From: Cyclina sinensis
Taxonomy: Eukaryota > Mollusca > Bivalvia > Venerida > Veneridae
NCBI GenBank assembly: GCA_012932295.1
Contig: JAAONU010000006.1
Coordinates: 25,942,882 to 26,006,881, forward strand
Length of the DNA: 64,000 nt
Reading direction: 5' to 3'
Part shown: piece after piece, positions 1-64,000 of the stretch
Numbering within the stretch: position 1 is the first letter of the stretch
Layout: the number at the start of each line of letters is the position of its first letter
Notes under the pieces: model-generated
Databases searched by the model: none
The model's input: the letters and a program-made list of their open reading frames with translations, nothing else
Told to the model about the DNA's origin: nothing
Program-made: the position numbers and the translations under genes

Positions 1-252
1 TATACCAAGTGTAGTTTTAGATCTTTTCATATCATATAATTTTCCCTTATCCCTGAATTTCTGGCATAAATATGCACGGGAAGGCAACTTTTGTGAAACA
101 AAAATTCACAGGCCATATTCACTGGCATGTATAAATATATTTTTTCTGGTCAGATGAAAGCCACTTTTAAAGCTACATTTCAGAATTGTGCAATATATTA
201 TTTAAACACCATGTTACATTTTATAAGCCGTGTAAATTTTATTTAGTAATAT

Positions 253-295
<43 letters not shown>

Positions 296-3200
296 CGGGT
301 GCAAATTGAGAGTAAGTAGACAGCAAACTGATCGAAAAATTTGTACTTTTTTTTTAAGAAAGAAAATAGACTGAGCATAAACAGAAGCAATGCGCTACAT
401 TCCTAGACGTATGATCCAAGATTAAAACTTCAAATGATATATAGTATAGTTAAATACTTGCTAACTATTGTGAAAACCGGAAAGCATATTAGTACCAAGC
501 ACGTTAGTACCAAGCAAAACTATCTAATTCTTACAGGTTATTGTTTTGAGGTGGAGGGTTGAAAGTGTTGGAGCTGAAATTTGCAATGTTAGTACACTTC
601 TAATAGAAAGAATTATTGGAAATCATATGTTTAATTAGAAAGTATTCGTTCGAGTCTTATTTCGAAACTGATATAGTACAAGAAGAAAAGATTTAAACCA
701 ATGCAGATGCAAATGACGAGTATATGAAATGACTGCATGAGTCAAGCAAATACTAAAAGAGTGATATGCTTACTGTATATTAAATCTTAATTAACAGTAT
801 TACAAAAATTACATAATTATATAGTTTTAATACAATATGAATTGCTAAGTATAAAATATGCAACTAGTCTGTAAGCATTTGTATAAGTTAATAAACATAG
901 TTTTAAAGAAAGAGATCAATATTTAGAAAATCATTTAAGTCACCGAATATCACCTAACTGCACAGTTTTCACATATACTATTCACAATATTTATTTATTG
1001 CATACTAAAATGAATAGATCAAATATGAGGAAAAGATAGGAGAGGCGTTCATAATACTATGCATTAATGAAGAATTACTTAAGCAGTTAACACAACTGCA
1101 TTATGGAAAGAAATATTACTTTCACAAGTACAAAGAAGATATGTCAGATTGCAGTAATTCATTGAACTAGCGCAAAATAAAAAACTTAGAAGGATTGTGA
1201 CACAGTTAAAGAATACTAAATTGATTAAGAGCGCTAACACTTCGAATATTGATTCTTTAAGCGTGAAATTCTAACGACCGTATTTTGTATTAAGTCTAAA
1301 TTATTAACATTTAAAATCCAATAAGGATAATTAGATTAATTGGATAAAAAGTGGTATTAAAATCTCCCTACAAAGTTCAAGCAACGCACAGACAAAAACA
1401 ATTGTTTGAATAAAATTTTCATGCAAAAACTGGCTATCCATGTCATCTGAGTGTATAAGTCATCACAATGACTGCAAGAATTTCAAGTACGACTGATATT
1501 TTTCTTTCGCGATAGATTTTAATCTGTGTGCAATTAGGGACAATTCGGTGATACTTCATATGTTATTTAGTCAAAGCATCTGGGGTATGAAAAGCAAACA
1601 AGGAATCTCACAATGCATTTTGTTGCGGAGAATGGAAGTCAAAAAAGCTGAAATGCATAAAACATACAGACGGCTATTTCTAAACAAGTCGATACATATA
1701 TGCAATATCTTTTACACAGAAACACTTTGTAGATATCAATGATGATTCTTCTAAAACAACACAACATATTGTAATTGCATAAAACTTGTGAATAATTTTA
1801 AAACCCATGCCAGTTTTGTGCAAAAATTGAAACAAGCAAATATTACATTATGTGCTCTGACAGAGATAACGGTGTCGGCCTTCAACCAAATGAGTTACAT
1901 TTTTTAAATCCTCATAACGAAAACAAATCTTTTAAATTCTACAAACAATGAGATGTTTGGACAAAAGGCTCTAAAGAACTTAATTTCCTTTGATTTAATA
2001 AAATCTTTGAAATAAAAAAATCATGTTTTGCTTACAAAGGATCGTTGAATGTATTGGTCGGCTGCTGTGGCATATACGTGCTGAAATAAACAGATAACAG
2101 CTCCAGTCTTGCGTGATTGAAAATAAAACACACACAGAAAACACGTTTATATCCTTTACTATCTGTCAGCTTGACATTGCTATTTTGTCCATTATGAATA
2201 ATGATTGTTTATGAAATAAAACGGCCAAGTATTCTTTGCAAAAAATGTCCGGACTTTCGCTAAACCGTACATACTCTATGTCATGCACACGCAGAATACA
2301 TGCTAAATAGTGATACATTTTGTAGTTGTAAACAAAGAAGCATATTGTAAGCAGTGTATGATGTACGTAGTATTGAATCCAGTTCCATGCTGCAATGCTT
2401 TACTGTTGATACACCACTGTCGATACCTACCCGTTGTTAGGTGACATGACATGAGAAAGCAAAACAAAGTCCGGACAATTTACAGCAATTAGCCATCTAT
2501 CGCGCGAACCATTGAGAAAGTATTTAGGTAGTAAAATACAATGTTGTCCTCCATTCCTAGAAATAGAAGCATGTTCGTTTCCAAAGACTTCTCAATTATT
2601 TTTTCTTCATTTTATTTCTTTTTAGAAAAAGATCTTACCACGTGTTTCGGTATCTTTTTACCAACAAATGAAGTTTCATTGCAATAAGACAAATCAGCAA
2701 TGAGAGCAACTAGTGTCAGACCAGGAGAAAGTTGTCAAGTTGACAGATTCCTCGATCTCAACTGAATATGAACCAGTGTTTATTTGATATTATTTTGATG
2801 CTAAATTTCCAAAATGTAAAGAAAAATATTTTTAAATATATTTGATTATTTTACGTTTTACTTGAAAAATGAATTTTCACATATATAATTAATGTAATAT
2901 AATAAATATATAATCACTAGTTTTTAATTACAAAAATTCAGAATTTTACAAACATATCATGAGCATAAATTGTTTGATCAAACATAAAATGAAAACAAAA
3001 CTTAATAAAACCATTGCTCCAAGCGCAAGCGATCCTTTCAATATGTTCATGCTACCATTAAAATGTATCATGCACGTATACCAAGCAGACGTTTCCGTGT
3101 ATTTTCGATTATCGTTTGCGAAATACCACGAGTAAAAGAAACTAAGTATGCCGTGAGCATCTAGTGAGAAAATTAGGTATGTACTCGAGAAGAAAGAGGA

Positions 3201-3880
3201 AACAATATCATTTAATCAAAGAAATTCTACCTTAAAGTTTGACCTTCTGAAATAATATCTTATTTTATCTAAGAACACTCTTGATCACAATGTTGATCTA
3301 AACTGTTTTACTAATCTTAAATTTACAAATTCTCTTGCATATATGTATAGCTGTCAATCAATGCGGTCATCTCTATTTATCAAATATCGTGCAAAATTTG
3401 AAAATCGTTCTCTGGAAAATATGCTTTAGAACTAAATTTTGCTTTATCACGTTGAATCGTCATTCAGGTAATACTCAAATCATAGAGAATACCATGCTAA
3501 TATCTGACATTATAGAATTTATCAGGCAAGCTTTATTCCATTTATCACGTTTCGAATTTTTATTTGCGTTTCTTTTTTCTTTTTAATTTTCCATATTCCA
3601 GTTCTGGTTTTTGAAATTATCTAAAACCATTTAAATTCATAAAATTTCAGTACGAACAAGGTTTATACTCTAAAACATTTAAAGCGATTTAATGTTTGTT
3701 TTCATTACATGTGTTTCTCTGTTTCTTCAAAGTTACGTCCGAACGTATCCGATATACTGAATCTTCAAAGCGTAGCCCTGATAATTGAAAAAAAGAAAAG
3801 TGTTCAATTTCCATGAAAGAAAATAAGCATCTTGTAGCTGCAACTGATTTGTTTGTTTGTTTATAGGTGTTTGACGCCAG
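1..3880. other. AT-rich non-coding DNA
   Basis: No exon-like stretch with convincing splice sites or coding character was found on either strand. The open frames present are short and of low-complexity AT-rich composition. An (AT)n tract lies at about 256-294. The segment adjoins the 3' side of the minus-strand Pro/Gln-rich gene, so part of it may be 3' UTR or downstream flank. Confidence 0.5.
256..294. repeat. (AT)n microsatellite
   Basis: An uninterrupted alternating TA run of about 38 bases. Confidence 0.95.
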
Positions 3881-3881
3881 T

Positions 3882-3899
3882 TTTAATACTTCCTTTAAT
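3882..3899 (-). terminator. possible poly(A) signals (ATTAAA x2) of the Pro/Gln-rich gene
   Basis: Two ATTAAA hexamers on the minus strand (at 3894-3899 and 3882-3887) lie about 465-480 bases past the stop codon at 4362. A canonical AATAAA occurs further on at 3559-3564. Which one is used cannot be decided from sequence. Confidence 0.3.
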
Positions 3900-4361
3900 A
3901 CTTGTGGTCATATTCCGACGGTCAGTCTACCTAACAAGTGTTCCTGGTTATCCAACCAGTTTACTTATCAATTTCTCCGCAAGTGACTGACTACTTCCTC
4001 ACTTGTTTCAGAGGTGAGGAACAAATGACCTATAGACGTATTGTCTGAGATTAATTATCAGCTGCAAATGAAGACTTCTAAACGCGTAAGAATATTGAAT
4101 GTATCGAATGAAATTGTGATTGCCTGGACGTGAGGTTGTCAAACATCCTGTTAGCTTTAACAGATAATGTTAATCTAATGTTTCATAAACCTTCCAGCGA
4201 CTAAACTATTGCCTACACTAAATCCTGAAAATAAATAAAGAAAGAAATAACTAAAAGGCGATATATAACCAGGCAATGTCACCAAGCAAAGCAATAATTT
4301 TTTAAGCTGTGCAAAGCTCTTAAGCAGGGTGCATATCTTATACGTATGCCATAACGGTTTC

Positions 4362-7300
4362 TCACAAAGAATTGTGTCCTTGTGAACTTTGGGAATTTTG
4401 TTGAACATTTGTCTGGATTTCCTGAGTGGAAGATGGTTGATTCTGCGCTATATTTGGGGTTGGGCTGTAAAATCAGAATTATTCAAGGTTTTATATTTGT
4501 AGTTCACCATTTAAATGTCATATTGTAAATATGAAATAATGTTTGAAGATTTAGCTGAAGTTGATCTTTTTAGTTTATTGTTTTTTAATATCAAATACTT
4601 TTGCTTCTACTCTAGCTGTTGTCATAGTCTCTTAGTGCAGTTGTTTTCAGCAAACCCTTTGATTTAAGAGAAACTTATGATTTATTTAATGGTCTTAAGT
4701 AAATAATCAAACCAAAAAAACATGTAAATTCCATTATAGGCGCGAGTGAAAATAGTTTTGTTGCATTGCGATGCATTAGATATGTACATTACTTTCAAAA
4801 ATCATTTCTTACACAGATGTCGTGGCAGTGGGGGTATCTGACTGGCTTGGAGTTGCCTGCTGTTGTTGCCACTGTTGATACTGTCTTTCTAATGTTGCAA
4901 AGTCGCTAAGTTTTGTTTAGCAAAAAAATGAAAAGAAGACACATTAAAACTTGGTTCATGTTGCTTTCGCAGTACTGCATTCAAAGCTGAATATTTTACA
5001 GTACAATAATAGGTTTTGTTTCTTATAATAATTATTGTATCAATTAGATTAAAGCCTTACATAAAAGTAAACTTATTTCATACTTTCAGAAGAAACTGAA
5101 ATTGACGAGAGAGAGAGGTGAGATATATATATAGCTTACAAGGAAGGCTGTGGTGATGGAGTTTGTTGTGTAGCGGCGGTTATTGGCTGTTGAAGACCAC
5201 CGCTGCAAACGAGAGATGAAATTTGTCATTGAAATAATAAATTTACTCGTATAACAATTTTGTTCGAAAACTAGCACGAATCAAGTTTATAAATGTTAAT
5301 GGTAAACAAATTTATGTAATAAATTAAAATATGAAATATGTTGACTTTCGTCGTGGTGAGAACGTTCTTCGAATATCAAATAAATTGTGTCACAACGTCA
5401 TACGAAGAACATAAAATTCTATTGGAATTTTTTAAACATTTATACAAACCACTAAACATGTACGGTAATTAATAAAGGTTTATCGATAACCTTCCAGTTA
5501 TTACCTGGACAGATTGAAAATAAAACAACTGGACAAAAAGATACTTCTTACATAATTGCATTAGCTTGTGGTTGACCAACAGAAATGCTAGCTTGACTTT
5601 GTTGTTGTTGCTGCTGCTGTTGTTGTTGTTGTTGCCATTGAAGAAATTGCTGCTGCATTGTTGCAAAATTGCTGAAGGACATTTTGGTAAAAGAGATTTC
5701 CCTCCAAGCAAATACATGATCATACAAAATTTACTTTAAGTCTGGACTTGTAAGTTTATGATAATCGATTTCAATTTTATAAAAATATGTGTTCGAAAGT
5801 GATACAGAATAAAACAGTGGAAAGTTTAAAAAAGAAAAAGGACAAATGAGTACGTTAAACTAAAACTTGTCTGTATAAATGTAATTTTTCACTGGGCTTT
5901 GTGGTTGTATATGCAGCAGGAACAGAACGCTAAGAAACAAGATTACGTCATAACTGCTATGTCTGTACTTTTAAACCTTATAATTATCTCGGAATGTCGA
6001 AGACCTTAATTATATCTAAAACTGTGGCCACTTAACATTCCTTTGTCAGGAAGTGTGTTATAAAGTATTAAGGGAAGCTTAAAATAAAAAAGGTTACTCA
6101 GCAACAGGGACATTATTATGAACATAACAAACGAATAGGGTACGATTTGTGTCGAAATTTGTCAATAATAACATTTGTTTAATTACATATGGACTGGAGC
6201 ATTTTATTTGTAAATATTATGTTTAATTTTCGAACAATTAAAACTATGCTATCAAAGATGTAGTCTTACAGTGGATTTTGTGGTTGTACAGATACTTGTG
6301 CAACCGGAAAAGCAGGTTGGGTGACGGAGTTTCTGAAATAAAGTGTTTGTTCGCCCTGAGACAATTAAAAACAAAGAAAAAAAAAGAAAAAAGAAAACAA
6401 TTCTTCGTAAAAAAGATTCTAAAATCAAGGTTAATTCTGTAGGAAAAAACACATAATTATTTTTTATTGATTAATGTACTCAATTTAATAAGAATTAAGA
6501 AAACGACAGTGAAATGAAAATAAAACAATATTTTGAATTCGTAATTAGGCAGTGCCCTTACATTGCAACAGGTTGCTGTTGCGAAACTGATCCGCCCGCT
6601 CTATTCTGTTGTTGCAGAAGCCACTGGCTATAGTGCTGCTGTAGGGAATTAAAATCCCTGAAAATGTCAAGTGTCGTCTGTAGTGTAGAGTGTTATAGGA
6701 AAGCAAAGAATATCAGAAACAAAAAAAACGGTGAACAAATGAAGACGATGAAGTTTACATAATTTCATATAATTTTGAGAATAAGAAAAATTATCAAGAA
6801 TGCGTTGCCATTTATTCTAAATAGTTTGTTGAAAGGAAACAAAATTATACCCGTAAGCATAATAATTTAAAAAAAAAGAAATAACAATATTGGCTTAAAC
6901 ATAGCCTCATCAACATAATGCTAGTTAAAACAACTTAAAACTTATAAATTTAATTTAACATAAACGTTACTTGTTGCCCTGACTGAATTTGAGATATCTT
7001 CTGTTGCAGATTCTTAAGAATAATGCTTACAAAATATTTGGTTGCTGTACCGCTGGCATCGCTATAGGTAAATTTTGAGTAGGCACTGGCATACTGCAAG
7101 ATTTGCGAACCAGATTAAGAACAGTAATGAAACACTTACATGACCTAAATAAATATAATTATGTAAAACCACTTAATTTCTTTGACATTAAAAACTATTA
7201 GAGCATTATTTAGAAAATAAATGAATGAATTTGTCTTAAAAGTAATATTACATTGCCAAGACACATTTCAACGTACTGTTTTAAAAGGCTCAACATTTAA

Positions 7301-8484
7301 AGCAAAGACTGGTAAAGTCAATTATTTTGTCTTACACAGGCTGAGCTTGTGTTTGAACAACCGGAGTAACCACGGGCAACTGTGGCTGAATAACCGGCGT
7401 AGTTACAGATTGCATAGACGCTGTTTGATCCTGTACATTTGCCTGTTGCTGATTTTGTAGTAACCACTGTTGGAATTGTTGAAAGGTAGTATAATCACTG
7501 AAAGTATGCCATTAAAGTTCTAACTTTATAAATATATATTAATTTTGATATTGACAAGAGATGTAGAAGAAATAGAGTTTGTTAATGAGCATATAGAAAA
7601 CAGTAACTGTTATATACTATTTAATGATAATTTTCAGAAATAAAATCAAAACTAGGATTTGATTAGGGCATTCAGAATATTATGTCTGTATGATAGTACT
7701 GCTGTCTGCATTTCACTTGTCATTTTTATGTCGCATTAACTTAATCTTGTCGGAGTTTATATCTTTTAAGATAATATATAAACACAAAATGTTCTTTTAT
7801 ATCAATATAAGATGCTGATTCAAAAGTAACTGCAATCTTACAAAGTGTCGGCCTTTGGTTGGGATGGACCAGAATTGTTTGTTCTGTTTCTGAAATTTAT
7901 TAAATATCTCCGTTGTAAATAAAATCATAATTTTATTATAACTTTAAATCCGCAAAAAGGAAATCAGAATAATTGGTTTTGATATATCTTTTTATTACTA
8001 TAATTATTATTATTATTATCAAAAGAACTAGATTATGCTATCATAATATATATAGCTCTCTCAGGGTAACAAAACACATCTAGTGTGTCAAGATTGTAGT
8101 CTGACAGGTTTGCGTAAGAGAGGTTTTTCAGAGGGGTTTTTTATACTCAAAGAATTAAAGAATGATTAAAGAATGAGCAATTATCACACGAACCGTGACT
8201 TGCATTTGTTTACATTTGTGACAAACTGAAGATGATATCTTTTGATAACACCAGATATTTCAGGCGGTATATTAAAAGGTTAACACTCAGCTTCGACTTA
8301 ACAAAATAGTATTTGACATTCAGTTGCTTACAAGTTGGCCTGCTGCTGTCTAAAAGTCTGGTACTGCTGGTACCATTTCTCCATTTGACCTTGGTCAATA
8401 TGGGCCATATGACTTTCTGCCTGAGTCTGTGTAGCCGAATCGCCATTGGTAACAAATACATTTGCCGACTGGCTTCTTGCATCG
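4362..8484 (-). CDS. Exons 10-19: tandem Gln-rich exon-pair modules and C terminus
   Basis: Long exons carrying the D-x-x-x-x-x-W motif alternate with short Pro/Gln exons: 8332-8484 with 7842-7889; 7336-7497 with 7031-7093; 6562-6657 with 6270-6332; 5552-5671 with 5140-5202; 4813-4905 with terminal 4362-4464. Three of the short exons are each exactly 63 nt. Long-exon starts read DYTTFQQFQQW, DFNSLQQHYSQW, NFATMQQQFLQW and DFATLERQYQQW. Exon 8332-8484 has a related QMEKWYQQYQTFRQQQ. The last exon ends GHNSL and a TGA. All internal junctions are phase 2. The pattern is direct evidence of repeated duplication of an exon pair. Confidence 0.85.
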
Positions 8485-11400
8485 CTGAAAAGATTTCAAC
8501 TTAACACTCGTCTTGACCTTAAGTACTGCGTATACAACTGATCACAAAATTTGAAAATGTTAAACCCGAGAAAAAACAAAGGATTCGACTTTTCACTATA
8601 ATTGCCAACGCGCTCAAAAGATACGTTTTATGCACGTTAAGCTAGTTTCACATTAAGCTAAACTGAATATTTTTTCCAATATGTTTTACTTTTACTTCCG
8701 CTCGAATTTAGTAACAAAGTAACTTTATAAGCATCATGTTTACTTTCAACTGAGATCATCGCCCTGGCTCAGACTGCCCCTAGAAATATTGTCACGCCTA
8801 TGGATCATGGCCATAGACGGTTAATGCTACCTTAGCAACTTGAATTTTCATACATTTGAATTTTGTTACTAACTAAGTCATATAGATCTAGTCGATTGAT
8901 TTCTCGACTTGCATCACACCATGAACCCAAACACATGATCGTATTAAATCAAATAATACAATCTGGACTGACAGTCAAACACAGCAATTAAACATTATGT
9001 ATTTATAAATGAACACATACCCTTTTAACGTTCATAATAATTAAAGACACGTTCACTTCAATAGTGAGCAAAGCATTTTACATTTACTACAAAAAGAAGG
9101 AAAGTGGCTCTTACACGGAGTTTGTTGAATCCGTCACTGTTACAATTATAGGGTATTTCACCTGCTGATTATCAATCGCATTGCTTAAAAAAGAAAACAT
9201 ACCCATTAGGCTTTGTGTTTGGTCTTCAACCTGTGCTACAAGCACACATGATACAAGCACTATATGATTCGTATGAATGATTAATGTCTTGACCTGATTT
9301 GACTTTTAGTCAAGAGACTTCTGTGAGGCAATGAGCAGGTTTTATTACAAATCTTAATAGCCCGCCTATTTAAATGTGGGTTATTTGGGCGTTTTATCAA
9401 TAAACCGGTACCAATGAAAAGCATAGTTATCAATGTAATGAGGCTGACAACAACGACGGTAATGATAATGATACTAAGTTACTATGTTTGTTACAAGCAA
9501 AGGTTGATGAAAATGCTATATTCTGATACAGTTTATCTGTTATCAGAATACGATGCATTAACGTATTTTGAAAGTAACTGATAAATATATTTCTTTAAAA
9601 GTGCCTTACAGGTCAATTCCTTTTTGTTGTTCTGCAGGCTTAGATGAGTCTTGACCATTGTTGTTCACTACTGCTGTTCTGTAACGTTGCATAGCAGATT
9701 TAGATATTATGCTAACAAGTTAACGAACATGCATAGTTAAAACAATGCCAGTGGCTGTGTGTTTTATGTGTTGTTGTTGTTGCTTTTTTAAAATCTTAAA
9801 CCAACATTTCATAATTTAAATAAGATTGAAAAAAATATATTTGGAAAAACTATTTTACAACAGTAAAATTTGCGAAACATTTATACGAAAACATATATCG
9901 TAACCAAAGTATCTTTAACTAAATCTAGAGCCAGAAAAAAGTTCACTTAACTGTTAAATTTGCTTAATGAATTCATCGGCACTTTGAAAAAGGGAGAAAT
10001 TGAAGTTAAGTAATCTTACACAGATGAATTTTCAAGATTTGCATATTCGTCGAAAACCTGGTAACTGTTATCACTTGCCGGTGGGGGAGGAGGAGGAGGA
10101 GGTGGTTTAGACTTGTCTGTAAGAATTTTAGTTACAGTTCCATTATCGTTTGCTGTTCTGAAATGCACGTTAGTATTAGAATCACAAGTATTAATTTAAC
10201 ATGCGAATAAATGTTATGCATTAACGTTCGATGTTGGAAAACAATTAGAACAGCCTAAGTGTAACAAGAGTGATATCAATTAGGTTGTGATTTTTTTTTT
10301 AAAAATGAATCGTAAATGAAAAAGCAACTATGTTTCCTTTTCCCAATGAACTCCATTTGTTATGTACATGGCAATATTTAAGAAGTTTACAAGTTCGCCT
10401 GAGCTGCAAAGGGAGACTAAAATGGTGTGAAGATGATGTAAAATGAGTGACAAGGCAGAAAAATACAGAAGTTAAATAAATAAAGGAAGAAACTTGGAAA
10501 ATGTTTAAGACAAGGAGAAAATCTCGATTATTCTTTCGAATGTTACCGCTGCTCTTGAAAGTTACAGACAGACTTTGAAGTAATCTGGGATAGTTTGGTT
10601 CTACAAAACATTTTTAATATAAATGATATGATTTTGAAAGGCATCTTACGATGTCATTCTCTGTGTTGCGGCATACTCAAGAATAGACATCTCTGTCTCG
10701 GAATTATTTTTTCCTCTGAAATTAATAAGAACACCGTATGTGTCAAGAGTTAATTGAAAATTATTTGAGTATGAGCCAAGATACTCGGACAACTGAGTGC
10801 AAAATGTTTAAGACTCTGTAAAATATGAACATTGAAGGCACATTATAATTAACATGACCAATCCAAGTATTCAATCTGATGGAATCGATAACTTGATACA
10901 TTATGTGTGTTAGTATAAGCATTGCGATGTCACAGGTTGTAAGTCTAAAACATATAACATGAAAAAGGTCCTCTTGAAATAGTAGAAAAAATAGCAGAAT
11001 GCAATCAATGCCTGCATAAATATTGAAATGGCTTAGCTTCATAGATCAAAGAATAGCACCTGTTAATCTGGTTTTAATTAAATCTAATGAATCTGATGCC
11101 TGATGCCTAGAGATTTGATTCTGAAGTGATAGCAATTAAAATATAAGCATTAATTCGCTAAATTGATTCAAAGGGTTGTTAACTGAATGAGGAATATCCG
11201 CAGTTTGGTGAATTGTGTATCCTTGTCTCAATTTTCATAACCAAACAAATACTAACAGATATTCTACAACAATTAAAGCACATATCATTGTTTGTCCGCA
11301 AATTCTGTTTTTATCAGATTTAAGTGCCAAGTGGCGGGGTGAATCCATTATATTTTACTTTTTTATCAACTTCTTTCAAGTAATTTATTTTTGTTTCTTA

Positions 11401-14400
11401 TTGTCAACATAGATTTTTAGTGAAGGATCTAGATTCTTTTAAATCATAATCATTTACAAGAAAATTCATAATGCAAATAAGTCACTGTTATTTATGGTTT
11501 CAGTAACATTTTTTCGAAGATAAAATTTCAGACTATAACCAAATGTATTTATTTATTTTTTTATTTATTTTTGCTTGAATATACACGAGTCTGAAATACT
11601 TTTAATTTTGGAATCAAGTTTAAACATATGAATTGCATCGTATGTAAGGTAACTTAAAGCTTTTAATGAACTCATCCTTAAGATAGTATGAGAAAAGACT
11701 CGAGGAAATGCTGGAAAAAAGACCTGAAAAATAATGTGTATACAGGAATACATGAAACATCAAAGTGAAGTTGAAAGTGATAGCTCACTATATTTCAGAC
11801 ACAGTAAGTACTGCTTAAATGTTGAACATAACGTTCTAGTAATTAACTTCCATGCAGATAAACCAATAAATGTACTACATACATAGGAATTAGCATGCAA
11901 TCTATGTAATGTTACAATAAATATATATATATGCATAGAATATCCAACGAGCATTGCATAACGCAAATGTTAAGTAGTAAATAAGACATATATTCAGTAA
12001 CAAAAACACTTACAAAGGATTAGCTGGAGGCTGCATTTGGACAATAGGTTGAGCTGTAAAATAACATATCAAGTGACTTGTCATTTTGATATCTTGCCAC
12101 TGACTAAGAGACAGTTCTGCTATAAGGATACCACTAGATCGTGGTTTTGGTCAAGAAAAAAACATGTAATTTATCATTACGAGACATTGAAAAAAATGTG
12201 TAAATAACGTCTTATAATGTCAGAAAATCATCGTGGTTTCGAAATCGTGATTATGTATATTTTTGCGCCAACTTGTTAGAAGATAAATTATCCATTAAAT
12301 ACCACAGTATTACTCACTTTGTACAACGGGTTGTGCTGGCTCTGCTGGGGGTTTCGGCTGCGACTGTTGGGAGAACATGGCGGCTAGAGCTGATGCTGGG
12401 AATCTAATGGATGACATTTCTGAAACAAAATACAAACACATTTTCTATGAAATTTCAAAACATATTTCTTGGTTTGTCTTGTCCATAATGCTGAGCTAAA
12501 CTAAGAGGCTTATTGTACAAATGTCGTTCTCAAAATTTTTAATATCAATACATTTTATCTCTCTCTACCGAAGATATGCTGTTTTACTGACGAACATTAA
12601 TTTCTTATACACAAAAGTGTTCACAACACACACACACACGCACGCATGCACGCACAACTTTGACTAGGTATACGAATTCAGAAAAAATAGAGCTTTATCC
12701 ATTTTTTCAGGCTGCAAAAACTGAAGTACAAAATTGAAGTCGTTAAATGTTAAATGTTTGAAACGTTCAAAGATTAACTCAGAATTAATAGTTCAAATTG
12801 ATAAACATAAATTTGTTTGAATTTGCGATAAATTTGGGGATCTGTAATTTTCGACTTCTTTAAGCTTTTAATATCGTTAGTATTAGTTCTCTCAGCACGT
12901 ATTGTGATGTTATTCTTAACCCTGAAAATGCTGAAATGTTGTAATGGATTTGTCCAGCTTTGAATTTGGAACAGTTCAAAGTTTAAGGGATTTCAATAAC
13001 AAAATACAAAATGGAGCTACCAACAGTATAGAGCCTGGTCAGACTGCACGGATGTGCAGGCTGGCCTGGCTCTATACTGGTGGCAAAGGCTAATCACTTT
13101 CGGTTCCAGCAGGTTAAGGGTTAATGGTCGTATTATGTGATAGATACGTACTTATACAGACAGAACATGCTCCATTCCTGCAATAACTGGCTCCAAGTTC
13201 AGCACAGATCTCTGTTGGACCACAGCCAGGTGACTGAAACAAGAAAAACATAAATTATTATTAACTGATTGCATACAGACAAGATATTAAATCACACCAA
13301 ACAATAATTGTCGGACACAAACACTCAATATCCAAATAAAGGTTATTTCCTTCAATTACTCCTATTTTATACCTGTATTTATTTTCCAATCGTTAGGCAA
13401 CACCTATATATACCTTTTGTTTATATAAGAACATCGAAATAAAATGTGAATTGTAGCAATTGCATTAATCTAAACTTAGTGAGCATACTCATTATCAGTC
13501 TTACACTTTTTTGAGTCTTCCATGAATTCATAGTGGTTATGTATTAAGTTTCCCATTCTTTTGTTTTAACGTTTTTTTTATTGACATGATTGAAAAATTG
13601 TAGGTTTTTAATTGACATTGTTTTCATGTATTGTCTCCTAGATGACAAATTAACATGGCTGATAGTCATTAAAACAATCCATTTTATAACACTACGACAT
13701 TTAAATGCAGCATGTTTCATTTACTCTTATTAATAAAAGTAGGCTTTTAGTTTGATCTTGTTTGATATGTATTACATCAGGGTTAAGGAAGATTATGGTC
13801 CAAATAAGACAATATGACGCTACTTGTCACTGTATTTATGCATTAACATGTTGAAATGGCATGAAAGTATCAATTAACCATGAAGTTTGTCGAAATATAC
13901 TAGTAGAGTTAAATGAAGCAATTGTTACTTGACTGAAAGAGTTTAAACTGAAGTATATAACAGACTGACTGGACTGCTACATATGTTTCTCCCAGGCCAC
14001 AGAAAAGTTATACTTCACATTTATCTTAATTTAACAAAATGTCCTGACGGGTGTGAATTAATAAACTTTTATCGGCCTTGTTTTAATAACGGCAAATAGT
14101 TTTTTTATATAAAAATATATGAAGTGTTTCTAGTAGACTACTGAACAAATGACTATATAAGAACAACCATTTGTACAAAAATGCCCTAGGATTTAAGAAG
14201 CATAAAATGGATGTAAATTTCAAAAATGCAAATTTGTCTGACATACTTATAGAGACAATTATTTACTTGATAGTAAACACAATGTCATTTATCAAGGGCA
14301 AAGCAGTTGCATGTAAGATCTCCTCTTAAGTGTCGACCGAAAAAAACAACCAAGTTCTAACATCAGCTAGTTCACCTTGATAAATAAGTTTGTCAAAAAA

Positions 14401-17400
14401 TAATTAAGTGCAAGGTGAATTTATCATTGTGACTCGTATTACTTAAGAGAAGGACATCTTGACCATTTAATGTAAATAATAAGCATTAAGTTATTGTTTA
14501 CCATTTTGTTATTCTATTTACAGAACCTCTTTTTGTAGAGAGAGCTGTGCTGTTGCATTCCTTGCGTGACCTTTGCAATGTTAGCTGTCACAAAGTAGCC
14601 AGAAGCAGATGAACCACATTAGTGTTGTGGTAGATCTAATGCACCTACTTTTAATTCATTTGCAATACGATGTCTCACTGAAGAAATATTCAGAATCATT
14701 CGCACCCTATCTACACTGAGGCATCCTATAGTCATTATATGCTGCATTCTAACTGAGATATTCAATTTGTCTAAACAGTGTAGATTAAAACTTACACATC
14801 CTTTAGGTCTGGGAGGGGAGACTCTGGCGGGTGGTGATGTTGGGGATGGCGGAGGCATTGGCACTGGTGTCCCCATTGGATCCATGTTAGGTGGTGGCCT
14901 TGGTGGTCTTACGGACTGGCAGCTCACTGCTACCAAACACACTGAGACAATCTGGAAAAGTATCGATAAAAATATAAATAGGTCACTAAACAGTTATGCC
15001 ACAAAACTGAAATTACAACATTTTCTTTTTCCTTTTGTTTTCATCTCTTTTGTAAGCTCATGTGTATGAAACATGTAATGTGATATTTGTCATGCGCTTG
15101 CAATAAATGTTGTTTGCTCATCTGTAATTGTGTAATTAAAGATTTTTTTTAAAAAAACTCTATCAGAACTCTTAATTACAGAACTTCTGCATCGTTTACT
15201 GGCAAGTCATATACAACAGTCGGATGATGCCAGAATAAAACGTCGTATTGTTCTGATGATGTTATCTTTCATCTACAAGGATCGTTCAAAACTAATAATA
15301 TCTTTTACAAAACGTGTTTGTTGGTTCTTTGTCGTTTTGCTTTACATTTACTATGTCCTATCATGAAATGTGTTCATGTTCGAGAAGCCGAGATTTTTTT
15401 AGGATGCGGGATTTAGTACAGATTACAACATTTTATAACACAAGGAAGTAATTATTTTTTGTTTTAAAAATGTATTCAAGCTATGCTAATGTCTGTCATT
15501 GTTTGACACCAAATGTCGCGGGACTGTCACAAGAGCGGGGAGTAACATAGTTTCGTGTAACGTGTGGTGTCAAAGCCTCTTTTGTTGAGAAAATATCCAA
15601 AGATTTATCACGTAAACTCTGGGATGACATGGTCATACATGCATCAGTTATATCTGTCATTATTTGTTGTCGGAAATAAGAGATTTGATAAATGGATCAA
15701 CATAAATGGTCATCAAAACCCCACTACAAAACAAGGATTTGTACTGACATGTAAAAACCAGCTTTCTTTTTTATATAGTCATGAGTTTTCTATTATTTAC
15801 TTTCCTTTTAGCTGATGAGTCAAATATCCATTACCGCTACTTTTGTTATAAGATATTGTGCGATGGCTTTTGAAACATCTGTGACATAAAACTAATGTTC
15901 AGTTCTGATGTTATCAGCTGCTTAATAGTTATTTATTTGTTTTCTTTATTATTATTAGCAACTACAAATTGGTTTAAAAAACGATATGACACTAAGTTAT
16001 ATCTTGACTGTGTGCTTAAAGTGAAAAGATTTGTTTTTGTTTGTTTCAGCTGTTTGTTCAGTGGTATAAGGTGTACCAAAGACGATATGTAAACTGTTGG
16101 TTAAACAACGGTGAATGTCAGGCAGTTCAATTACACATTCGTCTTATTACACTGACTTGTCCCTATCTCTTTAACCAAGCTTGCAACATTTTTGTTTGTT
16201 TGTGGACCATAATGTGTTGTATCATCATTTCTTTTCTGTCTCAGACGAGTATTAAACAGGTTTCAAATTTATAGTGTAAAGCAGGCTTATTTAGTAGCAT
16301 TATATTTTTCAAATGTATGAATTGTAACATTTACCTCCGCTGAAACTCTTTTGTCAAGCAAAATTACCTGACAGGTCGTTATTTATTTTTATGATATTCA
16401 GTTTTAAGCGATGGTAAAGAAGTTAATGAATGTTGTGGTTAGACTGTCATATTCAATTCACAATGTGCTTTTTTGGGCACATTCACTGTCATTTAAATTA
16501 TAAATTCAAGCGGTTTTCTTACCAGAGATTTCGATTAGCACAGTGTTAATGCAGGTGTTGAAAATAGCAATTAAGAAAATAAAATAGCAATTAATGAACT
16601 GTTCTTTTCCATGAATGTTAATTATCTCTTAAACTATGTCCTATTTATTTATAGTTTATGTTAATCTTAAGTCTCTTTAGCAAAGCATATGACACAATAT
16701 TCAATTAAAATCATGGTCTATATAATCATGAATCTTTTACAGGGTATTTTTTTTAATTAATTATGCTATCGTTCAACTTCGTTAAGTTAGTGACACTTAT
16801 CAGTAAACTGCCATTGGCTGTGTTGTCAAAAGTGACACATTATTTCATAAATATGAGAAAACCCAAATGACCTAATGTGTACGAAGTATCGTCAATGAAT
16901 ATTTTATTGCAAATATATATTTGACGCTTAAGGTAAATTATATACTAGCGCTAGAATATATTACGAATGTAGCTGTACTTCCTAGGAAAGCCGTCATTAA
17001 TGCAATTTTATACGTATTTTCATAAATATATCTCTGACACATTTGTAATAAAATCGTATCAAGTTTTAAAGTGACCGAAATCTTTAAAAAGAACAAGTTC
17101 TTTCTTCATATTTTAAAGTGACCGGAATCTTTATTATTATTATTATTTTTTTTTATTAAAAAAGGTTATTTCAAGCTGATTGTGTATTGATGCTAAAAAG
17201 AAAAAAAAAATCAAACTTTGAAACACTGTTTAATACCGTAAATATATCACATTTTATAAATTGGTGTAAGTGACTACAACGTTCAATTAATACCTTTTTC
17301 TTTAGATAAATTGTATACAAGACGAAAACGTATTTCTGTTTCTTATTATGACAATGACAATCTAACAGAAATTCTTATCAGTTTTAGTTTAACTATAAGT

Positions 17401-20400
17401 TTATTAGCAGTTTACAGAAAATGCCTATGGTCATTTACAATCGAAAAGAATTGCAATAAACTGATTAAAACAAGAAGGGCACGATGACCCTCAAGCGCTC
17501 ACCTGAGTATAACTGCTACGAAAGACAAATACCATGTAATTGTTATGTCATCAAAACTAGTGAGCTAATTATTGACCCCAACTGACCCATATCTGAATCT
17601 GACCTTGAAATTACCAAGACTAACAACTTGATAAAAACTCGTGCCTAAAAGCTTATTTTAGCCCTTTGTGTGTTAACACATACTTACTAGTTTTAACAAT
17701 ATTATCAAAATATCATCTTGACAAACATTTGTAAGAAAAATCATAATGACTGAATTTAAAGTGTGGACGCTATAGTTTAAACAACGATCCCGTTCCTTAA
17801 AATTAGTCACATATATTTTAATTCAAGATGACCAATATTCAGATTTGACCTAGCAATTATCAAAACAAACATTGTTTTTACCAAATATTGATGCCTGAAA
17901 TCAAAATGTATTCTGTAGAGAGGTAACAAGGTTTCCTTTGATTTAAACCAGTGATGACTTTATGACCCAAGTGACATGTCTTCGAAGTTGATCTTAAAAT
18001 GACCAACAAAAACATTTCGACAAAAAAATCATGATGACTGAATTAAAAATGTTCCCTTTAAAGTGTAAACAAGATATCCTTTGATTTAAGCGAATAACCT
18101 ATTTTTCAGCATAGTTAAACTTGACCCAGGAATTATCAAGATGAATGTCCTGATCAACTTTTTATGTTCACAAGATTTAATATATGTCCTCTAGTGTTAA
18201 CAAGCTAAGTATGGACAGAAAAACAGACAGATACATGACGGACATCAAGATATCACAGTAGCTTCCAATAAGCACCTCATTTTCTAGTAAACAAAAACAG
18301 ACCTTGTTTATTAAGCACTTATACACAATTACTGTCTTATAATACTTTCTATATAATAACGTTGTTTGTACACTAAGGCTTTCTTATTGATTTTCCTGAG
18401 CTATGGAATTTAAGTTTCTCTTAAAAGGCGTTATTTGTATAAATGTACTTATTTAATAAGTCATTATAAAAATTGTTCTAACTATATTTAACGTTACAGA
18501 ATAAAATCCGGTTTAACATAGCAAATGCAAAATGTGAAATTCTATTTCTAAAGCGATCTGATTACAAACTTTACACTTCTTTAATTACAAATATTATTAT
18601 TAAGATTATATTTTTTATTGTGGTTATTCATATCACGTGGTGTCAAAAGTTCCACGTTATGTATTACACACATTATTTCAAATTGACAAAGGGCCAATTC
18701 GGACTTCTTACTTGAAATTCAGTCTTCAGTTTTTGACGGGTGACATAATATCTTAATTCACGATAAAAAAAAAAGCTATGGTTAAAAAGAGTAAATATTT
18801 AGTCTTAACCTCCGTATAACGTTTTTAGAACGTCTATGCACTCTTCTTGTATGACCCAATATTTCTAAACAAAATAAATAAATTTGACAAGATTATTGTT
18901 AAGATCTGCATATTTAGGTCTACAACGTAACATACGATTCATAATTACACATATTAACCTGCCTACATTTGCTGTATTATGTAAATTTTCTGTCATTTTC
19001 GACGTTTATTCGCACATTGCATGTATATATAATGTACTTATTTATGCTAAAACATGTTATTTGCGTAAATAAAACAGGTACAATGCATCTCATTAGCATA
19101 TGGAAGAAATTAAAGATTTTTTTTATTTACATATTGAATTTATGCAGGCATACATTGTCGGTTACCCGACAGTACATATTCTGTACAACTGCATTATGTA
19201 TCGTGGGACAATTGACTGCCGATAAATCGTTACGAATACATGAAAATTCATAAGAAAAGGCACTTTTTGTTCTATGATACTCCGCATTACAAATAAATAC
19301 TTTTCATTTTTGAAGGCTGTAACGTCAAAAAGGGATGTTGTTACTTTAAATAGACGTATTACCCAGAATTTTAAAAATAGGTGAAAAATACTTAAGGTCT
19401 AATGAGTAAATTCATTGGCTGAGATTTCGAAAGGAAGTATTTTAGAAACGAGTGGATATACGTAAGAAGGAAATGTTTGTACGGTTGATAAATAGAGTGA
19501 ACGGTGGTCCTATAAATTTTACATCTTTTATCCGATTAAAGAAGTATATTTCAGGGGATGAAATGTAGCGGTCTCTCATACATCATATTACTGTTTACAC
19601 ACAAGTTACCTTAAAAGTGAGAAAACATTTAGATATAATCTAAAACTATTGTCAGGAAGAGTGCATCGAGAGATTCTAATGACAATTGAAATATCGTGAG
19701 TATCAAAGTAAAATAAGATATTGAAATCTGTGGCACATACATCTGAATTAAAGATAAGGTTTCAATTAAATATCGTAGCGTGAAGGTTTTATTTTCATTT
19801 TTTTTTATTTATTTTTTTTTTTGGTCAAACGTTATTTCACGAAAGTTTCATGAAAAGGTAATTTAAGATAACGTCAAAAGGCGTCCGAGAAGATAGCTAC
19901 ATCGCAAACAAATATTTCCTACTCCAAAGACTCTTACAGGTTGGATTTAATTATAAAAAGAACACGTAGAATCACTTTAAATTGCGGTTTAAAGTTTTAA
20001 AAGAAATATCCAGAAGTCTTCATTAATACCTTGCTATATCCATCTCTCCCAACCGTGTTTTAATTTAATCATTAACATTTTCTTGTTAAATACATGATAT
20101 AAGCCAAGCAATTTCCGAGAATATGGGTTCCTTATCTCTTGAATTCTACTGGTTGTTTGTGGCACTGAAACTGTAGATGCACAGAAACATTTCATTTGAA
20201 TAAGAAAAAGCCAGTTCACATATCGTATTAAGTGGATCAGCAGGAGATATGTCTGTGGCATTACTGAACGACATAAAAAACTGCTACATGTTATCAAACA
20301 ATACGTCATGTATTAATGTCAACATATCAGCAGGCTACAGTGGCAGTTTGTATCTCCTGTCAGTTTGCCTACCTACTTCATTAAAATTCGTAAATCTGGG

Positions 20401-23400
20401 TGACAAATGCTGTTATTTTCATACTGATGCAATATGTATATTAAGTTGATTCAGTGTATCTTTTATCTGCAGTATTAAACGTGAGAAATTTCTAACCTGA
20501 CATTATGCAGACAACTTGAATAAAGTTTTAGACTTATTTCCATATCAAATGAGGAATCCTTCAAGAGACACTTTTATATCAATGTTAGCTTAACATAACG
20601 TTAACCTTAAAACTTTGAGAAGAAATATTATATGTGTCATTTTATTAACTTAATATGTGGACCATTTTCACGCCAGATCGTCATCTGATTATCATGAAAC
20701 AGTCAGTTCTGAGATTTGTATATACCTCTTGATAGTTATTGCATAGGTTTCTTTTGACTTTACGTATGTTGTTGTTGTAATTTTGCTTGAAAGTCATCAA
20801 TTACTTGAAAGTGTTCAATTTACCGACATTAGGCAAGCCTATTAAATCCAAGTTGTACAACAATCCATTACATCTATTGTGATTATAATTAAAGTACAAG
20901 AAGGCCATGATGGCTCTGGATCGCTCACCTGAGTACTTTGGCTGTAGGTTTGCTGTTAAGCAGTATTTCATTTTTTAATTGAAAATATGTAAGTGCCTAC
21001 AAATCAAATATGTAAAATATTAGTCAATAAATAAAGGCTCTATGACAGAAAGTAGAAATATCTATTATAAGCTATGGTGACCATGACCTTGACCCAGTGA
21101 CCTCAAACCCTACCCATGGGTAGTCGTCCATGCAAGGAACCTATATACTGAATATCGAAGATATTGGTCTATAAATGAAGGCTCTATGAGGTACTGTAGA
21201 TAAATCTATTTTTAGCCTCCGTGACCTTTAACCTAATCTAATAATTTCAAAAAGCTTGATAAAGCTTGCTTCATGCCAAATTTTAAAATTCTAGGCCTTG
21301 TGGTTTCAGACAAGAAGATTTTTAAAGATTTTCTTCTATACTGCTATTTAAAACTTGTGACCCCTCGGGTGGGGCCAATAGTGACCCCAGGGACATTTTT
21401 CAAACAAACTAGGTAGAGGTCCACTAGACAATGCTGCATACCAAATATCTAAGCTGTAGGCATTGAGGTTTCCAGTTAGAAGATTTTTAAAGATTGCCTT
21501 TTTTACATATTAAGGGCCCCCGGGGCGGGGCCAATTTTTACCCCGGGGCCAACATATAAACAATACTGGTAAAGGTTCTCAACACAATACTAAACACCAA
21601 ATATCTAAGGTCTAGTCCGATAAGTTTAGAAGAAAAATGATTGTTCATGTTTTTCCTATATAACTATATGGAAACCAAGAGAACCCTGGAGCGTAGCCAA
21701 TTTTGACCCAGGGGACATAATTTGAAAAAACTTGGTAGACATCCACTAGACAATGCTGCGTACCAAATATCTAAGCTGTAGGCATTGAGGTTTCCAGTGA
21801 GAAGATTTTTAAAGATTGCCTTTTTTACATATTAAGGGCCCCCAGGGCGGGCCAATTTTGACCCTGGGGCCAACATATAAACAATACTGGTAAAGGTTCT
21901 CAACACAATACTAAACACCAAATATCTAAGGTCTAGTCTTATTAGTTTCGGAGAAAAATGATTTTTCATGTTTTTCCTATATAACTATATGTAAATCAAG
22001 AGAACCCTGGGGCGTGGCCAATTTTGACCCAGGGGACATAATTTGAACAAACTTGATAAGAGCTCACTAGACAATGCTACATACCAAATATCTAAGCTGT
22101 AGGCATTGTGGTTTCTGATAAGAAGATTTTTAAGGATTTCCTATATAAGCCTATGTAAAATCAATTGACCCCCGGGGTGGGGCCTATTTTGACCCAGTGG
22201 CTATGATTTGAAGAAACTTAGTAGTGGTCCACTGGGCAATGCTGCACACCAAATATCTAAACTCTACGCCTTGCGGTTTCTGACAAAAAGATTTTTTAAA
22301 GTTTTTCCTATATAACTCTATTTAAAACATTTGACCCCTGGGGCGGGGCCATTTTTGACCCAGGAGCCATGATTTGAACAAACTTGGTAGAGGTCCACTG
22401 GACAATGCTGCGCACCAAATATCTAAACTCTAGGCCTTGCAGTTTCTGACAAGAAGATTTTCTAAAGTTTTTCCTATATAACTCTATGTAAAACATGTGA
22501 CCCCCGGAACTGGGCAATTTTTGACCCAGGAGCCATGATTTGATCAATCTTGGTAAAGGTCCACTGGACAATGCTGCACACCAAATATCTAAACTCTAGG
22601 CCTTGTGGTTTCTGACAAAAAGATTTTTTAAATTTTCCCTATATAAATCTATGTAAAATCAACTGACCCCTGGGATGGGGTCAGTTATAACCCCACGGTC
22701 ATAATTTGAACAAACCTGGTAGAGGTCCACTAGATGATGCTTCATACCAAATATCTAAGCTCCAGGCCTTGTTGTTTCGGAGAAGAAGATTTTTAAAGAT
22801 CCAACTTTTAAAATCTATTTTTAGCTCCTGTGGCCTAGAAATGCAATGGACCTAAACCATTTGAACAATTTAAGTAAAGCTTCATGCAAGTAACATTCCT
22901 GCCAAGTTTCAGCAAGATTGGCCCAGCAGTTCAGGAGAAGAAGTTGTTTGAAGAAAAAGTTGACGATGCACGGACGGACGGACGACAGACATCAGGCGAT
23001 CACAAAAGCCCACCCTGAGCACTTTGTGCTCAGGTGAGCTAACAAATATTCGTAAAGGCCCAGTCAGATTGCATGACTGAGTTAACACAGAGCCTTTTCC
23101 TCTGCACCACACGACAACACAGAACGTGTAAACGACCAGATTAATTTGTACAACGCATGACTTTTTCTTTCTTGTGATTTTTATGGGGATGGAAATATTG
23201 GTAACAGCTGTCTGCTTTCCTGCACCGGCTTTTGTATCTTTTGATATTTACAACTACTAATATATCAGATTTGACATAAATGATATGACTGGTGTGTTCA
23301 GGGAGATTTTTGCTATGCAGTTTTGTGAGACACAAACGTCACTTCCTGTTTTCAACCAGTTGCATTTGATGACAGTCTAATTAATGTTTCGTACAAAATA

Positions 23401-26400
23401 TATTTGAGATTTGAATAACCATATTCATATAAAATGAATATCTGAGACCTGAACTTATCAATGCACAAACATAGTAAGGTATAAAACTCGTACATTATTA
23501 AGCTCCAGTTTTACTGTATGAAAATAACGAAATTGTGTTGAGAACACAAGGCAGTAGAACAATATACGACTCATACATTATTAAACAAGCTCGTAATTTG
23601 GGGCAAACTGTGTACCGGTAACTTTTGCACAAAAATGAAACAATAGTGGACTCATGCATTATAATACTACAATTTCACGGTTTTTACCTTTTCAATCTTC
23701 CGCTAACTAAGTAACCATTGCGCAAAATATTACGATTAAATAACTCTGACATTACCGAACTATATTTTGACTGTTGATAACCAAATGACATTTTTAGAAG
23801 GCTGAATGAACATTGCACAAAAAATAGCAATTTTAAACTCTTAAATTTGACTGTTTATTAGCAAATGTAATTTCTAGACGAACTGAATAACCATTGCACA
23901 AAAATTTAACGATAAAAAACTCCTACATCATTAAACTACCATTTGACTGGTTACAAAAAAAATGCAAATCTTTGGGAGGACTTGAGAAGTTTTGTATAAC
24001 AAATATAGCAAAATAAAACTCCCACATCATAAAACTACAATTTGTATGTAACCAAATTTTATTTGTGTGCAAACTGATTAACAATTATGCAAAAAAAATA
24101 TAGCGATATAAAAATCCTACGTTATCAAATTACAATTCCACTGTTTGTAACCAGTGTAAATCTTTGGAGGGCTGAAGAAACATTGCATAAAAAGTATTGC
24201 GAAATAAAACTCTTACATTTTACAACTACAATTTGTATGTAACCAAATTTGATTTGTGTGCGAACTGAATAATAATTACACAAAAAATATGGCTATAAAA
24301 ACTCCTACATTATTAAACTACAATATGATTATTTTATGATTATATTTAATTCGAGGGCGAACTTAAAAACCATTGCACAAATTACTTATAATACGATATT
24401 AAACTTATACACAATCTTAGTTTCGTATGACTTCTTATAAACTGTTAATGTGTTAATAAACTGAACACCCTTGCACGAAATGTCACCATATCGTCCAAAT
24501 AAAGCATAAGTGTATACCTAAATTTGAATAAAGTGTGCCAACGTGACTGTGCATAACAAAACAATAAAATATGACTGTGTGCAATTAAGCGAGTTTTGTG
24601 GGAAACTAGAATGACTGAAACACGCACGTAGTTAAAAATAGAACACATTCATAAAACTCAAAATTTCTTTTTCTAAATACATATTCAAGGGCAACTGTTA
24701 AAACATCAGTTACTAGGTAGGTGCAACGTTTTATAACTTTACTTGTGATGGGAACCAATTGCAATGGAAAGACTAGACTATTAACACTTAGACAGACCGG
24801 AATAGTACACGGACGCTACCAGTACGCGGACATCCCGGTATTCGGCGCGTTTAAAAACGTGTAAAACATTACGTACGGTATTGATGTTACATACCTATAT
24901 TCGTAACTAACATATCCTTTTTCCGGTATTATACATGTATGTTTACACTTCCTGTTTATTGACTTATAAGCAGACAAACTCCAAATAACATCGTAAACAA
25001 ATCAATACTTGCAGTTTCACCGACTGTTTCAAACGTGTTATTTTTAAACAAAAAGTAAAGTTGTTTTTTATCGTATCATATGAAAATAAAATAAATACAT
25101 AATACATACTTCAAAACATTTTCAGGTGAGTTCACCTCATTTGACCTCTTTTCCATCGTTATATACAGGTGTCCGCGTACTGGTTAAAAATAACAATAAT
25201 TTTGAGTCGTATCTGTACCTGCCGCGATGCCTCACTGCGCATGTGTAGTGTTTTGTTTACAATCGCGAGTTCCTGTAAATCTGAAGGCAAGGATTCATCT
25301 TTAAAACTGCAAAGTCTGGATGATTTGAAACACAACTTGATTTAAACAGATAAGTTACATATAAGAAAAAGTGTCCGTGTACTGTTCCAGTCTGTCTAAT
25401 AGTTACATAAAAAGAAAGGCAGTTTTTAAATCACAATAGACAACATAACAACTCTAGTTGTTTTGAATAAAATAAAAGCGAAAGCATTGCTGTTGAACAA
25501 ACACAATTGTCCATATGTATCTGAATGTTGCCACGGAGGAAAATAGATTTCTTTGTGGCTTAGTTCTGAAGTTAACGAACGTTACTTTTCACATTTTTGA
25601 CAATATGTGTCTTATATTATGGAAATAGAATTTAAAAATAGCATACGTCTTGACACTTCATGTAAGAAAGTTAGAAATCTCATAGGTAAAGATTTATCAC
25701 AGGAAAAAGAAGATACCACTGCGCATGTGCATATATTTATAAGAAGTGAAGTGCTTGTTTATTAAAGTGTCACCTTTACTGAAAGGGTCGACCTCCCAGG
25801 CTTATGAGACACATGTACTATAGCACACATTTGATCCCCAATGTATGACGCCTTCTATATTCCAGGCACCAAGATAACAAGAACGATCCAAACAAAGATC
25901 CATATCGAATAATAGCTGTTTACCATGTGTAAAACGATATTAGGTATGTCTTTTGTAAGAAATTATTCACTTTCTAAATACGTATGCAACATAAAGGGCA
26001 AACTTCTTAATCTTTAAAACATACTGATGTATTTCAAAACGAAGTCTTTGATCTTCTGCACAAATAACATATTACGATATTAAACTCTTACAAAATCAAA
26101 CTTAAGTATGACTGCTTATAAACTGGTAATGTGTGGGCGAACTGAACACCATTGCACGAAATGTCACCATTTTTCAAAACAGATAAGAATGATCTTCTTC
26201 ACAGAATTCTCGGTATTTTTATATTACAAGTATGTGATCTTCTGCGCAAAATATGTGGTATTTATTTTTTCCTGTAGGGAATACTATTTACCCAGTATTA
26301 CCATACTGCTTTTATCTACTTACAAAGCAATTTACAATCATGTGAAAAATGTAATATATGGTTGACGTTAAATTCGAGCCAGTGCATAGATTTTAATGTG

Positions 26401-27604
26401 ATTGATAGCCAACAAATTTGTAATGTCACATAACCTATTAACACTTGTTGTGATGTCTGTTATGTTAGCTTTGCCACCGGATGTTTACATTAAGTAATTA
26501 CATTTTATTGCAAAAGTTTGACAAATTCATCATTTCTTTTAAAGAAAAACCTCGAAAGTTGAAAGCAAAACTCCGATAAAAAGATAAATTATTTGATGAA
26601 GCTTCCGTCAGAAAGAAATAGGCTTCGGAACTTAAAAAGCATTTGTAACGCATTTGCGTATTTCTAGCGCATATCATCTGTTTTCTTATTTTGAAAAGAA
26701 ACAATTGCATCTTTTGCTTCATATAACTTTTATCAAATATATTTAGGCCTTTACTTACTTAAGTAATTACGCAAGCAGAATTTAAAAAGAAAAACATCAA
26801 AGATCATTGAATAAAATGTGAAATCCTTGGCATAACTTTAAGTAGAACAATGCAATGTTGATATTCAAACACATCATTTTGTCATAATTAATACACGAAA
26901 TGAACGTGTTATGAAAATTGTCGTAAAATTGACATTAAATTAATTATTTACCTTGAAATTAATTAAGGTTAAAAATATATATATTGAAACTATTTACGAA
27001 CTGAGCTTTTAAAATCTTTATTATTAGAGTATTGAGTTTATCCAAATGTTAGCTCACGTAATTATTCTAGTATTCATTTTTTGGTTAGAAAATTGGCACT
27101 TAACTGAAACAGTTTCCATTTAATCAAAAAGAAATTAACATAGTCTAAAAGGTAATCAGCTCGCTAGATTGTATATATCACACATTACAATATACACTTT
27201 ACCTGAACTAAAAATGTTTTATTCCAAAGAAATATTCTAACACAGAGCTAAGATCGTTAAAAAATACAAATGCACATTTATTCCCCTTGAATTATTAACT
27301 TGCAAATGGATCCAAATTGCACGTATGATATTGTAAAACGCATATATATTAAGACAATTTGTGTAACTCATAAAATAAAATCATAAATGAAGTAAAATTA
27401 CTTTTATGACATCTGTTCCAAAGATGAGACCATTAAACGTTTCACGTACAAGTGTCTTAATTGTCACATCTTTTACCAATTATTTTAACTCACAATTCTA
27501 ACTAGATCATTTCCTTCTATGTGTATAGAATTAATTAATATTTTAAAAAAATCAGTTTAATAGGTAATGATGGCAAAAATACATACCACGAAAATATGTT
27601 TCAT
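4362..27604 (-). CDS. Secreted Pro/Gln-rich modular protein, 19 exons, complete
   Basis: Exons on the minus strand, in transcript order: 27587-27604, 14796-14951, 13152-13233, 12318-12419, 12014-12053, 10650-10715, 10020-10157, 9610-9678, 9115-9183, 8332-8484, 7842-7889, 7336-7497, 7031-7093, 6562-6657, 6270-6332, 5552-5671, 5140-5202, 4813-4905, 4362-4464. They sum to 1,704 nt, exactly 568 codons with a stop, and all junction phases agree. The protein has a signal peptide (about residues 1-17), a Pro-rich segment (20-57), six Cys (58-84), a run of nine Pro (around 172-180), then Gln-rich repeats with a D-[FY]-x-x-[LMF]-x-x-x-[FY]-x-Q-W motif, one followed by 12 consecutive Gln. No transmembrane segment follows the signal. 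The protein is not recognised. Gln/Pro-rich low-complexity secreted proteins are common in molluscan extracellular matrices such as shell or byssus, so a matrix role is a reasonable inference but unproven. Confidence 0.85.
5893..5929 (-). pseudogene. Degenerate copy of a short Pro/Gln exon
   Basis: On the minus strand this segment resembles the end of exon 6270-6332 (shared IQPQ/VQPQ coding and downstream similarity) and still has an AG acceptor. Its donor reads GTGAAA, and its 37-nt length would break the phase-2 frame. It lies between two working module pairs, where an extra module could be expected. Confidence 0.45.
9115..12419 (-). CDS. Exons 4-9: linker exons, including the nine-Pro run
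   Basis: Exons: 12318-12419 (Gln/Pro/Ala-rich, including MFSQQSQPKPPAEPAQPVVQ), 12014-12053 (40 nt, phase 1 to 2), 10650-10715, 10020-10157 (nine consecutive Pro, then SDNSYQVFDEYANLENSS), 9610-9678 and 9115-9183. Each has a pyrimidine-rich AG acceptor and a GTAAGN or GTGAGT donor. From 10650-10715 onward all internal exons are phase 2-2, so any of them can be skipped without a frameshift. Two 69-nt exons (9610-9678, 9115-9183) are equal in length and both begin xxAxxxN-like, which suggests duplication. Confidence 0.8.
12916..13124. mobile_element. Short non-autonomous element with TTAACCCT ends (MITE-like)
   Basis: The ends read TTAACCCTGAAAATGCTG and CCAGCAGGTTAAGGGTTAA, which are inverted relative to each other. 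The interior contains a GC-richer block (about 13028-13110) unlike the surrounding intron. It sits in the intron between exons 4 and 3 of the Pro/Gln-rich gene. No clear flanking duplication is visible. Confidence 0.5.
13152..13233 (-). CDS. Exon 3: six-cysteine cluster
   Basis: The acceptor is GTTTCAG. The donor is GTACGT rather than the nearby GTATAAG, because only GTACGT keeps the frame open into exon 4 (the other choice creates a TAA across the junction). The exon encodes CGPTEICAELGASYCRNGAC and the following CSVC-type end. With the last Cys of exon 2, the spacing is C-x3-C-x5-C-x7-C-x4-C-x2-C (residues 58-84). This resembles small disulfide-rich modules, but no family can be assigned. 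Confidence 0.8.
14796..14951 (-). CDS. Exon 2: rest of signal peptide and Pro-rich segment
   Basis: The acceptor is CTTTTCCAG and the donor GTAAGT. The exon is 52 codons, phase 0 to 0. It begins IVSVCLVAVSCQS (hydrophobic half of the signal peptide) and continues with a Pro-rich stretch that includes PPRPPPN and PMPPPSPTSPP, ending in KGC. The open frame on the opposite strand here is a Gly-rich shadow of this exon. Confidence 0.85.
15000..17470. other. Intronic AT-rich DNA, no feature seen
   Basis: Part of the first intron of the Pro/Gln-rich gene. Open frames on the plus strand here (for example around 15564-16274) lack splice support and coding character. Confidence 0.5.
17471..18280. repeat. 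Dispersed repeat with CGCTCACCTGAG head
   Basis: It starts with a segment reading CGCTCACCTGAG, shared with the element at 20.9 kb, and ends near a GACGGACATCAAGATATCAC tail. Degenerate internal units alternate ACCTGAC/GACC-type blocks. Similar repeats are widespread in clam genomes (recollection, not searched). Confidence 0.5.
18290..20890. other. Intronic AT-rich DNA, no feature seen
   Basis: No supported exon, RNA gene or repeat structure was identified. Only short low-complexity runs are present. Confidence 0.45.
20898..23040. repeat. Dispersed composite repeat with inverted CTCACCTGAG ends and internal tandem units
   Basis: The left end reads GATCGCTCACCTGAGTACTT and the right end GCACTTTGTGCTCAGGTGAG, so GCTCACCTGAG is inverted at the two ends. 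The interior is a tandem array of about 160-bp units, each with CCAAATATCTAAG followed by AAGATTTTTAAAG and a GACCCCNGGGGCGGGGCC-like block. Unit starts are near 21440, 21598, 21759, 21919, 22085, 22248, 22415, 22583 and 22748. Between 21.44 and 22.08 kb alternate units match better, giving a roughly 320-bp higher-order period. A GACGGACGGACGAC tract precedes the right end. Confidence 0.7.
23465..24510. repeat. Degenerate tandem repeat, about 90-110-bp units
   Basis: Recurring blocks of AACCATTGCACAAAA, AAAACTCCTACATTATTAAA and ACTACAATTTGACTG occur about ten times with drift. A detached partial copy with the same blocks lies at about 26040-26165. Confidence 0.6.
24791..25396. mobile_element. 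606-bp TA-flanked inverted-repeat element (MITE-like)
   Basis: The two ends match in inverted orientation over 26 bp with three mismatches (consensus start GACAGACYGGAAYAGTACAC). Both sides carry TA, consistent with the TA target of the Tc1/mariner superfamily. A second internal inverted pair (ACCAGTACGCGGACA near 24819, TGTCCGCGTACTGGT near 25169) suggests a nested hairpin. No coding capacity was seen. Confidence 0.6.
25405..27580. other. Intronic AT-rich DNA, no gene seen
   Basis: The only recognisable item is the detached tandem-repeat copy near 26040-26165. No exon was supported. Confidence 0.45.
27587..27604 (-). CDS. Exon 1 coding part (start codon and first six residues)
   Basis: ATG at 27604-27602 reads MKHIFV and is followed by a GTATGT donor. 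Joined in phase 0 to exon 2 it gives MKHIFVIVSVCLVAVSCQS, a well-formed signal peptide: a basic residue at 2, a hydrophobic core, and a small/Cys cleavage region near residues 16-18. The sequence between the proposed transcription start (about 27670) and this ATG contains no other ATG on the minus strand. The 12.6-kb distance to exon 2 is unusual, but frame and signal-peptide continuity support it. Confidence 0.75.
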
Positions 27605-27699
27605 TTTGTTTTGTAGATTATGATAATTCCAGAAAAAAAGCGAAATCACGCGCACTGTTATTCCTCAGCGTCAGACCAACAATTGCATGACGGGAAGAG

Positions 27700-27707
27700 T
27701 ATATTTA
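27700..27707 (-). promoter_or_regulatory. TATA-like box of the Pro/Gln-rich gene
   Basis: TAAATATA on the minus strand, about 96 bases upstream of the ATG at 27604. A transcription start about 30 bases downstream (near 27670-27675) would give an ATG-free 5' UTR of about 70 nt. Confidence 0.5.
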
Positions 27708-27721
27708 CCGTTTTTGTATCA

Positions 27722-27729
27722 TGACGTCA
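27722..27729. promoter_or_regulatory. Perfect cAMP-response element (TGACGTCA)
   Basis: Palindromic TGACGTCA lies about 14 bases upstream of the TATA-like box, the usual CRE position. A second half-site-like TGTGAC follows at about 27735. CREB/ATF binding is an inference from the consensus. Confidence 0.5.
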
Positions 27730-27739
27730 CATAATGTGA

Positions 27740-30700
27740 CAACCTAACATGAAGGCAAGGTTGAGATGATATAATTGCGTTAAATTATGTCATAAGAGAT
27801 AATTGTAATAATTGTCTAAGTGCTAACCTGTCGTAATGCAGTCTGGCTTAGGTATAATATTTGTACCGGCGTGCATTTGGTTGATTAATTTTTGCACATG
27901 TTATAGCAGCAACATTAAAGGGACATGCAAAGCGCCGACCTCAGTCACTGGTGAATTCTGTAATTACTTATTTTCACCCGAACTTAGCGTCGTAAAGAGA
28001 GAAAAACATATTTTGACACGTCTGTTAATGCTAGACTTATTTTCTTTATAAAATCATGTTACTGATTTTAAAAATCAAAATAAAGGGAAATTTGTCATTT
28101 GGGGATGTGAATTCAGAGCTCTTTGCTCACTTCAGTATCGTCTCATTCTAACGCTCAACTGTAGACATGCATACCACCTTTCATAGTATGAGCCCTATAA
28201 TAATTTTGAAGCATTTGAAGGAAGTCTTGATACCTTTTACAGAGAACACGCTGTCTAATATTATACAATTTCGAAATATGAGGATTTATCAACCTGGGAA
28301 AAGTGTCAACCGTTGCCGTATTTTTTGCCTCTGCGTTTGAGTCAATACGATATCATATTATGAGACACCTGTCTATGCTTCTACAGATTAAATTTAATAA
28401 TAAAAATTATTACTGAAGAGCTTGCAAGGTAAATAAGAAAAGGCCTGTATAGCTTAAATTGTGACAAAAGGCGTTAAACAGGGCAAAACAAAACAAGTAA
28501 CATGTATGGATAAATAATAATGTTATTCTTTCTTTTCTTTAACTTATACAGCATTGTCATGCAGACAAACAAACAACTAGTTTATATAAAACAGTGAATA
28601 AATGAGTAGGTTTATTGTAAAGCACGACATTTGTTGTTAATCAAATTCTGTAGGTATGTGTTTCGTACGGAAATTATATATAGAAACATTAACCGCCCGT
28701 TTACAGATATTTTTTGTTATAGTTTTATGTCTAAGGTTTTTGAGCACGTTTATAAAACGGCTAAAAAAAATCTTCTTAACGGCCAAATGTGAGTAGAACG
28801 TTGACTAGTTTAAGTTAGTGAGTATATATTACAAACGAAATGCAAAGGCTATTTCATAGTGTTTGTGTTTGTTATGTGGTCTTGTTTGGTCTTGTTGAAA
28901 ACTTTCTATTTTAAACTAGCTCGGAAAAAAGTTTTTGCAACTTATATCATCCCGCTCGATGACTGCTTCTTGGGGGTCAAACGATTACCCTGTTAAATCT
29001 GTCGAATGCGGTAGTCATTAGATACTCTCATTTTTTGTAGGATTAATAAAATGGCTTAATTCTATGGGCTATACCGGTGGTTTAACGTAGACAATACGTC
29101 GTCAGATTATGGTGTGTCTCAGCTATAGGTTAACGCTAATGTTAGGAAATTGTGTTCGAAATAGACGTTTTACTCTTTAAGACAGATATTGTGTTTTCGA
29201 TGTTGGTTCTCTTTTTGAAAGCACACTTCATAACGCAAGAACACCTCAGATTTCGCACGTTTTAAAACAGTTTAAAATGTCGTTTATACTTACTGTTTAT
29301 GGCAAAATCTGATGTTAAATAAAGTGCGCTTTAAGTGTACTGGTTTTTCGATAAAGTATGTCAAAAAGCCTTACCTAAAGTTAGACAGTCCTTGTGTTTA
29401 TTAGTTTTGAAATATGTTACACTAATTAAAGATACATAATCTTGTAACCATGGTGATATTATTCACAAACTAATAAAAGTGTCTTTTAAAAGGGGAATAT
29501 ATTTTTCGTCCTATAAATAATGTCACTCTGTGACAATAATGATGTTGATAAAAAATTCATATTTTATGATTATTTCATTTTACCTCGACAAAGAAAGATG
29601 CGCCCTTTGATTTGAAGCTATTTTGCGCGAACAAAAACTACGCATAATTAGGTCTCAAAGGTGTCTCACCTGGAGAATGAAATACAGTCCAACAATGAAA
29701 TTTAACACGTGAAGCTGCAAATAATGGATTTTGTCTTTACCAGAACCTACTTTATGCATGAAGCAGTCAATACTTCACTTTTAAGATGAATTAGTTCAGT
29801 ATGAACCTATTTGGTTAGAAAATTCTTGCAAGTAATATTAATCCCACCCGATGACTGCTTCCTGAATGCAAGCCATTACTCGCGTAGACAGGTACAGAAG
29901 TATCTCATTCCTGTTGAGATTCGAACCATTGACCAGGCGCTATATTCTTCAGTTTCATCTTTTAATTAAAAACATGCTACTGTTTGGGGTGCGTTTAAAA
30001 TATATAAAAATTTACTAAAGTGACAAAGGATATACCAATATTGACTTGTGAGGAATAAATTTCTTTATTTGATATCATATAATTAGAGGAATGAAAGGAA
30101 GAAGACTGTCTCACTCCTACTATACGTTTGTGCGCATGCGCACGTTATTGTACGCTTGTCTCAACTTGGCTGGTGTGTCATACGAACACATCTGATGAGT
30201 TGAATTTACCGCATACTGACCACCTTGAAAACATTAGTGGACACCAGACAACTGTATAAGTATGTTGTATGTTTTGCATAATAAACATGTCCAGCAATTG
30301 TTCATGACAAGACGATAAACTCGACAAGCCATCAAACTGTCATGTTTAGACGGGTTTCGTGACACACGTTAAGTGTGAATACGATTGATTGTCCGTCTAA
30401 TTACTAATACTGTTCATAAAATAGCCGCAGCTAGCATAAATAACAAATATACATTGACATAACCACAGCAATATGAATTACAGAACGATAAGACAGAGTC
30501 TACATGCGTATGGTTTTCTGTATCAGCATTGTCAAATGTAATTCTGTAATAACCAGTCACCGAAGTTTAAGTAATTTTCAAACGAATAAGGTTTTGATTC
30601 AGTTCTTTGTAAATGATCGTTTACAAAATGAAAGGCCTTTACTCGGCACTTTTAGTGGTACTAATATTTCACAGGTTTAACTTCTATATGTTTTTCGGCC

Positions 30701-31590
30701 GAAGGCCGTCTGATTGCACCTTGACTTCTGGTTTACTGTTAAGTGAGAGTAAGACCGCTGCCAAAATTTGATTGGTGGACAAAAAACATTGACATTTCAT
30801 TGGTCACTTGCTACTAAAATGAAAGGACTCTCGGAAACGAGCACTAAGGCTTTCTGACTCTGACCCTAAATGTGATCTAACAGGTTCATTAATATATTTC
30901 AATTGTTTTAAATTGTACACATGTAATATTCGGGAAAAAAGGAAACGATCTTAAATTATCGGCGGAAACGTCGTAGAGGATTCAACATATTCTTCGCAAC
31001 AAAACGTTTTCTTCCCGCCAATTGAGTAACTAATCTGGTGCTGCAGTACTTGTATCAATGTATATCTTAGTTTCATGTGTCTTTGTACCGTTGCTGCGAC
31101 TGTTCTTTTTTCATTCAACACGGGGTGGACATGGTAATATATTTATTTGAGTTTGTTTGTCGTGATTGCACGTAAGACCTGGTTTGATTTTTTTTTCTAT
31201 TATCGGAGATAGTGCAAGATACAGAGAGCAATTAGCTCCAGGGACTCTGATTTTTAAACGATAAATGTGATGTGACCTCGGTTAAAATATACTAGGTAAA
31301 AAAAAGTTTAGCAATTATTAAATACTTATATTCGTTTTGGTTTATTATGAACAAAACGAGTTCCTGAGGAATGGTTTATGTACGGCTACATGTACGTATA
31401 CCTGTACTATATAAAGCCGGTCAATATTGAAAATGTCCTTGTACAATACGCCATTTCCCCGTGCAGAATACGATTACGTATCAGTGACTGATTTTGTGCA
31501 CGAAACCCAATAACTGGTTTCAATAAGTCTTCAAATCAGTAGATGTAGACACGTTTACAAGAAACAAATGAAAACAGAACAAAAATCATA
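27740..31590. other. Intergenic DNA between the divergent genes, few features
   Basis: No exon was supported. Two diverged copies of one dispersed sequence occur near 28915-29035 and 29815-29960; they share GATGACTGCTTC and flanking blocks. A box-B-like TGGTTCGAATC on the minus strand at about 29925-29936 suggests the second copy is part of a SINE. Confidence 0.4.
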
Positions 31591-31593
31591 ATA

Positions 31594-32075
31594 GGGCGAC
31601 GTCGTGAGCTGACGTTTAGAGCAACGTTCAGTGGCGGCAGGTATGCTGCATGGCGGAATGGCTGAACAAGACGTTGCTCAGCATTTTGGTGTTGCTGCAG
31701 GTACTGTGCCACGTCTCAAGAGTCGTTTCGAACAAACTGAACAAGTGAAAGACCACCCGCGCTCCGGCATGCCTCGTAAAACGACGCCTATGGAAGACAG
31801 ATACGTAGTTGTGACGTCACGCCGGAATCGTTTTATGTCGGCGCCAAAACTTGACGAACACTTACAAAACACATCAGGTGTCAAGATTTGTGCGCAAACA
31901 ATTCGGAATCGACTCCATAACAGAGGTTTGAAAGGCAGACGTCCGTACAAAGGCTTGGTACTGACGCCACAACATGCACGTGCTCGACTGAACTGGGCTA
32001 CTGCCCACCGTGACTGGACACTTAGACAATGGAATAACGTGTTATTCACAGATGTCTTCAGGTTAGCAAAGTTTA
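31594..32075 (+). pseudogene. Truncated Tc1-type transposase (N-terminal half)
   Basis: The reading frame from 31631 gives a helix-turn-helix pattern typical of Tc1-like transposases: GGMAEQDVAQHFGVAAGTV, then a GRPR-like HPRSGMPRKTT hook, then SAPKLDEHLQNTSG and a second DNA-binding region. It continues to WNNVLFTD, which aligns with the first catalytic Asp of the DDE triad, and then loses similarity. The second Asp and the Glu are absent. The conserved upstream start (GRRRELT) lies in another frame, so a small deletion near 31612-31616 shifts the frame. Terminal inverted repeats were not found. This is a dead fragment. Confidence 0.8.
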
Positions 32076-32099
32076 CCTCTAGCACACAAAATCCTTTGT

Positions 32100-32480
32100 T
32101 TGGCTGTAAGATGTTTTAATTTTTATTTGGTAATAAGATGTTTATTTTTTTTTATTTGGTAATGTTTTAACCTTTATTTGTAATAGGATGTTTTAACTTT
32201 TATTTGGTTATAAGATGTCTTAAATCTTATTTGGTTATAACATGTTTTAACTTTTAATTGGCTACAATATGTTTAAACTTTTATTTCGTTATAAGATGTG
32301 TTAACTTTAATACGATTATCAGATATTTAAACTTTTATTTCGCTATAAGATGTTTTAACTTTTATTTGCTATAAGATGTTCAAACTTTTATTTCGTAATA
32401 AGATGTTTAAACATTTATTATTTTAACATTTTTTAGCTATAGGATGTTTCAACTTTTATTTAGTTATAGAATAAATATAG
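32100..32480. repeat. Minisatellite, about 30-bp units
   Basis: About 12 degenerate copies of a unit close to TTATAAGATGTTTTAACTTT followed by TATTTGG. It starts immediately where the transposase similarity ends. Confidence 0.75.
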
Positions 32481-33694
32481 TTTTTCACTTGACATGGGCT
32501 GTTTATAGTTTTGTTTAACCATGAGATGTGGGATGTTTAAAGGTTGCTACTTATTTTTTTATTATTATTTTATTTGCCCATATGTTAACAAAGAAAAGAT
32601 ATCATACATTCAGAAAATATATTATAACAAGGGCGATGAACAAAAACATGTCTAAATTAAATCTGCTTAAGTACGTACTAACAACAAACGGTAGACAGAG
32701 CAGAGTAACTTGGTGATTATAAATCCTTCCATATTTTGACGTAGCATAGCTTGATAAAAAAAGAAAATTAATCACTGGTATAACAAAGTGTGTCGTTATA
32801 GTAACAGCTAGACAGACAGGTGTTGTCAAGTGTTAAAAGAGATGTTGTCTACTAAAATGTTACAAAATGTTAGTAACAGTGGAAAAAAACCTTTACAACA
32901 ATGTTCCCTTTAGAAGTTCTGAAGAATAAAATTAATAAATTATAAGGCAACATATTTTATCTCTCATTTTGCTTAAAGGTTCTGTATCTTATAATTGTTC
33001 TTCCTTTAATTTTTTTTTATTTTTCTATTTCTTTATTTCAAGTTGACATGAGTTATGAACGTCGAGTGTAATTCGTTCCATTTAGTCCACTTACTGTTCA
33101 GTAAGCAAAACACCGTGTTGGTACTATAACCAGTATTTCTTTCTCCTCTCCTCTCCTCTTCTTTGTCATAAAACTAGTTTTCGGTCAGTCGATTGCACGC
33201 TTCAAATCTAGGTCAGCCTACGGTTTCGTAACTACCCATGAGATCGTAGCTAATTTGCATTTAGCGTATGTATAAACCAAACACGGAAACCCTTGTTTTT
33301 TTTTTCTGAAGATGTTTGTATATAGAGTTACATTAATTTGTTGAAATATTCGTTACTTGTAATACTTGTAACTAGGTGTTAGATAATTCTCGATTTAGAT
33401 GCCTGATTTTTTTTTAAATATTTAATGAGGTAATAAAACATTTAAAGAAACATTTCATTAGAAAAAAAAGAGTATTTCATTTCCTTTAGAATTATATAAA
33501 TTTGAATGCTTTTGAATTAGTTATTTCCCAATATCATAGTGCCAGTCTATGTACAACAGATAAACCGTATATTAGTCTTTATACAGAGAGAGTTGTTGTT
33601 GCACCATTTTTGGTTGGATAGCTATTCATTCCAACAGAAGACTTTCTGTCTTAAATCCTTAAGAATAATTCTGTGAACTTATGTTATTTTTTAG

Positions 33695-33771
33695 ATATTT
33701 CAATCATTTGCCATTCTATAATGAATGTGCCAGTAGAAGAGATATGCAGTATATGGTCAGTTGAGTGTAAG
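33695..33771 (+). CDS. Candidate isolated exon, uncertain
   Basis: A 77-nt segment is bounded by a pyrimidine-rich TTATTTTTTAG acceptor and a perfect AAG/GTAAGT donor. One frame (phase 1 to 0) is open and includes MNVPVEEICSIWSVECK. It does not join in phase to the next exon found at 36842, so it would need an intervening exon or belong to another transcript. A second frame reads YFNHLPFYNECASRRDMQY but hits a stop before the donor. Its assignment to the downstream gene is unproven. Confidence 0.25.
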
Positions 33772-35269
33772 GTAAGTCCCTTCATTGTGCTCCACTGGAG
33801 ATGAATTTGGGGGATCTGTAATTTAGCTAATTTCAGAGCAAAAAAAAGACAACCTAGTTTGGACTTATATTGTGAAAAAGCTCATTCGGCAATAACTAAA
33901 AACATTAAAAATATCAAAAGAATTGACAGCAGATCACTGTTGATATGCATATCTCGAATATGCAGTTGATAACTCTGACTCTAATATAACTGAAATAGAA
34001 AATAATCAGCGCATAGACATTTTTTAACATTGATCTCTAATTGACTGGCATCGTAACGTTACTGTCAAGGGATGTAATCGTTGCACCCAGTTTTACAATA
34101 GAGCTTACGTAGTTACCTCCCTCGCCCACACTGACATCTATTAATCGATCCTGCGTTCGTCACGTGTTGTTACATGTAATTAACGACTACATTTTATATT
34201 GACATTGTAGCATACTCTGATGTTAATCAGTTCGTAAACAGGCCAAAAATTTAGTCGTTAAACCCTCAACCGTTGATGATTCCTCAGGAGTAACGATAAA
34301 ATTTTACTACACAAAATCGACTTATATGATAAACAAACAGCGTGACTCGATCCGTTTAATAAATAAATTCAAATAACCGTGAACCACAAACATTCGTTAT
34401 ACTGACCCGATGGACACATTGTGGAACTATCGGATTGTTATAAACATGTACCTGTTCTTTTAAACTGGAGGATTTACTTTGAAGAAAAAAATGGACTATA
34501 TCTTCAGTTGGTTTAAATATTTGTAAAATAGTGTCGGTGGGAAGTTTACAGTTGGAATTATATTTTCAATAAACTGTGACAAATAAAGATTAAACTGAAG
34601 TGTGTGTACATGTATGACGTTTTTGGGGGGTAACGATTGAAATAGTTGGACATTGTTCTTTCTTTTCATTGAGTAAACATAGGATTTCAAGAGAAATATA
34701 AAATCAGCGTTGAAGAAAGAATGATAAACAGACAGATAAAAAGAGACTTCGTTATGTAAAAACTAAACAAATACGTCTTACAGAGATTGTACAGTGGAGT
34801 TTAATTTCTTTCAGATTTCCTTTAGATGAATTTGACATTGAAGATCGTTAAAAGGGGATAAATATTTATTTGTTGTTGTTTAAATGGCATGATTTTAAAA
34901 GCAGCGTAACGACAAACAGAGTATAAATATTTAATTGAAACGAAATGTTCAATTTGTGAAACAGCAAAACGGACATTGGATTTAAGTGTGGTCCTATGCA
35001 TGCGAAATACTTTTATGTGTGAATAAAGAGTTTATGAATATTTTCAAGTGTGGAATAAGAAAGAAAAAAAAACACGTAACAACAAAAATGTCCATGTATA
35101 ATTAATGTATGTGATTAACGAGTATGCTAATGTAAATGTTGACACAATTCACCAATGGAATAAAACCAGTGGAGTGAAATTATTCTAACGTGTGAAAATT
35201 TCACAGCTAAGAATGTAGAGAATGGGGTGTTCAAATTCTACGCCCGTGCATCCAAGCATATATAGTAAG

Positions 35270-35560
35270 TATATATACCATAATCCTGTTTTAACTCGTT
35301 TTGTGGTAACGAGCTGGACTAGTGATCCAAAGGACGCGAGATCGACCCCCCGTGACCGCACTAACCTATTTAATTGTCTTTCGAATGAGACATGAAACCA
35401 GAGTTCCATGTATCGGCGCTATACACTGAACATGTAAAAAAACAGGTGTTGCTCTGGAATGGGGTGCTTTCTGTACCTTGCACTATTCCCCGCAACCTAA
35501 ATTCAGAGGTTACCAGTCATATGGGGACCGGCACTGACGATAACTTAACTAAAATAAGTA
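35270..35560 (+). mobile_element. tRNA-derived SINE with a conserved mollusc-type central domain
   Basis: The head shows a box-A-like TGGTAACGAGCTGG and a box-B-like GATCGACCCC at normal spacing. It is followed by AATGAGACATGAAACCAGAG and a downstream block resembling the conserved central domain of Meta/Nin-type SINEs (from memory). The open frame on the minus strand across it is a SINE shadow. Confidence 0.5.
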
Positions 35561-36841
35561 GATACGTGAACACTTCATAATAAACACCTTACACGAAAAC
35601 TTATTGTATCATTTGTCTATTTTCCAAATTCCTTTAGATAACAATGGCGTATATTTTTAATCTTTAATCGAAGCATAACATGTTCATAGTTATTTATTCA
35701 TGTATTGATACGTCAGATATTCACCCTAGCTTATTATGTGCTTTTTCATTCATTCCAAACATCTAGCTCTTAACACTTCATAATTCTCTGTTTCAGCTAC
35801 AAATAAGTCTTTCTTTCGAAAGCCTATAATTCTAGATACCAGTTCTAATTAATGTTCTGTTAATTAGTTTTTAGCAGTTGGAACGTGTACTGCTGTATTC
35901 TGCTTTCTTCCTAGCGTTATGAACTAACATAAAGTTCAAATTCAGGTTACATTTTGAATTTGTATACATGTGCCTTTGTTTGAACCCGTCTAGAAGAACT
36001 GGAAACCTGTTATCATTTAGATTTCCGCCGAAATTTGTTTATTACAGAAATGTATAAATATGAACCAACAAAACCATATACAGAAGCAAATAGGAACTTG
36101 TTAATACTCCCCTGAGAAGTTGTTGGGAACTTTCACATGAAATTTAATTTCCTTTACATCAATGACAATAGCTTAATGCCACTCTACAGTGACCTTGGTC
36201 ATGCTTTATTCTGTTAGTAATGAGGGAAATATTTACAGGGAAAGGCAGTGTATATGCACTATCTATAATGTAGATTATAATTTGTCCTAAATATTTCTCT
36301 TCCATTTCTGAACTTCCTATCTGGCTGCGCAAAAGATATGTTTAGTTAATATTTGTTTATCTAAATCAGATAAACTTCAAAAATATTTCTTGTTATCATC
36401 ACAAAACTTAACATTTTATAGAATTTTGACTACGCCAAGTAAAAGTCCCACAACGTCGCGTTACGAGTTTCGATTAAAACTCATATATTGTTAAGTTGAA
36501 GATACCTTTAAGTAAAGGGATACGAGTTTCATCTTCAGGACACGAGTCGTATTACAGAATAAATTAGAAACTATTAATACAAGATTAAAACAGAAAAGAC
36601 AATTCTCACAAAACGTACAATCTTAACTTACATAATGCCTAACTGTTACATTATTATTAGCATATTGGACGTCATGTTTTCGTATACCAATATTGCATAT
36701 TTATAATCAACAGATTCTTATTGTCTGAGGATGGAAAACAGGGGAATCTATAGAAAAATAACTGTTTAAGGAACCCACTCATCGTAAGTTACATTTTAAA
36801 TGCTACATCCATACTACATTTACACCTGTTTGATTTTGCAG

Positions 36842-37014
36842 ATGAACTACTTAAAACAAAACCAATTCCAAACGGAGAAGTTAAAGAGAAGACAAAGATT
36901 GAGGACATAGCGCCCAATCACATGAGAGGGGACTACAGCCAGTTCCAACTGGCCAAACATAACAGGGAAAAACATCATAAAGAGAGACAATTCAAGCTAT
37001 TTATGGCAGCTGAT
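36842..37014 (+). CDS. Exon n-3 of the plus-strand gene
   Basis: The acceptor is TTTTGCAG and the donor GAT/GTAAGT. The exon is 173 nt, phase 1 to 0. The frame is open through the acceptor side, so coding continues upstream. An internal ATG at 36922 could serve as a start but would discard 26 well-formed codons. Confidence 0.75.
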
Positions 37015-40000
37015 GTAAGTATGAATAATTCATTTTGGTTCTACTATTTAGAATTAACCTCCATAACCACTTCCCTAAAAAGAGGTTTTGAAAATGGCAA
37101 AGAAAAAAGAAAGAAAAAACTTTTCATTGAAAATCTGGTATGGGTGTGAGGTCTTATCCAAAAGTCCTATTGGTAATGTTTATGTCGGATTGAAGAATCG
37201 AACGTTGGACCTCTTGGCTCAGTCAGTAGTGGTACTAGTGTTAAAACTATTGACTTATGATTAGACTTCTACACTTTTCTGAATACCTTGCACAGAGTGA
37301 AGCGATGATTTTATTGCCTCTTAAAGATATATGAGTTATCTAAGTAACATAGGTAATTAAATTTGCGCACTCTGTAATATTACCAAATATATTCATTGTG
37401 AAAAATGTTTTACTCCGGTGACGTAATGTTGAGTATGGATAAAATCTTTTATATAAGTAAGATAGGTACCGGTATATTAGGAGGTATATTTTTACTTATA
37501 TTCTTTATTTAGAACTGAAAAAAAAGTTGTTTTTTTTTTATTTATATATTTCTGAATATTCAGTGAGTTTTTAGCACTCATCTCGACCACTATGTATAAA
37601 GGGCATTTTGTACACTAAATATAGTTACATAAAGTATTTGAAATTGAAAACACACACTCTAATCGGATGAAACTTACTGAGAATGCCTAGTAAATGAAAG
37701 CTTACAGGCTAAATGTTGGAGTACGCATTTTGAAATCATATAATTTTGCTTTCGGAAATCTCCTAACCACTAAAGCTATGTAGTAACAATAATGATGGTG
37801 TTTTAGAATGACAGTCGACAATTGAGAATATAACACTTTTAATGTGTTATAAGGCACTGTAGCCCAAACTCAAAACTTTCGACAGCACGATAAATGTAAC
37901 ACAAAATGCAACTTCTGGGGACTTAAGCTTGGTTTGATTTATCTAGCCTCAGATTTACGAACTTAATTAATTCCAAACTCGGTAATTGATTATTTCAACT
38001 GATTTTGATACTTTTTCGGAAGAATTGGTTCACATGTATTCAAATGTTTTGCTGATAGAATCAAAAACTATTATATTCTTTTAAAAATCTAAATCAATTC
38101 TTTTAGAAAACACTGAAGTTAGGCCTGACATATATTTAATTTATTACTCAACTACTTAAGTTATGTTCTATATATACTTTCTTTCGTTTTAACTGCTAAA
38201 ATTTTCTATTACTCACTTGTATCCCTTTTAATCTGTTAAAACTGTAGAACACTTACGCCGCTCTGAGAGAAAATTTACTCTCAAAATTACAAACTCATTT
38301 GATTAAATCTTTAAGTATTTTCGCGAAATTGTATGCTTGCGTTCAAAAGGTTTAATTTAGGAAACATTTATTAATTAAGAAGGTTTCAATTTGTACACAT
38401 GTATGCAACATTTTATATTCTTGCAAAGATTTACATTCAACTATTTTTCAAAACCCGGCTTTCTAACAAGTGATCAGAAAAGAAGAAAGAAAAAGAAAAA
38501 AACTAACATGTAGGTGAAAATTGGTTCATTTCAAAGAAACATGTCAGTCCGCACAATGGGTTTTTCAAAACACATTTTCAAGCGACTACCGAGTGTCCTT
38601 TTTGCTTAATTAAATTTAAAAGTGCCAGAGACGTGTTTCTGAAAAAAAACGAAAATTAAGAAAGAAAGAGAAAAAAAAAAAAACACTGGACGCCTTTAAT
38701 GATGATTCTATTTGGAATGTGAAGGTGGTTCATCCTTCGTGTTTTTACATTACTAATAAAACGGTAGTATTAATTTCTAATACTAGTGTTTTATTACCAA
38801 TTTAATATTTTATCCAGATGACAATGGTCTATTTTTACACAATTTTAAGTCTTTACGTATAAGTTTGCTAAAAGATTTAAATATAAATGTTGCATAAAGA
38901 GATGATATCACTTAATGATTAATGGTAAAGATTTCAGATTAGCTTAATGAATATCAGTGAAAAATTAACGCCTGAAATAGTTCAGTTTGAGAGATTGTGT
39001 GTGTCTGTATTTATTGATAAAAATGTTTGGTTGTTTTTTTTCAATTGTCGTCACGCATTTTTTTCATAAAAAGAAATGTTTCTTTGATTTTTACTGGTGA
39101 TTGTAGTACATGTATTTTATGTAAATAATTATCAGCAAGCTTTCATTAAACTTTAAATAAAAAATGCCATCAAAGAAATCATTTAATTTGTTTTAGAAAT
39201 GTCGGCAAGACAGTTGAAGGAATCTCCCAACTAAAACAAAAATGAAAATGAAAGTAAGGGAAAAGAAAGACGGAACAAGATGCAGAAATACCCTTATCAT
39301 ACTTTGAATAATTCATTAGTTTCATTTTTAGCATTGCACGACTATTCTCATGTCATGCAATCTACATTGATTATAAGCCATGTGTGCAATTGAGAACTTC
39401 AAACAAAAGTTTCATGTATTTCAGATAACCTTTAACTAAGGCTAAAATAATTGTGCTGAAGCTTTGTAAAATATCAGCTAGCGTCTCAGTTCATAACCAG
39501 TTTGAATAAAAAGAATTCAATTTTACAAATTACATCGATGGTCTTTCGAGCCGAGCGTATTATGGAAGGAGATAATTCTTGTAACTTCCACTATATCCCA
39601 TTGAAAATTAGCAGAATTCATGTAGGGGTGCTGGTCATAAGGGCAACCGACACCGTTGATAAATAAACATAAATGTATAGACAGCGTTCCCACGGACGGA
39701 GCGACCAGTTCATCTGGAATCCAGTTCCGTACATTGCATTTTTTGGTGGCGGCCGGGGGAGGGGGGATTTAAAGCGTCATCATATAAAATGATTTCATAT
39801 AAAGTGTGACTTAGTCGCCCTGTGTTGTCTACGGTTCTTCTCGCCGTCGGACGATCTGAGAAAATCTAGCCATGCCACAAGTTTATTCGCGAGCAAAGAG
39901 CGGACTTTTTCATTTCCAAGCTGAAGAGGGAGTTACTTGGTTAAATATTTAAGGCCTTCATTTAAAACTGAAGAATCATTTGAATACGAATCGTCTAAAT

Positions 40001-41942
40001 TAAAGGACATCCAGATGATATGAGTGTGACTGTTCTTTAAGTCAAATGAAGTTCTCCAGCAAACACTAAAGAGAAAGTATAAATCTTTGCGTAATAAAAC
40101 TTCTTTGATCCACTTTAATACCTATCGTCTCCCACGCGCCATTTAAACGATACAATTGTGTTTCAATAAAAGAAGAAGGATTAAGTGATTTCTGCACTGA
40201 TATTTTATTAACAGAGCTGTTCATCTTAGTGAATACCAAAACTTTTTTCAGTTCACTTGTATATAACAGTTATTAATAATTTTTGTGTTTCTATTTAGAA
40301 ATTTTAAGCAAACGACAGTAGGTTATAATTTGTTTTTACGCCTATCTTTACAGGAGATGACAGGTAAAATGATAGAAGACCGGGAGATGTTGTCACTGGG
40401 CACGAGATCACGTGGTACGTCACGTAACACTTCGAGAGCTACGTCGCCAAGCGGAAACAAACGTAAGTAAACAAGGCAGTCTAAAAAACTTGATAAATTC
40501 TGGATTAAAAGAATATCGAGACGTCCCAAATGTAACTAGAGCTTGACACAGAAAAGAAGAATACTCCCACACTCTGCTTGGTCACAGGATTGAAGGCTGT
40601 GTAATTAAAAGGGGTCATTTGTGACAATTGACCAGTCACTATTACCTTGACCTTTGAGCAAGGGATCTGGTATTAAACCTGACACGCTGTCTCATCTAAA
40701 TGAATAGATGTGCCAAGAAATTTTAAAATCCTTCCATACATGAAGAAAATATGGCCCGGACAAGGTCTGTCATCAAAACTTTTTACTTTTGACCAGTCAC
40801 TGTGACTTCGATCTTTGAGGTAGGGGCTTGGGTCTTGCCTGCGACACCGTCTTATCTAATTGAATAAATATGCCATGGTATTTCAAACTCCTTCGGTGTG
40901 TGAAGACGTAATGGTCCGGACAAGGAATATCATCAAAATTATTTGTCTCTGACCAGTGACTGACTTGACTCTAAGCGATGTACCTGGGTCTTGCACGCGT
41001 CACACTGTCTCATCTAAATGAAAAAAATATGCCAAGATATCTAAAAATTCTTCCATGTATGGAGACGTTATAGTGCGGACAAGGTCTTTCATCAACATAT
41101 TTTCTCTTTGACCACTGACTGTGACCTTGACCTATGAGCGATGGACCTAGGTTTTACACGCGACACATCGTCTCATCAAGGTGAACAAATATGCCAAGGC
41201 ATTTTATTATTCTTCCCAAGCATGTATAATTTATGGTCCGGAAAAGAAATAGGACGGACGAACGGACGGACGGACATCAAGGTGAATCCAATGTAGCCTA
41301 CGCATATACTTAGTGTGTGGGGTAAAACAAATAAAAAAATAAATTAAAAAAAGTTCGATCTACTAGTAACAAGGCTAATATATAACAAATCAGCCAAATG
41401 AAATAATATATGCCAAATTTAGTTATTTTTGTCAATACCATTTTAAACACTGTTTTGGGGTTGCGATGAATTTGTGTGAATAGTTTATTGCTGCCAATTT
41501 TAAGGTAATCACTACAAAACCGTATGAACCCCTAGACCTTTGATATTTTGATATCAAATTTCTGTTAATAGCCAACGTTTAAACTAAAACATGAATTTGA
41601 CAATTATTATATCTATAAATATTACAAGGATGGTGATGATAGTGATGACGATGATAATACTAATAGAAAAGTTGATGATAATTATTTTTATGACATTGAG
41701 GATGAGGTAGACGATGATAATCATGATAGAAGTGACATTGGTGATAGCGAAAAATAAGATTGTAATGCAAAAGAAGTATGATAATTATGATGATTTAACA
41801 ATAATGGTAAATCAATAATTCAAATCTCCTTCAGTTCTTTAATTCTCAGCAACAACAACAATTATAACGATAATTATTTTTACTGATAATCTATCATTAC
41901 TACTTTTTTAAGTATTACTAATATTATCATTATTTATTTATT

Positions 41943-41992
<50 letters not shown>

Positions 41993-41996
41993 CATC

Positions 41997-42035
<39 letters not shown>

Positions 42036-45000
42036 ACTTTGCACTGATATAACCCTCGTTCAGTTTGGACAGTTTGTAAGATTATTATAATTCTTTATAG
42101 AGTGTAGGTCAGGAACAAAGTCAGTGGGCGATGTCATCCTCTTGTACTATCATTATGCAAATCTCTTTACTTATTTAGCATTTTAAAATTCAATTGATGT
42201 CTTGTGAGTGTTTGCTTTAAACACAAATAATCTTGTACAATACTAAGGGCATGTCCAAAGTCTTGTATAGTCATAAAAGCTAACAAAAGATAATTACTCC
42301 TATCTAACATAAAACTAGACCACAACTACAAAGTCTTCTTATCAAGTCCTGATATAATATTGTTTGCTTTCTCATAAATAATGTAGAAAGATCAATTATC
42401 GTCTGCTAGCCGTGATTCATGAATGTCACAGAGATTATACAAACGAATTGATTATGTTTAAGACCTGTGTAACTCGACAGAATAGAACAAAACGGAAATA
42501 AACGAAACGGACCTGAACGAAACGGAAAGGTACAGTACGGTACGGTGCGAAACGGATCGGAATGGAACGAATCGGATCGGAAAAGCAACAGTTCCGTACA
42601 GTATGGTACGTAACGACTCGGAACGGGTCGGAAATGAAAAGAACCGCGCAGAATAACCTTGAGCTTTACTGACATATAGAACAAGTACAGATTTATCAAA
42701 ACGATTCTTAGTTTCTTTCCGACGTTTTTTTAAGACTCTGTCTTGAGAAATTTCGGTGTCGCTAAAAATATTCATAAAATGAACACTGCAAGAGAAGAGA
42801 TATACTGCCATATTTTCAAAGAAAGAGCTTGCCTTGTGATAACATCTTTATTGTTTTGATTTTCAAATTAAAGTAAATTAGTAATTTATGATGCAGAAAG
42901 GTTTTACGTACAGGCTTCTTACGTACAGGCCAATTCTTATTTTAAAAGACAGTGCTAGGGTTTCAAAGAAACAAATAAAGTGCTCTGAAACCCATGAAAT
43001 CTGACGCCAATTTAATATACCACTAACACAATTTAACGGCTCATAAAGTAATAATGAATTTGTTAATAAAATATGAATGTACGAACATGAGATCGAAAGA
43101 TCGCCAAATGAAAAGGTAGGTGTTTGGAATAGGGGATTTTATTGTCTCCGATGAAATCAATAGCGCTTTTTATAATTAAAAGCTTTCATCCACCAGTACA
43201 AGTAAGTCGCTCTGTGCCGGATCACAAGTATGCTTCATAAATACATGACCAATGAAAATGAAAGTATGGCTTTGAAAATTAATGCACTGAAGATTTTATA
43301 TGCTTATTTCCCCTGTTTTGTTTTCCTTTGTTATGTTCCGTTCTTCTTTATTCTGTTCTGTTCTGTTCTGCTGTGCTCTGTTCTGCTCCATTCTGTTCCT
43401 GCTCTGCTTTGTTCTGTTCTGTTCTGTTCTTCTCTGATCTGCTCTGCTTTGCTCTGTTCTGTTATGCTCTGTTCTGTTCTTTCCTTGTCTGTTCTTTTTA
43501 GCTTTGTTCTGTTTAGCTCTGTTCTGTTACATTGTGCTCTGTTCTGTTATGCTCTTCACAGCTTTGTTCTGTTCTGCTCTGCTCTGCTCAGCTTTGTTTT
43601 GTTCCATTATGCTCTGCTCAGCTCTGTTCTGTTCCATTATGCTCTGTTCTGTTATGCTCTGCCCAGCTTTGTTCTGTTCTGCTCTGCTATGCTCAGCTTT
43701 GTTCTGTGCCATTATGCTCTGCTCAGCTCTGTTCTGTTCCATTATGCTCTGTTCTGCGCTGCTCTACACAGCTTTGTTCTGTTCTGTTCTTTTCCGTTCC
43801 GTTCTCGTTGAGAGTATCAGCATGAAACTGGTAATTCCTTCCAATCATGTCAGAAAGGAGTAAAATCATCTTATTTCGTACCGTTTTTATTACATTGTTA
43901 AAACCTCGCCTTTCTGCTAGTGTGCACGTCTTTGTCTTGGTGGCAGACACTGGTTGTGCGTACACCGCGAGGCCCAATACAAATTAAAGGTTATTCTCAA
44001 AACGTCTTGTCTGAACTTAGTGTACTTATTCTCTGCATAATGAAAGACGTTTGATGTAAATATTAATCTTTTTTTCTGTGTTATTACTACCATGCAAGAG
44101 AAACGTATGGGCAATTTTACATTACATTTTACACATAGACCATTTTAGAAGTGCATTTATATCTGAACTTCTATGCATTTGAAGAACACAACAGCAATTT
44201 AAAGGGAAATTTGTAACTTTCGAGCCTTTTTTGCACAAACGTCAACCCCTTAAATATTACGTGTTTAACTATTTCGTTTGCACTAGAAATTCACAATCGG
44301 TGAACACAAACTTATATTTAGTAAGGTATGGGACAACGTTTGGCAGCAGGAATTAATTATAAACTAAATCTTCGCCTAAAATAGAAAATAAATAAATATG
44401 ATTAATCTTTCTTCGGTAATCTAAAACTTAAAACCAGTCTAGACATTAAAGCTTAAGCTGCAGGAAAGGTGTTGGGTAACAAATAATAAAATTGACAAGC
44501 GTAATATATATTGTCAAACTGGTATTATAAACTCACTGAAAAGAAGCTTGAAAAAGACTTTCAACAGAAAAGGGGTTCCTATCATCAAAACACACCTTAA
44601 AATATATACTCTAAAATGTACTTTAACTACTTGACTGCGACATTGCAAATTGGTCTTTCAAAGCGAGTGGTCTCCATAGAAAGAGGTATCATCATAAGCA
44701 AGAAGGACTTTATGTTAGACAATTTTATCGTATCATAAGCAGAGTTTAAATTTATATGGCAGATCGGGGCTACCGGTGTAATTATATACATGTGTCTTTT
44801 CATCAGTTAATATATGTCTTCATATTACAATATCATCGCCTCTCTTATACACGCAGTCTTGATTTCCGTTTTGCTTGTATGTACAGTTTAAACATTTCTG
44901 TCGTATACTGATCATGAAAAAGCATAGAATAGAAACGGACATAAAAAATATACACCATTTTTATTTTGTATACTTATCCATATAACTTAACTTTTATTAG

Positions 45001-48000
45001 CGAAAATTCACTACTTGACCTTAAAAGTTTCAATTTTGATACCAAAATTTTACTTTACTCTTTAAATGATTATGTTACCATTGAAAACTTTGTTAGTATA
45101 AGGTTTAAATACTTAATTTCACTGTCAAAATATTCTTTACACTATGTTAGGGACAAAAGCTAGAAGAAGTTATTTTCGATACATTGAAAGTAGAGGAGTT
45201 GTTTTCGATACATTAAAAACAGCTTACAGTGTCAACAAAAGGTTGTTAGGGTTAAAGAAAAAGTCCACACTTAAGTAGAGAAATAATAACAATGTGTAAC
45301 CCCATAATAACAAATGGAAACATGCACGAAATGTTATAAATTTACCAAGGTTTTAGTAATAAGTTTATTCAGTTTACCAAAAGCTACTAGTAAAGTTCTT
45401 TGTTATTATTTATGCGAGGGCATATATGGTTAGTTCCTTTCATGTCAAAATAACCTTTTGGGGACTGAGGGTAATTGGTTCGAGTCTCGTCATTAAACAG
45501 GCTCTTTCAGTGAGAAAAATGGCAGGTTAAACTTCCGGTCTTAGACTTTTAGGTGAACATAGCCATCTCGTTGTCAGCTTTCTTGAAATATTGTTATAAT
45601 AAAATATCCCTCGTTTTTAGCTATATACCAGAAAAGAAGTTAAACAGCAACTTAGAACGAATAAAAGAATTAATTTGTATGCGAATTTCTATCATCACAA
45701 TTATCATTTGATTTTCAGATTCAGTATTACTGTAATTGTTGTAGCAGTAAAGACCATACGGAAAATGGCTTTTACTGCTAAATATATTATCCTCTAACGA
45801 CACAATTTTTATCATCATCATCATTTTTACCAATAACGCTTTTGAAATTCATCATAGATGTTTTTCTACTTTCGGTGAAAAATTATTTGCATGAAGTTGC
45901 AAGGCTCGTGCATTTTGAAGTTTTATTAATTTTCGAAAATAAAATAATGAAATTGTTTGGAATTTGTTTCTTTTCTTTTCGGATTTTTAAATCACATTTT
46001 TTTCTTATAGACATCTTTAACAAAATCAATTCGTTTCTGAATTAGCTTTATAAACGTCACAGGAAAAGAAATACCCGCATATCATCATTAAATCTATATT
46101 TCAGGAGGTCAGCATAGTGATCACGTGACCCCGATGACCCCTGTTGCCGAGGACAAACTTAGTAGAGGGGCGTCACTAAGAAGGTATTGATTTTATTTCA
46201 CCCATTGATTACCTCACTTTTATTTTATTTGTTCCGGTCGATAACAATAAATTTCCGTTTGAGTCGTAATTTATTAAAACATTCTCAAATTTCCAGGTTT
46301 ACGCACTCAAGTAGGATAAAACTTTTTTTTCAAACCAAATCAAATTAAATTATGATTTAATAAATGAAATGTTATCTTAATTTGGACTTGAGTTGTTCTA
46401 TAATGTCTGCATATCTAGTGTGTTGTAATAAATCAGACAAAAAATAGCTTCCGTCAGCTGTGTAAATAATTGTCCATCGAATTACTTTACTACCAACACC
46501 TACAAAGTTATGTGCAAACACAAACTTAAAATATTAAGAGGTACATAAGATATAGCATTATTCACATGTGTAATAAACCAGCACTGAACACGCATAAACA
46601 GTTCTTCGCCGATTCCTCACGAAATGTGCACGGAAAATTACGGAGATGGCCGATTGATAAAACTAAAAAAGGCATAATTATCCTAATATCTAGACTATTC
46701 CATGTTTTCTTAAATTATGTAAATTTGAATGACTTTGAATGCATAATTCCCCGATGTTAAGGTGTCAGTCAAAAATACTGTATTTAATAATATATAGGTA
46801 CTTTAATGTAGTTCAAATAACCATTACTAATCAGTTCATTTTGATCTGAACAAAGGGGATATATGATTTCTTAAGACATTTTTTTTATACTGCACATTAG
46901 TGCCCCAGTTTCCGTTTCAGTTTCTTAGATATTGGTATTTATTTTATGGCAGATTTTATACATAGATTAGTAATGGTAATCTGAATTTTAAAATGTAGAT
47001 AGTATAATGTGAGGTTAGTGTAATGTTTGTATCAAAACTGTGATAGTCTCATATAATTCTTAATAAGAGTGGCCAGTTACATGTATGTAAGGTTTTATTG
47101 ATCATGTATTTTATATTTGTGTACAGTACATGTAAATGTTTATTGACTCATGATGCCAGTTTTGTGAGAATTAAAGACTTTTACGTGACACTGAAGTCTT
47201 TTCTGACAAAATAGTTTAACAATAACAGCGTTAAAAAATCACGAGATACAGAATATTGAAGTTAAACCTTCAACAGATTTTCTCCCTTTTAAAAATTAAG
47301 AATTCATTTACTTTCTCCAAAAGTTGAGAGTCACCCTAAAGAGGACAAATAACTTTAAAGGTATTGTTCCGATAAGGCCACTTGAACTATATGGTTTAAA
47401 CTGCATTCGTTTGGCTATCCTCAATCTGTTTCAAACGCGGTCAAAATTGGCTCATTATATAATTTAGTGCATTGTGACCAAGATTTACTATGGAAGGTAA
47501 AATTAGAATTGAACCACCCTAGTGATTAGATTCCTTTGTAGACTTTTTTATTTCCAAACTTAAAATAGTATCGTACTTTACTAATGTCGTATTTATATAG
47601 AAACTAACTTTGTAATTGCGGCAGGTTATTGTAGTCAATATAAGAGTAGATAATTGAACAAAAATGTCTGACTAGAATATCAGTCACCAACTTAAGAGTT
47701 ATTAACATTTTTTCATATTTCAACATTTTAAGGTACATATGTTTAAAAAAATGCGTGCTATGTTTCTTGTTTTGTACAATGAGGCAACAAGCAAGACAGG
47801 TTAAGCACTCAAAATTTTGCTGAAGAAACGTGATATTTAATATGAATTACTATAGGTTAATTTTTGTTCAAAACCTCATATCAATTCATATATCATATTT
47901 AGTATATCAGTGTATCTTAAATGAACATCACTTTCGACATGTCTGTTTTCTGCAAAGCCATTGCAACCTCCCTTTACCCCCCCCCCCCCCCGCCCCACCC

Positions 48001-49940
48001 CTCTCACCACCACCCCTGAATTTTAGGTAAAATAGTTAATACTTAAGTTTGGCGTTTCAGTTTCGTATATTGTGACAGATTCCTAGTGGCTTACTAGTTA
48101 TACGATTAGCCGGTGTTAAAATTACTTCCTCGTTGTAAGCCTTTTGTTAACATGTGCACAGGATATGTAGATTGAACGATTGCTAATCAGAATGCACAAT
48201 GGTAATCGAATTCAACATTCAGAATAAAACTTCGAATTCAACATTCAGAATAAAACGGCTCTTGAATTTATTTGTTCCTTTCTTATGCTAGATCAAAAAT
48301 AGATTTAATGAATCGAGTCAAAAGAATAAAGACCAAAGATTTGCAAATTGCTTGCATACTTAGTTTATATATATATATATATATCTTAGTTTATATATAT
48401 ATATATATATATTTATAATATATAATATTTTACAATTTACAAAAAGTGCTCTCCAAGGATTTACATATTTCGCAAAGACATATAAAAGGAAATCTTGGAG
48501 CACTGAGATATTTTTCCATTGGATTTCCAGTTGTACTCCCTAGATATAAGAGTAAACATTGTGCTGCCATTTTTAGCAGTCTTTGTTTTGTGCTAGGTTT
48601 AATGCAACGCCCTCTATCATTCAAAGTGATATGGGGCGAGCAGTATACCTTATCATCGTTCCTAGGAAGGAACATAACTTGACTCCCATTCTCACATAAA
48701 TGGTTTTAATCAGCAGCGGGGATCGAACCAATGGTCATGAGCGCCAGTTAGAGGTTGAGTGTAATTCCTAAATTCAGTCAATCATGCACTGACATGATAA
48801 GTGTGCACAACCAATACGTAATACTGTAAGGGTTTTATCATCTGTAAAACTTTAGCTTAGTATCAAGAATCATTGGCTTTAGATAACCAAAACTGTCTGC
48901 CTTTGTTTCAGGCATCAAGAAAATCTTAGCTTTAGGCACATCTTCATTTTTTCCCATGTAACCACCTCTCACTGCATCCAAATAACTCCCATACCCACTT
49001 TGATGCTATTTACCAACCGACCTTCTTTTCATTTATTTTTTTTACTTACTTACTAAAACAGGGGACGTAATGCGGATGTTCTGATTCTTTTAAACAAGAC
49101 AACAATAAAGATTGAAATGCTGATTACCTTCATGACCAAAGCAAAGAATTAAATTAATTGTTTTTAAATTTTGCCACAATACGTTCTGTATATTTGTCTA
49201 TCATGAATATAATAATTTGAATATTGTGAATGAATTATATTCAAACAAACATCTTAAACAAAAGCATTTAATTAAAAAAAGGCTTTGTTAATTGTTTTTC
49301 TATTCTTGTTTTTTTTCTTGAAACACTTCCTTCATGTTAGTTTCGAATTGACACGTTTCAAACTATTTTCAGTCTAAAAACCGGAAGCGAACATGCTGAA
49401 ACTACATCAAAGAAGAAACAAAAACACCACAAACAGTCAAAAAATAAAAGTAAAACTAAAAAACACAAGAAAGGTAAAATATCAAAGAAAGGCAAGAAAA
49501 TAAAGGGAAAAGACGAATCAGATAAAGAGGACCTTGACTCTGGTATGGAAGACGAAAATGACAACGAGGAAGAAAATTCTGAACCAGACAGTGATAAAGA
49601 AAACAAGGCAAACAAAGTGCCTTTGACTAACCAACAAATCCGAAACATCCCGAGTAATGCAGATAGCTCTGCTATAAGTAATACTAGAAACGTTGGACAG
49701 CATGTGACTGTGTTGCCGTTACATGAAAGTCCTAATGATGTCCGGCAGGGTGAAACGCCCCTAGTATCAAATAGAAGTGTTAGGGAAATAAAGATTCAGT
49801 CGGGGTCAAAGGACTCCGGAATTGCCGAAAGCGCTGTAAATGATTCTTCCAAACAGGTATCAGGTGAACAATCTTCTGCTCCTAACAAATCTGACAGAAA
49901 TGATGAACAAACTGAAGAAAGGAGTGATTCTCGCATTTAG
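36842..49940 (+). CDS. C-terminal 308 residues of a large unidentified protein (last four exons)
   Basis: Exons 36842-37014, 40354-40462, 46105-46183 and 49373-49940 have good AG/GT boundaries and consistent phases (1-0, 0-1, 1-2, 2-end). Together they give 308 residues after the first split codon. The product starts ELLKTKPIPNGEVKEKTKIE and has a basic stretch KHNREKHHKERQFK, then a Ser/Arg/Thr segment (RSRGTSRNTSRATSPSG). A dense Lys block with many KK and HKK repeats follows, then an acidic Asp/Glu block, and finally a Ser/Asn-rich end terminating SDSRI. The last three residues, S-R-I, fit a class I PDZ ligand. No hydrophobic segment lies in this part. The composition suits the cytoplasmic tail of a membrane protein or a disordered nuclear protein. 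The family is not recognised and the upstream exons were not found in this window. Confidence 0.75.
37021..40353. other. Intron of the plus-strand gene, no feature seen
   Basis: AT-rich, with short homopolymer and GA-rich runs near 38480-38690. No additional exon fits between the flanking phases. Confidence 0.5.
40354..40462 (+). CDS. Exon n-2 of the plus-strand gene
   Basis: The acceptor is ATCTTTACAG and the donor AAC/GTAAGT. The exon is 109 nt, phase 0 to 1. It encodes EMTGKMIEDREMLSLGTRSR and a Ser/Thr/Arg-rich stretch with several potential phosphorylation sites. Confidence 0.8.
40610..41300. repeat. Dispersed repeat of about 160-bp tandem units with GACGGAC tail
   Basis: Four units, each with TTTGACCAGTCACTGTGACCT-like and CGACACNNNGTCTCATCTAA-like blocks (starts near 40630, 40793, 40952 and 41110). 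It ends with a GACGGACGAACGGACGGACG run at about 41254-41273. Confidence 0.65.
41626..41760. repeat. GAT-rich low-complexity tract
   Basis: Imperfect GAT/GATGAT repetition over about 130 bases. Confidence 0.6.
41936..42035. repeat. (ATTT)n then (ATT)n microsatellite
   Basis: A short (TTTA) run passes into about 80 bases of ATT triplets with a single ATCATCG interruption near 41991-41998. Confidence 0.95.
42480..42665. repeat. Degenerate CGGAA/CGAAA pentanucleotide array
   Basis: Repeated GGAACG, CGGATCGGAA and GGTACGGTACGG units with pentamer spacing. It is CpG-rich, unlike its surroundings. Confidence 0.75.
43335..43805. repeat. TTCTG/CTCTG pentanucleotide array with longer sub-periods
   Basis: Nearly pure pyrimidine-rich pentamers (TTCTG, CTCTG, CTTTG). 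In the 3' half a longer motif with TTCCATTATGCTCTGCTCAG recurs several times. The flanks retain TTCCG pentamers. Long open frames of Cys/Ser/Leu/Val arise in several frames purely from the pentamer. Confidence 0.9.
43870..46104. other. Intronic DNA with one tRNA-like segment
   Basis: A GGTTCGAGTCTC box-B-like sequence at about 45478-45489, preceded by a purine-rich GGGGACTGAGGG, hints at a decayed SINE or tRNA pseudogene near 45430-45500. Nothing else is supported. Confidence 0.35.
46105..46183 (+). CDS. Exon n-1 of the plus-strand gene
   Basis: The acceptor is TATATTTCAG and the donor AAG/GTATTG (weaker). The exon is 79 nt, phase 1 to 2. It encodes GQHSDHVTPMTPVAEDKLSR and GASLR. Both phases fit the neighbouring exons. 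Confidence 0.75.
47975..48015. repeat. Poly-C and C-rich tract
   Basis: A run of about 14 C (47978-47991) continues into CGCCCCACCCC and CCACCACCCC. It lies within an intron. Confidence 0.9.
48366..48414. repeat. Duplicated (AT)n tracts
   Basis: Two (TA)n runs, each preceded by CTTAGTTT, separated by a few bases. Confidence 0.9.
48540..48790 (-). mobile_element. Probable tRNA-derived SINE (minus strand)
   Basis: On the minus strand, CTGGCGCTCATGACCATTGG is followed by GGTTCGATCCCCGC, a good box B. Further on come TTAAACC and repeat-like sequence. The antisense open frames here are shadows. Confidence 0.4.
49373..49940 (+). CDS. Terminal exon of the plus-strand gene
   Basis: The acceptor is CTATTTTCAG. 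The exon is 568 nt, phase 2 to stop TAG at 49938-49940. It encodes the Lys-rich block, the acidic block and the C-terminal SDSRI. It is the longest unambiguous coding exon in the window outside repeats. Confidence 0.85.
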
Positions 49941-50074
49941 TGATTGAACTCGATATATTTGTTTCGGAAACATTTCTTTTAACTTTTCAGTGTATAGACA
50001 ATACAGAGCCTTAATGTTATCCTGTCCTGTTATACAGATGTCATCAAACCTTAAAACGAAAGGCATTGTTGAGA

Positions 50075-50080
50075 AATAAA
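50075..50080 (+). terminator. Poly(A) signal AATAAA of the plus-strand gene
   Basis: Canonical AATAAA 135 nt after the stop codon, followed by an A-rich tract. Confidence 0.6.
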
Positions 50081-50084
50081 GATA

Positions 50085-52745
50085 ATATGAAAAAAAAAAT
50101 ACGAAAAATGATTAGTTTGCGCGAATACAACGTAAAAAGAACGGCATTAAAGCTTTATAACAAAAAATAAATAAATGATAAATTGCTGATTTTTCGATAA
50201 TGATAAAGTGCATAAGCGCCGCCAATTTGTAAATTTATTAATTGAATACAGGTGCGCGTGACGTCAGTTACGCACTTCCGGGGAAAAATGATCAGAAATT
50301 ATAGTAGAGTTCTGATAATTGATTTGACAAAAAATGGAAAAAAATGAATCTGTTGGACTTCTTGCGTACGATAATTTTTCATTACAAATGAACGTCAATT
50401 TCATAAGAAATGTTTGAGATTGAGAAAAAAAGACCAAAAATATCTATATAAAACAATATAAAAAGCCCTGAAACTCTGTCTGAAAAACAAAACAAAAACA
50501 GAAATACTGTTTTGCAATTTACAATTTGTAAACATTCTAAAATTAACATGTGTGCTTTAATTGTGTTTCTTGCACTTGTGGTTTATTGATATTTTTTTTT
50601 TAATTTAAAAACTGATGCGTTAAATTGCGTATCTATCAGCAAGCTAATTCTGCATCACTGCCCTATTTGGAGCAATAATCTAATACCGGAAATGAGTAAC
50701 CGACGTCACAGCCTCATTCTCACTAGTCTGGCGAGATTAAAAATTGCAATAATGGCTGCGCCCTGGTTTCTTTGATTGGGCAATAAATTCTGATGCATAA
50801 ACTCACATTTCTTTTTTGAATGATTTCGATGTAAGTTTGTCATAATACTACTATTTGAGGGATGTTTAATGAATGGAGACTGCTTACATACTTCCCATTT
50901 TTATCCCTTTAAAATAACAAACGTGTAATTGTAGGACATATACTGTTTCTGCACTTGAGGTCTTGGGATAGAGTCACAAGTATGGGCAAATTTGAAAATG
51001 TTTTATTTGAATCTGTTTGATTCGCATACCGTCCCTGAAAGTATTACGTTGAAAAATTAAGTTCAGTATTAAGTATTTATACTTTCATTGTTCCGTCATT
51101 CAAAAGTCTTTGGTGGAACTGACAACAGTTTGATCAGTTGTAAACCATGGTAATCAATACGCGTGTATCATATAAAAAAAATGCAGGGTCAAGGCCAAAC
51201 ACACATATCTTGTTAGCCCTTTAATTACCCAACATACTTACTGATAAAAAATTTCAAAGATCTTGCCACATATCTATATAACATTTTGCGAAGTTGGGTT
51301 CTTTAATCATCGTCGAGTTAGATACCATTCTCTTTCAAACATTTAGCATTTTTTATTTATTTTCTGTACATAAGAAATATTGAGGTTTTCTCTTCGTGTT
51401 TTATTTTAATACATATTTTATTTGCATTTTGTATTAATTGCTAGTCTCATTTGAAAGGTAAGCTTAAACATTCGCCAGATTGATATTATATCACTTGGAT
51501 CTGAATACCTACGTTGAAACAAGAGAATCTAAATGATTAATTAGAGTGTTTCCATTCCCTAATGATAGTCAATCTGCAGACTAAATTGTTGATGAAATCA
51601 TCAATCTAGTCTAAAATGCAAGAGTGAAAAGGTTGTGCATTGGTAAACTCTGTTCTAGGTAGTTCTTTTTTAAATATGTATGAACATCTTCTTCTTTGTA
51701 TAGTTTCTAAATTCTTTAGACAATATAAAATAAGATTATTTAACCTCCATGGCAGTTTTAAAGACACTCTTTCTTCTTTATTTTATTTTCGTTTTTCTAT
51801 CACTTACTAATTAAAAGCTTGAAATCAAGGAAAAATGTTTAATACCCTTTTGATATGCATGTTATAATTATCTTCTCTGCAACAGCTTGTGTCATTTCTG
51901 TTGCACTTCCGGTTGAAATATGTTGTTGTTGTTTTTGCTTTTGTTTATCAGGTTTCATGTCCATTTTGTGCTATCATTTGTCACTTTGTTTGATTGTTAG
52001 ATTGTTTCTTTCGTCTTAAAATTCTTGACATGTCTGAGCTTGATAAAGTTAGGCGCATCATTTTTAGTTATCAACAGATTGTGGATAGAAAATACATCGG
52101 TAAGACTGACATTCATTCATGAACTGTGTGACTATGTTATTCCTTAGTGTTTGAACTGGAACATATAAAAGTTACATTTACATTCTGCAGTGCAGTAACG
52201 TTCCTTTATTTAATTTTATTCGTGTAAATAGATCTTTGATGCGTTCAAACTGTGATATTTATTATATCAATTCAAAATAAATTATTTTCATATTGTTTGT
52301 GTTTCTTTGTTGTCTTTGGGTTTAAAGCATAGAGTAGGTAAAATCTACAACTCCTCATTGATCGAGTTATGTCTTTATAAAGACCTCAGATGTTTAGAAT
52401 TATATGCTTTGGTGTAAAGTTTTCCCTCAAACACTGAATTTTGATACAATGTGTATTTATATTTACTCTGAGAGAATGTTTATAAAAAAGTTAATATCAT
52501 TCCCGTAAGGTTGCCTTCGTTTGATCTTATATTTATAAGCGTTCGGATGTTTGTGTGGTATTAAAAGTGTTTTCACATGAATTCGAATACCACCGAAGCA
52601 TATATCAAAGATCTGCGAAATTCAGATCTTCACCGCAACTTAAGAATATCTATTACACACCACGCTTCATTTTACAGAATCAGTATGATTAAATAACTAT
52701 TCAACAAAGAATATATATTTGCAAAGTAAAAGCCGTTTATACAAG
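50085..52745. other. Intergenic AT-rich DNA between the plus-strand gene and the lectin gene
   Basis: The two genes are convergent. No exon or repeat was supported in the interval. Confidence 0.5.
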
Positions 52746-52746
52746 A

Positions 52747-52752
52747 TTTATT
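52747..52752 (-). terminator. Poly(A) signal AATAAA of the lectin gene
   Basis: Minus-strand AATAAA about 52 nt past the stop codon, at a typical distance. Confidence 0.65.
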
Positions 52753-52803
52753 GTAGGCCTCAAAACAACCTCCGTCCTTATTTTTGCTGATTTTAGTAGG
52801 TCA

Positions 52804-52837
52804 TCATCCAATTATCGAGCCACCGTCCACGTAATCT
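52804..52837 (-). CDS. C-type lectin terminal exon
   Basis: The acceptor is TTGCGTTTCAG. It completes the split Glu codon, adds DYVDGGSIIG, and ends at TGA (52804-52806). Confidence 0.75.
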
Positions 52838-55800
52838 CTGAAACGCAAAAGAAAATGATTATTCTTTAAGTCACTGTCCTTTTAATAAATGCTCACATCC
52901 CTGAGTTTTAAAATATTATGCAAAAATAATTAGAGTGAAGTTGGCTAAGAGATCGGCAATCGACGTTCGACATTCAATATACAGCTATGCAATCAACATC
53001 CGGCTATGCATTAGCAAATATGCTAATACACAGCTGTGCAATCTACGTTCAGCTCTGCATTCAACGAATGTAGAGCTGTGCAATCGACATTCAGCTCTAC
53101 ATTCAAAATACAATATTCCAGAATGTAGAGCTATGCATTCGACGTTCAGCTCTGCATTCACCAAATGCAGAGCTGTGCAATCGAAATTCAGCTCTACATT
53201 CGAAATATAATATATCTGAATGTAGAGCTATGCATTCGACATTCAGCTCTGCATTCAATGAATGTACAGCTGTGCAATCGAAATTCAGCTCTGCATTCAA
53301 CGAATGTAGAGCTGTGCAATCGAAATTCAGCTCGACATTCGAAATACAATATCCCGAATGCATAGCTATGCATTCGACATTCAGCTTTGCATTCACCGAA
53401 TGCAGAGCTGTGCAATCGATATTCAGCTCTCAATTCGAAATACAATATTCCTGAATGTAGAGCTATGCATTTTACGTTCAGCTCTGCATTCAACGAATGT
53501 TGAGCTGTGCAATCGATATTCAGCTCTACATTCAAAATAAATTATTCCTGAATGTAGAGCTATGCATTCGGCGTTCAGCACGACATTCGACGAATGTAGA
53601 GCTGTGCATTGGACAATCAGCTTTACATTAGAAATACATTATTCCTGAATGTAGAGCTATGCATTCGACGTTCAGCTCTGCATTCATCGAATGTAGAGCT
53701 GTGCAATTGATATTCAGCTCTACAATCGAAATACAATATTCCGAATGCATAGCTATGCATTCGACATTCAGCTCTGCATTCATCGAATGCAGAGCTGTTC
53801 ATTCGATATTCAGCTCTACATTCGAAATAAATAATTCCTGAATGTAGAGCTATGCATTCGACGTTCAGTTCTCCATTCAATGAATGTACAGCTGTGCAAT
53901 CGAAATTCAGCTCTGCATTCAACGAATGTAGAGCTGTGCAATAGAAATTCAGCTCGACATTCGAAATACAATATCCCGAATGCATAGCTATGCATTCGAC
54001 ATTCAGCTTTGCATTCACCGAATGCAGAGCTGTGCAATCGATATTCAGCTCTCAATTCGAAATACAATATTCCTGAATGTAGAGCTATGCATTTTACGTT
54101 CAGCTCTGCATTCAACGAATCTTGAGCTTTGCAATCGATATTCAGCTCTACATTCAAAATAAATATTAGAGTGAAGTTAGCTATGAGATCTCCAATCGAT
54201 GTTCGACATTCAATGTACAGCTATGCAATCAACATTCGGCTATGCATTAGCAGATATGCTAATACACAGCTGTGCAATCTACGTTCAGCTCTGCAATCAA
54301 CGAATGTAGAGCTGTGCAATCGACATTCAGCTCTACATTCGAAACACAATATTCCTGAATGTAGAGCTATGCATTCGACATTCAGCTCTGTATTCAACGA
54401 ATGTAGAGCTGTGCAATCGATATTCAGCTCTACATTCAAAATAAATTATTCCTGAATGCAGAGCTATGCATTCGACGTTCAGCTCTGCATTCCCCGAATG
54501 AAGAGCTATGCATTCGACGTTCGGCTCTGCATTCAATGAATGTAGAGGTGTGCAATCGACATTCAGCTCTTCATTAGAAATGCAATATTCCTGAATGAAG
54601 AGCATTGCATTCGACGTTCAGCTCTGCATTCAACGAACATAGAGCTGTGCAATCGATATTCAGCTCTTCATTCAAAATAAATTTTTCCTGAATGTAGAGC
54701 TATACATTCGACATTCAGTTCTACATTCGAAATGCAATATTCCTGAATGTAGAGCTACGCATTGGACGTTCAGATCTGCATTCAACGAATGAAGAGCTGT
54801 GCAATCGACATTCAGCTCTACATTCGAAATACAATATTCCTGAATGTAGAGCTATGCATTCGACGTTCAGCTCTGCATTCCCCGAATGTAGAGCTGTGCA
54901 ATCGATATTTAGCTCTACATTCAAAATAAATTATTTCTGAATGTAGAGCTATGCATTCGACGTTCAACTCTGCATTCCCCGAATGTAGAGCTATGCAATA
55001 GAGGTTTATCTCTGCATTCAACGAATGTAGGGCTGTGCAATCGACATTCAGCTCTACATTCAAAATGCAATATTCCTGAATGTAGAGCTGTGCAATCGAC
55101 ATTCAGATCTACATTCGAAATCCCGTATTCCTGAATGTAAAGCTATGCATTCGAAGTTCAGCTCTGCATTCCCCGAATGTAGAGCAATACAATCGACATT
55201 CAGCTCTACATTAGAAATGATATATTCCCGAATGTAGAGCTATGCATTCGACATTCAGCTCTGCATTCCCCGAATGTAGAGCTATGCAATCGACGTTCAG
55301 CTCTTCATTCAACGAATGTAGAGCTGTGCAATCGACATTCAGCTCTACATTCGAAATACAATATTCCTAAATGTAGAGCTATGCATTCGACTTTTAGCTC
55401 TGCATTCAACGAATGTACAGCTGTGCAATCGACATTCAGCTCTACATTCGAAATGCAATATTCATGAATGTAGAGCTATGCATTCGACGTTCAGCTCTGC
55501 GTTCCCCGAATGTAGAGCTATGCAATCGACGTTTAGCTCTGCATTCCCCGAATGTAGAGCTGTGCAATCGACATTCAACTCTACATTCAAGATACAATAA
55601 TCCTGAATGTACAGCTATGCATTCGACGTTCAGCTCTGCATTCGAAATACAATATTCCTGAATGTACAGCTATGCATTCGACGTTCAGCTCTACATTCAA
55701 CGAATGTACAGCTGTGTAATCGATATTCAGCACTACATTCAAAATAAATCATTCCTGAATGTAGAGCTATGCATTCGGCGTTCAGCACGACATTCGACGA

Positions 55801-58800
55801 ATGTAGAGCTGTGCATTGGACAATCAGCTTTACATTAGAAATACATTATTCCTGAATGTAGAGCTATGCATTCGACGTTCAGCTCTGCATTCATCGAATG
55901 TAGAGCTGTGCAATTGATATTCAGCTCTACATTCGAAATACAATATTCCGAATGCATAGCTATGCATTCGACATTCAGCTCTGCATTCATCGAATGCAGA
56001 GCTGTTCATTCGATATTCAGCTCTACATTCGAAATAAATAATTCCTGAATGTAGAGCTATGCATTCGACGTTCAGTTCTCCATTCAATGAATGTACAGCT
56101 GTGCAATCGAAATTCAGCTCTGCATTCAACGAATGTAGAGCTGTGCAATCGAAATTCAGCTCGACATTCGAAATACAATATCCCGAATGCATAGCTATGC
56201 ATTCGACATTCAGCTTTGCATTCACCGAATGCAGAGCTGTGCAATCGATATTCAGCTCTCAATTCGAAATACAATATTCCTGAATGTAGAGCTATGCATT
56301 TTACGTTCAGCTCTGCATTCAACGAATCTTGAGCTTTGCAATCGATATTCAGCTCTACATTCAAAATAAATATTAGATTGAAGTTAGCTATGAGATCTCC
56401 AATCGATGTTCGACATTCAATGTACAGCTATGCAATCAACATTCGGCTATGCATTAGCAGATATGCTAATACACAGCTGTGCAATCTACGTTCAGCTCTG
56501 CAATCAACGAATGTAGAGCTGTGCAATCGACATTCAGCTCTACATTCGAAACACAATATTCCTGAATGTAGAGCTATGCATTCGACATTCAGCTCTGTAT
56601 TCAACGAATGTAGAGCTGTGCAATCGATATTCAGCTCTACATTCAAAATAAATTATTCCTGAATGCAGAGCTATGCATTCGACGTTCAGCTCTGCATTCC
56701 CCGAATGAAGAGCTATGCATTCGACGTTCGGCTCTGCATTCAATGAATGTAGAGGTGTGCAATCGACATTCAGCTCTTCATTAGAAATGCAATATTCCTG
56801 AATGAAGAGCTATGCATTCGACGTTCAGCTCTGCATTCAACGAACATAGAGCTGTGCAATCGATATTCAGCTCTTCATTCAAAATAAATTTTTCCTGAAT
56901 GTAGAGCTATACATTCGACATTCAGTTCTACATTCGAAATGCAATATTCCTGAATGTAGAGCTACGCATTGGACGTTCAGATCTGCATTCAACGAATGAA
57001 GAGCTGTGCAATCGACATTCAGCTCTACATTCGAAATACAATATTCCTGAATGTAGAGCTATGCATTCGACGTTCAGCTCTGCATTCCCCGAATGTAGAG
57101 CTGTGCAATCGATATTTAGCTCTACATTCAAAATAAATTATTTCTGAATGTAGAGCTATGCATTCGACGTTCAACTCTGCATTCCCCGAATGTAGAGCTA
57201 TGCAATAGAGGTTTATCTCTGCATTCAACGAATGTAGGGCTGTGCAATCGACATTCAGCTCTACATTCAAAATGCAATATTCCTGAATGTAGAGCTGTGC
57301 AATCGACATTCAGATCTACATTCGAAATCCCGTATTCCTGAATGTAAAGCTATGCATTCGAAGATCAGCTCTGCATTCCCCGAATGTAGAGCAATACAAT
57401 CGACATTCAGCTCTACATTAGAAATGATATATTCCCGAATGTAGAGCTATGCATTCGACATTCAGCTCTGCATTCCCCGAATGTAGAGCTATGCAATCGA
57501 CGTTCAGCTCTTCATTCAACGAATGTAGAGCTGTGCAATCGACATTCAGCTCTACATTCGAAATACAATATTCCTAAATGTAGAGCTATGCATTCGACTT
57601 TTAGCTCTGCATTCAACGAATGTACAGCTGTGCAATCGACATTCAGCTCTACATTCGAAATGCAATATTCATGAATGTAGAGCTATGCATTCGACGTTCA
57701 GCTCTGCGTTCCCCGAATGTAGAGCTATGCAATCGACGTTTAGCTCTGCATTCCCCGAATGTAGAGCTGTGCAATCGACATTCAACTTTACATTCAAGAT
57801 ACAATAATCCTGAATGTACAGCTATGCATTCGACGTTCAGCTCTGCATTCGAAATACAATATTCCTGAATGTACAGCTATGCATTCGACGTTCAGCTCTA
57901 CATTCAACGAATGTACAGCTGTGTAATCGATATTCAGCACTACATTCAAAATAAATCATTCCTGAATGTAGAGCTATGCAATCGACGTTCAGCTCTGCAT
58001 TCAACGAATGTAGAGCTGTGCAATCGGCATTCAACTTTACATTCAAGATACAATGTACATGTTCCTGAACGTAGAGCTATGCATTCGACGTTCAACGAAT
58101 GTAGACCTGTGCAATTGATATAAGGTCAACATTTAAATACAATTTAGAATTAGCAGTAGCAGTAAAAGCAGTAGCACTAGGGAAGTCAGAAAAGTCTGGA
58201 AAGTCTAAATCAAATTAAGACATATTTTAACATCTTGAGACGCAACCGAGTCTATTGCATAGGTCTGCCACTGTTTTTGACACTGCCGCAGACTTTCAGG
58301 AATTCTAGTGCCAATCGTGAAATTGTCATGTAAAATGTCTAGAGACCACCCGGTTCGATTTAAAAGGTCTGCGACTGTTTTTAACACTCTCGCAGAGTTT
58401 CAGGAATGTTGCTGCCAATCAAGAAAATGGCATTTTTTATGTCTAGGGACTCTCCAGGGTCGATTATATTGGTCTGCGACTGTTTCTGACACACTCGCAG
58501 ACTTTCAGGAATTTTGGTGCCATTAAAAAGAAGCCAATGTCTAGAGTCTCTCCAGAGTCGATTGAACCGGTCTGCGACTGTTTCTGAAACGCTCGCAGAC
58601 TTTCAGGAATTTTGGTGCCAATCAAGAAAATATTATTTTTAATGTCTAGAGACTCTCCAGGGTCGATTAAATCGGTCTGCGACTGTTTCTGACATTCTCG
58701 CAGACTTTAAGGAATTTTGGTGCCAATAAAAAATGCTAATTTGACGTCTAGTGACTCTCCAGGGTGGATTTAAACGGTCTGCGACTATTTCTGACACTCT

Positions 58801-61800
58801 CGCAGACTTTCAGGAATTTTGGTGCCAATCTAAAAATGCCATTTTTTATGTCCAGGGACTCACCAGGGTGGATTTGACGGTCTGCGACTGTCTCTGACAC
58901 CCTCGCAGACTTTCAGGAATTTTAATGCCAATCAAACAAATGAAATTTTTTTATGTCTAGTGACCCTCCAGGGTCGATTTAACCGGTCTGTGACTGTTTC
59001 TGATACTCTCGCAGACTTTCAGGAATTTTGGTGCCAATCAAGAAAATATTATTTTTGATGTCTAGTGACTCTCCAGGGTCGATTAAATCGGTCTGCGACT
59101 GTTTCTGACACACTCGCAGACTTTCAGGAATTTTGGTGGCAATAAAAAAATGCTAATTTGACGTCTAGTGACTCTCCAGGGTGGTTTTAAACGGTCTGCG
59201 ACTGTTTCTGACACTCTCGTAGACTTTCAGGTATATTGGTGCCAATCTAAAAATGCCATTTTTTTGTCCAGGGACTCACCAGGGTGGATTTGACCGGTCC
59301 GCGACTGTTTCTGACACCCTCGCAGACTTTCAGGAATTTTAATGCCAATCAAACAAATGCAAATTTTTATGTCTAGTGACTCTCCAGGGTCGATTTGACC
59401 GGTCCGCGGCTGTTTCTGACACCCTCGCAGACTTTCAGGAATTTTGGTGCCAATCAAGAAAATGACATTTTTGATGTCTAGTGACTCTCCAGGGTCGATT
59501 AAATTGGTCTGCGACTGTTTCTGACACACTCGCAGACTTTCAGGAATTTTGGCCAATGAAGAAAATGACATTTTTGATGTCTAGTGACTCTCCAGGGTCG
59601 ATTAAATTGGTCTGTGACTGTTTCTGACACACTCGCAGACTTTTTTAGGAATTTTGTTGCCAATAAAAAAACGCCATTTTTTTATGTCTAGGGTCTCTCC
59701 AGAGTCGATATAACCGGTCTTCGACTGTTTCAGACACTCTTGCAGACTTTCAGAGTTTCCTACTGTTCTTACTGCTACTGCCAATTTCCCGTTTTTCCTA
59801 TTGCTACTGCTGGTACTACTACTGCCAACTTCATGTTTGAGTTATTTTCTATTGCGGCTACTGCTAACATCGATTGCACAGCTATTTATTCGGTGAATGC
59901 AGAGCTGAACGTCGAATGCATAGCTCTACATTCAAGAATATTGTATTTTGAATGAATAGCTGAATGTCGATTGCACAGCTCTGCAATCGGTGAATGCAGA
60001 GCTGAATGTCGAATGCATAGCACTACATTCAGGAATAGAGTATTTCGAATGTAGACCTGGATGACGATTACACAGCTCTGCATTTGGTGAATGCAGAGCT
60101 AAATGTCGAATGCATACCTATGCATTCGGAATATTGTATTTCGAATGTCGAGCTGAATTTCGATTGCACAGCTGTACATTCGTTTAATGCAGAGCTGAAC
60201 GTCGAATGCATAGCTGTACATTCAGAAATATTGTACTTCGAATGTAGAGCTGAACGTCGATTGCACAGCTCTACATTCGTTGAATGCAGAGCTGAACGTC
60301 GAATGCATAGCTCTACATTCGGGGAATGCAGAGCTGAACGTCGAATGCAAAGCTCTACATTCAGAAATAATTTATTTTGAATGTAGAGCTGAATATGGAT
60401 TGCACAGCTCTACATTCGTTGAATGCAGAGCTGAACGTCAAATGCATAGCTCTACATTCAGGAATATTGTATTTCGTATGTAGAGCTGAATGTCGATTGC
60501 ACATCTCTACATTCGTTGAATGCAGAGCTGAACGTTGAATGCATAGCTCTACATTCAGAAATATTGTACTTCGAATGTAGAGCTGAACGTCGATTGCACA
60601 GCTCTACATTCGTTGAATGCAGAGCTGAACGTCGAATGCATAGCCTTACATTCAGGAATATTGTATTTCGTATGTAGAGCTGAATGTCGATTGCACTGCT
60701 CTACATTCGTTGAATGCAGAGCTGAACGTTGAATGCATAGCTCTACATTCAGAAATATTGTACTTCGAATGTAGAGCTGAACGTCGATTGCACAGCTCTT
60801 CATTCATTGAATGTAGAGCTGAACGTCGAATGCATAGCTCTACATTCAGAAATAATGTACTTCGTATGTAGAGCTGAATGTCGATTGCACAGCTCTACAT
60901 TCGTTGAATGCAGAGCTGAACGTTGAATGCATAGCTCTACATTCAGAAATATTGTACTTCGAATGTAGAGCTGAACGTCGATTGCACAGCTCTACATTCG
61001 TTGAATGCAGAGCTGAACGTCGAATGCATAGCTCTACATTCAGGAATATTGTATTTCGTATGTAGAGCTGAATGTCGATTGCACAGCTCTACATTCGTTG
61101 AATGCAGAGCTGAACGTTGAATGCATAGCTCTACATTCAGAAATATTGTACTTCGAATGTAGAGCTGAACGTCGATTTCACAGCTCTACATTCGTTGAAT
61201 GCAGAGCTGAACGTCGAATGCATAGCTCTACATTCAGGAATATTGTATTTCGTATGCAGAGCTGAATGTCGATTGCACAGCTCTACATTCGTTGAATGCA
61301 GAGCTGAACGTTGAATGCATAGCTCTACATTCAGAAATATTGTACTTCGAATGTAGAGCTGAACGTCGATTGCACAGCTCTACATTCATTGAATGTAGAG
61401 CTGAACGTCGAATGCATAGCTCTACCTTCAGGAATATTGTATTTCGAATGTAGAGATGAATGTCGATTACACAGCTCTACATTCGTTGAATGCAGAGCTG
61501 AACGTCGATTGCATAGCTTAACATTCGTTGAATGCAGAGCTTAACGTCGAATGCATAGCTCTACATTCATGAATACGGCATTTCGAATGTAGAGCTGAAT
61601 GTCGATTGCACAGCTCTACATTCGTTGAATGCAGAGCTGAACGTAGATTGAACAGCTGTGTATTAGCATATCTGCTAATGCATAGCCGAATGTTGATTGC
61701 ATAGCTATACATTGAATGTCGAACGTCGATTGCAGATCTCATAGCTAACTTCTCTCTAATGCAAAAGTATGCATCCGATTCATAGCAAAATAATGTCATA

Positions 61801-62066
61801 TTCTTAAACACTCCTTATTCAGGACAGACGCGGGATATGCCGTGTACTGGGACATAGGAATCGTACGCAAAAAGACAGGATAAACTCCATCTAATCCGTA
61901 CCATGTTTAATATGGAGTAAACTGTTGACTTACTCTATCTCACAAATGAAAGGCATAGGTTTGTCGCAGTGTTCGTCGTTCCATGCAAAATGATAGCGTG
62001 TGTAGAATGATAAGCAATCTTCCTCGCCGCCATTCTGGTTTGGTTCACCAGGAAACCAAAAGCTGA
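52804..62066 (-). CDS. C-type lectin, last two exons (C-terminal 54 residues)
   Basis: Exons on the minus strand are 61934-62066 (phase 1 to 2) and 52804-52837 (phase 2 to stop TGA). The first reads SFWFPGEPNQNGGEED, then DCLSFYTRYHFAWNDEHCDK and PMPFICEI. This shows the EPN calcium/sugar-binding motif (mannose-type in vertebrate C-type lectins), the WND motif that completes calcium site 2, and three of the conserved domain cysteines. The last exon adds DYVDGGSIIG. The domain's N-terminal half lies upstream of 62066, probably beyond the window. The 9.1-kb intron between the exons is almost wholly occupied by the foldback element. Role in secreted pattern recognition is inferred from the family. 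Confidence 0.85.
52929..58135. repeat. Left arm: 97-bp repeat array with higher-order duplications
   Basis: The unit is two imperfect hairpins: GAATGTAGAGCT, a 15-nt centre, AGCTCTRCATTC (stem up to 12 bp), repeated with a different centre and followed by a CGAAATACAATATTCCT spacer. A near-identical 2,207-bp tandem duplication covers about 53538-55744 and 55745-57951. A further similarity at 622-bp offset links about 53100-53540 with 53720-54160. Copies of the outer terminus (ATTAGA...GAAGTTAGCTATGAGATC) recur inside at 54165 and 56372. Open frames in both strands arise from the repeat. Confidence 0.9.
58190..59745. repeat. Loop of the foldback element: about 103-bp tandem repeat
   Basis: About 15 copies of a unit containing GACTCTCCAGGGTCGATT, GGTCTGCGACTGTTTCTGAC and TCGCAGACTTTCAGGAATTT, with spacing of 101-106 bp. 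It is unrelated to the arm repeat. Open frames on the minus strand (for example 59227-59571) follow where neighbouring units differ by multiples of three. Confidence 0.85.
59870..61760. repeat. Right arm: 97-bp repeat in inverted orientation, with 194-bp alternation
   Basis: Reverse complement of the left-arm repeat. Units with GTACTTCGAATG and GTATTTCGTATG spacers mostly alternate (for example near 60568, 60664, 60762, and 61050, 61147, 61244, 61340), giving a two-unit higher-order repeat. It ends in the same terminus as the left arm. Confidence 0.88.
61934..62066 (-). CDS. C-type lectin penultimate exon (EPN/WND part of the domain)
   Basis: The acceptor is GTTTTACAG and the donor GA/GTAAGT. 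The donor overlaps an in-frame TAA (GAG TAA), so an unspliced transcript would end only two codons after ICEI. Confidence 0.85.
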
Positions 62067-62289
62067 CTGTAAAACTAATGTGTAAATTTGTTTTTAGCAT
62101 CACACGTATTTAATGCTTATATGTGCAATCCTTTTAGATATACGCATCTGTAGTGTTAATTTATACAATTATTTGATATTATTGGAAGTGCTCAGTATAT
62201 GGATTCATTGCTTTAATTATGACGCGACTCTAGTGATGTTAAGTGCATCTGTTTGAGAACAATATGTTACCATAAATAGAATAGGAAAC

Positions 62290-62425
62290 CATGTGACTTA
62301 AATGCAAAAGTGTGCGTTTGAGGCTGACTTAGATTCTTATCATTTAAACACAAATGTATTTGATTGTTTTCAAATCATTTGATTAAATTGCAATTGTATT
62401 CATTTATTTGCGATTCATATGACTA
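62290..62425. repeat. Degenerate outlying copies of the 44-bp minisatellite
   Basis: Blocks of AAATGCAAAAGTGTG, AATCATTTGATTAAATTGCA and GATTCATATGACTAAGACGC resemble the main array further on. Confidence 0.45.
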
Positions 62426-62435
62426 AGACGCAAAT

Positions 62436-62436
<1 letters not shown>

Positions 62437-62467
<31 letters not shown>

Positions 62468-62483
62468 TTTTTTTTTTTTTTTT
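62437..62483. repeat. Poly-T tract
   Basis: A run of 30 T, continuing with one G interruption to about 47 bases. Confidence 0.97.
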
Positions 62484-62837
62484 ATGTTTTCGCGAAAAAA
62501 TACTAAATTTAATTGTTTATTCAAAAGTCTTCTTTGAACTAATAGCACATATACTAAATACTAAAACAAACAAAACAAACAATCACATTGTAAACATCCA
62601 CTCAAAATACAGTTACAAGAGACTAATTCATATAATATTACGACACATGATCAATTAAATCAGCTTTTTAAATGTCAGGAAACAAAAAACTGATGCAAAC
62701 CCTGGTATATAAATCAGTTCGTAAGATGTTGAAGAGAATAAATATTCACTGAATTATATCGTACATTAGTGTGCATTTTAATTTTTAAAATGGTTTTAAT
62801 AGGTCAATTATCACCTCTAACAGACAGCATCGAACGA

Positions 62838-63520
62838 TAAAAATGCAGCTGTATTCAGTTGTTTGAGACTCATATTAATTATCAAAATGCAGATGTATTC
62901 AGTTGTTTGAGACTCATATTAATTATCAAAATGCAAATGTTTTCAGTTGTTTGAGACACATATTAATTATCAAAATGCAAATGTATTCAGTTGTTTGAGA
63001 CTCATATTAATTATCAAAATGCAGCTGTATTCAGTTGTTTGAGACTCATATTAATTATCAAAATGCAAATGTATTCAGTTGTTTTAGACTCATATAAATT
63101 ATCAAAATGCAAATGTATTCAGTTGTTTGAAACTCATATTAATTATCAAAATGCAAATGTATTCAGTTGTTTGAGACTCATATTAATTATCAAAATGCAA
63201 ATGTATTCAGTTGTTTGAGAATCATATGTTTGCAAATGTGTTCAATTGTTTTAGAATCATATGATTGAAATAAAAATGTATTCAGTAGTTCGAGAATCAT
63301 TTGATTGAAGTGCAAATGTATTCAGTTGATTGAAAATTTTATGATTGAAATGCAATGTATTCAGTAGTTTGCAAATGTAAATCATATTATTTAAATTCAA
63401 ATGTATTTAGTTTTTTGAGAAACATATGGTTGAAATGCAAATGTATTCAGTTGTTTGAGAATGATATGATTGAAATGCAAATGTATTCAGTTGTTTGAAA
63501 ATCATATGATTGAGGTGCAA
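62838..63520. repeat. 44-bp minisatellite passing into degenerate units of about 42 bp
   Basis: About nine regular copies of a unit containing AAAATGCAAATGTATTCAGT, TGTTTGAGACTCATATTAAT and TATC. They are followed by variants with AATCATATGATTGAAATGCA. The 75-residue open frame at 62991-63218 is a by-product: 44 is not a multiple of three, so three repeats close the frame. Confidence 0.9.
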
Positions 63521-63524
63521 GTAT

Positions 63525-64000
63525 ATGCAGACACATGATAAAAATGTGACTGTAGCAATTCCCTCGCTCTTTCTATGCAAACAGTGAACCTGTCACAGTT
63601 AACAATATTTTATAAAAAAAATCTTACTCTATTCATATGGCTTCAGGCGGTACCGAGGGTAAACAAACTCAACTTTGTCGAACAGTTGTGAAATATTATC
63701 TTTTGAATTCAGTTCATAAGTACATTTGTGTTTTAATGTATTTGCTATGATATAGTTTTTCTTTTGAAATTACTTGTCCATCCTTTCAATCTTTATTTTC
63801 TTCCGCATTAATTGTACAAATTTGACTATAAACCATGTTTTAGCCTCTAATTTCATGTTTCGTCATTACTTTATGCGACCGAAACTGTAAATGAAAATGT
63901 ATACAGTTAACTTTGGACTGACCGTCTAGGAATTCTTTGGTACAGAATGAGCCATACGATCATTTTCTTATCAATATTTTAGTGCACTTCCTAATATTTT
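63525..64000. other. Upstream side of the lectin exon, no supported exon
   Basis: The missing N-terminal part of the lectin domain was sought on the minus strand and not found. A stretch near 63632-63730 is open on the minus strand and ends in a stop, but has no convincing acceptor. Confidence 0.35.

Follow-up and report, generated by a model that had tools for sequence, protein, structure and literature searches.

A satellite-armed foldback element of Cyclina sinensis belongs to a dispersed, probably non-autonomous DNA transposon family

A foldback element of 8,832 bp (52929-61760), whose arms are satellite arrays, was found in the window, the 64,000-nucleotide stretch of Cyclina sinensis DNA that we analysed. 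We read it as a non-autonomous foldback DNA transposon with an exchangeable interior, served by a transposase in trans and belonging to a dispersed family (family 1) with about 160 recognisable ends, and we put the probability of this reading at roughly 0.88. The transposase that moves the window element is probably of the MULE type.

Results

The preliminary description, made from sequence alone, had proposed an 8.8-kb element with inverted termini of about 138 bp and a 9-bp target duplication carrying one mismatch. All three proposals held to the base: the aligned termini are identical at 133 of 142 bp, and the two duplication copies, GCAAAAATA and GCAAAAGTA, directly flank the ATTAGAG...CTCTAAT tips (Table 1). 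A match of at least 8/9 at two random places of the window's flanking sequence has a chance of 3.6e-4. For the window copy alone, a shift of the tips would allow 8- to 11-bp readings with a single mismatch; the length was set at 9 bp because other copies of the family fix it. From about bp 19 inward the terminus has motifs in common with the arm, and a roughly 20-bp motif that fills the arms also makes up the inner part of each end.

Table 1. Positions of the element's parts and of related features
Feature	Position	Strand	Remarks
Left target site duplication, GCAAAAATA	52920..52928		9 bp; abuts element start
Left terminus, family 1 (ATTAGAGTGAAGTTGGC...)	52929..53070	+	133/142 identical to right terminus
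Left arm	52929..58143	+	97-bp satellite: hairpin unit A (42 bp), hairpin unit B (42 bp), AT-rich linker (13 bp); 103 units
Tandem duplication in left arm	53422..58022	+	53422-55815 = 55629-58022, 24 differences in 2,394
Internal left-end copy	54165..54306	+	joined exactly at ATTAG to arm linker
Second internal left-end copy	56372..56513	+	made by tandem duplication with 2,207-bp offset
IL, left shoulder of captured second element	58141..58262	+	GCAGTA arm stub at about 58152-58179
Loop array, core of second foldback family	58262..59753	+	105-bp repeat, 14.4 copies
IR, right shoulder of captured second element	59754..59866	+	inverted TACTGC arm stubs
Right arm	59870..61760	-	same 97-bp satellite inverted; 38 units; more homogeneous
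Right terminus, family 1, inverted	61619..61760	-	133/142 identical to left terminus
Right target site duplication, GCAAAAGTA	61761..61769		9 bp; 8/9 match to left copy
Tandem-repeat copy, related empty site of L024	20993..21218	-	159/226 identical to joined L024 flanks, through junction

As had also been proposed, the arms are made of one 97-bp repeat in opposite orientations, and the consensus of the A and B units is identical in both arms. The left arm holds two extra copies of the left end, at 54165 and 56372, of which the former is a second, independent outer junction. The near-identical 2,394-bp duplication in this arm may have arisen in assembly. The 42-bp unit has a conserved stem, in which no convincing covariation was found. 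One array monomer folded better than 200/200 shuffles (z -4.0), while in the same test with 200 shuffles neither the two terminus strands nor a loop monomer folded better than all shuffles. The arm pattern gave 0 matches in the viral and genome contig collections searched, the terminus and loop patterns gave 0 in the viral contig collection, and a search of Rfam gave 0.

The outer 26 bp of the terminus, allowing at most 3 mismatches, marked 160 ends in the 903 Mb genome, and a reversed-pattern control marked 0. A facing terminus pair was present in 20/20 other loci of the first sample, and 34 of the 37 end pairs lying less than 20 kb apart (among 118 known ends) face each other. When the 9-bp duplication was examined in 34 end pairs, it was perfect in 27, had one mismatch in 4 and was absent from 3; no target duplication was found for L028, L048 and L050. 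It was perfect in 17/21 pairs of one set, and at 7, 8, 10 or 11 bp none of these 21 pairs had fewer than 2 mismatches. The genome search suggested in the preliminary description thus recovered paired copies with 9-bp duplications (at most one mismatch in 31/34), and termini confined to satellite blocks without paired copies, which it had named as the adverse case, were not observed; the facing pairs are dispersed. When the flanks of one copy, L024, are joined, they align without a break across the junction to two further copies of the target repeat of L024; Table 1 lists a related empty site. The paired copies, the 9-bp duplications and this one related uninterrupted target support the earlier proposal of a foldback-type DNA transposon whose arms are satellite arrays.

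The shortest copy of family 1 measures 145 bp and the longest 15.5 kb. Among the short ones, the duplication is perfect in a copy of 1,185 bp, has one mismatch in one of 666 bp, and is absent from those of 145 and 1,257 bp. A MITE is a short non-coding element with inverted ends, and the window copy far exceeds such a length. The foldback plan of terminus, array, middle, inverted array and terminus was seen in the window copy and in 20 other tabulated copies; L024 is without a loop, and L027 has an unrelated middle. Unit counts vary among copies, from 10 to 103 in the arms and from 9 to 22 in the loop. The end clusters on C17 and C19 have private variants in common and look like segmental copying.

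The loop had been taken for a second, unrelated tandem repeat. Its 105-bp array was confirmed, and it had no BLAST match at E 0.01 to the arms or flanks of the window copy. We identify the loop as a truncated core from a second foldback family, likewise with satellite arms, and on this identity we rejected the reading as just an unrelated satellite. The second family has arms of a 45-bp repeat, a loop of the 105-bp repeat and the ends ATGTATAGG/ACTAATAGG, with perfect 9-bp duplications in 3/3 copies read end to end. The inverted symmetry was said to reach the inner edges, and it does so because the loop keeps arm stubs of the second family: with the two edges searched alone, the GCAGTA symmetry is 29/35 and 24/27 identical (E 1e-7 and 5e-7). 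IL is 79-81% similar to the equivalent place in four second-family loci. More than 60 bp of this shoulder is present in 18/19 loop-bearing copies, window included, and is absent over that length in L026. The arm-IL shoulder is likewise kept in 18/19 (match start at most 12 bp from the query start), with only the inner part in L026, and the IR shoulder is kept to at least bp 138 of 157 in 15/19. The composite of family 1 and the captured second-family core has spread as a unit. The ends of the two families were also compared. The second-family right end and one family-1 end variant agree over 9 consecutive bases in register (32/200,000 shuffles), and GAAGTTGGC is common to one second-family end and one family-1 end variant at equal distance from the tip. 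The match is weaker elsewhere, with a run of 6 for the other family-1 variant and a run of 5 for the second-family left end.

A separate subfamily of 12-15 kb giants has an unrelated interior, which spans about 7.8 kb in the single copy measured. The middles of three other giants are 99.1-99.5% identical to that of the C1 copy, and the 9-bp duplications of giants were perfect in 5/5. Outside its arrays, the single giant interior that was read completely holds no ORF longer than 115 aa, and the giant ORFs that were scanned all fell short of the Pfam cut-off. The 115-aa fragment of the giants has two relatives; it gave no Pfam match above cut-off and no PDB match below E 0.28, and its low-confidence model (mean pLDDT 59.5) gave only insignificant structure matches, led by a ubiquitin-specific protease (best E 0.4). 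L027 and the C1 giant were rejected as intact autonomous copies, having no long ORF and scanned ORFs below the Pfam cut-off.

A MULE transposase sharing the terminus, which the preliminary description had put forward for a search, was not recovered: PF10551 gave 66 domain matches in the genome, the nearest about 53.5 kb from any of the ends compared, a set of 118 out of the 160. Among the scanned ORFs of L027 and the giants there was no MULE-like transposase with a PHD finger. Because no MULE transposase was found near the compared ends, membership of this superfamily is given as probable from the duplication length and build alone. The 9-bp duplication falls within the 8-11 bp range of the Mutator-like (MULE) superfamily given in the cited section of one report (PMC6446971). 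Most arthropod MULEs have G/C-rich first bases, according to the part of another report cited here (PMC13359780); family-1 ends start with A, which counts against a MULE-type reading.

Discussion

In the mechanism that we propose, a transposase in trans, presumably a MULE-type enzyme working by cut-and-paste, would cut at ATTAGAG.../...CTCTAAT, and insertion would occur at a 9-bp stagger. The arm motif may act as an accessory binding site. Each arm would lengthen or shorten independently, possibly via unequal exchange or replication slippage, and with arms that expand and contract the satellite arrays would ride on the element. The interior would be exchangeable: empty in small copies, filled by the second-family core in most sampled copies and by the 7.8-kb interior in giants, and each of the small, composite and giant forms would have moved as a unit.

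The chances seem evenly balanced that the satellite arms are an interchangeable vehicle moving any interior, which would then have been replaced at least twice. In one replacement, a foldback nested in a foldback would have spread as one 3-9 kb composite; in the other, the 7.8-kb sequence would have spread recently in the giants. Since one second-family end and one family-1 end variant share the same bases at equal tip distance, both families may be served by a single transposase, with the roughly 20-bp arm motif as a possible array of its binding sites.

A palindromic satellite block formed without transposition, through inverted array duplication by recombination or as an assembly artefact, would agree with arm arrays that expand by themselves, as in the left-arm tandem duplication, with the clusters on C17 and C19 that resemble segmental copying, and with the 3/34 tested pairs lacking a duplication. 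However, 31/34 pairs have the duplication with at most one mismatch, dispersed facing pairs at unrelated places have exact boundaries in common, and L024 has a related empty site. We therefore rejected this origin, on the dispersed paired copies with duplications, as almost certainly wrong. Helentrons are of the rolling-circle type and are not known to have a 9-bp duplication or inverted satellite arms, and Helitrons are not known to leave a target duplication or to have long inverted ends. Both the inverted ends and the target duplications are present here, and a Helitron- or Helentron-type element with central tandem repeats was rejected on them as highly improbable, although Helentrons with central tandem repeats, reported for an oyster in the cited excerpts, likewise spread short satellite arrays (PMC7492417, PMC8268682).

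For P and hAT elements the usual duplication is 8 bp. The strictness of 9 bp in family 1 (17/21 perfect, 0/21 with fewer than 2 mismatches at the four other lengths) argues against a Galileo-like member of the P superfamily, or some other DDE element, whose ends became repetitive by convergence. We consider this improbable, even though the excerpt cited for Galileo indicates that a foldback structure does not by itself identify the superfamily (PMC3573991). It is possible, if rather unlikely, that family 1 is a member of Rehavkus proper in a host group without reports of it, the hosts named in the cited sections being arthropods and annelids (PMC10218199, PMC6446971). Build and duplication length are alike in these sections (PMC10218199, PMC6446971), but the defining MULE-like transposase with a PHD finger was not seen in the scanned ORFs, and no PF10551 domain lies near the 118 ends.

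The closest known kinds to the non-autonomous foldback family described here are Drosophila FB, Tetris, Tm1 and Rehavkus-1_TC. Drosophila FB/NOF and sea urchin TU have long arms of opposite-orientation tandem repeats round a loop, and are likened to family 1 in build. The union of satellite DNA and a DNA transposon in one structure, to which the preliminary description had drawn attention, is not new as such, since Tetris, Rehavkus-1_TC and Drosophila FB also have satellite arms. Rehavkus-1_TC of Tribolium, as far as the cited sections describe it, is about 9.5 kb long, against 8,832 bp for the window copy, and has the 164-bp TCsat23 in its inverted termini, mostly as 5 and 8 monomers; the 9-bp duplication of the group and the satellite in the ends are as in family 1 (PMC10218199, PMC6446971). 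Compared with what those sections give, family 1 differs in arms of a 97-bp repeat with up to 103 half-units, in that no transposase was found, and in an interior replaced by another foldback element or the 7.8-kb sequence.

Tetris of Drosophila virilis, in the portion cited, has an outer flanking domain, an outer domain of 220-bp tandem repeats, an inner domain and a variable middle, with 8-10 bp duplications; its inverted repeats reach 1,735 bp, and three of its copies are complete in structure (PMC4079207). Family 1 resembles it in the domain plan, in the sequence sharing between terminus and repeat and in a satellite seeded by the arms, and differs in its sequence, its arms to 5.2 kb, its 31 pairs with duplications and its nested foldback loop, a kind of loop not described for Tetris in that portion (PMC4079207). 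The Tm1 Mutator/Foldback elements of root-knot nematodes, again from the cited portion, have 14-bp repeats, and one member encodes a Phantom-like MULE transposase; composite inverted ends, variable tandem-repeat numbers, mostly 9-bp duplications, and MITE-like and larger forms with common ends are points of likeness, whereas Tm1 has asymmetric 7-bp tips outside the inverted repeat (PMC3169594).

The question of how satellite arrays get dispersed across genomes is still open, and one carrier named for oysters in the excerpts cited is the Helentron (PMC7492417, PMC8268682). Two foldback families here carry satellite arrays with exact boundaries and target duplications, and family 1 offers an example of jumping genes spreading satellite DNA. 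Small, loop-bearing and giant forms occur together in one genome. With exact boundaries and these co-existing forms, an origin of the arm repeat from the terminal motif, independent arm growth and interior swapping can be tested in one genome. Since repetitive inverted arms are linked to ectopic recombination and inversions in the cited parts of two reports (PMC3169594, PMC4079207), copies that reach 15 kb deserve attention in connection with rearrangements.

Structure of the window element and its satellite arms

The foldback element that the preliminary description had delimited, with inverted termini of about 138 bp, was recovered, and its two ends aligned in inverted orientation over 142 bp with 133 identities. 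The 9-bp target duplication also read as described, with one differing place between GCAAAAATA before and GCAAAAGTA after the element. The chance of such a match between two random places in the flanking sequence was p = 3.6e-4, and from the window copy alone the length is readable as 8-11 bp if the tips are allowed to shift. The terminus consists of the arm motif from about base 19 inward, except at about 79-104, and its outer tip is unique. A second left end lies within the left arm at 54165; as it has the same exact start base after an arm linker, it gives the tip a further, independent junction. A third, at 56372, is a copy from a 2,394-bp tandem duplication (24 differences). The near-identical tandem duplication in this arm (53422-58022) may reflect a recent event or an assembly effect. 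Elsewhere in the window, 31631-32119 holds a fragment of a Tc1-like transposase (PF01498, E 2.8e-22).

Coordinates of the foldback elements and their parts
Feature	Position	Remark
Foldback element of family 1	window 52929-61760	8,832 bp
Left arm	window 52929 to ~58143	97-bp satellite
Right arm	window ~59870 to 61760	same 97-bp satellite, opposite orientation
Second-family copy	C1:69410227-69412535	perfect 9-bp duplication
Second-family copy	C1:62612952-62615170	perfect 9-bp duplication
Second-family copy	C1:53195642-53198418	perfect 9-bp duplication

Both arms are indeed built from one repeat, whose unit joins hairpin units A and B, each of 42 bp, to an AT-rich linker of 13 bp; the consensus of A and of B is identical between the arms. 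The single-strand fold of one right-arm monomer beat 200/200 shuffles (z -4.0), and neither terminus strand nor one loop monomer beat all 200. A comparison of 25 left-arm and 14 right-arm monomers (39 in all, 90-105 bp long) gave a mean difference of 9% within the right arm, 13% within the left and 13% between them. By these values, the right arm probably expanded more recently, and the two arms are not kept identical. The CpG observed/expected ratio, compared between 52929-61760 and its flanks, reached 1.12-1.19 in the arms, against 0.76-0.82 for the loop and the flanking sequence.

Family 1 is dispersed in the genome as facing pairs of ends

We searched 902,855,857 bp in 154 contigs, with the window on contig 15. 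The outer 26 bp of the family-1 end occurred 160 times with up to 3 mismatches (reversed control, 0). A first sample of 20 places (fetched loci, L numbers), reached via 40 scored terminus matches, had a facing terminus pair at 20/20. With the window, 19/21 copies carried the 105-bp loop array, with 9-22 BLAST units each; L024 is without a middle and L027 has a different one. Each arm held 10 to 103 hairpin units, and the copies of this set were 3,017 to 8,982 bp long in total. The 9-bp duplication was perfect in 17 of the 21, had one mismatch in the window, L020 and L026, and was missing from L028. Thirteen additional pairs with both ends known, picked for large or small size, gave 10 perfect duplications, one with one mismatch and two without. 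Overall, 27 of 34 pairs were perfect, 4 near and 3 without, so the paired copies with 9-bp duplications proposed in the preliminary description were found.

Among 118 known ends (100 among the matches listed of 160, plus 18 from the terminus search), 37 neighbouring pairs lay less than 20 kb apart, and 34/37 faced each other. The other three were two same-direction pairs from the window's internal ends and one pair on contig C17. Copies ranged from 145 bp, without duplication, to 15,498 bp, and the smallest with a perfect duplication was 1,185 bp. Divergence per 100 was 5.62 between the ends of one copy and 5.57 when a left end was compared with the right end of another copy; the two ends of a copy therefore seem not to be homogenised. 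Clusters of family ends at C17:33.70-34.57 Mb and C19:18.82-18.91 Mb, 7-790 kb apart with one private variant each, look like the result of repeated copying of a segment that contains the end. In an 8,504-bp copy on C13 (L054:313-1997, minus strand), ORFs with zf-RVT above cut-off and RVT_1 weak, below cut-off, are predicted to be a LINE-like piece.

For empty sites, both flanks were joined minus one duplication and aligned to the fetched loci and the window. The joined flanks of L024 aligned through the junction with L013 (172/238) and with window 20993-21218 (159/226). Both matches are other copies of the tandem repeat hosting L024, and this empty site is related, not allelic. For the other 20 copies, no clear empty site emerged among the fetched loci; the joined flanks of L015 aligned only with the simple repeat in that copy's own flank.

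The loop is the core of a second foldback family

The 105-bp loop repeat had 2,694 genome matches (30-bp pattern, up to 2 mismatches; control 0). The 100 listed of these, all on C1 and C2, were grouped by eye into 49 separate sites, 6 of them less than 20 kb from a known family-1 end. Six sites away from known family-1 ends were fetched (L058-L063). In L058, L060, L061 and L062 a 45-bp minisatellite stood on either side of the array, the two blocks being oppositely oriented; in L059 it was present on one side only, and L063 had too few loop matches for its flanking arms to be judged. Three of these loci, extended to both ends, were 2,219-2,777 bp long and shared the ends ATGTATAGGAAGTGAG... 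and, inverted, ACTAATAGGAAGTTGG... in 3/3. Their duplications were perfect in 3/3, with tips at the same bases in all, set after the flanks were seen. This second family (L058-L062, L064-L069) is apparently abundant.

The loop is a tandem repeat, as described, and not merely an unrelated one. The left shoulder between arm and loop (IL, 58141-58262) is 79-81% similar to the corresponding place in four second-family loci. The symmetry reported at the inner edges is present, and these GCAGTA edges are stubs of the 45-bp arms. The second family's outer tips are absent from the window core (best 10/13 and 9/13). Among the 19 loop-bearing copies of family 1, the arm-IL shoulder was kept in 18, L026 having only its inner part, with lower values (86-87%) in the more diverged L019 and L020. 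For the right shoulder (IR, 59754-59866), conservation reached bp 138 of 157 or beyond in 15/19, and the best match was only partial in L010, L014, L015 and L017. The simplest history has the second element captured once and truncated, after which the composite spread.

The second family's right end shared an in-register GAAGTTGGC with the GTTGG variant of the family-1 end at bases 9-17; a run of at least 9 occurred in 32/200,000 shuffles. The in-register run was 6 with the other family-1 variant and 5 with the second family's left end. As this match is the best among these comparisons, it is a hint, not proof, that the two families may use a shared or sister transposase.

Giant copies have a different interior

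Parts of 1 kb of the L027 interior occurred at 94-97% in five other family-1 copies, and at 89-95% in ten further places, of which 7 have a single known end nearby; a separate part of the query aligned at about 77% with a common dispersed repeat. These five giants (15,498, 15,302, 15,299, 12,324 and 11,829 bp) had perfect duplications in 5/5. The middle 2 kb of three giants was 99.1-99.5% identical to that of the 15,299-bp giant on C1; the giant form therefore spread recently. In the C1 giant, family satellite encloses an interior of about 7.8 kb that had no match to the L013 loop core and, outside arrays, no ORF above 115 aa. None of 10 L027 ORFs and 11 giant ORFs (two being one ORF in two copies) exceeded a Pfam family cut-off. 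L027 appears to be a relative with a rearranged interior. A 115-aa ORF fragment in giant interiors (L055:598-942, also in L051 and L052), with H-Y-C-A and W-Y-D-G-L motifs and two relatives at 50-53%, is perhaps a putative papain-like protease remnant.

Discussion

For family 1, the data show precisely defined ends, target duplications of 9 bp, facing pairs dispersed through the genome, a related empty site, arm lengths that vary independently and composite units. The 9-bp length of the duplication and the foldback build lead us to infer that a transposase of MULE type, acting in trans, may recognise the tip and subterminal motif. Arrays of this motif would make up the arms. Unequal exchange or slippage would have lengthened them, and they may have been retained because they bind the enzyme, as a passage of PMC3573991 proposes for Galileo and one of PMC4079207 adopts for Tetris. 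The interior would be free to change. A MULE transposase sharing the terminus, as the preliminary description had envisaged, did not emerge: none of 66 MULE domains in the genome lay less than 53 kb from the 118 ends compared, among 160. Family-1 ends start with A, and the first bases are G/C in most arthropod MULEs according to a passage of PMC13359780. The missing nearby domain and the initial A count against the MULE assignment.

Satellite DNA and a DNA transposon are united here, as described, but this build is not new. Passages in the literature already present foldbacks with satellite arms: Tetris (PMC4079207), Tm1 (PMC3169594) and Rehavkus-1_TC, with 164-bp satellite arrays within its inverted ends (PMC10218199, with features of the group in PMC6446971). 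Among the papers listed, titles and abstract openings named no mollusc foldback family of such build; several of the bivalve papers mention foldbacks in their text (PMC8268682 among them), and the word does not occur in a bivalve transposon survey (PMC10294476), so such a family may already be in print. The features that seem unusual are the spread of a nested foldback in composite form, the modularity of the interior and the size of arms and element.
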